Assembly (NCBI GenBank): GCA_021209875.1
Contig: JAGYVD010000009.1
Coordinates: 2,170,001 to 2,234,000, forward strand
DNA from: Rosellinia necatrix
Lineage: Eukaryota > Ascomycota > Sordariomycetes > Xylariales > Xylariaceae
Length of the DNA: 64,000 bases
Reading direction: 5' to 3'
Under the pieces are notes generated by a model. It was not told the origin of the DNA, searched no databases, and saw only the letters and a program-made list of their open reading frames with translations. Both the position numbers and the translations under genes were made by a program. Shown here piece by piece: positions 1-64,000 of the stretch (position 1 is its first letter; the number at the start of each line of letters is the position of its first letter).

Positions 1-498
1 TCCAGATTACCTCAAACTAACCGCCGTTATAGAAGCTCTCAAGCTTTTTCTTAGCTGGAGTTGCCGGATGGCCCCTGTATAATGAGTTATAACGATAAAG
101 ACTTTCAGCCAAATATCGGCAATATCAAAATGCCATAGTTATTGTAAAGGTCGTGAGTGTTGATCTCTACCCACTATCGCAGTCCTGACAGAATTAACCT
201 ACCTATAATTTACAAGAAACGGTAAATCTGTCACGTACGACCACAGCCTCCAGAGAACTCGGGATCCCGTCCGCTCTCCCATAGATAAGCTGGAGAGCGC
301 CAGATTAGTAGTTGGGTCGGTGACGACCAGCGAATCCCTGGTGTTGTACGTTTTGATTTTTTTTATGCACTTAACCGGAAGATATGTAATATATGGTAGG
401 TAACATATGATATATGTTTAAAGCACATGGGCGTCATTTGTTGCTGTGGCCGTTCCAGTTCGAATTCTTGATGATCAATGTCCTTTCCCCCCTGTTTT
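1..498. other. Intergenic, nothing recognised
   Basis: No reading frame of useful length, no RNA gene and no repeat was recognised. Base composition is ordinary for the left arm and shows no RIP signature. The 3' end of the 73-aa ORF on the minus strand abuts the right edge. Confidence 0.5.
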
Positions 499-720
499 TT
501 AGTATTTATGATACTTAAAAACGGCATTGCTGCAAACAACAACGCCCCGAAGAACCTCCACTCGGGTTCCGTGCTTATCTCCTACCATCGAGTCGGTTGC
601 ATCCGCATGTTTAAGAACAAAGTACCACATAACCCCAACCTCATCACCTAGCTCGTTGGGTTTATTAGCTCCCCAAGGTAATTCCACTATGCCCAGTAGC
701 TCCGATTTCACAAATTTCAT
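499..720 (-). CDS. Small unknown protein, 73 aa
   Basis: An ATG-initiated frame encodes 73 residues beginning MKFVKSELLGIVELPWGANK and ending in FKYHKY before a TAA. Composition is balanced and protein-like, with a charged start, an aromatic-rich middle (VGVMWYFVLKHA) and a basic end, unlike the low-quality frames around it. I do not recognise the family. There is no signal peptide or membrane segment. It could be a stand-alone small gene or the last exon of a longer one: a CTAAC branch-like motif lies just upstream of the ATG, but I could not find a matching upstream exon. No neighbour gives a functional hint. Confidence 0.4.
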   Translation of the reverse strand: MKFVKSELLGIVELPWGANKPNELGDEVGVMWYFVLKHADATDSMVGDKHGTRVEVLRGVVVCSNAVFKYHKY

Positions 721-1648
721 ATAGTTAGGAAGTGAGAACGAAAAGGCGAACGGATAAACAAGAGTACACCATTAAAGAGCATCCAACATCTAGGTTCCGC
801 AACGGAGTTGCTCGTTCTGTGAGGGCGACGAATAGAAAAGAGCAGAGGATATCTAGAACAAAGCTATATACTCCCGATAATAGCCATGAACACTGCGATA
901 CTTCTCTATAGTGGAGATGGGAAGTATTATATTTCGCAGTTGATTTTGATACTGCGATCTGCCATGGTATTCCCGCGGATGGTAGTTTTGCATTCAACCC
1001 CTACGATCCATTGACCCGCTGGTCATGCCTTGTTCACCATCCTTCTTAATAGCTATAGAGCAAACCAAAACAATTGTTAGGAATCCTATTTGCATTTGAA
1101 CTGTGTTGCGTATATTTCAAACCAAAGTAGAGTTGGACTTCGTGACGTTCTCGAGTTACCAATCCCCCAAAAATTGCCCACTACAAGATAAATACGCCCA
1201 TATCTCAGATGTCAAATAACGCACAAATTAAAGAACCACCATTCTTCACGGCGGTTGTCTCCACATCATGATTATTTTTTGAGAAGATGGACTAGTTAAT
1301 TGACATGTCTAACGGAGTATGGTTATTCATAAAGACAGGCTGCTTCCTACACACAACCATACCTCTTCACCTTGAACGATTCATAGCTAGCGAAGGGCAA
1401 AATAGTGACAAAAACATCAGACACAAATTAATCTGTACCTGACTTACATAGTGCCTACCTGCCGACAGGATTGACTGGGTAATTTCCGCCAATTGCGCAT
1501 CACTCGTGCCACCAAGAACGGTAGATATGTTTTCCATCTGATGAAACCTCCAAACGCCAAATAATTGTATGCATCACCTTGATATTTCCACACAAACTGA
1601 CACCCCTTGCCAGATCCCATGAATACATATGGTGTGCAAAGCTAATAC
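721..1648. other. Intergenic, nothing recognised
   Basis: Only short frames starting at non-ATG codons are present, with no recognisable motif. No repeat or RNA gene was seen. Confidence 0.45.
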
Positions 1649-2322
1649 TCATCGTCCCAAAGATTTCGTCTGGTAGCTAGATCGCAGCCTCCACAGTAGA
1701 AACCACGGTCCATCACGTTGATGAATTTGTAGTAAAGTGGGAAAGGGCCAGAGGTATTCGTGTCGCACCGCGCTTGGGCATTTCGGACTAGAAGCGGGCT
1801 GGTGCCTCACCCTGCTCGACTGACAAGATAAAGGTGTTGATATATTAGCAAACTCATCAATGAATCCCATGTTAATACAGTTCCAAGAGGAGCGAACGAA
1901 CCATTATTGGTTTGAGGAGGTTGTGACCAATGAGACCAGTTCATAGTCGGGCGGCCGTGGTAGCGAGGCGGCCGCTCGATCGATGAGACCTCATCGTTAT
2001 CCGCCGTGCTGGCCCGATCGTCCTTGGTAATGGGAGTCGGGATGCGCATGCTCCTCATACCGGTGAGTTCTTCATTGTGGCCACTGGGAGCAGCAACTGG
2101 GGATGTGCGTTCGTGTCTGGCCGCGCGGTTTCTGCGGGATCTCCAAAAGAACAGCCATATGAGACTGACTATGGCGATGGACACTGCGCCGACAATGATG
2201 CCGATTTCGAGGCCAGAAGGCGAAAATTTAGTGGCACCACCACCAAGGCTAGCCGGGTTACTTCCTCCGTCAAGAGGCGAGGCCCCGTTATAGTGAGGTA
2301 GGTCCTCAGGGGCTGGTGGCAT
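1649..2322 (-). CDS. Single-pass membrane protein, short extracellular head
   Basis: The frame from the ATG at 2322 has a Pro/Gly/Ser-rich head of about 38 residues, a hydrophobic segment (IGIIVGAVSIAIVSLIWLFF, about residues 40-60), an immediate basic stop-transfer stretch (WRSRRNRAARH) and a Ser/Thr/Pro-rich tail. This is the usual layout of fungal type I surface or stress-sensor-like proteins, but no named domain is visible. Unspliced it ends at 1807 (171 aa). A good 59-nt intron (1878-1820; GTATTA donor, TGCTAATA branch point, CTTGTCAG acceptor) keeps the frame and gives 204 aa ending at 1649. I use the spliced end. There is an in-frame TAG just upstream of the ATG. No signal peptide is seen, so a missing N-terminal exon is possible. 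Confidence 0.45.
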
Positions 2323-4239
2323 GGTCGCTGGCGCTATCGTCTAGCTGGTCGTTTTCTCTTTCGGGATCTCTGAAACTTAGTGAGTCGATTATCTTTAACA
2401 GGTGGGCGAAACCTTGTCGTCAAGCACGATTACTTGGCCAGCTTAGGTTGAATTCAACCAAGAATCGAAGGTTATTTTCTAGACAGGAAGTCAATAGTGA
2501 ACTGCGCCGTTCACAGGAGAAAATCGTAATGAACGGAGTGCGTGTAGGCGGTAGGAGCAATTTGTGTGATACCCGGCTATGCGTCCACCATCCGGCCCGG
2601 CGATATATAAGAAGAAACTGACAAGGCCCAACGAGGTCGCGTGGGACGGGCTCGAGCGGGGGAATGAGGAGATACAGGGTGGTTATAAGTATAGGAGAAG
2701 AGTAACAGGAGATGAAGAGACAGCAAGACAGCACTAAGTAGCGTCTTGGAGCCGCGGGGCAGGCACGTTACTCGCCTACATCGTTAGTACCACCTACCTC
2801 TGTAGGTCGGAGATAGTAGTGTGGTTGCATATGGACGACCGTGGAAGGCACGGTCCATATCGCTACATACTGAATGGAAGGCAGGGTCAAGGTTGTAAGG
2901 AAATGATTAGGTATGGGTATCGAGGTCGGTAGGTGAGGTGAGATGAGAGAAGGAAAGAGCATAGATACAGCGTTCAGCACGGCTGCCTCGGCTATGGAAG
3001 CTGTAGAGAATTTCGTTGGCGTCGTCTATGCGTATGCCCTTGTACCTACTTGGGTTCTAAGTAGGTACCTAGTGTTTGGTCAGAGTGCTCTGGGTCGGTA
3101 GGTACTTTAATTAGGTAGGCGCTATCACCGTTTACCATGTAGTTCCGATATTCATATGAATCCTGGACTCGGACAGCCACTTACACATGCACAAACACAT
3201 ACACACAACACTGTACGTCGTGTCTACACTTGCTCTGTATGGATCAGATATACGATGATTAATTGCCAACAGGCGTTGTATTCTTTTTTTCATTTTCTTT
3301 TCACATGTTTCGGCAAAAGAAAGCGACTGCGGCACCTCCGTCGCTCCGTACCTTCGATAGACTCAACAACACGTCCACTGGTTGCTCACATGCCTGTTGA
3401 ACCCCCTACTGGGTACTCGTTGCTTGTGTCCAAAACATCATATCGCTAATACTACAGTTGCCCCCCTGCGTCCCACAGGTTACGGAAGGGACAATCCAAG
3501 GCGACCACGATGGGCTATGACCATACTATTAATGATATGACGGTGTTTCTTTCCAACCGGACCAAAAACCACCTAAGTAGGTGCCCCCTCTCTAAATCTG
3601 TATCTATGGTGATGCAACAGGCCCGTGTAGCACGAACCAGTCGCTACCCGTCTCCTTGTCGATCTCTTAAATGCACCCATCGGACGAGGCCATACACCTA
3701 ATTGCGACGTAGGCTATAGATCGGGTCTAGATCAGGCGGGCTAGACGCCCGGCATTTGCCCTGTACGTTGGTTCGTCTCGGTGGGTGGCACAACAGGCGA
3801 GATGAGTTGAAGGAGGTGCGCAAACAACTGCAATCTGCCGTCGTACGCTCTGTCTGTGCTTAATACCTCGGTACCTCACCATACCTGACCTGGCCAGATT
3901 AGCTATCAGGTCGATCTACGGCTTGTTTCAATATCACACAAGGTGCAACATACTTGTCCATCATGTCTCGGTGAGGGCTCGGTTCTTGAATTTTAGGACG
4001 GCGGCAAATTCTTTCTAGGAAGTGGATAATGTCCCACCTCTTTCTACGATGGTAAATAACTCATCTACACACTCGCTCCATGACTGTTATAATTTCATCA
4101 CAAAGACCGATGACGATCCGCATGGTTATCCGCTTCCTCTATTAATACACAGGAGACGGTCCCAAGCAAACTCGCCCCGGCGATTATTTTTCTGGTGCTC
4201 AATAGAATTTGATATAATAACGGTAGCGGATTCGTATCT
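2323..4239. other. Intergenic with TAGGTACCTA-type motif clusters
   Basis: No gene supported. Around 3038-3118 and elsewhere the DNA is rich in interleaved TAGGTA/TACCTA words, a pattern that recurs at 58.3-59.7 kb. Frames in this stretch are short and compositionally random. Confidence 0.4.
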
Positions 4240-4638
4240 TTAATACCGAGCGCCACTCCGATTTTGAAAAATAAGGGAAGCGCTGAATTTTGTCGATACG
4301 GCAAAGCGTCGAGTTCTCCTCTGACACCGGTACATCCAGATGACTTTTGTAAAAATATATGTTAATATTAGGTCTAGCGCTATGGCAGCATGCGGTATTT
4401 CGTTTACAATTATCATTTGAACGACAGCATGCTTTGCATAGGTAGAAAGCCGCTCAATACTCTTGTTCATTGCCGACGAGAATACAACTTCTTTTTGTCG
4501 GTAGCTCTCTGAGATGGCTGTCGAGCCCGATAAGGAGTCCCCACTGGGGGGAGGGAGATCTTCTGCAGTTGGGATTACGGGAGTCGTGCTATGAATGAGA
4601 GGGACGACCTGTGAAAATTCTTCAGCCGTACTTGTCAT
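4240..4638 (-). CDS. Doubtful ORF, unknown protein, 132 aa
   Basis: The ATG at 4638 opens a frame of about 132 residues with a Thr/Pro/Ser-rich first half (TAEDLPPPSGDSLSGS) and a helical, hydrophobic second half (MIIVNEIPHAAIALDLIL). No family is recognised. There are no obvious splice partners and the surrounding 1.5 kb looks non-coding. It may be a chance frame or a remnant. Confidence 0.2.
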   Translation of the reverse strand: MTSTAEEFSQVVPLIHSTTPVIPTAEDLPPPSGDSLSGSTAISESYRQKEVVFSSAMNKSIERLSTYAKHAVVQMIIVNEIPHAAIALDLILTYIFTKVIWMYRCQRRTRRFAVSTKFSASLIFQNRSGARY

Positions 4639-4653
4639 AGGTTTCACACGCAA

Positions 4654-6122
4654 GTTTACTCAGCAGTATAAGGGTTCATACGGCCACAAGTAGTCGGAAG
4701 CACGTTTCTCTGATTGATATGTATATTCCCCAGCGTCCACAATGTTCGAGATTTAACCACGCTTGATAAGATGTTCAAACTACAACAGCTGAAGCCTTAT
4801 TCAGGTTATTAAAGGCCTGAACTTTCTATTTATTAGATTCTGCGCGTGGTACGAACGTGGAGTTACTCATGGATTAAAAGACAAGGGAACTTGTGACCAC
4901 TAATTGTCCTGCGTTGAGAAATATAGGAAAAGATTTAAGCCGGAGGAAATACTAACCTCCTAATTATTCTAGTGGAAATTCAATTTAAGCGGTCGTTCTA
5001 CATGTTAATCGATACCGATAACAAAGGTGATTATGAAAATATCCGGGTCACTGGGAAGGGGTACCGATGTACTAAATTTCTTGTTTCTCATGGGCTGGAT
5101 ATCAAAGGAATAAGGTATTTAAAATGCAATCGATATAATTAGTTCGATGAGAGCTAGCTATTATATTTCAAAAACGGTCTACTCTCGTTTCCCATTTGCT
5201 GTCCTAGAAATTTAGCTTTAGTGAGGACTGGTGGATTAGCATTCAGGATAAGATGACAGTTAGACCTAGTAGACGTGATACAACCAAGGAGGATCGACTG
5301 TAAAGCTTTTTCACGAATATGGAAGTGGTGGCCGCAAGAGCATCGGATTAATTCCTCTACCGTTAGACCGGCTCGGATATGGCATCGCCGCAATCGTTGT
5401 ATTAGCATTTTCTGGCGTATACCCTAGGCCCTGCGGACTGTTTCTTGCCAACCGATTCCCATCTCCAACTCGCACAATTCCATGTTTCCTCGGACCGTGA
5501 CCATACTTGTAGATACCCCGTCGGCAGAGAGGTACAATCAAGAACTCCATATTCGCCAAGACTTATGTCTCCTTAAGCGGGAAGCCTACCCGGTAATGGA
5601 GCTATTGGGCTTACCACTTTTAGGCGGACTAGAAATAGCGGCCAGATGGTGGGGATGACTGAGAAAAATCAAATGGCTGCAAAACATAGAAAGCAGCATA
5701 TTCGGCATCGCCGTAGAATATTAAACACTATCTAGTTGCGATCTATTACAGCTCGGGCTACGACTTCTGGGAGAAGCCCTATTGAGCCGCTCTCGCCCAA
5801 CATCAAACCACCTCCAACAAATCCCAAGCCTGTCCACGGCCTCTGAATTATCCATAGTTATAATCCATAAAGGCGCCTGAGTGCAAGAACTCGTACTTTT
5901 ACAGAGTTCAAAAGCCCAAGAGGATAAACAATTCACACCAACCTAGTCATAGCCATAATTATCCACCTACTACGGCCCCGCACCCTAAAAATTCAAGCCC
6001 AAAACAATCCCGAGGTTTCCGACCCCACCAACGAACCAAGACGCCGGCTGATCCGATTAAATCGAAACCCGAGGGCAAGCAAACGAGATGCCTATTCAAC
6101 AACGACGGCCGCCTTCGACATC
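4654..6122. other. Intergenic, nothing recognised
   Basis: Several overlapping short frames exist on the minus strand (5154-5936) but none has a recognisable motif or a plausible splice partner. The right end is the 3' flank of the GH76 gene. Confidence 0.4.
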
Positions 6123-8072
6123 CTAAAGCCGACCGCGGCGGTTCTCCCGAGGATCTCTTGGGCCCTTATACGCGAAATCCCGCTGGGCATGTGGCGAGGA
6201 GGGGCCGGGAACATTACTCGCGTCGCCGCCCGGCGACTGCGGGGGTGTGATCGACGAGCTGGACAGCGGTTTACGCCTCGGGATTGGTTTCGGCGGCGAC
6301 ACCACCGCGGCGTCCACCGGGGTATCAGAGATCGTCGTCGTCGTCGTGCCGGGGCTCTCCTCGTCCGCGATGCCCTTGCCCTTCTCGGCCTTTTCGCCGT
6401 GGGCGGCGGCGGCTGTGTTCCCCTGGGCGGCGAGCTGCGAGCTCCGTTCCAGGAAGTAGCTCTCGCCGATGTCGTCCGATAGGACGAAGACGAGCGCGGC
6501 GAGCAGCGCGGCGAGGATGAAGAACGTGACGAAGCCGGCGCCGACGCGATCGCCGTTGCGGATGGGGCCGTAGTGCCAGCCGACAGGGTCGACGCGTCCG
6601 TCGTCGCTGCCTCCCGCGCTCGGATCGCCCGCGCTGGTGCCGCCCGTGCCGTCCGTGAGTGGCTCCGCCGCCTGCTCGATCATGTTCGCCAGCACGACCT
6701 CCATGGCGGCCATCTGCTGGCCGACGCCCATCGTGCCGTCCCAGGCGCCGCTGTTGTTGGCCCACTTGAGCCCGCACATGCGGCCGTTGTCGCCGCCCGT
6801 GCACTGCTTCACCGCGGCCACGGCCGAGTTCCTCAGCAGCGTCTTGACACGGTCGAAGGTCCACGGTGCCCACTTTGTCGTCGCCGCCATCCAGCGGCTC
6901 AGATAGGCCTTGAATGACTGCTGATCCACGTCGCAGAGGTTCACCTGCTCGCACGCGATCTCGATCATGATCTTGGTATCGGTGTCTTCCCCGAAAAAGA
7001 ATATCGCCTCCGTGCTATTCAGGAGTCCGTCGACGCGCTCGTGCCACCTCGCGGCGTTGTTCGCCTCTCCCGCGTTGTTGGAGTACTCGACCATGGCGGC
7101 TGCTCCGAGCAGGAAGGCGCCGACATTGTAGGAGAACTCGTACGGTGTGATTTTAGTGCAATTCTGCTCGACGGCGGCGCCATCGTAGATGCGGTATGAC
7201 TTATCGATGAAACCAACGGCGGTCATCCAGTCCCATGTTTTGACGGCCCAGTCCGCGTACGTGCTGTTCCCGGTGTAGAGGGCGAGTCGCGATGCGAGGT
7301 TGAAAAAGCACGCTTGCGATATGGAGTTTTTATAGTTGAAGCCGTTGTTCCATGTGAATATCTGCCAGCGCAGACCCCCGTTGCAGTGTTCTGTATCCCA
7401 CCGCGCTGCCTGTGTGTTGAAGACTGCCTGGGCCAATGCTAGCCACTGTGGTTTGTCAGGTTCCGGGTTCTGGAAGTTGTATTCGGCAGCCGACATGGCT
7501 GCCATACCCCAGAACCCCTGGTCATCGTTGCCCTCGGTCAACGTCTGGTTCGGCGGCATGAAATCATTATATGGACCGACTTGGTGCAACAAGCCTTGTT
7601 GGGTAATATTGTTGTATGTGGTGTCGCCGGTGTAGTACCAGTAGTCGACCAGAGCGCCCATCAAAGCGCCGGCTTCCCACCCTGCCAGGAACGATCAGTA
7701 TAGGAAGTCACCTTGTGCCGGGCCCTCCATCGATCGGACTTACAGTAGTACGGCGGCGGGAGGAGTCCGGGTACCTGTCCTGGTTGGTCGCCATTGTACA
7801 TTGACATCAGATCAGCTGCCAGTTGCTTTGCGACATTTTTGATCGAATCTGGAGTGTGTTATGTCATTAGAGGCGTTTGCTATAGACTACAGGGGATGGA
7901 TAAGGGTATATAGTTAAGGGCATCATGGCCAAGGGCATGGCCAAGGGCATGATCGGGTCAGGCACTCACCGGTTGACTGAGGATCGAGCTCGTAGGCGTG
8001 GGTTAGCGGGTTAGCACAGAGCACCAAGACGGCCACAGCCACAGCTGCAGCGCTGCGCAGGGACCTTGGCAT
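6123..8072 (-). CDS. GH76 mannan endo-1,6-alpha-mannosidase (DFG5/DCW1 class)
   Basis: Three exons join in frame: 8072-7970, 7848-7744 and 7681-6123. The introns are 7969-7849 (GTGAGT) and 7743-7682 (GTAAGT). The product has 588 aa. Residues 1-26 form a signal peptide ([20 protein letters not shown]). The GH76 signatures follow in order: [40 protein letters not shown], then the catalytic Asp pair in [10 protein letters not shown] (D122/D123). Enzymes of this family act at the cell surface on the alpha-1,6-mannose backbone and, in the DFG5/DCW1 branch, help transfer GPI-anchored proteins to the wall. Near the C-terminus there is a membrane segment (about 449-470, [17 protein letters not shown]) followed by a roughly 118-residue Ser/Pro/basic tail, so this version is predicted to be membrane-anchored. 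The internal ATG at 7664 is not the start, because the conserved WWEAG block lies upstream of it. Confidence 0.93.
7849..7969 (-). other. Intron 1 of GH76 gene, with short internal repeat
   Basis: This 121-nt intron separates the signal peptide exon from the mature protein. Near its 5' side the + strand reads a short repeated word (catggccaagggcatggcc), about 1.5 copies of a CATGGCCAAGGG unit. Confidence 0.7.
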
Positions 8073-8370
8073 CTCGGCAGCCAATAAACAACTACGCTAT
8101 GATGGCCTCAGACGGGAAGCAAGTCGCGAGTCGGCGAGTGTTTTCGCTCGCGGAGTGACATGGCATGCCCAAGCTAGTCATACGATAGCAATCTTGGATC
8201 TGGGGAAGCTTGCATCTAGCAAAAGCTTGCATCTGGACTAAGGTTCCAAGGTCGCTCGGAGTCGATGATTACCTCAGGCCATCTAACTAGCTATGCATAT
8301 ACTTTTTCGTACCACCCCTCATCGGAAATCGGGAAGGACAATCTGATGTAGCAGCACAGTGGTCACCCTG
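8073..8370. other. GH76 upstream region
   Basis: Probable 5' flank of the minus-strand GH76 gene. AAGCTTGCATCT occurs twice near 8208-8235. No gene is seen. Confidence 0.4.
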
Positions 8371-8450
8371 GTTAGAGCATGACCCACATTACTATATGCA
8401 TGGGTGTTAGAGCATGACCCACATTACTATATGCATGGGTGTTAGAGCAT
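8371..8450. repeat. 35-bp tandem repeat, 2.3 copies
   Basis: The unit starting GTTAGAGCATGACCCACATT is present at 8371-8405 and, identically, at 8406-8440. A 10-base third start follows at 8441-8450. The third start overlaps the stop codon (8444-8442) of the minus-strand ORF next door, so the repeat defines that gene's 3' end. Confidence 0.9.
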
Positions 8451-9677
8451 ACCCGATTTCCACCATGCCATCATCGCAAACCTTACGACCCCCCATACAG
8501 CTATGTATACAGCTGCCATAGCACTGCTGCGACTGCAACGGGCTAGATAGGCCAGACACAGCTGCAGTTGGGTTGTATGCATCTTACCAAGGGAGAAAGA
8601 AGCCCGAGCTTCCATAAACTCATCGTCGTCCACATTACCCTCATTGTCTATCGTCTCAGCTCCCCCAGGTACATAAACAAGGAAGTGAACTGGTGGCAAG
8701 GCCAAGAAATTTTCTGCTTGGTTGTTGATGTTACATTTTGTGTCCGTCTTGAGACTTAAGACAGATGCCAAATGATCCGAAAAAGTCTTTGCTACCATAA
8801 CAAGCACCTCCAGAGTTGGTGTTATCTCCCTCCAAGGAGTAGAAATGTGCGCCGATGATGGGATCTGGAGGAGTTGCATCGTGCTACGTGTCAGGGTAGT
8901 AGAAATCTGGTACATAAACATACTATAGCCCCCATCATGTACACGTGGCGCGACGGCGTTCATGATACTTGAAATGCCATTAAGGACCTGGTCAATTAAA
9001 GTTGCCTGAGTGAGGTGAATGAGATCCTCTGCCAAGTTGACGTCATCTTCTCTTACATGTATGACCCATGTAGGCAGTGCTTGCAAGAGCGAGCAGGTGG
9101 CGCGGAGTTGTCGTTGTGTTCGTAGGAGGCTAGGTGTGGGTATAACGGCCGCGTTCCAATACTCTTCATCCGGAACAGCCTCAACCAGTCGCGTTATAAT
9201 ATCCCGAGGAAGGTTATCTCCAGTAGGACTCACGTTCATGCTGTCAAATTTCGCTGCCGGGCGCTCGGTGGTACCTGGAGTCATCGGTAATGTAGTCCGG
9301 TTACCTAGGCCGGTGTAAAGTTGATTTAACTCTCTTGGAATATTAGATTTTTCAAACATCATCGCATCCGTTGACATCAGCAATGACATATGTGAGTAAC
9401 AGAGCGTTTCCAATGCTCCTAGCCTTGGCTTTTTCTGGTCCCATTGATCCATGACGATATCAAAAGCACGTTTAACCTTTCCCCATAGCTCAATCAAAGA
9501 GTCAACGTTATTAGAAGGAGACTGTAGCGTCTTAGACGAATGAGGGCGGTTGTCACCCATATGACGACCTTTTGATGGCATAATATGAGACACTGACAAA
9601 TCTTGTTTTGGTTCCACCTTTAAATTGGGTGTGCTCTTGTTGTTAGTTGTCTTGAAAGATGATGCTTTATAGGTCAG
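8442..9677 (-). CDS. Unknown protein, main open block of a probable decayed gene
   Basis: The open block runs from 9677, just after a CAG acceptor, to the TAA at 8442. The first ATG is at 9581 and gives 379 aa (MPSKGRHMGDNRPHSSKTLQ...). The sequence is mostly helical, with segments such as SLIELWGKVKRAFDIVMDQW and ALETLCYSHMSLLM, a Pro/Thr linker, and a hydrophobic end containing VYIAVWGVVRFAMMAWW. I do not recognise it. Directly upstream is a very intron-like 53-nt sequence (9730-9678, GTTTGT donor, long T tract, TATATCAG acceptor), which implies further 5' exons. Those exons are open but their phase does not match this block (see the next entry). The protein may start at 9581, or the locus may be a pseudogene. 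Confidence 0.4.
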   Translation of the reverse strand: MTYKASSFKTTNNKSTPNLKVEPKQDLSVSHIMPSKGRHMGDNRPHSSKTLQSPSNNVDSLIELWGKVKRAFDIVMDQWDQKKPRLGALETLCYSHMSLLMSTDAMMFEKSNIPRELNQLYTGLGNRTTLPMTPGTTERPAAKFDSMNVSPTGDNLPRDIITRLVEAVPDEEYWNAAVIPTPSLLRTQRQLRATCSLLQALPTWVIHVREDDVNLAEDLIHLTQATLIDQVLNGISSIMNAVAPRVHDGGYSMFMYQISTTLTRSTMQLLQIPSSAHISTPWREITPTLEVLVMVAKTFSDHLASVLSLKTDTKCNINNQAENFLALPPVHFLVYVPGGAETIDNEGNVDDDEFMEARASFSLGKMHTTQLQLCLAYLARCSRSSAMAAVYIAVWGVVRFAMMAWWKSGML

Positions 9678-9730
9678 CTGATATAGTCAAAAAAAAGAAA
9701 AAGAAAAAAACAACATATAGAGAGACAAAC

Positions 9731-10562
9731 CTATTTCCATGTTGTCGTTTTTGAGTACCTCTCGGGCTCCCCCTCGTGGTCCTTCCAGTGGGCGATTACT
9801 CCGCCGTTTTAAAGTGAATTGCAACGGCCTGGAATCCTCTTGAAGGTCTAATACCAAGCTGTTTATATTGTCTAAGTGCTTTGGCTCGAGAGTTGTCTCC
9901 TGGACTATGCTCCTATCTGATGCCCTGTTTTGTTCGCATTGGGGACAGCCATTGTACATGTTGTCTACTCCATGTTCTAGGGCTTCCACCGTTCGCATAA
10001 GGTTCTTCCCCACTGTTAGAAGGACTAGATCTGTCTTGCTGTCTGCTTCATTAACTACTACTGTGAAAGCGTTAGTTCAGCTGTATTATGATAGATGGTT
10101 TCTTGTGAACATCACAGCAAAGGCTTCTGCAACTCGATGGGGACTCACGCACAGTGTGTTAATCGGTGAGAAATGACCACCAGTGAATTAATAAGTCCCT
10201 CCAAAATGGATATCAGATTAGAGTCATCATCGGAGATATTGTTAAGATTCTCCTCGGTCAATTCGATACTCCAGATCGTGACGTTGTAGAGTATCATATC
10301 TAACTGAGATTATGTGTTATCCCAACCATCTGGGAACTCAAGCACAGCATCAGGGGTTCTTTTGTCGATCAGATTAATCGTTGCTGGTAATGGCTCAGTC
10401 CAGAAACATAAGGAGATCTGCTTACTGTGTAGTTGCTGAGGTCGCTTGCTCAGAGAAATTTTGCGGGAACGGGTTTGTGTCCTGTTTGATAAGACAGGTA
10501 AGGAACACCAACACAACCTTTCGGAGTTGCGCAAGCTCCTTGCCCATAGATTTAGTTGACAT
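9731..10562 (-). pseudogene. Upstream exon-like blocks out of phase with the 8442-9677 ORF
   Basis: Reading the minus strand leftward there are three open blocks with sensible splice-like borders. The first is 10562 to about 10426 (MSTKSMGKELAQLRKVVLVF..., donor GTAAGC). The second is about 10306-10154 (LDMILYNVTIWSIELTEENL..., donor GTGAGT). The third is about 10054-9731 (VVNEADSKTDLVLLTVGKNL..., donor GTTTGT). Each looks protein-like and helical, but the phases at all three junctions disagree with the obvious acceptors. Either small indels have broken the gene or I have the wrong splice sites. No family is identified. The layout, a small leader exon followed by helical exons, resembles the N-terminal regions of fungal NLR-type genes, but that is a loose analogy. 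Confidence 0.3.
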
Positions 10563-11538
10563 TGTACTATAAGCCCCACTGGCGACAGATGGTATGAGGA
10601 AGGTGTTGATGAGTGGAAAACGTTTTCACGATTAATGGGTTTCCAAGGAACAGAAAATAAGAAAAGGTAAGGCGACAAGTGCCCGTAACGGTATTATGGT
10701 GGTCCGTGTGCATAATGTTTCAGCCAGGCACTCAGTGAAGCTACTTTTAAGGGAGCCTTTCAATGCCAAAGCCTGATTAACTGGCTTAGGCCACTTAAAA
10801 GTCCTACGTTACTCGGAAGTCCTGCGCCATCGGCTCTCCGGTTGATATTAGTGTCACCGCCCTGCTTGCTGAAGTGGGATATTGTGATTGGGGCAGTAGG
10901 GAAGTGGATATTAGGGTCTAAACTGGCCTCAGTGACATAAAAAGGGGGGTGTAACATTTCCATGTAAATTTTGAAGCTTCACTTACAGACTGTTTTTGGG
11001 GACCAATATTCCGATGAATTACTCGAATGAATTTCTATCTTTTTGTACCTCATTAATAGTCTCATTCCCCATGTACACGAATAAAATACTTTCCAGTTAG
11101 AAGCGTAAGGACGACTTATCTCCAACGGAACCGCTGTTATTATCCCTTACTAAATACAGGTGGTTCACTTAATTGCTGATAACTGCTTGTACACTTGAGT
11201 ATGTTTTGGATTTTTTAAGCACTTAGATGGGTAGCTCGGATATATGAACATGACTTTAAGCAATGTTTTGGGATCATATGTGACCTGTCTGTTCAAGGCA
11301 CATGTGTAGATTTTTGGCGTGGCGACTCTGAGGTGGTTAAAGGAAAGAGGTACTTCTGTTTTCCTCCGCTTAACACCCACTTAGTGCATAGAGCAGAGAT
11401 AGAGCATATATAAATGGGCGGTGCAATGTCGGTAACCACTGTAGACAGAAGGTCCAATGGGTGTATTTTAGGGGAAGGCGGTGTAGGGGTAGTGCTGTAT
11501 TTAGCTGGCCACTGAACGGGCGGGTCTCTCCATTTGCA
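10563..11538. other. Intergenic, nothing recognised
   Basis: No supported gene. Short minus-strand frames at 10760-11547 lack motifs and ordinary starts. Confidence 0.4.
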
Positions 11539-11754
11539 ATGCAACATCTTTTTGCCCTTTGTCTATCTGTGGTGACACTTGCATGCTTTGTTTTGGGAGG
11601 CGGGCCTGGCCACGCAGATCCTCATTGCACCTTTCCAGCTTTTACACACAATGTAACTAAACTACCAGCCACCTCTGAGCTGGTTGGGCCACCTCCGGGC
11701 AGAAGGGCAGGTCCGTCTTTGTTACGTAGATCGAGATTGGTAGCCGCCAGGTAG
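11539..11754 (+). CDS. Possible small secreted protein, 71 aa
   Basis: The ATG at 11539 opens a 71-residue frame beginning MQHLFALCLSVVTLACFVLG. It has a signal-peptide profile: short n-region, hydrophobic core, then small residues with a possible cut after GHA. The mature part has one Cys, an N-glycosylation sequon (NVT) and an Arg-rich end. Cysteine content is too low for a typical disulfide-rich effector. The ATG is preceded by an open stretch in the same frame with no other ATG. It may be a chance frame, or an exon with the 3' part missing. Confidence 0.22.
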   Translation: MQHLFALCLSVVTLACFVLGGGPGHADPHCTFPAFTHNVTKLPATSELVGPPPGRRAGPSLLRRSRLVAAR

Positions 11755-12128
11755 CTTACCGAATTATTGAATCGCGCTGCATGCAGTGAGCTCGTATTCC
11801 TGGTTGTGACAGCTAGTAGGTACCTTGTCACCAAACGTCCTCTTCTACTTCGTACAAGAAGCAGCCATAGCACTAATGCGGTGCAGGTGGTGCAAGTAAC
11901 TTATGTAAGCCACACTGTATAGGCTATCCCGCCGTTCTACAACTTGGATTCACACCTCCCCACCAGTTTGTTCTATAATAGCTCCAGATCCAATATCAGA
12001 TCCAATATGACGTCACATTCAACGTCGTCAGAAGTTTGAAATTCTCATCGATATCATAAAGTGCTAACTTGATTATTCAGTCCAATACCCAATACCCAAT
12101 ACACAATACACTGCCTGATATCCCGCCA
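11755..12128. other. 3' flank of LDH gene
   Basis: No gene. At 12082-12108 a short tandem of CCAATACCCAATAC-type words precedes the LDH stop codon. Confidence 0.4.
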
Positions 12129-13235
12129 TTACAGTCTACTGCTTATCTCAATCCCTTGTCGTGGGCTCTCTGCCCCAACGATAACACTCTTTAGCTTGGC
12201 GATTGACCTATCCAGCGCAGCCACCTCTTCCTCTTCCAGTCCAATATCCAGCGTCCTTAGGATACCGGCACGGCCAAGTATGGCGGGCTTGCTGAAGCAA
12301 ATGCCGTGGTCTGCCTGGATATGGCTCAACGGCACCACATTCCGCTCGTCCAGGAGGATCGCTGAGCAGATAGAGGAGATGACAGCGCCAATACCAAACG
12401 ATGTCTCGCCCTTGACCCTATTTAAGCGGTCGGCCTTAAAGCGCACAAACTCGCCCACAGCGTGCTTCTCGTCGGCGTCAAGCGGCAGCACCTGGTCGAG
12501 GGGAACCCCGCCAATGGCCACTGTAACCACCGGGATCAGTAATTGCTCTTCCAGGGAGAATTCCAGGAGCTCTGCATACTCCCGAGACACAACTTATATG
12601 TCTTTCACAGGTAACTACGACCTTCGGAAGCAGCCTGAAAAGGAAGAAGATGACTCTAGGTGTTACGTACTGTTGGACCACGCGATGACCTGTGAGTCGC
12701 CGTGCTCGCCGATGACGTAGGCGTTTACCGCGCGGGGTGCCACGCCAGCCCGTTGCGCGACCGTGTCCTTCAAGCGCGTCGCGTCAAGTATGGTGCCGCT
12801 GCCAAAGACGCGGCTCGGGGGCAGGCCCGTGTACTTGAGGGCGAAGTAGGTCATGATGTCAACGGGGTTGGTGACCATCAGGAGGATGGTATTTTCGCCA
12901 AAGGGCTTCATCTGCTCGAAGCCATACTTGATGACCGAGATGTTGCGCTGCACAAGGGCGAGCCTCGATTCGCCGCCCTTCTGGTTGGTGCCGGCCGTGA
13001 AGACGATGATGTCGCACTGCCCACACTCCTTCCACGTTGCGGGCTTGACGCGCGGCGAAATGCCGAAGCTCGTCGAGTCGCGCAAGTCTTGGACCTGGGC
13101 ATCCTGAAAGTCCTCCTTGATGTCGAGGATGAGCACTTCGCTGGCGATCTGCCGATGGATGATGGAGTACGCGACCGCGGCGCCCACCTTCCCGATGCCT
13201 ATGATGGCGATTCTAGGTCCCTGAGATTGTGACAT
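12129..13235 (-). CDS. L-lactate dehydrogenase (NAD-dependent)
   Basis: Two exons, 13235-12671 and 12520-12129, are joined across a 150-nt intron (12670-12521, GTACGT donor, GTTACAG acceptor), giving 318 aa, the normal LDH length. The enzyme interconverts pyruvate and L-lactate with NADH in the cytosol. Visible features are the Rossmann glycine motif (GIGKVG, residues 13-18), the acidic NAD-binding position in LILDIKED, the active-site loop AGTNQKGGESR with Gln85 at the specificity position (Gln = lactate, Arg would be malate), the catalytic pair D151 (LDATR) and H178 (GEHGDSQ), and the post-intron AWSNMAIGGVP. The intron falls exactly between AWSN and IGGVP. The first ATG is used. The protein is bacterial-like in its motifs, as fungal LDHs of this kind usually are. 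It is divergent from no key residue and appears functional. Confidence 0.93.
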
Positions 13236-13954
13236 GGTATATTAACGATAAAAGATATGTGATTAGGTGATTAGAAGAGAACAGAAAGACTGGCCCCGAA
13301 GAATAAGAAGAATTAGAAATACACACAAGAACCACCGCTGCCCTCGGCCATTATATAGCTCCTCAATATTTAAACGTCTTGGAAGCGATAGCTAAGGTGA
13401 GGCATTATATGACTTTTATCTGTGGTTGATGTCCTATTCAGGACAGACCCAAGAGTCAAGAGTCTTGGCTCCGGTGGCAGGCATGTCACGATGCGGACGA
13501 AGGGACGCTGGCATCGGCAATTATGTGGGGACTGCCGCCGCTTTGAAGGCTTGGTTCGCATGTGAATGTGAGTCCGGAGATCGAAGAGGTCTTGAAGGGG
13601 GAAATGATCAACTTCGAATCGTCACTGTTGTTGGCTAGCCCATGTTGCCTCTGGGAGCGGAACCGGTACTATGAATAGCGTGTGCTGAGGTGCAAAAGGG
13701 AAGAAGCAAAGACGCCAGGTCCCAATTGAAGAATAGAATAGATTTCCAGTAAAACGTTGCTTACCCTACCGAAATCTACTTCAGCCCTAATCAGAGGTAA
13801 GCCTCATGCCTGAAGTATCCTATCGCTGTGTGCATAGTTTAACATTGGAGTAGACGTGATATAATGCCCCTTTGCCTATTACCAAACCCTAAAATCCGAT
13901 TTATCTGATCCGCTGTGTTCTCCGGATAAAATCTCCCTTAGAATTGTTCAATTT
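13236..13954. other. LDH upstream region up to the RIP block
   Basis: This is the 5' flank of the minus-strand LDH gene. The + strand reads tatatagctcctc at about 13352, a TATA-like element on either strand. Composition is normal until 13,954 and then drops abruptly to extreme AT at the first base of the copia LTR. Confidence 0.5.
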
Positions 13955-14092
13955 TGTCAAGAGAAGTGGATTATTATAATAGTCAAAGTTGTATTTAAAA
14001 TGTAGAATTAGTTATAGAAATAGGTTAAAAGACCTAGGATATTTAATAGAATATATATCTAGAGGTATAAAATAACTTATATATATTTAATA
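13955..14092 (-). repeat. Copia LTR (3' LTR)
   Basis: 138 bp, aligned base for base with 29131-29268. It begins TGTCAAGAGAAGTGG on the + strand, where the other copy has TGTT followed by a run of A, and ends TTTAATA against TTTGACA in the other copy. Confidence 0.88.
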
Positions 14093-15661
14093 CTCTTATT
14101 TATTTTAGACCGTTTTATATTTTTTATAAAAAGTTCTAAAAGGCTATTTTAAAGTTTTATACTAAGTTTAAACTAAAGTTTTTATATATATAATATATAG
14201 AACTTTTATTTAACTAATATTATTAACTTTTTTTTTTTTTTTAGTATTTTTATAACTGTAGTATTATTTTAATATTTAATTATAGCGTTTTTAGTTACAG
14301 CTTAACTTATAAAAACGTTTTATAAAAAAAAAATTTAAAATATATGCTAATATATTTTTAAATAAATTATTAATATATTAGTTATATATAGTTTTATAAG
14401 CAAAAGTTAGATTGTTTTTTAAAAAATAAGTTTTTTAGTTATATTTAGTTTTTAATATAAAATATTATATATATTAAACAGAAGTTTTAATTAACGTATG
14501 TTTAGTTTAAGTTATATTAAACTTTAAAATATCCGATTTTTATTATAAATAGTTTAAAAAAGCTTTTTGTTTGTTTTAAAATATATTTCTTGCTTATAAT
14601 ATTTTTAATACTTTAAGTATAAAATTATAGTTTTAAAATATTATGTTTTTTTTTTTTAGCTAAGTTAATAATTATTATTATAATAAATATATACTAAACG
14701 TTTTTTTTTAGTTATTTTTAATTAAATATTTTATAATATGTTAAATAAACTTATTTATATATATTTCTGGTTTTTTAACGTAATAAAATATATTAAAAAT
14801 GTTTTAAATAAACGCGTCCAGCATTTTTTTATAAGCTTTTTAATTTTTTTTTTATTAATATATAAAAAAATAGCTTTTAAATAAACATATAATATATTTA
14901 CAGCTACAGCTAGCTTATAAAATTAGCTAAATATTAAAGCTAGTTAATTATTTGTTGTTTTTATATTAAAAATAGTTTTTTAATATATTAAAATAGTTAA
15001 TATTAATAAATATTATAGCTTTTTATTTTATTAATAGTTAAAAAGCTTTAAAATAGTTTATAAAATAAAAAAATAATAAAAATTAAATAAAATTAGTTAT
15101 AAATATTTAAAAGCTTTAGTTAAGCTGTTTATATTAAAATAAATTATAAAATATTTTTATTAAAAAATTTTCGCGGTATTAGTACTATTTAATTATATAA
15201 TAAAGTTAAACTTTAGTTTTATTAATAACGTAGCTTTTATTTATTTTAAGCTTATAGTTTTATAAAAAAAAAAATTTATTTTTAATAGTATTTTAATAAG
15301 TTTATTAGCGATTTATTTTATTATTAATATAAATTATAACTTAACGTTTTTAGCAGCTTATTATTTATAAATAAACTTTAATTAAATAATTATATGTTTA
15401 ATATTAGCATAATATAACAGGTTATTAATTAATACTATAGCTTTTTAATTGTTGCTATAAATAATAATTGTTTTAATTTTATTATTAATATTTAATTTTT
15501 TTAGCAGTAGCTGCAACTAAATAGCTTTTTTAATAGCTTATGTTTAGCCGATATATTTTATTTTATAAAATAATAAAAATATAATAGTTTATTATTTTAA
15601 GCTTTAATTAATAATATTATTATTTATTAAAAAATATAGCTAAAAATTAATTTTTAAATTT

Positions 15662-16535
15662 TTAATTTTTAATATAGTTAATATTAATATAGCCGGCAAA
15701 ACTTTTTAAAGCTTTACGATAAATTAATTTTAAGTCTGCTGTTTTTTTTAAATATTTAAATATATGTTTAACAGCTATAATATAGTTTTTATTAAGCTTT
15801 ATTAAAAAACAACTATAAAATAATATTAAAAATATAATATTTAGTTTTGTTTTAAATATAATATATATTAACAAGTTAATAGCTTTTATATATTAAGTTT
15901 TATTTTTATTAAACGTAATAAAATTTATAAATAAAAGTTTAAATAGTTTTATTTTTATAAAAATAACATTTAAAATATATTTTTATATATAAAAGTTTTT
16001 TAATATTATTTTAACGTAAATATTTTGCTTTAAATAAATCGTCCGGTTAAAACAGTTTTTTTTAACTATTATTTTTAAATAATATAAACACAAGCTTAAG
16101 TTTATTATTTTAAAGCGTTTATTTAACGCTTGTTTAAACTTATTAATTTTTAATTTTAAAAGTTTAGCTATTAATAAGTTATTTATATATACTGCTACAT
16201 ATAAATAGCTTTTAGTAAATATTTTAATATTTATATTTAGTAGTATAAAGCTTAGTTTTTTTAAAAACGCGGAAAAAATGTTGTACTAGATTTTTAAAAA
16301 CTGTTTTAGTTTATAAAATGCTTTGTTTAAGCAGCATATATAACTAAAGCTGTTATTAAATTATAATAATTGTTTAATATAAATTTTTTATTTATTAATT
16401 TATATAAAAACGCTGTTTTAACGTTTATTTGTTTAAATTTTAGATTTAAAGCTGCTATAATAGCAAAAATTGTTTTATAGCTTATTAGTTTTATTATTAA
16501 TATAAAAGTTTTATTATAGTTTAGTTTTTTTATTT
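15662..16535 (-). pseudogene. Copia reverse transcriptase and RNase H remnants
   Basis: Minus-strand fragments read, in pol order, LNYNKTFILIIKLIS (16530-16478; canonical DYNETFAPVVRPTS), AIFAIIAALNLKFKQINVKT (16473-16408; AIAAALDLEIEQMDVKT), LYVAVYINNLLIAKLL (about 16205-16145; YVAVYVDDLLIAG, catalytic DD mutated to NN) and AVKHIFKYLKKTADLKLIY (about 15800-15690; the AAKHLLRYLKGTADLGL block of copia RNase H). Most substitutions are those expected from RIP (D to N, V to I, T to I). The frame is broken between blocks. Confidence 0.8.
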
Positions 16536-19496
16536 ATTTAAAGCTTTAAACTATTTATTATATTTTATACTAAGTAATTTTTTTATTAGATTTTTTTTTT
16601 AGCTTATAAACTTATTTATTTATAAACAGTTTTTATATTTTATTATTTATAAAAACTTATGTTTGCTGCTTATTGCTTTTTGCTAATTAAATTAATTAAC
16701 GCTTTTTTTTATTTAAGCTAATAATTTTAATTTAATAAGCTTTAAAAAAAAAATAACGCAAATATTATATCGACTAATAATATTATTAGCTTAAAAATAT
16801 TAATAGAAGGTTTTATAAAACTATTAATAATTAGTATTTAATACCGGCTAAATAGGCCTATTTAAGGGCAAAAATTAAAATAATTTTATAAAACTTTTAA
16901 AATAATAACTATAATAAATTTTTAAATGTTTTTATTATTTTTAGTTTTTGTTCTATTTTTAAAATAGCTAATAGTTAAGCTGTAGGTTTTTTAATCTAAA
17001 AAAAACTATAGTTTTAATAATAAAAACGGTATTATTTTAAATAAAATAGCCGGTGTTTTTTAAAATATAATAGCCGGAGTGCTAAAAAAAGTTTTATAAA
17101 ATAGTTTTAAAAGTTTATTTTTATTATTTATTTTTAATAGTTTTAAATAGTATGTTTTTTTTATAAAGTCCTGCTAAAAGCGTATTTTATAGTTTTTTAG
17201 TTTTTTAGCTAAAAATTTTTTTTTTTCTAATTTTAGCGCTTTAAGCCGTAGAACAGTTGTAATAGTTTTAATAACTAGCTGAGCTTTTATAGTAGTACTA
17301 GCTAGTTTTTTAAGTAAGTTTAAAAAAAAAAACTAGTTTTTTAATAATAAATATATATATTGTTTTTTAAAAACAACGTTGTTAGTTTATATTATTTTAT
17401 TAAAAAAAATAATATTATATAGTTTATAGCGCTGTTTTTTTAATAGCTTAATATTTTATATTTTTATGTTTTTTTATTAAATATTAACAGCTTTTTTTTA
17501 AGCAAGTAATAGTTGTCTGATTTAATAATATATAAATATATTAAGTTTAATTTAATATTATATTATATTTTATATAAAGTTTTATTTTTTATTTTTAAGC
17601 TAGGCTATAAGTTTTTTAAATATGCTGCTGTTTTAACTAATATAAGCCAATATTTTAAGTTTATTTTATTAGCTATAATATTTAAAAATAGTTTATAAAC
17701 GATTTTTTTAATAATTTTTATAGCCCGTTTTATTATATTATTCTATTAATGCTAGTTTATAGCAGAAAAAAATAAAGCGATATTTTTATTTTAATATATA
17801 AGTTTAAACGTATTATTTATAAAACTTAACTTTTAATTTAATATAATAATATAACAGCGTTATTTTAATTGTTTATATTAATTAAAAAAAGTTTAAATAA
17901 TGTTAGTAAACTTAAACGAAAACTTTATAAAAAAAATCCAGGTTTTTTAAATATAGTTATTAATTATAATTATTTAGTAAATAAATGTGTTATATTTTAT
18001 AATATAGCTTTATTTTATTAGCATTTTAATAAAGTTAATATAAATAAATTTAAATTTATAGGTTTTTTTAGCTAAGGTTTTTTTATACAGGTTTTTTTTT
18101 ATTTGTTTTTTAATACAGGTTTTATATAAGCAGTACTTTTAAAAAAATAGTATTTTTATTATAAACTTTATTAATATTTAAAGTTTTTAATTATTAATAT
18201 ATTTAAATCGGTTATGCTAGACTTGTATTTTAAAATTAAAAATAAAATAAATGTAAAGCCTAACGTTTAAACTAAATATATTAATATTAAAGTTTAATAT
18301 ATTAATTAAATATAAACTGCTGTTTATTTACGCGTTAAAAAAACATTTTTTATTTTTAGCTTTAAATATTTTATTTTAATAAAAAAAAAATTCCGTACTT
18401 TTTTTAAATAATTAAAATATAAAAATTAGATTAACTTCTGCTTTAAAATAATATATTGCCTCGTAAAAATGTTCCGTACTTTTTACCGTTTATAAAAATA
18501 ATAATAGCATAATTTTTTATTTGTTTAAATATAATTATTTTATTTTTAATTTTTATTATTTTTAGCTTATTATAACGCTTTAAATTAATAAAGCTGTTTT
18601 ATTTATAAAACATATATTAATTATAGTTTAAATTAAAAACAATAATATTATTAAATTATTTTGCAAAGTTTTAAGTAATTTGTTTAATAATATTAGTTAG
18701 CAAGAATTGTTTTAATATATTAATAACTTATAAGTTATTTAAAACGTTATTAAAAAGTTATATTTTTAAAACGCATAATTTTAATATATTAGCGCTAAAT
18801 TTAGCTGTTAAATAGCTTAGTTTAAGCATTTTTATAAAAAAATCTTTTATAAAGCTAAATATAATAAAATTAAAGTTATATTATTAGTTTTAATTAAGCT
18901 GGGCAGCAGTAAAAAATATTTATTTATTTTATATTAAAGCTATTATTAAAGTTTTTGTTTTTTAATATTTCTTTTTATTTTGTTTTTATTAAATTGTTTT
19001 TAAAAATAAAAGCTTTTTTTTAATGCTAGTTTTTAATATAACTTATAATATTTAGTTGTTATTTTTTTTTTTTTATAATTTATATAGTTTATAACTCTAA
19101 TTAATATAATATTAAAGTTTTTTATTAACTTTAGTAATTATTTTTTAGCTTAGGCTTTTTAAACAGCGTTATTAAATATAGCAGCTTTTTAATTATTATA
19201 TTAGTTAAATGTTTTTTAAAATTAATTTAGTAGTTTTATTTAAAAAAAAAAAAAAAAATATAGTCTAGGCTTAAAATAAATAGAAATTTATTAAAAAATA
19301 TAAGTTTATAAATTATATAATTAATATTTAAAATAGTTATATTATTATAAATAGTTTAAAATTTTTTTACAAGTTTTAATATAGTTTTGCTACAGCTTTT
19401 TAAGCTTACGTTATTTTATTAAATAAATAAAGTAATATAAATAGCATTTTTTTTAAATTTAAAGTTTTTTAAAATAATATTTTAAATTTAAAATAT

Positions 19497-19817
19497 TGTC
19501 ACGATGAAGTGGATAGCCTTGACAGAAGGCTGGTGATCGCAGCCTAAGTGCTGTAGTAAGCCCTGTGGCTAAGTTAGTAGCTGTTAGGGTGAGCGGTCGG
19601 GCTTATATAAGCCCGACTTATTTAAACAAACTAATTATAGAGCAGAAAAAATATAATTTTTTTTAGGCTGTATATATAAGCTAGTTAGTTTAATTATTTT
19701 TATATAATATAATTTAATTAAATAGATTATTATTATAAGCTTAAATTAACTTGTTTGTATTAATTGTTTAGTTTTAATTTTATTGTTTTTATATAATTTA
19801 TTTGTTTTTTTGCGATA
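19497..19817 (+). repeat. Gypsy LTR (5'), 321 bp
   Basis: Starts TGTCACGATGAAGTGGATAG. It is colinear with 27631-27951, which starts TATTACGATAAAATAAATAG. Shared words include GCGGTCGGGCTTATATAAGC and AAACAAACTAATTATA. Confidence 0.88.
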
Positions 19818-22531
19818 GTTATAAGCTTAGTTTATTAGTTAAGCTAGTGTTTTTGTTATAAAAATAATTTTTGTTTTAAAGCTTGTTAATTTAAAAATTT
19901 TATTTTTTATTTTTATTTATTTTATATTTAAAACGATTATTTAATTTAATCGTTAAAACTTAGCAATTTATTTTTATTATAGCAACTAATTATATTAAAC
20001 TTGTTATTTTAAAAGTTTAGCAGACTAGTTTTGCTAGTTTAAAAGTTTAAAATTTATGCTAAAAATAAAAATTTTTAAAATATTATAAATTTAAACGCAG
20101 CAAAAACAATTTATTGTTTTAATATTAAACTAATATTTTTAATAAAAAATTAAATTATTGCTAAACTTAAAAAATATATAAAAATAAAAGTTTTAAGCTT
20201 ACGATTTAATAAATCGATTTTAAACATTTTAAAAAATTATAAAAGTTATAATATTATATAACGCAAGCTTAGCTAAATTTATTAAATATTTAGTATTACG
20301 TAAATAAATAAAAAAACTATTAAAATTAAATATATAAACGTTGCAGCTATAATAAATAAAAATAAAAATAAACAATATAAGCAATTATTATTATTTTTAT
20401 AATTAACTAGTTTTTAGCTTTATAAGCTTAAATAATAATTTAAAAAAATATATTTAAGTTTTTAAACATGTTAAATAAAAAATATTAAAACTAGCAAATA
20501 ATATAAAAATAATAAACAGCTTATTTATAAGCTGTTATTTATAATTTTTAAAGTTTAAAAATATTAGCAACTAAAGCTTTTTAAAAGTTTTTATAAAAAC
20601 TAGTTTTAAATTAAATTAATGCTAAACTTATTAACGTAGTAAAAAAAAATTATAAAAAAAAATTATATTATTTAATAAATATAAAAAGCTTTTTAAAAGT
20701 TTTAATATTTAATATAATATAAAATTTAAAAATCAGCACTAATTTTTATTATATTAAATAATTAAACATAAAAAATCAGCTTAATAGAAAATTAAATAAG
20801 TTATTTTATAAAAATTAAAGTAATTATATAAACAAATTAACTAATAAATAATAATATTTATATAAGTTTAACGCTAATAATATTTATAAATAAAGCTTAA
20901 AAAATATATGATTTTTAGCTAGCTGTTATAAATAAAACTAATTAAAAATAAACAACTTATTTAAAAAAAATAATTAATTAAATTAAAATACATTAAAAAC
21001 TACATATTAAAAATCGTTTAAATAAATTATTAATAGCTAAAGCTAAAAATGTTTAAATAATTTATATTTTAAAAAAGCTTAATAATAAAGCTAGCAGCAG
21101 TAAAAACTAGTTTAATAAATAGCTTAATTTTAAAATAAATTTTATAATAATCGATTTTATTTTTTTAAAAGCATTATTTATATTATTAAAATATTTATTA
21201 TTTTAAAATTTAAACGTTATATATTTTTAATAATATATTAATTAATAATTGTAGCGTTTTATATTTAATAAATAGCAAATTGTTTTAAAACTTAATTTGT
21301 TTATAATTGCTTGTAATAAAAAATAGTTTAAATAAAAACTATAAAATTTTTAATTTTAAAAAAACATAAAATTATATATAAAATATTTAATATATTTAAA
21401 AAAAGTAGTTTATAAATATAGTTTTAAAAATATAGCTTTAATTAAAAATTTTATATAAATATTATATTAAAAGTTTATTTAAATAAAAAAATCTAATATT
21501 ATAAAATTAATTATATATGAAAATATAAAAAGTATAAAAATAATATAATTATTGCTAATTTATTTAAATAATATAACTTAGTTTTTTTAAATATAAGCTT
21601 ATTTTTATTTATTTAAGCAGCATATTAATAATTAATTTATATAATTTTTTAATTTTATTTAAGCAAGCGCTGCTAGTTTAAGCGCTATAATTACGTTTAA
21701 AGTTTTTAAACGTTTATATTATTTTATAAAAACTTTTAAAGCTAAAATTAAATTTTTAAAATTTATAGCATTTAAAATTAAGTTATTTAAAATAAAACGT
21801 TTTATAAACGTTTATATATAAAATAAAAAATATAAAAATTTAAAAGATTTTATAAATTAAATATAAAAGCTGTGCTAAAACGTACGTTAAAAAAAAAATT
21901 AATAAAAAATGTTTAAAGCAGCGCGTAGCCTGTTTATTTTAATATATTTATTAAGATTTATTTAATTATTTTTAAAAATATAATAAATTAAGCTAGATAT
22001 TTATTATTAAAAAGAAATACAGCAGTATAATTTATATATATATTTTTCTAATTAAAGTTAAAAAATAGTTGTTAACTCGATTATAAAATTTAAACGTTAA
22101 ATAATAAAATAATTTAAATTTTTAATATATAAAATCTAAAATAATAATAAAAAAATAATTATTATTAAAAGTTTAATAAAATATAAGCGTTAAATTAAAT
22201 ATTAAAAAATTAAAAACAAACTAATATTTATTAAAGTTTTTAAATTAAATAGCGCGTTAAAGCGCGCTAGCTAAAAAATTATTAATTAAGTTATTAAAAT
22301 ATTAAAAAAAGCAGAACTTTTAAAAAAACTTTAATTAAAAGCTGTTAAAACAGCAGTTTAATTATATAATAAAAGCTTTTCTGCTGCAAAAAACTATTAT
22401 ATGTTTTATTATGTTTTAAAAAACTAGTTTAAATATTTATTCTGTTAATATATTTTAAAACGTGTTAAAAAGCTAACAAACAATTTATATTTTAATTAAA
22501 ACAGGATATATATATATAAATATAAGGCCTA

Positions 22532-22844
22532 TGTTAGAACTATGGCAATTAGTCATAGTTACTCATAGCTGTTATACGTGCATATGCTTTGTATAAGCAT
22601 ATGGCATATATATCACGTATATATATACAGCGTATATGCTTTATATATAAGACAAGCTATGTTATCGCTGTTATTTTAATAGGTCGTACGCTAGCAGAAT
22701 TTTTATGCAAGACTTAAAATAATGTTATGCACAATAGTTATTTAAATAAAATTATTAAATATAATAAACATTGTATAACAAGAAGTTATATTCTGTTTTA
22801 CGCGTGAACAGTACGTGCATTGCACGTATAAAGCCCATTCAACA
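22532..22844. mobile_element. Solo LTR, 313 bp, weakly RIP-mutated
   Basis: TGTTAGAACTATGGC ... CCCATTCAACA is flanked by the perfect 5-bp duplication GCCTA (22527-22531 and 22845-22849). It is much less AT-rich than its surroundings. It contains palindromic CATATGC/GCATATG and TATATACG-type words. The TGTTAGA start is common in fungal copia LTRs, but the family is not proven. Confidence 0.85.
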
Positions 22845-24810
22845 GCCTATTTAATAAAAATTAATAAGTTTGCTAAACATAATCAGCAAAAATATAAAAC
22901 TAAAGTTTACGCTTATATAAAATATTTTATAAACTATTAAGCTTATAATTTATACCGCGTGTAAATTTTTTAATTAAATAAAATAATTATTATATAAAAC
23001 GTTAAGTTTAATAAAAAGATTTTTATTAAAAAAAACCAAAAAAATTAATAATTAAAATAAATAAAGCTTTTATTAAACAGATTATTAAAATTAAATTTAA
23101 GCTTTTAAATTTTTTGTTATATTAAATATATAAAATACTAAACTTATAGCTGCATATAAGCTTAAAAATGTTTTTATTACTTCTGCTTTTTATAAAAATA
23201 CTTTTAATTTAATTAATAAACTTTAAAAAAACTAACTAATAAAATAAAAGTTAAAAATAAAAACAGTTAAAAATATATTATTAAAAGCAGCGTTTATAAT
23301 ATTTAATTATATAAACTTATAATTTTTAAAATATTTTTAAACTAAAAATAATTAAAAATCAAAAGTAAAAAATAAACTACGGGCTAAAAAAGCTTCCGGG
23401 CTTAAACATAAAAATAAAACAATTATATAAAATAAAACAAAGCTTTTTATCCGACGTAAAACTAATTAGCTTTAAAAAAGTTTAAAAATTGTTTTTAAAA
23501 CTAAAATAATTAAATATTATAAAATAGCTTTAAAATATTAATTATTAAAATATAAACAGCTTATTAATTAACTAATTAATAAAACGTATATATATATATA
23601 AAATATTTTTAGCAGCTTTTTGCTTAAACTAAAAATTAAAAGCTAAAACTTTTAACTTAATATTAAAAAAATAATAATATATTTATATTTATTATATTAA
23701 TTTATTTAAATAATATTATTAAAGTTTTAAATAATTAAAATTAATCTAACTTTATAAAAACTTATTTATTTAATTAAAACAAACGCTTTATAAAAATAAA
23801 AGCATAAAATACTACACGTAGTATTTATAGCTATAATAAACTAAAATAAAACAGAAAAAATAAATATTAGGCTAAAAAACGTATATATATAAACGATTTA
23901 TTAAAACTGTTATTAAAAAGCTAAAAATTTTTTAAAATTATTTAATAAATAAGCAGTTCTATATTAATGTTTATATAAAAATAAAATTGTTTAAAAAAAA
24001 AGTAGTTAAAATAATAAAACTAAATAAAATTTTAAAATTTTTATTATTATTTAAATAAATATTTTAATATAAGTTTAATAAAAAAAATATATTAAGCAAT
24101 ATAAATTATATATTATAATATAAAATAATTTTTAGCTAAAAATATGTTATAAACAATTTATATAATAATATTTATTATAAAAACTTTTAAGCTTATAATA
24201 GTTTTAATAGCATATTTTAATTTAAAAATGCTTTAATTTAATATAATTTTATGTTTTTAAACATTTTATAAACTAAAAAATATTAATAATATAATATTTT
24301 TTAAAAGCTTTTATAGTTAAATAAAACAATATTATTAAATAAAACGTTATATAGCTTAAAAATTCTCTGTTTTTTAATATAAAAGTTCTTATTAATATTT
24401 AAAATATTAAAAATAATTATTTTTTAAAAAGCTTTGTTTGTTTTATATTAAAATCGATCTATATTTATAATTTTTATATAAATAATTTTTAATGTTTTAT
24501 TATAAAATTATAAAATTAAAAAATAAAAATTATATAAAATATTAAAAAATATATAAACTTAAAAATAAAATAATATTAAATAGTTTTTAAAAATTAAAAT
24601 AATTTATAATTAAAAAGTTTAAATAATTTTTTAGCTTATAATTAATATATTAAAAAGTTGTTAAATATTATAAACTAAATAATTTAGTTTATATATTAGC
24701 TATTTTTACTATATAAAAATTTTATATATAATTTAAATTAAGCTATAAAAAATAAATAAAAGCTTATTAAAAAAGTTAAATTAATATTATATAATAAAAT
24801 AATATTAAAA

Positions 24811-24935
24811 ACAGATATAGTTTTTATAATCGGAATATTATTATAGTTTTTAATTAATTTAAACGTTAATTATTATATTATAATCGATTATTTAATTAAA
24901 TATTTATATAAAACTAGATTTTTAGCAGTTAGATT
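24811..24935 (+). pseudogene. Gypsy integrase core remnant
   Basis: The + strand reads TDIVFIIGILL, a stop, then NYYIIIDYLIKYLYKTRF. Allowing RIP changes this matches the gypsy integrase core DFI.GLP...ILVVVDRLTKY..RF, including both catalytic-region Asp positions. The copia version would read VDDFSRY instead. Its place in the last third of the element fits the gypsy order (RT, RNase H, integrase). Confidence 0.5.
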
Positions 24936-26804
24936 TAAAATAAACTTTTAAAAACATAAACTTTTATAATCGCTAAAAACGTTTTATTTATAAATAATAA
25001 AAAACACGCAGATTATTTTATAAATATATTATATTAATTTTTAAAAGCTTTTTATTTAAAAATAATAAAATAAAATATTGTTTTAATATTAATTATTAAA
25101 GCTAAAATTAAAATAATTGTTTTTACAGCTGAAAAATTATAACATTAAAAAGCTTTTTAAAATATTCTGCTTAATTTTAAAAATATATAAATTATTTATT
25201 TAAATAATATATAAACGATTAAATTAATTATAAAAAAATAAATAAATTAGCATAAAATTATAATATATTAATATATAAAATATATAAATAAAATAAAAAT
25301 ATTAAAAAAATTATTTAAAATAAAATATTTTTAATTGTTTAAATATTAATAAACAAGCTTATAAAAATTTATTGCGCGTTTAGTTTAAATATTTTATGTT
25401 TTATTTAATTTTATAATTATAATTATAAAATTTAAAAAATATAGTTTATAAATAATAAAAACTAATTAATTATAACTAAAAAATCTTTTTAAATTATTTT
25501 TAAATATCCGTTTTTATAAGCAAATTAATAAAATTATTATTATCGGGATTAATTTTATATTAAAACAGCATTTTTTTTATTTTTTTTTTTTTATAAATAG
25601 CTGGCTTAAAATCTAAGTTATTTTTAATAATTAAAGCTTTTAAACGATTAGCAGGTATTATAAAAAGCTTAAAATATATAATTTTTTTTTAATTTAAAGT
25701 TTTACGCTAAAATATTATAACTGCCGTTTTAAAAAACAATTATAATTTTTAAACATTTTATAATATTTATTAATATTTTTAAGCTTATAAATTGTTAGAT
25801 TTATTTTATGTTTAATTATTTTATATAGTATAAATAACTAAAAAATTTTTTAATAATATTATTTTTTTTTAATATTTACTTCTGCTAAAACAAAAGCTTT
25901 TTTAGCCGTTAAAACAGCTATAATTTTTTTACTTGCTAAAATAAAAATATTGTTAGCGTTAATATTAACGTTATTATTTTTAAAAAAAAAGCAGCTAAAC
26001 TTAAAACTATTATTTCCGGCTTTTTTTAAAGCCGTTATTTTTAATTATTATAATTAAACTTAAGCCTGCTTTATTTTATTTTTAATAAAAATATATTTAA
26101 ACTAAAAATAATAGTTTTAATAAAAACGTAAAAATTAAAAATTTTAAAAATTTTATAAGCTATTATACTAAAAATTAAATTAAAAAAAAAAAAGCTTATT
26201 AAAACGTTTTTTTCAGCTTATACTGCTTTAAAAAAAACTATAATAAAAAACTAGTCTGTTTTTTAGCTATATAAAATTTTAATAAAAAAAAACGTTTATA
26301 AAAAACAAAACTATTTATATAAAAATATATTTATATCTGCTAATATAAAATAGTACTACTAATTAAAATATTAAATTTAATAATAATATTTTTTAATTTT
26401 TTATATTATTAAACAAATATAAATATAATAAAAGGGCTTTTTAATTTATTTTTATAAAACGATTTTTTTTTAATAAGTTTTTAAAAACAATTTTATTATT
26501 ATTAGCATATTTATTATTAATATAATATAAGCTTAACAAAAAAACTAGACTAGCTAGCTTTTTATTAGAAAAAAAAATCTGCGCTATTAATTAAAAGCTA
26601 TAGCAGCAGTATAAAAAACTTTAAAACTTTTTGTTAAAAAATTAGCTTTAAAGCTTGCTAAAAAAACTAAAAGTAAAATTAATATATATAATTAATAAAA
26701 AACTTTAAAAAACATATAAAATTAAATTAAATATAAAACTATTAGATTTAAAATCCGACTTTTTAATATTATAAATATTAACTAGCGCTTTATTAATAGC
26801 GCTA

Positions 26805-27015
26805 GTTATTATTAGCTCGGCGGCTTTTTTTAAAACAGAGTTAGCAGTAAAAAAAGCAGCGATTAAACCTAGCTTTTTAGCAGCAGCAGCGGCCCAAGCA
26901 GCAGCAGCTGCAGCAGTAGCAAAAGCAAAAAAAAAAAACAAACGAAAAAACGAAGCAGCAGCAGCACTAGCAGCAGCAGCAGCAGTTATAGCAGCAGTAG
27001 CAGCAATAACGCGGA
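26805..27015 (+). repeat. GCA/CAG triplet-repeat island inside the RIP block
   Basis: Runs of GCA/CAG units at about 26876-27009 retain dozens of CpA dinucleotides that RIP normally destroys. On the minus strand they read as poly-alanine (FAFATAAAAAAWAAAAAKK). The surroundings on both sides are fully AT-rich. Expansion after RIP, or escape from it, could explain the pattern. I do not regard the 78-aa frame (26705-26941) as a gene. Confidence 0.7.
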
Positions 27016-27630
27016 AATATTTATTTTAAAACAAAATTAGTTTTCTAATTACAGCATAAAAAATTAAAACGATTTTTAAAAATTATTTACAAAAAAAAAA
27101 AACAGCGGCCCAAAAAACTAAACATAATAAATTTTTAATACTATTTATACCGGTTAAAATAATTAATCGTGTATAAAACTGCCTGCCGCAGCATATATTT
27201 AATAAAAAAGATTATTTATAAAAAAAACAATTTTTAAAATTATTTAAAAACTATTAAAAAACAGCTGTTAGTTTAAAACTAACGCGTATTAAAATACTAG
27301 CGATTTAAAAAATTATATATAAATTAATTAATCGATTTAAAAATCAGAAAAAAAAAAACTAAGCTATTACTTATTTAAAAAATATTTATACTACTTTTAT
27401 AAAATTATTTATTAGCTAATTATTTTAATAATTACGCTTTTTTTTTATTATTACTAACTATTTTAAATAACAACTTTTATTTAAAAAAAGCTTTTAATTA
27501 TAAAATCTTTAAAAATAATTATTTAAATTAATTACAAAATTATTACTTATTTTTATATATAAAACTATATAAAGCAATTATTAAAATTTATTTTATAAAT
27601 CAAGCTTTAATTAGCTAAATTTAAAAAATA

Positions 27631-27951
27631 TATTACGATAAAATAAATAGTTTTAGCAAAAAGCTGGTAATTACAGCTTAAATGCTACAGTAAGCCCTAT
27701 AACTAAATTAATAGCTGTTAAAATAAGCGGTCGGGCTTATATAAGCCCAACTTATTTAAACAAACTAATTATAAAACAGAAAAAATATAATCTTTTTTAA
27801 GCTGTATATATAAGCTGGCCAGTCCGATTATTTCTATATAATATAATTTAACTAAATAAATCACTATTATAAGCTTAAATTAACTTACCTGCACTAATCG
27901 CTCGGCTCTAATTCCACTGTTCCTATATGATTCATCTGTTCCTCCGCAACA
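27631..27951 (+). repeat. Gypsy LTR (3'), 321 bp
   Basis: Its last 60 bases are nearly unmutated (CTGTTCCTCCGCAACA end), while its first part is mutated. In the left LTR the pattern is the reverse. Confidence 0.88.
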
Positions 27952-29116
27952 AATATTATTTTATATTTAGTTTTATTTATAAAATAGTTTTAAATATTAA
28001 TTTTAAAACATATTTATATAGCTGCGTACTTTTTAATCTGTTTGTTTTTTTATGTTTTAATATATTTTATATAATCGTTGTTATTTTTGCCGGCTTTTTT
28101 TTTTAATATTAATGCTTATATTTTTTTAAATAAAAAACGTTTATAGTTTTATATTATTAAATAGTTTTTTATTTTTTAGTAAATTTTATATAATTGTTTA
28201 ATAATTTTATTAAACTTATAATTATTAATATTAAGTTTTTTGCTGCTTATAATTTTATTGTTTTTATATTAGCATTTTAAAGCGATTTTTAATTATAAAA
28301 ACATTAATATTTAAATTAAAAATAAAGCAAAGTTTTCTGTTTTTTTTTATATATTTGCTTATATATAAAGCATAAAATTAAAAATAGAAATAATAAACTT
28401 TTAAAATAGCTATTTTAAAGCTAAAAAGTTTAATATTATTAAATAATAATAAAAAAAATATAAGCTGTAAACTTAATAATAAATTTTCAAAAGTTTTATA
28501 ATAATAAAAAATATATAATTATTTTTTTAACGTTATTTATAAAAAGTTTAATATAATTAAAACAAGTTTATTAATAAAATAAAAAAATTATATTTATTTA
28601 AAAATAGTAATATAAAAAACGTTGTAAAAGTTTTTTTAAAAAAATATTTATAAATATTTATAAATATTTTAAATATTTAATTAAAATAATAATAACTTGC
28701 TAAAATAATAATCTGTTTTTTTATAATTTTACGTTTAAAAAATAATAAAGTTTGCTAGATTTAATAATTAGCAAGTAAAAAAATAAAATAAAAGATTTTT
28801 TTTAATAGCTTAATATTATTTAAAATTAAAAGCTTAAAATTACGGCTGATAATTATTAATAGTCCAGCTTTAATAAATCCTGCGTTTTATAAGCATTTAT
28901 AAGCTTTAAATTAATAGTTTAATAGATTTTATAAATAATATTGTTTTTTAAGCAAAATAATATATTATATTTATAACTTAACGTTTTTTTTAATTTATTT
29001 TTAAGTGTTAATTTTTTATATAAATAGTTCTAGCTTTAGATTTTTTAAATCGAAAAATCAGATAATTTAGCTAAGTTTAAAAGTAAAAGCTGAGTAAATA
29101 ATACAAGTAAGCAAGT

Positions 29117-29130
29117 CCGGGCTTATAACC
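29117..29130 (-). other. Primer-binding site, initiator-tRNA half-molecule type
   Basis: On the minus strand the bases directly after the 5' LTR read GGTTATAAGCCCGG. One G-to-A change, a RIP-type change, separates this from GGTTATGAGCCCGG, which is complementary to the anticodon region of initiator tRNA-Met. Ty5/copia elements prime from such a tRNA half. This fixes the orientation of the copia element. Confidence 0.6.
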
Positions 29131-29268
29131 TGTTAAAAAAAAAAAATTATTATAATAATTAAAGTTATATTTAAGGTGTAGAATTAGTTATAGAGATAGG
29201 TCAAAAGACCTGGGATATTCAGTAGAATATATATCCGGAGGTGTGGAGTGACCTACATATATTTGACA
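29131..29268 (-). repeat. Copia LTR (5' LTR)
   Basis: 138 bp. It ends TATATTTGACA, is followed by the AATTT duplication, and keeps G/C in its right half (ATATCCGGAGGTGTGGAGTG), where the 14-kb copy is mutated. Confidence 0.9.
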
Positions 29269-29278
29269 AATTTGCATA

Positions 29279-29318
29279 AGCTAACCACACAGGCCACGGG
29301 CAACACCCTCACGGGCCA
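29279..29318 (+). repeat. Left terminal inverted repeat, 40 bp
   Basis: Starts AGCTAACCACACAGG and is GC-rich. It is identical to the reverse complement of 47958-47997 and shows no RIP damage. Confidence 0.92.
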
Positions 29319-29421
29319 TTTAACGCCACTTTATTAACGCGTTAACGCGTACTTTAGCAATTTTATTTAACTTATTAATTTATTTTTAATTTTTATTTAA
29401 TGTTTAATTTATTAATATTAT

Positions 29422-29608
29422 TAGTATAGTTTACTAAGGGTAGTGTGGTATTAAGTCTGTAAAAAATGTGATATAGAATTAAAAAAGAAAAGGCTTCTGG
29501 TCCTGCAAGGACTAAAAGCCTTAAGCTAGTACCTTATCTAATCTATATAATCTTTATTTAGCTAGCTGCGCTAGCTAAATAAAAACCTTTTTTTTTTTAA
29601 CTATGTTA
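29422..29608 (-). repeat. Gypsy LTR (3') of left copy
   Basis: Contains the family's two hairpins in mutated form: the TTTAGCTAGC...GCTAGCTAAA stem and the AGGCTTCTGGTCCT stem. Confidence 0.85.
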
Positions 29609-32213
29609 AATGCTAAAGCTATAATAAAACGTTATTAGTTTTAATAACTATAACTTTTTTTTTATTGTTTATAAAGTTAGCTACAGCTTTTTTTTAATTT
29701 TTTTAGCTAAAGTTTATTTTTTTTTTGATTTTAGTATTTTTTAATTAGTTTTTTAATATTATATAATTATTGCTCCGATTTTTATTAATTGTTTTTATAG
29801 CTGTATTTTTTTTATTTAATAAAATAATTAAATCTGTTTTTAGTACGGTTTATTTAATGCTTAAAAATTGTTTTAATTTTAAATAAATTTTTTTTTTTTT
29901 TTAAGTCTTGCTTTTTAAACATTAGGCCTAATGTTAATATTTTTTAATAAAAAAAATTTTTGCTTATATTTTTAAAGAACAAATATATAACTAAAATAAT
30001 AAAATAAATGTTAAAAGTTTTTAGTAATTTTAACTTATAAGCTAATTTATTAACTTTTTTTAATTTTTAAAATTTTACGTGCTAATAAAAATATTTTTAA
30101 ACAGCTTTTAAAAAATAATATTTTATATAAAGCTTTAAATATATTTTATTTTTTATATTAAACTTTATTAATTTATATTTATTATTATAATATTATTTTA
30201 TGCGTGCTGCTATAAAATTTATAGTTAATTTTATATTTTTATAAAAATATTTTTATATAAATTAGATATTTTTAATAATTATATTTATTTTTATATTAAT
30301 AAAATTTTATTTAGTTTAAATAGCTATAATTTAAAAACTGTTTATAAGCTAATAATTTAATAAATTTTAAATATGTTTTATTTAAGTTTTACTATAAAAA
30401 TAGCAATATATTTATTTATTTACGGTTTAAATATATATATATATAATATTAAATAATAATTTCTATTATTTAATTTTTTATTTAAACAATTTATTATTTT
30501 ATAAATAATAAAAGTTGTTATTAAAAGTTTTATTTTTATAGCTTTTAAAGCTTTATTTAAAATTTAAAAATAAATTTATAATTTTAATTAAAAATAATAC
30601 TGTTTAATACATTTTAATTAAATAACAAGAATTGCTTGGCTAATACTTTTGTTTAATTTTTAACAAAGTATTTTTATTATTAAATATAAATAATAAACGT
30701 TTTAATATTATATATATTATTATTATTAATATATTATAATAATTAAATTTTTTAATTATTATAATATAGCTAAAAATAATATTTTAAATAAGCTTATAAT
30801 AAAGTTTATTATAATTGTTTTTATTAGCTTAATATTTTTAATTAAATAAGTTAATAATTATTATGCAGCTTTTTTTATTAGTACTATATAACTTATATCT
30901 GTTATAATAATTTAAATATATTTTTATTTTATAAGTTTTCGATTTAATTATATAAAACTTTAATTTTTTATTATATACTGTTTATTAAAATAATACTTAT
31001 TATTATATATTATTGCTAAAAATTTAACTATTTGTTTTTAAATACGTATAATTTATGCTTATTTTTTAATTAATATTATATAATAAATTATTTATAATTA
31101 TAAAAAATATTTAAGCTTAAAAAATTTACAACGTTTTTATTGCTTTTATAAATTGTTTTTAAAACTTTTTAATATTTAAGATTTTTAATATAGTTTATTA
31201 TAATTTTAGTTTTTATTATTTTTTTATTATTAGTTTTAAATATATTATTTATATATTATTTAATATTAGTTTTTATTTGTTTAAACTATTTTTTTTAATA
31301 TTTATTAAATTAATAATATTTTTAATTAATTAAATATATTTAAAACAAAGTTTAGTCTATTTAATATATAATATATTCATAATTTATATTATAATAAATA
31401 TATAAACATATTAATTAAACGTTTGTTTATATAGTTTATAAATTTATTATTAAGCTTAATTTAGTTTAATATTTTTTATTATTAAATAATTAATAAAAAA
31501 CTATTAAATTAATTAAAGCTTTAATTATAATTTATAAAAGTTAATATATTTAAACTATATAAATTATGTTTAGTTTAAAAGTTTATATTTTATTTTTAGT
31601 TAAAATATCTAACAACTTAAAAATATTATTAGCAATATTTATATATTTAAAATTATTAATTTTAATTTTTATACATATTTATTTTTAATATAAAATAATA
31701 TTATTTTAAAGCTTTTTTAGCAAGCTATTTATTTATATTTATAATATTTTATAAAATTATAATAATAAAATATAATATATAAATAAATTAAGTTTTAAAA
31801 GTTTTAAATAATTTTATTTTAGCTATAATAAGTTTAAAATATATAAATTAACAATATATTTAATATTTATTATAATTATTAACTTTATATTATTTATTTT
31901 ATGTTTTTATTAAATAATTTTATTTTATATTTTTATAAAAGTTTTATAACTTTAATATAATATAGCAATAATATATAAAAAATCCTATATTTTTAAATAT
32001 TATTTTAAAACTTTTAATTAATTTAAAACCTAAAGTTTTTAAATACTATTAATTGTTTTTATTATTAATATACTTAAAACGTTTATTTAAAATCTTAAAA
32101 GTTTTATAAAAAATATATAATAAAAGTTTTTCTAAAAATAAAAATAAAATTTTTTATTAAACAATATAAAAATATTATATAAATAAATTAAATAGTTTGC
32201 TTTAATATCTGAA

Positions 32214-32396
32214 TGACACAGTCAGGAAGGGGGGCTCCTTATCTAGCTAGCGAAGCTAGCTAGATAAGGATTGTGTAGCTTAGATAAGGTAACCTAGCCT
32301 AACAAGGCTTCTGGTCCCTGCGGGACCGGAAGCCCCCATCTAATCTACATCACACTTTTACAGACTCAACCACACTACCCCTAGTAAACTCTACTA
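32214..32396 (+). mobile_element. Solo LTR of the same gypsy family, 183 bp
   Basis: TGACACAGTCAGGAAGGGGG ... CTAGTAAACTCTACTA is flanked by CTGAA (32209-32213 and 32397-32401). The sister element has an uninterrupted, mutated target at the matching place near 44.4 kb, so the empty site is visible in this same window. This is the least mutated copy of the LTR. It shows two strong hairpins: CCTTATCTAGCTAGC with its complement, and GGCTTCTGGTCCC with GGGACCGGAAGCC. Confidence 0.9.
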
Positions 32397-33317
32397 CTGA
32401 AAAAATAATAATATTATTAATAAAAGCTTTATAATAATATTTATAAAAACGAAGCAATTTATTTATAAAACGTTAAATATATGCAAATATATTATAAAAT
32501 CTTATTAAAATTATTTTTAATGGTTTTAATTTTTAAAATTTATTATTATAAATTAGTTTTAATAATTAAAATAAATTATAAATGAATAAAAAAATGCGGT
32601 CGTGTTTATTATAATTAAATATTTTTTTTTTAATTAACACGATAACTATAAATTATAATAATAATAAATAGTTGTTTAAAACAGCAACTTTATTTAAAAC
32701 TTTTAAATTAATTATTAAATATTAATATAGTTTTTTTTATATATAAGCTATATAATAAAAATTAAATATATAAATAAAAAAAACTATTAATTTATTTTAT
32801 TTTATTTTGCTTATAAAATCTATTAAATATTATATTAACTGTTTTTAATTATATATATTAAAAAATATAATTAAAAGTTTAATTTTATTTATTACTAATT
32901 ATTTATTAAAAATTTTTATTTGTTTTTTTTAATATATTAATAATATTTTAGTTTTTTAAACATTAAATATTTTTTTAATAATTTAAAATTTTTAATGCTA
33001 TAATATTTTTTTATATAAATAAACTGTTTATTTAAAGCTTTTATTTTGTTTTTTTATTAAGTTTTTTATATTTAATATTAATAAAATTTTTAGATTTTAA
33101 GCTTTAAAGCTTTGTCCAGCTATTTGCCAGCTTCTGCTACAGGCGCGTTAATTGCGTTAACTTTACTTGTTATGTTTGTTATATTAAAAACTTTGTCGGA
33201 AAAAAAGCCTTTTAAAAAAATTCTATATTATTTTAACGCGTTAATTATTTTAGCGATCGTATTAATTTTTATTATAGTTAGGTCTAAATATTAAATTATG
33301 TCGCAATTTTAATACGT

Positions 33318-33521
33318 TGAGAAGATTGGTATGAGGGTAGAAAGATGCTTCTATTAATTCCTCTGCTAGGTGGGGAATTCTAGTAAGTCTAGAATTAACC
33401 CCTGCAGGGGTGGCCGTGGGCCACCTGTTGCCAGCCGTAGCCTGTGCAACCTATCTAATCTAATCTAATAATACACGAGCCGTTGGCTCGATTGATACGG
33501 GCCCCTTCGGGGACTCTATCA
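33318..33521 (+). mobile_element. Solo LTR of a different family, 204 bp
   Basis: TGAGAAGATTGGTATGAGGG ... GGGGACTCTATCA is flanked by TACGT (33313-33317 and 33522-33526). The sister gypsy copy lacks it near 43.46 kb, which supplies the empty site. It is GC-normal and hardly RIP-mutated. It contains palindromes (GGGGAATTCTAG, CCCCTGCAGGGG, GGGCCCCTTCGGGG). Confidence 0.9.
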
Positions 33522-36500
33522 TACGTGTTAATAATAATAGCTGCAATAATAAAAATTATTAACACGGGGTCCGCTAATAAATATATATTTAATAATTTAA
33601 ATTTATTAAAATATATATTTTATTTTTAAATATAAAAATACTAAAATTAATAGCTGATATAATATTATAAAACGTGTTAAATAATAAACTAGTATTAAAT
33701 AATAATAAATTAGTTATATTTATAGCTTTAACTGCTGTTAAACCTGCAGCTATTATTATAACTTTTAAAGATTTTTTATATATTTTTAATGTTTTTTTTA
33801 ATATAATTATTTTTAAATTATATTTATTTAAATATTTTTAAAAATAGTTTTAGTTTTAAAAATAGATTAGTTATTATTACGCTTATAAAAGTTATAAACT
33901 TAATTAAAGCTGCTATATTATTTTTTATAATAACTTAAATATAAAGTTTTTATTTTTTAATAGCAGTTTATATTTAGCTAATGCTAATATTAATATTTTA
34001 AGCGTTAAAATAATTTTTATATTAAAATTATTTTATAAATATATAAGTTTATTTTAAAAATATTTAAAAAATATTTTAAAATTTTTAATATTTATAAAAA
34101 TAACCGCGTTTAAATTATAATCAATTAATATTTCGCAAGTATTTAAAAATTATTTTTAATAATATTTTAATATTATTTTTTTTTTAATTTAAACTGTATT
34201 AATAAATTTTAATAATTATAAAAATTTATAATTATTATTGCTTAATATATAAAATTTTAATATAGCTTTTTATTTATATTTAATTTAATTATTTTTAATT
34301 TTTTAAATCTAGCTTGTTTATTTTTAAAAATATATTTAAATTTATTTAATAATTGCTTTATTATTATTAAATAAATATAGTCTATATTTAAGCTTATAAT
34401 AATATTTTTGCTATTAATAAATTTTTAAATAATAATTTTAAAATATAAAGAATTACTGTTTTTTATTTCTGTTTTTTAAAGTTATATATTTTATTAAATG
34501 TTTTTAAATAAATAATATAATTATTATATTATTTAGTTTAAAACTTATAATTTTATTTATTGCGGTATTTTAAACTAGTTTTTTAAAAAAATAATAATTT
34601 TGCGTAATTTTTAATATAATATTAAAGCGATTATATTTATATAAATATTAAAATAATATATTATATAATATAAACAATATATTATATCGCTTATAAATAT
34701 ATTTAATTAAAAATAACACGTTTTAAATATATTTAATTAAACGTTTAATATAATATATAATATATTAACCCCGGTTATACGCCGAGTTAAATATTTAATT
34801 ATAATATTTATATAATTAGCTATAATCGATTATAATAAACGTTTTATTATTATTTAATTTAAAATTAAATAAAATATAAAATAATGTTATATTTAATATA
34901 AATAAGTTTAACTTAGCTGTATTAACACGCTTTTTTAATAGCGATTATATTTATTTTTGCATTTATTTTAGCCGTTTTTTTTTTATTATTATTTTTTTTA
35001 TTATTTAAGCTTATAGCTTTTTTTTTTGTTTTTATTATACTACTTTTTTTTATTTTTGTTTTAATCTACGCTTTTTTAACGCTTATTTTTTTAATTATTA
35101 AATTTTCTGTTATAGTTTTAATTATTTTTTTTAATTTGTAAATATTTATTTTTTGCTGCTGCTATTAATAAAAGCTTTATTTTAGCAACTTAAATTATAT
35201 ATTTAGTTAAAATATTTTTATATTAAGCATTAATAAATATTGTTTAATTTTAAAGTTTATGCTAGTTTATATTATAATTATAATATTATATTAATTTTAT
35301 TATTAACGTTTAAAATTTTTATAATTTAAACATATTTTAGTTTTTTATATAAATATAATAAAAATAATATTTTATTATATAATATTTTTAATAATAATTT
35401 AGTTTAAATAAAACATTTTATTGCTACAGCAGATTATATATTAAATTAAATAGTTATTTTATTTAAAATAACGTTTAATTTTTATATTTTAAACTTAAGT
35501 TATTAATTAATAATTAGCTTATTATTTTATTATAAAACTATTAGTTTTTTAATAATGTTTAAAATATAATTAAAATTTATTAAATATTTTGCTTTATTAT
35601 TTTTAAATTTTAAAAAATAAATTAACTTTTTCTGCGAAATAAAATATGTTAATAAAAATAAACTTATTTTTATTAACTATTATTTTATATTATTTTTATT
35701 TTTTTATTTAAGTTAAACTAGCTAATATTAGTTTATTTTATATAATTATTATATAATAAAAAACAAAGCTATTAAACGTTTAATATTTTTTTTTAATTTT
35801 TCTGTTTATATTTATAATTATTTTTGTTATTTTAACTTTTTAATTAAAAAGTTTTTATAAAAGTTTTTTTTACTACTTTTTTATTGTTTATATTTAAGCT
35901 ATTTAAATTGTTAAGATTATTATTTTATAAAAATAGTTTTAATAAGTTTTATTATCTGTTAAATATTATAGTTTTAAAAATATTATAATAAAAATGTTAT
36001 AAATATATGTTTAAACTAATATAAAATAAAAAACTTTATATGTTGTTATACTGTTTTAATAAACAAAGCTTTTATTAACAGGTATACGGCTTATATTTTA
36101 AAACAGATTATTAAAATAACAAGTATTAGCGCTGCTACTAAAACTTATGCTAGTTTTATTAAAAATATTAAAATAAACGATTTAAATAACGGTTTTAATG
36201 CTAATATAGCTGTAATTAAGTATTAATAATTAAAATATTAAAATTAAATAAGCGGTGCTGCTATATATTTAATTATATTTAATATAGTTTTAAATAATTA
36301 ATTAGCAGCGTAATAAAATATTTTAAAAATAAAAGTCCTTATGTTAGCCGGCATTTTAACGTTATTTAGTTGTTATATTAATTAATTAACTGTTTTTATT
36401 ATTTTAATATTTTTAGCATGTTTTTTTATTTTAATTATATTATTTTTTAATTTATTATATTAATTCTATAAAAGTTTATAGCTAAAATAAATACTTTAAA

Positions 36501-37829
36501 AGTTTGCTTGTTTAATTTAAATTTTAATTTTTAATTTTATAGCTTAAATTACTACTATTATAATAATTTATTTATATTTTTAGCGATATAATTTTAAAAC
36601 TATTTATTTTTTTTAAAAAAGTTAAAAATTGTTATAATTATTAAACGTTGTTTTTTAGCTTTAAACAAGGCAATAATTTTATAGTTTTTATTAAATCTTT
36701 TATTAATTTTATATTATTTTTTAAACAGATTTAAAATATAAACCCAAGATTTTTATTATTATTTAATTTAAACTTGTTATTAAACTTATTTTAAACTATA
36801 TTTTTTTTTTAATATAAAATATTTAATATTTATAGTTTTAGTTTTTAATTTTTATATAAAGTAAAAAATGCTAGTTTAATAAACTTAAGTTTTACTAGCA
36901 AAAGTTAGTGTTTTTTATATTATTTTAAAATTAATAATTTAAGTTAGACTATTTTAAAGCTAAAAATTTTTCTAGCTTTTATAAGCTTTAAAATTAAATT
37001 TTTAATTATTAAAACTATTTTAAATTTTTAAATATTAAAAATTTTAAGTTAATTTTACGTTTTAATATATTAATAATTATTAAGTTTATATAAATTAATA
37101 ATTAAAATCTATGTTAATATTAATAGCAGGGCAAATATATATAAATTATATAATTTTTATAATTAAGCTAGCAAATATTATTAGCTGTTTTATAAATTTA
37201 TATTTACGTATATATTTTAAAACAAAATTAAATTTTAAAATTAAAAATAAAATAAAAATATAATTAAGTAGTATTAAAAACTTGCATGCTTATTAAAAAA
37301 CTTAACACAGGCTTTTTAAAAAATAAAACTAATATTAATTATAAGTTATAATTTCTATTATTTAAATATAATATTAATTAAAGTTTAAAAACAGCTAATT
37401 ATAATATTATAATTATTAAATATTTAATATTAAAACAATTAAAGTTTAAAAAATAACAGATTATTTTAATATATTAATAATTAAATATAATAATATATAA
37501 ACAGCTAGCAAAGCTGTTTAAAATGTAATGCAAAATTAAATTTAGCTGCCGGTAAATTAGTCGACTAGCTAGCTAACGCAAAATATATTAAATTATTAGT
37601 TATTAAATCTATAAATTAAATAAATATTAATAGATTTTACTAGGAACAGTTAAACTTAAAAGCTAATAATTTTATTTTTTTTATAAACAGCGCTGCTTAA
37701 AATACACAAAAAAGCTATATTAGAGATTAAATATATATAAACATTAAAAAATTAAACGTGGTTTATCTGCTAATATAAAAAAAAAACTAGAATATAAAGT
37801 CGTATAATTATAAAATTTACTGCATTATT

Positions 37830-38015
37830 TAATATAGTTTATTAAAAATAATATAATATTAAGTCTGTAAAAATATAATATAAAATTAAAAAAAAAAAGG
37901 CTTCTGGTCCCGCAGAGATTAGAAGCTTTAAGCTAGTACCTTATCTAATCTACACAATCCTTATCTAGCTAGCTGCGCTAGCTAGATAAGGAGCCCCCTC
38001 TTCCTGACTGTGTCA
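37830..38015 (-). repeat. Gypsy LTR (5') of left copy
   Basis: Retains CCTTATCTAGCTAGC... hairpin arms and the TTCCTGACTGTGTCA end, followed by the ATTAT duplication. Confidence 0.85.
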
Positions 38016-39007
38016 ATTATTAAAATCGCTTGTTTTTTTTTTTTTTAGCGATGCTGGCTTTATTTTAAAAAATGTATATAAAAGCTGTAATTTATAACGT
38101 TTAATTTAATATGTTTGTTTACAGAGCAGCATTTAAAGAGAACATATAACGTATTTATTTATAACTCTGTTTTTAAAATATTCCGATTTAAAAAAAAACT
38201 AATAAAAGCTTTTAAGCTTTATTATTATATTTAATATATTAGCTAAGCTAAATTAAGCTATATATTTAGCTTAATTAAGTTGCAGATAATAGTTTAACAA
38301 GCTTTAGCTGCTTTATTTAGCTTTTAAATATTTAAGCCGACGTGGCATTATTAATTTTTTAACCTGAAACCTGTTTATATAGTTAATAAAACGCTATATT
38401 ATTAATTATTAATATATAAACGGGGCTACGGCTTAAAATATATACGTTTTTTTCGACCGTTTAAATATAAAAAAAATAGCTAATATTTTATTAAGCTATA
38501 TATATAATATAAACGCAATAAATATTAGCTAAAGTATTAATAGCAACTATTAAATTATTATATTAAATAATTAATAAAAAGTATTTAAAAAAAGCTAAAA
38601 AAAAATAAAAATAAATTACTGCTTTAAAATATATTAACATTTTTAGTAATAGCTTTTTACTGCTTTTAATTTTTAAAAACGTTAATATATAAAATTAATA
38701 GTTTTTAAATAATAGCATTAAAATATAAAATAACTAGCGGTTTTAAGCTTTATTTAATAAATAAATTTATAATTAAATAAATATAAATTAGCTTAAAAAT
38801 ATTTTTATTTTATATATTTAAAGCTTTTATAGCAATATATAAATAATATTAATATATAACAGTCATAATTTATATATAAATAATAAATTTTTAGTTTTTT
38901 ATATAATAAATAAAGTTTAGTTAATATTTTATAAGCTTTATTATAGTTATATTTTATAGCTTTTAAACGTTAATATTTTTTTTACGGTTAAAAAAAAACT
39001 AAAAAAG

Positions 39008-39197
39008 TGATATAGTCAGGAAAAGGGGGGGGGGGCTCCTTATCTAGCTAGTAGAGCTAGCTAGATAAGGATTATGTAGCTTAAATAAAGTAACCTAGTT
39101 TAAAAAGCTTCTGGTCTTTGCAGGACCAGAAGCCTTTATTTAATCTATATTACATTTTATAAACTTAATATTATACTACTTTTAGTAATTTTTACTA
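39008..39197 (+). repeat. Gypsy LTR (5') of right copy
   Basis: Starts TGATATAGTCAGG with an expanded G run (GGGGGGGGGGG) where the solo copy has GGGGGG. The hairpin words are retained. Confidence 0.85.
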
Positions 39198-42100
39198 AAT
39201 AATGCAGTAAGTCCTGTAATTATATAATTTTATACTTTAGTTTATTTTTTTTTTGTACTAGTAAATAGGACACGCTTGGTTTTTTAACGTTTATATATAC
39301 TTAAACCCCGATACAGCTTTTTTTTATATTTTAAGCAGCGCTGTTTATAAAAAAAATAAAATTGCTAGCTTTTAAACTTAATTATTACTAGCAAGATCTA
39401 TTAATGTTTATTTTATAAATTTAATAGTTCGATCGATTTAATAAATCTTACGTTAATTAATTAGTCGATTATTATATTTTAAAACAACAGCAGCTAAATC
39501 TAACTTTGTATTATATTTTAAACAGCACTACTGCATCTAGCTACTAATATATTAAAATAATCTATTGTTTTTTTAAATTTTAATTATTTCGGTATTAAAT
39601 ATTTAATAACTATAGTATTATAATTAGCTGTTTTTTTAAACTCCGATCAGCATTATATTTAAATAGTAAAAATTGCAACTTATAATTAATACTAGTTTTA
39701 CTTTTTTAAAAGCCTGCGTCAGGTTTTTTAATAAACACGTAAGTTTTTAATAATACTTAATTATATTTTTTATTTTATTTTTAATTTTAAAATTTAATTT
39801 TGTTTTAAAACGTGTATATAAATATAAATTTATAAAATAATTAATAACATTTATTAGCTTAATTATAAAAATTATATAACTTATATATACTTGTCCTGCT
39901 ATTAATACTAATTTAAATTTTAACTACTAATTTATATAAACTTGATAATTATTAATATATTAAAACGTAAAACTAACTTAAAATTTTTAATATTTAAAAA
40001 TTTAAAATAGTTTTAATAATTAAAAATTCGACTTTAAAGCTTATAAAAGCCAGAAAAATTTTTAGCTTTAAAATAATTTAACTTAAACTATTAATACTAA
40101 AAATAATATAAAAAACATTATTTTTGCTAATAAAACTTAAGTTTGTTAAACTAGCACTTTTTAATTTATATAAAAATTAAAAACTAAAACTATAAGTATT
40201 AAATATTTTATATTAAAAAAAAATATAGTTTAAAATAAGTTTAATAATAAATTTAAACTAAACAATAATAAAAATCGTAGGTTTATATTTTAAATTTATT
40301 TAAAAATAATATAAAATTAATAAAAATTTAACAAAAACTTTAAAATTATTACTTAGTTTAAAACTAAAAAGCAATATTTAATAATTATAACAGTTTTTAA
40401 TTTTTTTAAAAAAATACATAGTTTTAAAAACTATATTATTAAAAATACAGATAAATTATTATAATAGTAGCAATTTAAATTATAAAATTAAAAATTAAAA
40501 TCTAAACTAAATAAGCAAGCTTTTAAATTATTTACTTTAGCTATAAACTTTTTATAAAATTAGTACAACAAATTAAAAAATCATATAACTAAAACAAAAA
40601 AGCATGCTAAAAATATCAAAGCAGCAAAAACAGTTAATTAATTAATATAACAATTAAATAACGTTAAAATATCGGCTAATATAAAAACTTTAATTTTTAA
40701 AATATTTTATCACGCTATTAATTAATTATTTAAAACTATATTAAACGTAATTAAATATGCAGCAGCACTGCTTGTTTAACTTTAATACTTTAAATATTAA
40801 TACCTAACCGCAGCTATACTAGCACTAGAACTATTACTGAAATTATTTATTTTAATATTTTTAATAAAACTAGCACAAGTTTTAATAGCACCGGTACTTA
40901 TTACTCCAACAGTCTGTTTTAAAATATAAGCTGTATATTTATTAATAAAAGCCTTGCTTATTAAAGCAGTACAACAATATATAAAATTTTTTATTTTATA
41001 TTAGTTTAAATATAATATATTTACAACATTTTTTATTATAACATTTTTAAAACTATAATATTTAACAAATAATAAAAACCTATTAAAACTATTTTTATTA
41101 AACCACAATTTTAATAATTTAAATAGTTTAAATATAAACAATAAAAAAACGGTAAAAAGACCTTTAAAACAATTTTTAACTAAAAAGTCGAAATAGCAAA
41201 AATAATTATAAATATAAAAAAAAAAATTAAAAAAAAATATTATATATTTAATAGCTTTGTTTTTTATTATATAATAACTATATAAAACGGGCTAATATTA
41301 GCTAGTTTAACCTGGATAAAAAAATAAAAACAATATAAAAATAATAGCTAATAAAAATAAGCTTATTTTTATTAACATATTTTGTTTTATAGAAAAAGTT
41401 AATTTGTTTTTAAAGATCTAGAAATAATAGAACAAAATATTTAATAAATATTAATTATATTTTAAATATTGTTAAAAAGTTTAGTAGTTTTATAATAAAA
41501 TAATAAATTAATTATTAATAAATAATTTAAGCTTAAAATATAAAAATTAAACGTTATTTTAAATAAAATAACTATTTGATTTAATATATAACCTGTTATA
41601 ATAATAAAACGTTTTATTTAAACTAAATTATTATTAAAAAATATCGTATAACAAAATACTGTTTTTATTACGTTTATATAAAAAAAACTAAAATATATTT
41701 AAACTATAAAAACTTTAAACGTTAATAATAGAAATTAAAACAGCGTTATAATTTTAATATAAACTAATATAAACTTTAAAATTAAATAATATTTTTAACG
41801 CTTAATATAAAAATATTTTAACAGAATATATAATTTAAGTTATTAAAATAAAGCTTTTTTAATAGCAGCAGCAAAAATAAGTATCTGCGAATTAAAAAAC
41901 AATTAAAACTATAACAGAAAATCTAACAATTAAAAAATAAGCATTAAAAAACGCAGATTAAAATAAAAACAAAAAAAAACCGTAAGCCTAAATAAAAAAA
42001 AAAATAAAAAAACGGCCGGGATAAACGCAAAAATAAATATAATTGCTATTAAAAAACGCGCTAATGCAGCTAAATTAAACTTGTTAATATTAAACGTAAT

Positions 42101-45100
42101 ATTATTTTATATTTTATTTAATTTTAAATTAAATAGCGATAAAACGTTTATTATAATTAATCGTAATTAATTATATAAATATTATAATTAAATGTTTAAT
42201 TTAACGCGTAACTAAAGTTAATATATTACACGTTATATTAAACGTCCAGCTAAATATATATAAAATATATTATTTTTAATTAAAAATATTTATAAGCGAT
42301 ATAATATATTATTTATATTATATAATATATTGTTCCGATATTTATATAAATGCAACTGTTTTAATATTATATTAAAAAATTATGCTAAAATTGTTTTTTT
42401 TTTAATAAAACTAGTTAAAAATATAATAATAAATAAAATTGCAAGCTTTAAACAAAAAACAAATTAATTATATTATTTATTTAAAAATATTTAATAAGTT
42501 ATATAATTTTAAAAAGCAGAAGCAAAAACAATAATCTTTTATATTTTAAAGTTATTATTTAAAAATTTATTAATAGCAAAAATATTATAATAAGCTTAAA
42601 TATAAGCTATATTTACTTAATAATAATAAAATAATTATTAAATAAATTTAAATATATTTTTAAAAATAAATAAGCCAGATTTAAAAAATTAAAAATAGTT
42701 AAATTAAATATAAACAAAAGTTATATTAAAATTTTATATTTTAAACAATAATAATTATAGATTTTATAATTATTAAAGTTTATAAATATAGTTTAAGTTA
42801 TAAAAAAAACAATATTAAAATATTATTAAAAAGCAATTTTTAAATATTTGCAGAATATTAATTAATTAAAATTTAAATATAGTTATTTTTATAAATATTA
42901 AAAATTTTAAAATGTTTTTTAAATATTTTTAAAACAAACTTATATATTTATAAAATAATTTTAATATAAAAGTTATTTTAGCGCTTAAAATATTAATATT
43001 AATACTAGTTAAATATAAACTATTATTAAAAATAAAATTTTATATTTAAGCTATTATAAAAAATAATATAACAATTTTAATTAAGTTTATAATTTTACAA
43101 GCATAATAATTATTAATTTATTTTTAAAACTAAAACTATTTTTAAAAATATTTAAATAAATATAATTAAAAAATAACTATATTAAAAATTAAATATTAAA
43201 AATATATAAAAGTTTTTTAAAAGCTGTAATAGTAGCTGCAAGCTTAATAGCAGCTAAAGCTGTAAATATAACTAATATATTATTAATTTATACTAGCTTA
43301 TTAATTAACGCGTTTTAAAATATTTTATTACTTATTAATTTTAATATTTTTATATTTAAAAATAAAATATATATTTTTAACAAGTTTAAATTATTAAATA
43401 TATATTTATTAGCAGACTTTATATTAATAACTTTTATTTTTACAGTTATTATTATTAATATATACTAAAAACGCAACATAATATAAAAGCTAAACTTAAC
43501 CGTAATAAAAACTAGCGCAATTATTAAAATAATTAACGCGTTAAAACAATATAAAATTCTTTTAGCGGGATTTTTTTCTAACAAAATCTTTAATATAATA
43601 AACGCAACCGACGTAATAAATACAACAGGTAAAGTTAACGCAACTAACGCGCTTGTAGCAAAAGCTAGAGAATAGCTAAACGAAGCCTTAAAGCTTAAAA
43701 TTTAAGAAATTTTATTAATACTAAATATAAAAAAGCCTAGTAAAAAAAACGAAATTAAAGCCCTAAATAAACAGTCTATTTATATAAAAAAGGATATTAT
43801 AGCGCTAAAAATTTTTAAATTATTAAAAAAATACTTAATATTTAAAAACTAAAATATTATTAATATATTAAAAAAAACAAATAAAAATTTTTTAATAAAT
43901 AATTAATAATAAATAATGCTGAATTTTTAATTATATTTTTTAATATATATAATTAAAAACAGTTAATATAATATTTAATAGATTTTATAAGCAAAATAAA
44001 ATAAAATAAATAAACAGTTTTTTTTATTTATATATTTAACTTTTATTATATAGCTTATATATAAAAAAACTATATTTACGTTTAATAGTTAATTTAAAAG
44101 TTTTAAATAAAATTGTTGTTTTAAATAACTATTTATTACTATTATAATTTATAATTATTACGTTAATTAAAAAAAAAATATTTAATTATAGTAAACACGA
44201 CTGTATTTTTTATTAATTTATAGTTTATTTTAATTATTAAAACTAATTTATAATAATAAGTTTTTAAAAACTAAAGCGATTAATAATAGCTTTAATAAGA
44301 TTTTATAATATATTTATATATATTTAACGTTTTATAAATAAATTGTTTTATTTTTATAAATATTATTATAAAGCTTTTATTAATAATATTATTATTTTTT
44401 AGATATTAAAACAGACTATTTAGCTTATTTATATAATATTTTTATATTGTTTAATAAAAAAGAATTTTTTATTTTTAAAAAACTTTTATTATATATTTTT
44501 TATAGAATTTTAAGCTTCTAAATAAATGTTTTAAATATATTAATAATAAAAGAACAGCTAGCAGCATTTAAAAACTTTAAATGTTTAAATTAATTAAAAG
44601 CTTTAAAATAATATTTAAAAATATAGGATTTTTTATATATTGTTGTTATATTATATTAAAGTTATAAAACTTTTATAAAAATATAAAATAAAATTATTTA
44701 ATAAAAATATAAAATAAAACAATATAAAATTAATAATTATAACAAGCGTTAAATATATTATTAGTTTATATATTTTAAACTAATTATAGCTAAAATAAAA
44801 TTATTTAAAGCTTTTTAAAATTTAATCTGTTTATATATTATATTTTATTATTATAATTTTATAAAAATATTATATATATAAATAAATAGCTTATTAAAAA
44901 AAGCTTTAAAATAATATTATTTTATATTAAAAATAAATATATATAAAAATTAAAATTAATAATTTTAAATATATAAATATTATTAATAATATTTTTAAAT
45001 TATTATATATTATAATTAAAAATAAAATATAAACTTTTAAACTAAAAATAGTTTATATAGTTTAAATATATTAACGTTTATAAACTATAATTAAAACTTT

Positions 45101-45834
45101 AATTAATTTAATAGTTTTTTACTAATTATTTTATAATAAAAATATATTAAATTAAATTAAGCTTAATAAAAGATTTATAAACCGTATAAATAAATATTTA
45201 ATTAACGCGTTTATATATTTATTATAATATAGATTATAAATATATTATATATTAAGCAGTTTAAACTTTATTTTAAATATATTTAATTAATTAAAAATAT
45301 TATTAATTTAATAAATATTAAAAAAATTAATTTAAATAAATAAAAACTAGTATTAAATAATATATAAATAATATATTTAGAACTAATAATAAAAATAATA
45401 ATAAAAACCGAAATTATAGCAGACTATATTAAAAATCTTAAGTATTAAAAAGTTTTAAAAACGATTTATAAAAGTAATAAAAACGTTGTAAATTTTTTAA
45501 GCTTAAATATTTTTTATAATTATAAATAATTTATTATATAATATTAATTAAAAAATAAACATAAATTATATATATTTAAAAATAAATAATTAAATTTTTA
45601 ATAATAATATATAATAATAAATATTATTTTAATAAACAGTATATAATAAAAAATTAAAGCTTTATATAATTAAATTAAAAACTTATAAAATAAAAATATA
45701 TTTAAATTATTATAATAAATATAAGTTATATAATATTAATAAAAAAAGCCGTATAGTAATTATTAACTTCTTTAACCGGAAAATATTAAACTAATAAAAA
45801 TAATTATAATAAATTTTATTATAAGCTTATTTAA

Positions 45835-46085
45835 AATATTATTTTTAGCTATATTATAGCAATTAAAAAATTTAATTATTATAATATATTAATAATAATA
45901 ATATATGCTATATTTAAACGTTTATTATTTATATTTAATAATAAAAATATTTTATTAAAAATTAAGCAGAAGTATTAGCTAAATAATTTCTATTATTTAA
46001 TTAAAACGTATTAAGCAGTATTATTTTTAATTAAAATTACAAGTTTATTTTTAAATTTTAAATAAAGCTTTAAAAAGCTATAAAA
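45835..46085 (+). pseudogene. Gypsy integrase core remnant
   Basis: The + strand reads FNYYNILIIIIYAIFKRLLF followed by I.NNKNI and, about 35 codons later, AVLFLIKITSLFLNFK. Allowing RIP changes these correspond to the gypsy integrase blocks YDAILVVVDRFSKR..FIP..K.I and VLSDRGTQF(V/T)S.FWK. The catalytic Asp codons are mutated. Confidence 0.65.
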
Positions 46086-47009
46086 GCAAAACTTTTAATA
46101 ATAATTTTTATTATTTATAAAATAATAGATTATTTAAACAAAAAATTAAATAATAAAATTATTATTTAATATTATATATATATATATTTAAACTATAAAT
46201 AAATAAATATATTATTATTTTTATAATAAAATTTAAATAAAATATATTTAAAACTTATTAAATTATTAGCTTATAAATAACTTTTTAAATTTTAGCTATT
46301 TAAACTAAATAAAGTTTTTATTAATATAAAAATAAATATAATTATTAAAAATATCTAATTTATATAAAAATATTTTTATAAAAATATAAAATTAACTATA
46401 AATTTTATAGCAGCATATATTAAATAATATTATAATAATAAGTATAAATTAATAAAATTTAATATAAAAAATAAAATATATTTAAAGTTTTATTTAAAAT
46501 ATTATTTTTTAAAAAGCTGTCGAAAAATATTTTTAATAACGCGTAAAACTATAAAAATTAAAAAAAGTTAATAAATTAGTTTATAAATTAAAATTGCTGA
46601 AAACTTTTAATATTTATTTTATTATTTTAGTCGCGCATTTATTATTTAAAAATATAAGCGAGGATTTTTTACTAGAAAATACTAGCATTAAGCTTAATAT
46701 TTAAAAAGCAAAACTTAAAAAAAAATAATTTATTTAAAATTAAAATAATTTTTAAGCATTAAATAAACCGTATTAAAAACAGATTTAATTATTTTATTAA
46801 ATAAAAAAAATATAGTTATAAAAACAACTAATAAAAATCGGAGTAATAATTATATAATATTAAAAAACTAATTAAAAAATATTAAAATTAAAAAAAAAAT
46901 AAACCTCGGCTAAAAAAATTAAAAAAAAGCTATAGCTAACTTTATAAACAGTAAAAAAAAAGTTATATAGTTATTAAAAATAATAACGCTTTATTATAGC
47001 CTTAGCATT

Positions 47010-47195
47010 TAATATAATTAAAAAAAAAAAAAGCTTTTTATTTAGCTAGCAGAGCTAGCTAAATAAAAATTATATAGCTTAAATAAAATAACCTAGCTTA
47101 AAAAGCTTCTGGTCCCTGCGGGACCAAAAGCCTCCATCTAATCTATATCACACTTTATAGACTTAATACCACACTACCTCTAGTAATCCTTACTA
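47010..47195 (+). repeat. Gypsy LTR (3') of right copy
   Basis: The 5' G run has become a run of A. The inner hairpin GCTTCTGGTCCCTGCGGGAC is intact. The end is CCTTACTA, followed by AAAAG. Confidence 0.85.
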
Positions 47196-47957
47196 AAAAG
47201 CTATTATAAAAAACTTTAAATATAACGTTTAATATTATAAATATAAAAAAAAACGTTTTATTATATTATTAACAAGCTAAGCTTAAAACTTTAAATATTT
47301 AATAAATTAAAAACGTTTAAAAAACAGCTAGAATATATTTAAAAAACTATTTAAAGCTGTTATTATTAAAATATATAATATTAAAAATAAAAAAAGTTTT
47401 AAAAATTAGTTTTAAAAGCTTTTTACTAGTTTAAAAGTTTTTAATACTAGACTTTTTAAATAAAATAGTTTTAATATTATTTATAATATTTATTAATAAT
47501 TAAAAACTATATAAAATAAACTAAAAATTAAATATTAAAATATTTTTAGTTTTTAAAGCTTTATATAAACTATTAGTTTATAAAGCTTTTAAAGCTTTAA
47601 ATTAACAGGTTTAAAAAATCGTTAATTTTTAAGCTTAAATTAATTTTTATAAAAAAAAAACTTTAAAAAACGTTAAACCGGCTTGTTAAACAGTTAAATA
47701 AACGTTTAAAAAACAGTTTATAGTTATAATTAATATATAAAAAGCTCAGCAGAAATTAAAAAATTAAGTTATATATATAAATAAAACTAACAATTATAAT
47801 ATAGTTTCCAACTTTAAAACTATAAATAGCAGCTTAATCAAGCCAGCAAATAAAACATAAAACTATATTATTATTAAAACAGCCGATTAAAAATGTGTTG
47901 TTATTAAAATCGGTTAATTAGCTAGTTTTTAATTAAATTAGTTATATTTGGGTGGAG

Positions 47958-47997
47958 TGGCCCGTGAGGGTGTTGCCCGTGGCCTGTGTGGTTAGCT
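47958..47997 (-). repeat. Right terminal inverted repeat, 40 bp
   Basis: Ends CCTGTGTGGTTAGCT, followed by TA and then normal-composition DNA. It marks the right border of the AT-rich block. Confidence 0.92.
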
Positions 47998-47999
47998 TA

Positions 48000-48349
48000 C
48001 TGAATGGTGATGTTGGTGGAAATTTCAATGCAAATTATCAGGATTTTGGCCCTATTGATGAACTAATCGGGTTGAACTAATCACTAGATAAGCAGGGGCA
48101 GTGATCTTCAGTTGACATTGGTGAGTCTGACTTTTCAAATGAAAGATCTCAAACTTGTCAGCCCACCGCTGTGGACGCTGGAGGCGGGAGGCGAGAGGCA
48201 AGAGGGCATAGTTGATCAGTTATGACGACGAAAGAGAAAACTGCGATTACGTATTACTTAATTACTCCCAATCATAACAATAATCCTTCCTACAGGAATG
48301 CACATCGCTACGGTAGCCGCGAAGACCGCTGACTCTCCTAGTCGAATCA
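48000..48349. other. Unique DNA between RIP block and HET gene
   Basis: Normal composition resumes at once after the transposon TA. Nothing besides the 3' flank of the minus-strand gene is seen. Confidence 0.5.
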
Positions 48350-51300
48350 TCAAAGCAGTCTGATGTCTACCGCTCTCCGATGCTCCGCTCCACCAGGCAT
48401 TCCATGCATAATACCGTGAATATAACCCTCACCCAGAAGAATGCAATGACCCCGGCGCTGTTTGTTCTCTCTGATCAGGAACGGTACAGCGCTTCCCCAT
48501 ATCATCGCGACAATGTCCCCAGGAAGAACTGTCCCAGGCACGATGCCAATGTATCCCTGCCGCGTTCTACACGCCCTTGCGTCTATGAATTTCTCTGCAA
48601 ATTCTTTTGCAGCATGGAGATACGGCCGAAGCAGTCTCCTGAGTTTTTCGGGCCGTGACAAAAAGTGTTTGATTTTCCCCAGCGCACGCATTTGCATCGC
48701 TTCTCTTTCCCGGTCCACGTTTTGCTCTCTGAGCTCCAAATATTCGGTCAACGCTTGGTATGCCGCACGGAAATCAACCCCTTCTCCAGTTGCGGATCTA
48801 GTTCCCACAAGACCTCCGATAGGAATCTTCCATTTAAGTTCCCCGACACTCTCCTCGTCCGGATAAGAAGAACATTCTTTGATCAAATCCCACAACTCTT
48901 TCAAATATAACATAAAACCGTCTTTCCCGTATGATGTATTGCTAACTTTCTCGACGGTGTCAAAAAAATAGCCTTTGGTGATCAAAATAGAGCTATCATA
49001 TGAAGCCAACGAGGCATAGCTTGGGGACGAGGGACAAGCGGTAAAGTTACGTGGCGTGCTCAGCCATGTGCTGATTGTTTGTTTGGGTGTGTTGGTGATC
49101 CAGTCTGGAATCCATGATGGAAAGCGATTCGAAGACCACCCTGCATGATACAATAGCTCTATTGCATTGTCTCGCCCTACGAACACCCCTGCATACCTCT
49201 TGACGATGTCCTCCAAGCGAGAAGCATAGTCAGGATCTAAATGTGGATCCTGGGCGTCATTAGCTACGCCAAGAAGTGCAAACAATTTGTCTCGCTGTAG
49301 AGTTGCCTTGCTATGGTGAAAACGTTGAAACAGCGTGAGAAGCCCCCTGCCGCCTGCGTCTTCTCCTTTGTGGTAGCTAAGCCTCAGGTCCCCAAGACTT
49401 AACACCGCAGAAACATTCTTGCCTATTTGTTTCATAACACCGGTGCTTGATATCTGTGATTGCTGGGAACAGATTCTTGCGGCGGTATAAATATGATCCC
49501 ATTGTGCTGACTTCTTACCACATACTACAATGACTTGTCGCGCCAGGACAAGCTCTTGAGCTATCCACGCCCTCTGGAACCAAGACCGGTTGAAGAAGCT
49601 ATTGACTGAGTTCCATACAGGATCCTCTTCTTTGGCGAGTAGTGCTTTGAGAGCTTCGTGTTCTGTTGTTATTGCCATGCTGCAGAGATGCTCGATTGCG
49701 CTGTCACTGCCACTTGCTTCTGATCCAGTCCAAACAGAGACTTGCTTTGCGGTTGCGAAAATGCTTGGCATAAGGCGTACTTGCTTATTCTTCTCTTGCG
49801 TATTGCTTTGGTCGATGCATATCGCATCCGCCCATATTAGGACCGAATTCTCTTTCTCCCGAAGGTGTCTCAATCCAAGACACAATGAGGTGGTAATTCC
49901 TATACCGCCCTCTGAGGTTGCCAACACAAAAGATTTAACACCGAAGCCCCATGCGTAGGATATAGCCAGGTAAGGCCTCGTACAATTTAAAGGCACGTGA
50001 TGTAGTTTTCCTCTCAAGTCATCTAGGGCGTCGCCAGGAAATAGCTCTAGTAGTCGAATAGTCCCAATAGTCAATGATTGATAAACATACGTTTTGTTGT
50101 GTGAAGATCTCCCTTGACAATTCCCGAGAAGGGTACCCCAACCAACGGGTTTGATTAGTTGAGGCTCTTGTCCATATGAGATAGAAAGCGACTTAGTATG
50201 TCCAAAATCTCTGAGGGCGATCTGTGGCTTAGGTGATGGGATTTCGACTGAGAAGAAATCTTTATTGGGTCGCACTTTCATTTGTCCAGAAGCAAACATT
50301 CGGTATGGGTCAACATAAAAAAATGCAGTTGGTGTGTTGTAAAGATCGGCAATCCGAACAAGGATCAAAACATCATGTGGCAAGTTCGGCCACGGTCCTG
50401 TTCTGTAGCTCCTGACCTAAACCTCGAAAATATGGAATGAGCCAAAATGAAATTTATAACGGTAGATGTGGGAACTCACCCTCTCAAAGCTATCCGTACT
50501 AATCACAAACGGCGAGTCCTGTCCGTCGATGGTGGTTTGTACTTGTATGTGGTACACGGGACACGACAACCACCACCACATGGCCTCTCGGAAAGACGAT
50601 CTAAGCAGGAAGCTCGTAACCGCGGGTACTTCCCGGAGCGTGAATGTAGCTGTGGTATCGGTAGGCTGGAGCAAACCAGTCTGATCTGCTCTTGTGCGTA
50701 GATGACTCGTCCAGTGCTTTTCGGGGAGGTATGCCGTTCCTAGTCGCTGTTCCAGGAGTTTCGAAACCTGTAGGACTATGTTAGCCCAAATATTTTAGAA
50801 ACAGAGGGCAGTATTCTGGGTATTTATTACAAGCAATTCTCCAGCAAACGCCGCGTCTGGATCACTGTGTATATCAGGGCTTGTGGCTACAATGGTGTTA
50901 CAGCTCCCTGACTCGGATACCTGTGCTCGCCCGGAGAATATATTGCCGCCCAGGGCATTCTCCGAAAACCCTTCGCTTAGTAGCTCCTGAGGGTCTAAAA
51001 TGAACGTTAAGTGAGGTGCGCCTACTATTCTCGGATATGCGAGTACAGGAAGCGGGGGGGATTGATTCTTGACTCCGGCGCTAGACATCAATTCGCCCTG
51101 ATTTGAATGTATTAATGTCACCGCGTCCAGGTATTGGTTGCCGAGCGAGGCATACTCATGCGGTGACGCTCCTTGCCCGTTGTCTAGAGGGCGATTTGAA
51201 TCATGAGTGGCACTTTCAATGTCTAGTACGACGTCTGAAAGCGCCGCGCTCTCCGTAACATCATCCTCCCCGGTAGCACCAAGTTTGAAGTCGTCCAACA

Positions 51301-54300
51301 CATCGATTTCGCCGTCAAGCTCTCCATTTAGCCCATCCGGGGTGTATTGTTGATCTAAGTATTGCTCAATGTGAGATAAACTGGGTTGGCTAAAGACGAA
51401 GTATACCAACTCAGATTGGTCTCCGATGCCGCATATGTCGGCCAGCTGGGTCGCAATCTCATAAGGTAGGAAGGATCTACAGCTGTGATTTAGATAGAGT
51501 TGAATCCTATTCTTTTCATCTGGTCGCGAAACTGCTGCCTGAGCTCTCTCGTCGTATTTCTGGCTTTTGATCTTCCGTCCTCCCAAGCGAAAGTCGGTTG
51601 AGGTAATGGTCCACTCCACAAGCACCTCATCTGCGAGGAATACCTCCATTGTGTTTAGCGCTACCAGAGTCTTTCTCCGCTGTGCCAAAGATTTTGGCAT
51701 CATCCTAATTATTTGGTATTTAGTGTGAGGTATGGTCATTGGATGGAGTTGGGAAATATGAGAAACCTTCGCGTTTTGATTTTGAGAACCAGACTTACCT
51801 AGCGATAAACTTCGATTTCGCTCGAAACAGTTCTGTCTGCGCCCGATCCAGTTCGACGTTTCCGGAAGTTCTCATTCTCGGGGTTGCTCGTTTGGAAAGT
51901 AGCCTGCCCTCAAAACCCAAGGCTTTGATCAGAGGCGTCATCGTCAGGATATCCCACGGAGAAAACGATATTAGCGATACAACACCTCGAAAGCTATTGC
52001 GATACTGGGGACGATCCGCAATATACCATTCCGACTCATCCAGACCAGAACAAAGGTCATTGAAGCCTGACATTGCATTACCTTCATCAATAGGGAATAT
52101 CTTATGGGACCGCAGCCGATCAGCTAAGTCCTTCCCAAGTCGAGACACATGCCTTGTACTGATTTCCTTGAAGAGTTCAACTATCAAGTTCAGAGGTGTC
52201 GACATGGAAATCGATTCCAGCTCAGAAACGAGAACGTCGAGATCCGTGTGTGTATGGGTTAGGACCTTAGTAAACAGTCGCTCGTACTGACTGTATAACC
52301 TTTTGAGCACATGGAATTTCTGAAGAAGCTCCGTTCCATCCCACACACACTCGTTTTCTTCGACCCATATCGATTCTACTCCAGCACAGGAACTTGGAAT
52401 GAAAATGCAATTTTTCTTGAATGCTTCACTGTGAGTTGTTAGTCTAACCGTGGAAACAACGATCTCAAAGCACCGCGTAGTTCTTACCTCACAGCCTTTG
52501 GACTCTCATCGGCTTTCTCCTGGATCTTCCCATATAACCAAGCGACAAAATCTTTAGACGCATTGGAGCCCCGGTTTCTCTCCAAGTCCAGGCATCGGAG
52601 ATATATCGTAATATCATCCTTAATGGTGACACCAAAAGTTTCCAAGAAGTCCCACGCTGCATCCTGGGGCTCTGGAATATCCAGGAGAAGCTGTGGGGAA
52701 AGAATGGTCTGGTCTTTGATCTCCGGAAAGATGGAGACTGTGAACGTCTCGCAGAGGGGCCTGGATGAGCCATCACTGCAACTCACCATTGCTGACTTTA
52801 GTTGCTCTCGCAGTCCAGCGCTTCCTGTGATGGTTACATGCGTATTACCCTTGTCATTCTCGTCTTGTGGTAGGAAGTAGAGCTGATATCTGCCCCATTC
52901 CTCCCTAAGTAGCATGAGAAAATCTCTTGATGGCCAAATTGTCAAAATACGCTGAAAATCTTCCGATAGGTTACCAGGATCAGAATTGCTAACAAGTCTA
53001 GGCACATCCCATACACCCAGCGATTCACGGAGCCACTTTTGCCACTGGGCCAACTCACTCGGTTGAACTGCTCGATAGTATTCTGCGTGCAGAAACGGGA
53101 AGTCTCGTCTGAATTTGTTGAAATATCGACGAGGATGGGGTTTTTCAACGAGATAGTAGGCCTCTCGAGCTCGAACATGCTTGTCTTCATTGGTTTTGAC
53201 CCAAAAATTTTCAGGCGATTTCTCCGAAACCCAATTTGTTCGAAATAGGAAGACGGTTTGATCGATCAGGTCATGTAGGCTTGACGGGCTTTTCGCAGAG
53301 CATCTTTGGACAATTAGGTCTTGAAACTTCGGAAGGAGCCGGGATGTATCCAGGACCCCCAGGTGCTTGGATAGCCAAAATAACCAGCGTTGCTTTTCGT
53401 CGGGCTCAACAGCCTCGTGATATTTCGGATGCAAAAAGGCGAATCTTTGGGTAAATTCATCGAAGTGTTGTCCAAAAGAGTGGTGTGTTGTGGTGTCGAG
53501 ATAAGCTTGATCAGCACGCACATAATACCCCACCTTAGACACAACCCAAAAAGGGGGAGGAGGTATCCGTTCAGATGACCACTTTGTCCGAAACAGAAAA
53601 ACCGCTTGCGAAACGAGGATATCTTGCTCAGCCATATCCACGGAGTTGGGTTTGGAATGAGCCTCAACAACCAGACTCTGGGCCTTTGAAACGGACAGTG
53701 ATTGGACCCCCAGCATTTGGAACAGCATTCTTCGCTGTTGATTCTTCATCGCTTCAACGTGGGTGAACAGCACTCCAATGCCACCAGGGATAGCAGGGCC
53801 TTCACTTTCGGGGAAGAATATGTTGCCTACAGATGCCGATACCCACCTCCCATCACTTAGGGGGATAAGCTGCAGGTCTTCGATCACTCTTTTGTGTTGA
53901 TTATTGTCCTGGGAAAAGCGGGTCAAAAGCTTTGCAACATGTTCATGCCATTCCTCGGGTTGTTGCTTAACGAACCCGTTGTCAGCAATTAGGATTTCGA
54001 GGTCCTTCAGAAACTCTGTCTCCGATAACTCTCTCACACCGAGTTGTTTAAGGCAAGCCCAATCCTTGTCATTATATCGTAATGACAAGTATTTAGACCC
54101 AGTTCTCGGACTAAAGGCCAGTGGCAGGTTCCCTTGTCCCCTCATCTCCTGTGGTACATAACGAGCAGATAGAGCTGTAATGGGGGTTTCGTTTATGGAC
54201 TCCAGGAACTCGCCATGCAGCAGCATGTCCTTCATTCCATTTTCAACGTCCTGGAAGGAATGAAGAAAGTTAAGTGCAGGCACGTACCGCGGCCATGTGT

Positions 54301-55546
54301 ATCGTAAGGTTCCGCTGTTCAGTTGTCGAATCGCACCCTTGAATGCATCTACAACAGAATGTTGAAGAGCTTGATTCCAGTCAGATGAAGATACTATATC
54401 CTCGCGATTCGCAACAAGTAGAAAGTCGGCGTTAACGACAAACTAGCATCATCAAGTTAATATAATGCGTAATTATAAGTTATGAAGACAAAAGTTTTGA
54501 ACCGGCTTGCCTTTAAACCATAGTTCCTAACGGGAAGCGTGGCATGGACGTCCTGATCTTCAACCACGGGCTCTACCGCATCCGGAAGGCTGATATGCCT
54601 ATTCTTCTCCGTGATACAGACCGGAAAGGCTAAAGTGATGATAGATTCGGTGCAATGCGCACGCTTAAATTCCGAGTGTGATATCTTAACCTTGTGCCTA
54701 TACATCCAATATACCCAACTCTTGTCCGTTTGGCTTAGCGTTGTTGTGGTCAGGGCTGAGCCGGGAAGGTATGGGCTAATATCGTCGCGACGGATGGTGG
54801 TTCCCCAGGTTCCACCGTCTTGGCCGCGAATAGTGATATTGATCTGCCGTAGTCTCCTTAGAAATAGTAGGTGCTTAGGATTCATTGATCTCATCTCTTT
54901 TATTAGTTCCTCCGGCTTACAGTCTCTGCGTAGCTGAAGAAGGATCGATGTCGTGAAGCCAGGTAGCGCGCCCATGGGAAAATTCGCCCACTGCGGAGCT
55001 ATCATACCAAGTTTTCGCGTTGTGTCAAATTGGAATGAATAGCTTCCCGAGAGCACCCACACCACGTCCGCCATTTTGAATACAGACTTAAACCCAATCC
55101 CTTTCTCTCCAGTCTGCTCTGTGGATTGTCCCTTGGTGCTCGAGACCTTGCATATTGCCCTAACATCCCGCCTGGTGAAGCCCAGCTCATTGTAGTCAAC
55201 ACGCAAGTGACCTGGCGAGTAGGTGATGTTCATCTGAGGAGTTGGATCGCCGTAGGAGCAATCATCGGCATTCTGTAACAGCTCCAGTAGAAACCGAGTG
55301 GGTTGTTGGTAAAGCCCTTCGGCAATGCTGTAGCAAGACCCCGTTAGCCATTACTATTGAGCGTCGCACAGAGCGCGGGAGCTGAGTGATGAAACGAAAT
55401 GAATAACAGTACAGCTTAAGTGATTGCTCTAGGGCATCGCTGAAGTGGTTAAAAGAGTTTGGGTTGGTATCATTGTCAATGCCCTGGTCTTTCCTGATCT
55501 GATCAATATGGGCTTTTGCCTCTGCGTGCGTTTTCGGTCGCTCCAT
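48350..55546 (-). CDS. NO VEIN/sacsin-type HSP90-like ATPase fused to a HET domain, 2,254 aa
   Basis: Seven exons join with consistent phase: 55546-55413, 55327-54511, 54442-52488, 52428-51799, 51704-50831, 50767-50480 and 50416-48350. Residues 57-128 hold the Bergerat ATP-binding motifs: FLLELLQNADD (E60, N64, D67), VDYNELGF and TGEKGIGFKSVF, as in NO VEIN/sacsin proteins. The long middle matches that layout (YGLKFVVNADFLLVANREDI at about 315-335) and has a duplicated unit (598-690, 714-803). Residues about 1475-1610 look like the NO VEIN C-terminal/DUF3883 region (YHIQVQTT, TGPWPNLPHDVLILVRIAD, YVDPYRMF). A HET domain follows (about 1714-1860: PYLAISYAWG, WADAICIDQ, WFQRAWIAQE), with its usual tail (PGDIVAMIWGSAVPF, GEGYIHGIMHG). 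HET domains execute incompatibility cell death. The fusion suggests an ATPase-gated trigger, which is inference. Confidence 0.9.
52985..53602 (-). repeat. Tandem ~90-residue protein repeat
   Basis: Residues 598-690 (FLFRTKWSSE ... LFWLSKHLGVLDTSRLL) and 714-803 (FLFRTNWVSE ... QKWLRESLGVWDVPRLV) align along their length, with shared RA(D/R)(Q/E)AY, F..F...F.FLH..Y..AV.P and W...LGV.D..RL. It is an internal duplication in the middle region. Confidence 0.85.
54443..54510 (-). other. GC-AG intron in the HET-fusion gene
   Basis: The 68-nt intron starts GCAAGC after AAAG and ends GATGCTAG. Splicing here restores YGLK|FVVNADFLL, the conserved NO VEIN sequence, in phase 0. Read through, the frame hits a stop. 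No nearby GT donor gives this join. Confidence 0.75.
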
Positions 55547-56339
55547 TGTGGTCTGTAGCACTGAATTCTCCGAATGACATGAAGCGCGGGAAAGGGCATA
55601 TGACTTTGAATGTTGTATGATAGATTCTCTAAGCTACATGACAATTGCTACCCAACTTCAGGCATACCGCCTTCCACCTCAGCTGCCACATCATTTTGAG
55701 CCATGGGAGTAATCATTGGATCGCTTAGAAAGGGGACGTTGAGAAAGGTTGTGTTAGGTATCGTTACAGGACTCTCTATTCGCCATGGTCGCAGATTGGG
55801 CCTGACGAAGAGAGAATCTTCCCGCTTGTTGGCAAGTTGTTGCCACCCTTCTTTGCTGGTAACCAATACAGACACGGGATACCGTGTGGATTATAAAAGC
55901 ACCAGCTGTCAGCAGTTGTCAATGAATAAGTACAACTTTTGTTTTAGCCATAATATAGCTAATATAGCCAAATTAGACTTCAGTTAACAATGCCTTCGTT
56001 TCCAGATGATTATCTGCCCCCTGAAAACAACTATAATTCGCGGGCTGCCTATACTAATGGAGAACCCTCCACAACGCTGCGATATATGGCTCTGGGAGGC
56101 TTCTGCACCTGTCATGTCCGATACCCACCCCGTAGGTATGAAGAGGCTACGAGTAGGCGATGCTCAATGATCGCCGTCGTTAGGGAGTGTAACTACACAA
56201 AAAATATAAGGCGCTGAAGCATGCAGGGGGGCAGTGCTGACGTGGCACCAGCTCCGGTGCACTATGGTAGCTGAATACCAGCAAGTTCCAGCCAGCGGGC
56301 GGGTTCAACAACGAGTGCAACTGGACCGCCTAAAGCCGG
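55547..56339. other. Upstream of the HET-fusion gene
   Basis: Probable promoter of the minus-strand gene. A 75-aa + strand frame (55990-56217) begins with ATG, but it has no motif and is not supported as a gene. Confidence 0.4.
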
Positions 56340-57420
56340 CACCACATCCAACGCAAATTTGATAATTCAGGATATGGCGCCATTAGCCTATGAACAAGTC
56401 TTTCAGCAGAGCGGCTTGCATCTTGAACGCATATATCGGGAATTACTCGGTCAAATACTGAAAATCCAATGTAGGACATGTCACAGCATTTAGGCAGACC
56501 AACAAGGTAGAGATAAAAGAAGGGACTCTAGACTTTACGGAGGCTGCGGCGGGCCTCAGGAACGAAGCAAGCCAACCAAGAAGGAACCGCACAAAGGAAG
56601 CTTTCGTACTTATGGTAACACCGAAGAGATCGGCGATTCTATCGAAGTCGAAGAGCTAGACAGTCGGCCTAGGGTAGCGGGAAGAGGTAAAGCATGCGGC
56701 TTTCGAGGAAGGGAATTGCGAGAACAAACACAAGGTTCTGCAAGCAAGAGGCCGCGGGCAGACACAAAGACACGCGATACAGAGTGCAAGCTCTGCACTC
56801 AGACCCATACGTTAGAAAGGTGTTGGTACGCCTTTCCAGAACCTTCGTCTGAAGACTTTATAGCAAATCAGACTGTTCAGGGGATTGTTCAAAGGCTTCT
56901 AAAGTCAGACCCAGAGCTAGACAAGGAGATTGAACGAATCCGAAAGAAAAGAGCAACGCAGGATGAGTCAGCGATCAGAAAAGACACTATCAAGGAGACC
57001 TGCCCAGACGGCCTTTGCAGTAGGCAACAAGACGAGAACAACCTATAGTCTGAGGACCTCGGCTATTCTTGACTCGGGGACAACCAGAGACATATTTAAC
57101 GAGATCAGTAGGTTCTTGAATTTGGGGAGAGCTAACCCGTATGACGCAGTATACGCAGGAGACGGAGTTATTTATATGAAGGGATTCTGAGAAGTTAATA
57201 TCCGAGTCCAAGGACCAAAGGACCAGAGGCCTATCGAGTTTACGATGTAGCCTATTGTTCGAATATTGAAGTAGGGTATTACGACGAGGTCGATAAAGAA
57301 GGAAATACAAAAGGGCTAAATGGCTGAACCTACATAAAAAAGGGGTATAAAATTGTTAATATAAATCTTAAAGCTTTATTTCCACAGCTAGTGTAAAACT
57401 TGTGATGGCTGCAATACTGG
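56340..57420 (+). pseudogene. Ty1/copia gag-protease fragment, decayed
   Basis: A CCHC-type knuckle (CKLCTQTHTLERCWYAFPEP, 56786-56845) is followed in another frame by the aspartic protease region (AILDSGTTRDIFNEISRFL, about 57062-57118; AGDGVIYMKGF, then a stop and EVNIRVQGP). Upstream gag-like sequence (EAAAGLRNEASQPRR) is split by stops and frameshifts. No integrase, RT or clear LTR is present, so this is a truncated relic. Unlike the block at 14-48 kb it is not AT-rich. Confidence 0.75.
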
Positions 57421-58320
57421 CAGGTAGTTCAGAGCCCAACTATGCCTCTGTATTAGGAAGAAAAGTTAAAGTTAAAAAAAGAGATCTGACGGAGCTACGA
57501 TAGTTTCTAGTGAGATGAGATCCGAGATGAGTGAGCGACGGTCTTCGGAGTGCTCGTGGGGTATTACGGAACAAGGCGAGGAGGAGACTGTGTTCACAGT
57601 GGCATTACAGTCGCTGCAGTGACTCGGCTGTACCCAGACATAAACCTTGCCGGGAGCCAAACCGTCGACCTGGTCGGGCACGGCCTGCTTGTCGAGGAGC
57701 CTAGCTTCTGGGTCCAAGTCGCCCACAAACCGCGGAGCCACGGCGACGCTTGCGGGGACAGACCGCGACTGCTGCGCACCCTTACACAGTTGTTTTGGTT
57801 GTTGTTGTTGTTATTGGGGATCTACCAAGTCTTGTCTAGGGCCTCCCCTGAGCTCCTGTCCCGGCTCTCGTCCAGGCTCTTGTAGATCCCGGTTGTGGCT
57901 GGAACTGGACTCTATTGCTCCATCGGGCTGTGCTGAGATGTCTATACCACGAGCTCCCCGCGCAATTCTCCTGCCAATGCCTGTTGCATGGCTTATACTT
58001 GAAGAGGATGCGTCCCCAGCTGGGCGAGCCCGTAGAACCGATGGCCGTACATGGGTGCACCGTCTCTGCTATGTGTTTTTAGCACCTGCCGCTGACAAAA
58101 GTAAATACGGTTGTTACCTTTCTGCCCCGACAAGCCTCACAGGCTCTTCTCGAGCGCACATGCCGCGAACGGGAATTGGGGGTTTGTTGGGGGACAAATG
58201 TGAAGTTGCTGGCCATGTGGCCGACAGCCCTCTCAGCCCTCTCATCGTTACTACAGGGGGGTTGGGGGTGGGAGGTGACGAGGATATGCCATCAGTTACA
58301 ATTACTTACAGCAACTAACT
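57421..58320. other. GC-normal region with overlapping frames, no supported gene
   Basis: Overlapping frames exist on both strands (up to 223 aa at 57647-58318) but none shows a motif, and the longest starts inside low-complexity Cys/Trp-rich sequence. It may be further transposon debris next to the copia relic. Confidence 0.3.
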
Positions 58321-59760
58321 AACCAGTTAACTACCCACCTAAATATATAACCTAGGTATTTACATGGGGGTTGTAAGCCAGAATGGTGGGGCTTGGATCT
58401 CCAACGGAACCTACCCCCAAGCATGCCTCCCCTCCCGACCTAACCTACATAGGTATGGTACTTGAGTACCTACCTACATACCTACATGTTAGTAGTTGTA
58501 TGCAGATTAGGTGCCTAAGGTAAGTATGCTGGACAAGCACTGCGACGTTGGGTAGTACTAAGTAGACACCGAGCAGGCCACGTGCCCTGCCAGGGCCATC
58601 GGTTGTATGGGCGGGATGGCTTCACTGCGAAACAAGTTTACGTTTTATTGTCTCGATTTTGTATCAACTGAGAGTTGAATGGGTGGGAAAGCATCGGATG
58701 AGAGTTGATCGCCAGGGGATCGTAACATCGTTGGCGACCCCCATCTCCAATTGAAACAGCTTCTATTACCCCGGATAAAGCCATTTATATATAAAGGCAG
58801 TTAAGTCCGTTCAATATTATAACTATTAGCATCTAGACGTGATGTTTCCGATTAGGATGAGAAGTTTGTTGCCAATACCTATATATGTACCTAACTATTT
58901 GGTGTAGTTATTGTTGATGCCTGGTGACTAAAGTTACTGGGGGGTGGTAGGCACTTCGTACAGGCAGGTAGGTGGTACTAAGGTACCTCTGTGGGACGAG
59001 CGCTAAACAAGTTCGATTGACCTAGGTAAGTACCTGCACTGTCAGACACCTAGATTAGACGTTAATACTACTACTAGGTAAGTACCTAGCTAGGTAGATT
59101 AGACGTTAATACTACTACTGGGTAAGTGCCTACCTAGGTACTAGGTAGGCACTTGTCTGGATTGACCACAAGGATCTGTATAGCAAATTATTTCAGTGCA
59201 ATCGGATATACCCTGTGTACATACCTTAGATATGCTGCCCCTGCCAGTGATAACTAGGTATTTTGTGCTTGGGATGGCATACATATCATGGTTTAGCTTT
59301 ACCGAACAATTATTTGCCGCTAGGTTTTGTTAGGCTTGTGTACTGCACGCACTGATAGACTGATGCGGGATTTGAATTAATCATGCGTCCGCTTGTCCGG
59401 TTTCTGGTCGCAATAGATATTGCACCTATATCACGGATATGGTGGAATGGTATGCCAAAAAGAAAAAGGACAAATGAATAAGCCAACGACGACAGTATTC
59501 TAGGTGGCATTATAACCACAATTCCATTTCTTTCCCGTGGCTGGTAAGCAAGACTGTAAGGCACAGCCTCATCAGTTGCGTAACCACCACCAAGAAATAA
59601 CTACACTAACTAGGTACCTAACTAAGATGCCTCCTAACCTAGATAGGTAGGCTGCGATGGGTCCCATTCCAGGTACATACTTTGTCTACCTGCTTTACGC
59701 GTTCACTTCTGTCCAACTAACGGTGGACAATACCTACCACTACTGAATCCCTTGTTCTTT
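58321..59760. repeat. Intergenic tract dense in TAGGTA/TACCTA words
   Basis: The interleaved words CCTAGGTA, AGGTAAGTACCT and TACCTACATA occur many times. Within it, at 59051 to about 59132, the unit AGATTAGACGTTAATACTAC...GGTAAGT.CCT is tandemly duplicated with a period of about 44 bp. No gene. Confidence 0.6.
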
Positions 59761-60388
59761 GTTCCGCTAGATAGTGAGTGCGCAATTAATTGTTCACTGA
59801 ACCGCTATGCCGGGCCCGGCCATCAGGGTCCAGGTATATTAATGTTGTAATTCAATAGACAGTTACCTCCGCTGTAGACAATAGTTTTTTCTGCACAACA
59901 AATTCTTTAGTTTTGGGCTGTGCGCAGGTAGATAGGTAACACACTCTGGGCCGGTTGTGGATGTATGAACTTGCACTTTGAGTGGCTTGGGAAGGTATTT
60001 GGTACCTTCGGTACTTAGATACATAACGTTGCAACTCGTCAGGTGCATGCGTGGAGCACTCCCCCAAGCATCCCTGTCTAGTTGTCTCAGAAGGGCAACG
60101 CCTTCTTTTACCATAGCAGCCTGTCGCTGGAAAGTTGTTCTGCCAACCTGCCCTGCTCTCATTTCATTGCACTTGGTTACCTGTCTGAATCTACCACCTC
60201 ACCTAGCCACCAACAACCAGCATTCATTTCGCGTTCCGATCGTTCGCCGCAATATCCCAACTCGACCAAACCCATCGTCGCCATCGACCTAATAATCCCG
60301 ACACTTGATATTGATTAGGTCTCTGGTCTGCGCCAGATAAACCAAATCGACCCTTCAGTCCACGACCAGCTACCTGTCCGAAGCCATC

Positions 60389-61301
60389 ATGTCTGGCCAA
60401 GATGCTCCCTACGACCCCTATATCCCGAGCGGACAAGGCGGCGCTCCCCAGCAGCAAGGAGGTGGCAATACTCGGACCCAAGCACTACAAGCTGTAAGTT
60501 GTTTTTATTGCTAGATTGTTTTGATGCTTGGTAGACCAGCTTGTTCGGTGTTGGATTGGCCAGATTTCACTCGGATGATGTGCTGCGCGACCGGATCAAT
60601 CGAGGAAGATAGAAACAGCTGGATAGCAAAAGCGAAAGAAAAATGATAACCTGTGGTCTGCGCCTATGCCATGGCCAAACCAAGCCCGGATTCGGCGGCT
60701 CCGATGATGCGACAGATGGAATTAAGCTAGCAAAGAAGTGATGAAAATTCACAAACCGGAGCTTCCAGTCTACCTCAGCCAGAGGTGTATGCCTTATGGC
60801 ACTGTCTGCATTTGCATCTTGGATGTCTTAACGAAATAACATGGATGCCCACCCACGATGGGCGACCATCGTGTATGGAACAGCTGAATTGTTCCACCAT
60901 TGATACCAGCGCCAGCACAACCTACCAACGTCTAGTCTCATTGGGTGCTGTGTAGCAGGGGCTGACTTTCCTCTAGCAAATTGATGACACTGTTGGCGTG
61001 ATGCGGGAGAATATCAACAAAGTGTCCCAGCGTGGCGAGCGCCTTGATGCTCTTCAAGATAAGACCGATAACCTTGCTGTTTCCGCCCAAGGCTTCCGTC
61101 GCGGCGCCAACCGAGTGCGCAAACAGATGTGGTGGAAGGATATGAAGATGAGAATGTGCATAATTGCAGGCATTATCATTCTTCTCGTTATTATCATTGT
61201 TCCCTCCGGTAAGATGCTAGCTACAAAGATGCCCTTGTTTCCTAGGGTGATGCTCTGGTCTAACATGCTGTGTGTGAATAGTCATCTTCGGCGGCCGATA
61301 A
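60389..61301 (+). CDS. SNC1: R-SNARE, synaptobrevin/Snc1 type
   Basis: Exons 60389-60493, 60977-61208 and 61282-61301 encode 118 aa. Introns are 483 nt (GTAAGT...CTCTAG) and 73 nt (GTAAGA...GAATAG). A Gly/Gln-rich head (residues 1-34) precedes the SNARE motif ([20 protein letters not shown], then [13 protein letters not shown]) with the zero-layer Arg at R54. A WWKDMK juxtamembrane stretch follows and then a C-terminal anchor (about 95-115, [20 protein letters not shown]) with only GGR after it. The protein sits on secretory vesicles and endosomes and pairs with plasma-membrane Q-SNAREs (Sso/Sec9 in yeast) in exocytosis, which drives hyphal tip growth. The ATG at 60389 is chosen because the upstream frame is a UTR-like pyrimidine-rich leader. 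The last exon codes only six residues. Confidence 0.95.
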
Positions 61302-62541
61302 GAAGTGCAATGAAGAGTCGCTATACGACTTGGGTATAATGCCCAGAGAAGCTGGGCTTGCTGGATTGTTTTGATTGGTATGATGATGAATTGAATCTGA
61401 TGGGCTATGACTCGGCACCGGCCAGGAAGCACCACGCAGAGGAGTTTTGTCTTTGATTTCAACCGGTTCTTTGGCCTTCATGGAGCGGGAAGCTTCTACC
61501 GCCACGGCCAAGCGCCGGCGGAATGGCTATGGAGCATCAACTTGTATGTACAACGACGTGGCGTTTCCCCCGACTATTAATTGAGATACCTCACGACCCT
61601 GAAGAGCGCCCGTCAAATCTAGTAGACCATGTGAAACAACCGTAGGTCCTGCATCCAGAAACTCCGTATGAGGCTCATGCCGTTCTCACGATCATCTGTG
61701 TGGGTAGGGACTCATTGATAGGCATGGCGCACAAAGCAGAGTTGGGGAGCATTCCATAAAGCCCTAAATACCTACTACCAGTGTCAAGGGGCTTGCTTTC
61801 AATCCCGGCACTGCATGCTACCTAAATCATCCATACTCAATAGGCATGTGATATTCACTGATGATGTTGTGGGGTCCATTTTGTAGAGATCGACCTGTTC
61901 GTGCAGTAACCCTCGGTATATATCAACCAAGGCAATCAAGAGACAGAGATCCCCGCCCATTCTACGGTGAAACGCCCGATTGTGTATTCACGCTTCTAAG
62001 GCGGGAGATTGGTCTAGATTGGACGTGGATAGGTTCGTATTAATACAGTCACCCTGCCCCTCTGGTCGGGATACGCTACCTGCTATCTGTCACGAAGGCG
62101 GTGCACAACCGTAACACTTGCAGCGTTGCTTCCCAGATCACAAAGTAACCATAAAGTTTCCAGCTGAATAGAGGCATCATACCTAATACAGGAAAGCGGC
62201 AGGGTACCTAATCGGCAAGCCCCGGAGCTTTTGAGTTAGAACAAGCTAGAACGTATTCCGTACGGGACTGGACTGATAATGCACTGTGATCTTCTGGTAG
62301 AGTGTAGCTGCTAGTACAGTATAGGAACTGTCGAATGGATGTCACGACACCCACGTGGTACCTTGCGACCCCCCGGTCATCTTAGGTATCCCGAGCCCGC
62401 CTGCCAATTAGCTCGGTGGCTGCTGCTGGGAACCAAACTTAGTGTGTTGGACCTGCTGCGATTTTCGGCGCAATTTTTTGGCTGTGTCGACCTGCAAATG
62501 CGCCTTCATTCCCCAGAGCTCTCCTTCCGCGGCCATCTCGC
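61302..62541. other. Intergenic between SNARE and arginine gene
   Basis: 3' flank of the SNARE gene and 5' flank of the arginine gene. Only short motif-free frames are seen. Confidence 0.4.
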
Positions 62542-62854
62542 ACCAATTGGCCCCTCTTCCGTGACTCCTACAATGTGAGCAGAGGCTCAAGCGATCCCTA
62601 TTAATTATCGTAGGTAGCCTACCTACCATTATCTTCCCCACTGGCTTTCCATCCGGCTCATTAGGTAGCTCTTGGAGTGCATGACAGGCCGCTAGGAACC
62701 AACCCCTCCTGTTCTTCTTCCTCTGTTCAAGGCCTCACCGAGATTTAACGAGCTTGACTCCCGCACCCGACGGAATTGGAGGCCTCCACGCCGTGTCCTC
62801 ACCCCACGGATTTTGGTGGTTATAAATACCTAGGTAGGTAAATCCAAGATGTAA
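62542..62854 (+). promoter_or_regulatory. Promoter of the arginine gene with GCN4/CPC1-like sites
   Basis: CCAAT lies at 62543-62547. TGACTCC is present at 62562-62568 and 62755-62761 (six of seven bases of the GCN4/CPC1 site TGACTCA). A TATA-like TTATAAATA lies at about 62819-62827. An ATG directly followed by TAA (62849-62854) lies before the main start and would be a minimal uORF if transcribed. Cross-pathway amino-acid control of this gene family is established, but use of these copies is inference. Confidence 0.45.

Positions 62855-64000
<1,146 letters not shown>

What the first reader, a model, noticed from the sequence alone, without database searches (positions are those of the whole stretch)
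48350..55546. A single intact gene fuses a NO VEIN/sacsin-type ATPase to a HET cell-death domain
Seen: six introns all join in phase and give a 2,254-residue protein with Bergerat ATPase motifs at the N-terminus, NO VEIN-like C-terminal motifs at about 1475-1610 and a complete HET domain after them. The NO VEIN end and the HET domain share one uninterrupted exon (50416-48350), so the fusion does not depend on a splice guess. Known: HSP90-like sacsin/NO VEIN ATPases recur in predicted conflict systems, and HET domains trigger fungal incompatibility death. Inferred: a nucleotide-gated sensor wired directly to a death effector, that is, a possible non-NLR allorecognition or immune receptor. I do not know of a characterised protein with this order.
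Basis: partly seen in the sequence, partly recalled or inferred. Interest (0 to 1): 0.87.

Follow-up and report, generated by a model that had tools for sequence, protein, structure and literature searches.

The report
Antiphage-like ATPase fused to death domain
A fungal gene encodes one large protein that joins an ATP-binding machine resembling a bacterial anti-virus protein to the fungal HET cell-death domain; relatives occur in a range of ascomycete fungi, and the nuclease-like part of the ancestral protein looks dead, so the death domain may have taken over its job.

Summary
Seven exons on the minus strand (55546-48350) splice in frame into 2,254 residues: a sacsin/NO VEIN-type Bergerat ATPase, a long middle, a NOV C-terminal (DUF3883-like) domain and a HET domain. 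The fusion is not unique: 25 of 37 database relatives carry HET (23 of these also score for the sacsin ATPase), from five classes of Pezizomycotina. In trees the ATPase half and the HET half of the fused proteins each form one group, which fits one old fusion kept intact. Two further results matter more. The NOV_C domain has lost its predicted nuclease residues in 25 of 25 fused proteins, while 107 of 116 covered HET-less fungal NOV proteins and 8 of 8 other relatives keep them. And the ATPase part matches PADLOC's TmtA profiles (exon 2: E 2e-42); a cyanobacterial relative with intact NOV_C matches TmtA over its full length. Best reading: a TmtA-like ATPase receptor in which a HET death domain replaced a nuclease as effector. 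Sensing, ATP gating, cell death and any role in allorecognition are inferred, not shown.

The parts
48350..55546 (-). Whole gene: 7 exons, 6 introns, 2,254-aa protein
   Evidence: Splicing and translation; relative P0001 covers 100% of it at 66% identity
55078..55284 (-). Bergerat-fold ATPase motifs, residues 60-128 (ELLQNADD, NELGF, GEKGIGFKSVF)
   Evidence: N64 29/29, E60 28/29, G118/K120/G121/G123 30/30 covered rows; Pfam SACS 90-147; PADLOC TmtA E 2e-42 on exon 2
54443..54510 (-). Intron 2, probably GC-AG
   Evidence: Keeps the frame; an in-frame GT alternative at 54489 would add 7 residues found in 0 of 26 covered relatives
53297..53623 (-). Duplicated ~105-aa module, copy 1 (residues 591-699)
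   Evidence: 43% identity over 95 aa between copies, E 4e-25 in a two-sequence comparison; profile E 2.6e-52
52955..53269 (-). Duplicated module, copy 2 (residues 709-813)
   Evidence: Of 30 rows scanned: two full copies in 5 (window, P0001, P0002, P0004, P0005), one plus a fragment in P0003, one in 22, none in P0028 and P0029
50255..50842 (-). NOV_C (DUF3883-like) domain, residues about 1467-1620, predicted nuclease-dead; spans introns 5 and 6
   Evidence: hhalign to 60 HET-less fungal NOV_C prob 99.4, E 3e-21
50531..50653 (-). Positions of the lost nuclease residues: T1511 for D, Q1545 for E, Q1547 for K
   Evidence: D, E and K all present in 0/25 fused, 107/116 covered HET-less fungal, 8/8 other proteins
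49553..49972 (-). HET domain, residues 1715-1854, ending in WIAQE (E1854)
   Evidence: Pfam PF06985 E 7.5e-25, profile 1-146/146; W1850 24/24, Q1853 24/24, E1854 25/25 covered rows
48353..49504 (-). C-terminal part after HET (residues 1871-2254), the kind of region that relatives annotate as PF26639
   Evidence: Precomputed Pfam of relatives; the Pfam copy used here did not report PF26639 for the window protein

Best explanation
The gene encodes a single-chain, non-NLR receptor-like protein descended from a sacsin/NO VEIN/TmtA-type ATPase. In the presumed ancestral layout (HET-less fungal NOV proteins, bacterial TmtA relatives) the C-terminus is a DUF3883-type, probably active nuclease domain. 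In this family a whole HET module was joined on behind it and the nuclease residues decayed, so HET is now the output. Most likely mechanism: the Bergerat domain binds ATP and clamps or dimerises as in Hsp90-type ATPases; the long middle, including the fast-changing and here duplicated 591-813 module, reads the cell's state or a foreign molecule; the conformational change clusters the HET domains, which trigger death or a death signal, perhaps by NAD+ chemistry as in TIR domains. Shown here: gene structure, domains, conservation of ATPase and HET residues, loss of nuclease residues, grouping of both halves. Inferred: order of events, ATP gating, sensing, HET-driven death in this protein, biological role.
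For: Intact gene model and domains. 25 of 37 homologues carry HET, 23 of them also SACS. ATPase residues kept. NOV_C homology with D, E and K all present in 0 of 25 fused versus 107 of 116 covered HET-less fungal and 8 of 8 other proteins (Fisher p 1.5e-20, which ignores relatedness). Both other NOV loci found in this genome keep the residues. Fused proteins are one group in the ATPase-half trees (SH-aLRT 99; 98 with a mixture model and without the long outgroup row) and in the HET-half tree (99). TmtA profile matches. The two-copy module overlaps the part most diverged from the Rosellinia necatrix relative (19 differences of 125 in residues 626-750; heterogeneity p 3e-4). HET as sufficient for death and related to TIR: PMC10197012 and PMC10890737, passages seen.
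Confidence: 0.55

Rival explanations
1. A chaperone-like or proteostasis ATPase (as human sacsin is thought to be) with a HET domain used for protein-protein signalling rather than for killing.
For: The ATPase is of the sacsin kind: NCBIfam P_loop_sacsin on P0001 E 1.2e-15; sacsin crystal chain 5v44 E 2.6e-4. Only a minority of HET genes have a shown role in incompatibility (PMC10890737, passage), and HET has been proposed to act as an adaptor (PMC4986451, passage).
Against: It also matches the TmtA defence profiles over a longer stretch (P0001 30-556); HET is described as sufficient for death (PMC10197012, passage); the HET core residues are invariant where covered.
Confidence: 0.22
2. An allorecognition (het) locus: allelic variants of this gene trigger incompatibility on hyphal fusion.
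For: HET is common at het loci (PMC10890737, passages); the R. necatrix relative differs unevenly along the protein, most in the 626-750 bin; module copy number varies between species.
Against: No population data; low base rate for HET genes; divergence between two genomes of unknown relatedness says nothing about balancing selection.
Confidence: 0.15
3. Two adjacent genes wrongly joined, or a decaying gene at the edge of a repeat-rich block.
For: Some annotations of relatives are split: X. arbuscula P0005+P0157 and P0003+P0165; the R. necatrix protein P0002 ends at window residue 1246, and no second half named from R. necatrix appeared among the 73 hits of the exon-7 search (capped candidates). 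The gene ends about 450-550 bp from a 34-kb AT-rich, RIP-like block. Homology across introns 3 and 6 is gapped.
Against: The two X. arbuscula annotations break at different places, each continuous where the other breaks. Most of the 25 HET-bearing relatives are single proteins of about 2,000-2,600 aa; both halves group alike; exon 7 itself crosses the NOV_C-HET border; no internal stop; no RIP signature in the gene (index -0.56).
Confidence: 0.05

Closest known systems
TmtA, a protein of an anti-phage system (PADLOC; I recall it as the single gene of the Tiamat system)
   Same: Sacsin-type Bergerat ATPase and following region: exon 2 of the window E 2e-42, exon 3 E 4.3e-18; relative P0030 (SACS + intact DUF3883) matches a TmtA profile over its full length.
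   Different: No HET domain in the TmtA-matching bacterial relatives; in the full-length relative P0001 the best match spans profile positions 23-565 of 1302 (a second TmtA profile also matches residues 874-1204); nuclease residues lost.
HET-less fungal NO VEIN proteins (P0028, P0029, P0038-P0156; loci C9:350592 and C7:301161 of this genome)
   Same: Same ATPase, middle and NOV_C order.
   Different: Lack the HET core motif in 121 of 121; D-E-K intact in 107 of 116 covered; separate group in the trees, where 26 of the 121 plus the C9 locus were used.
Fungal NLRs with HET (HET-E, HET-D, HET-R of Podospora)
   Same: Nucleotide-binding switch plus a HET domain in one chain (PMC10197012 and PMC12881547, passages).
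   Different: NACHT with WD40 repeats and N-terminal HET; here a Bergerat ATPase and C-terminal HET; no NACHT/NB-ARC hit at E<=1.
Animal sacsin-like proteins fused to DEATH domains
   Same: Sacsin-type ATPase joined to a cell-death adaptor domain (PMC3710099, passages).
   Different: Different death domain and kingdom; DEATH described as N-terminal; common origin of the fusions not suggested.
Bh of the het-B locus (HET + HAD + lectin fold)
   Same: HET in a non-NLR allorecognition protein with extra domains (PMC10890737, passages).
   Different: HET is N-terminal and the passages describe no ATPase.

Membership tests
HET domain proteins (PF06985) | Match to the HET profile above the curated cut-off over the full profile | tested here: met
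   88.4 bits against cut-off 22.5, positions 1-146/146
HET domain proteins (PF06985) | Conserved blocks (SYxWG, WADAICIxQ, WFxRxWxxQE; motif names are mine) | tested here: met
   S1719, Y1720, W1761, D1763, Q1769 26/26; W1722 27/27; G1723 24/27; R1848 24/24; E1854 25/25 covered rows
HET domain proteins (PF06985) | Induces cell death | not testable with these tools
   Needs expression
Sacsin/NOV-type Bergerat ATPases | Bergerat ATP-binding motifs and SACS profile | tested here: met
   SACS 44.8 bits against cut-off 32.8
Sacsin/NOV-type Bergerat ATPases | ATP binding and hydrolysis | not testable with these tools
   Needs biochemistry
NOV_C / DUF3883 nuclease domain | Sequence homology to the domain | tested here: met
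   hhalign prob 99.4 to fungal NOV_C; 80.8 over 68 columns to the eight others; no Pfam hit
NOV_C / DUF3883 nuclease domain | Predicted REase residues D, E and K | tested here: not met
   T1511, Q1545, Q1547 in the window; 0 of 25 fused proteins intact
TmtA anti-phage protein | Match to TmtA profiles | tested here: met
   Exon 2 E 2e-42, exon 3 E 4.3e-18
TmtA anti-phage protein | One match over the full profile | tested here: not met
   Relative P0001: best match spans 23-565 of 1302; another profile matches 852-1171 of 1563
TmtA anti-phage protein | Defence against viruses | not testable with these tools
   Needs experiment
Fungal NLR | NACHT or NB-ARC domain | tested here: not met
   Only HET and SACS at E<=1
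TIR domains | TIR fold | tested here: inconclusive
Allorecognition het gene | Divergent alleles that trigger incompatibility | not testable with these tools
   No isolates available

The most novel reading that the evidence does not exclude
A distinct class of fungal immune receptors, outside the NLRs: a relative of a bacterial anti-phage ATPase whose nuclease effector was swapped for the TIR-like HET death domain in a single early event in Pezizomycotina, and then kept as one gene across five classes, with a variable middle module as the sensor.
Probability: 0.4. Interest if true: 0.88.

Novelty: new variant of a known kind. Interest (0 to 1): 0.7.

Why it matters
HET is among the most abundant and least explained domains of fungal genomes (PMC10890737 and PMC10197012, passages); for most HET proteins the trigger is unknown. 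Here the switch candidate is in the same chain, belongs to a family with an anti-phage relative, and the exchange of a nuclease for a death domain can be read from the sequences. That makes two questions testable: whether fungi reuse relatives of bacterial anti-virus ATPases as immune receptors, and whether ATP binding gates a HET domain.

Tried and rejected
Considered and rejected: two genes wrongly joined (see rivals); other donors for intron 2 (one GT donor stays open and is disfavoured by homology only); Pfam support for NOV_C (none at E<=1, so profile-profile comparison was used). A first self-comparison by blastp listed no internal repeat in any of 30 proteins, although a direct comparison of the two segments and a profile did. 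Foldseek on the exon-7 model found nothing at E<=0.001; phmmer of exon 7 against PDB sequences found nothing at E<=1. In one search the top chain was a galectin (E 7.4e-5, no stretch passing on its own), which I take as chance. One search (two exons aligned with each other) gave nothing of use.

Literature, in the library held: 0 papers with 'HET domain' + 'NO VEIN' + 'fung', 'HET domain' + 'sacsin', 'heterokaryon incompatibility' + 'DUF3883', 'TmtA' + 'antiphage'. A broader query gave 37 papers; 12 were shown, none of them holding 'heterokaryon incompatibility'; the other 25 were not seen. Searches were seen as listings. Most subscription papers are missing, so absence from print is not shown. 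For papers cited I saw passages only.

Weak points of the counts: P0012, P0002 and P0005 lack enough of the NOV_C segment and were left out of the 25 (24 database proteins and the window); P0021 is poorly aligned at the start of that segment. Five of 121 HET-less proteins were not covered; of 116, nine are exceptions, some probably from odd C-termini of gene models. The NOV trees used 26 of 121 HET-less proteins plus the C9 locus, and left out P0021; the HET tree left out P0003. Some 'stand-alone' HET rows of that tree may be cut gene models. The profile comparison used 60 of 121 HET-less proteins. All trees are quick ones without bootstrap.
Full report
What is there. The genome held has 49.1 Mb in 12 contigs, and the window is contig C11, 2,170,001-2,234,000. 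One close database protein is from Rosellinia necatrix, Xylariales (1160 of 1249 aligned positions identical, 93%), so the organism is probably that species or a relative; this is inference. The gene lies on the minus strand. Splicing six introns gives 2,254 residues with no internal stop. Five introns begin with GT; the second is best read as GC-AG. A GT donor at 54489 would also keep the frame and add seven residues, but 0 of 26 covered relatives have an insert there. Relatives run ungapped across introns 1, 2, 4 and 5 in 24 of 27, 25 of 27, 20 of 28 and 23 of 27 cases; near introns 3 and 6 length differences leave 5 of 27 and 0 of 25.

Domains. Pfam finds the SACS domain at 90-147 and a full HET domain at 1715-1854. 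The ATPase motifs of the Bergerat fold are conserved among 30 aligned rows: N64 in 29 of 29 covered, E60 in 28 of 29, G118, K120, G121 and G123 in 30 of 30. HET residues are as fixed: W1850 24 of 24, Q1853 24 of 24, E1854 25 of 25 covered. E1854 sits in WxxQE, which I compare, from recall, with the helix of TIR domains that carries the catalytic glutamate; the published HET-TIR alignment reaches helix alphaC (PMC4986451, passage).

Not a private fusion. A search with the whole protein found 37 homologues: 25 with HET (23 of them also scored for SACS), two shorter relatives of these without it (P0002, P0005), two fungal NOV proteins without HET, and eight others with DUF3883 (cyanobacteria, a diplonemid, a green alga, a protist transcriptome, two unnamed). 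The named HET-bearing ones include Xylaria, Cercophora, Cudoniella, Fonsecaea, Cadophora, Amniculicola, Coccidioides, Scytalidium, Oidiodendron, Phialocephala, Thozetella, Fusarium, Annulohypoxylon and Drechslerella: at least Orbiliomycetes, Eurotiomycetes, Dothideomycetes, Leotiomycetes and Sordariomycetes (taxonomy of four of these genera looked up; Xylariales by Rosellinia). In a tree of the ATPase half the 25 fused rows form one group (SH-aLRT 99; 98 with a mixture model and without a long outgroup row), and 27 HET-less fungal rows another (100). In a separate tree of the HET half, 25 fused rows again form one group (99) apart from 32 other HET rows, nine of them from this genome. The simplest reading is one fusion, kept intact since; spread between fungi was not excluded. 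These are quick trees without bootstraps, and sampling was by search rank.

One gene or two. Two annotations of X. arbuscula split the gene, at different places, each being continuous where the other breaks, which points to annotation errors. The R. necatrix protein stops at window residue 1246; no second half named from that species appeared among the 73 hits of an exon-7 search, in which only the 7,999 best-sharing candidates were scored. Of those 73, 26 carry part of the NOV_C tail and 47 do not.

The dead nuclease. DUF3883 is called a novel REase domain by Anantharaman and colleagues (PMC3710099, passage). Profile comparison shows that the segment at 1467-1620 is the same domain (prob 99.4 against 60 HET-less fungal proteins; 80.8 over 68 columns against the eight others). 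In HET-less fungal proteins typical motifs are TADLVYxD and YxIEVKTT; in the window they read TATFTLRE and YHIQVQTT. All three of D, E and K are present in 0 of 25 fused proteins, 107 of 116 covered HET-less fungal proteins and 8 of 8 others. E alone survives in 10 of 25, K in 1 of 25, D in none. The two other NOV genes found in this genome, at C9:350592 and C7:301161, keep IEVKAT and the ADIMY motif. So the loss goes with the HET fusion. I infer that HET took over as output.

The link to anti-phage proteins. The N-terminal part matches PADLOC's TmtA profiles: exon 2 alone E 2e-42, exon 3 E 4.3e-18; the full-length relative P0001 E 6.9e-66 over residues 30-556. The cyanobacterial relative P0030, with SACS and an intact DUF3883, matches one TmtA profile from position 4 to 1302 of 1302. 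I recall TmtA as the single gene of the Tiamat system; a paper seen in passages lists Tiamat among systems of unknown mechanism (PMC10482375). This is homology of part of the protein and does not show that the fungal protein fights viruses.

A candidate sensor. Residues 591-699 and 709-813 are two copies of one module, 43% identical over 95 residues. Of 30 rows scanned, two full copies occur in the window protein, P0001, P0002, P0004 and P0005, one copy plus a fragment in P0003, one copy in each of P0006-P0027 (22 rows), none in P0028 and P0029. In 119 other HET-less fungal proteins only weak, mostly partial matches appear, in 27. Against the R. necatrix relative, differences are uneven along the first 1,250 residues (p 3e-4), highest in 626-750 (19 of 125) and lowest in 1-125, 876-1000 and 1001-1125 (2 each). 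A sensor would look like this, but so would weakly constrained sequence. In another pair (P0007-P0009) this bin was barely covered and the differences peak elsewhere.

Place in the genome. The gene's 3' end is about 450-550 bp from a block of some 34 kb (about 14,000-47,900) with 14% GC and a RIP-like signature (index +0.72); the gene itself has none (-0.56). The HET exon has 63 other matches in this genome, counted exon by exon. Ordinary genes flank the region: a GH76 enzyme, a lactate/malate dehydrogenase and a synaptobrevin. No obvious partner gene was seen among the eight flanking frames scanned with Pfam, but multi-exon genes could be missed.

Verdict. The second look adds the nuclease loss tied to HET, the TmtA relation and the single-group evolution of both halves. 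The receptor idea is reasonable but untested.

Noticed in passing
window 14000-47900: About 34 kb at 14% GC with RIP-like dinucleotide bias, ending about 450-550 bp from the gene's 3' end; not tested for being a centromere.
   Followed up: partly
window 56494-57048 (+): 184-aa frame with a CxxC...H...C zinc-knuckle-like stretch, by eye a copia-type gag remnant, about 1 kb upstream of the gene.
   Followed up: no
L038 (G000:C7:293500-303499), minus strand: HET-less NOV paralogue whose ATPase glycine motif reads GTEGIEFKSVF, so its ATP site looks degenerate while its NOV_C residues are intact: the reverse of the window gene.
   Followed up: partly
L037 (G000:C9:347000-356500), 474-1490 (-): Ankyrin-repeat-like frame, by eye, beside the other HET-less NOV paralogue.
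   Followed up: no
P0142 (Collariella): HET-less NOV protein with a short-chain dehydrogenase match at its N-terminus (E 9.3e-6, just under the cut-off); may be a joined gene model.
   Followed up: no
PMC8626496 (listing and start of abstract only): A sacsin-like gene of Acropora corals is reported to persist as two divergent haplogroups, a possible parallel for diversity at sacsin-type genes.
   Followed up: no
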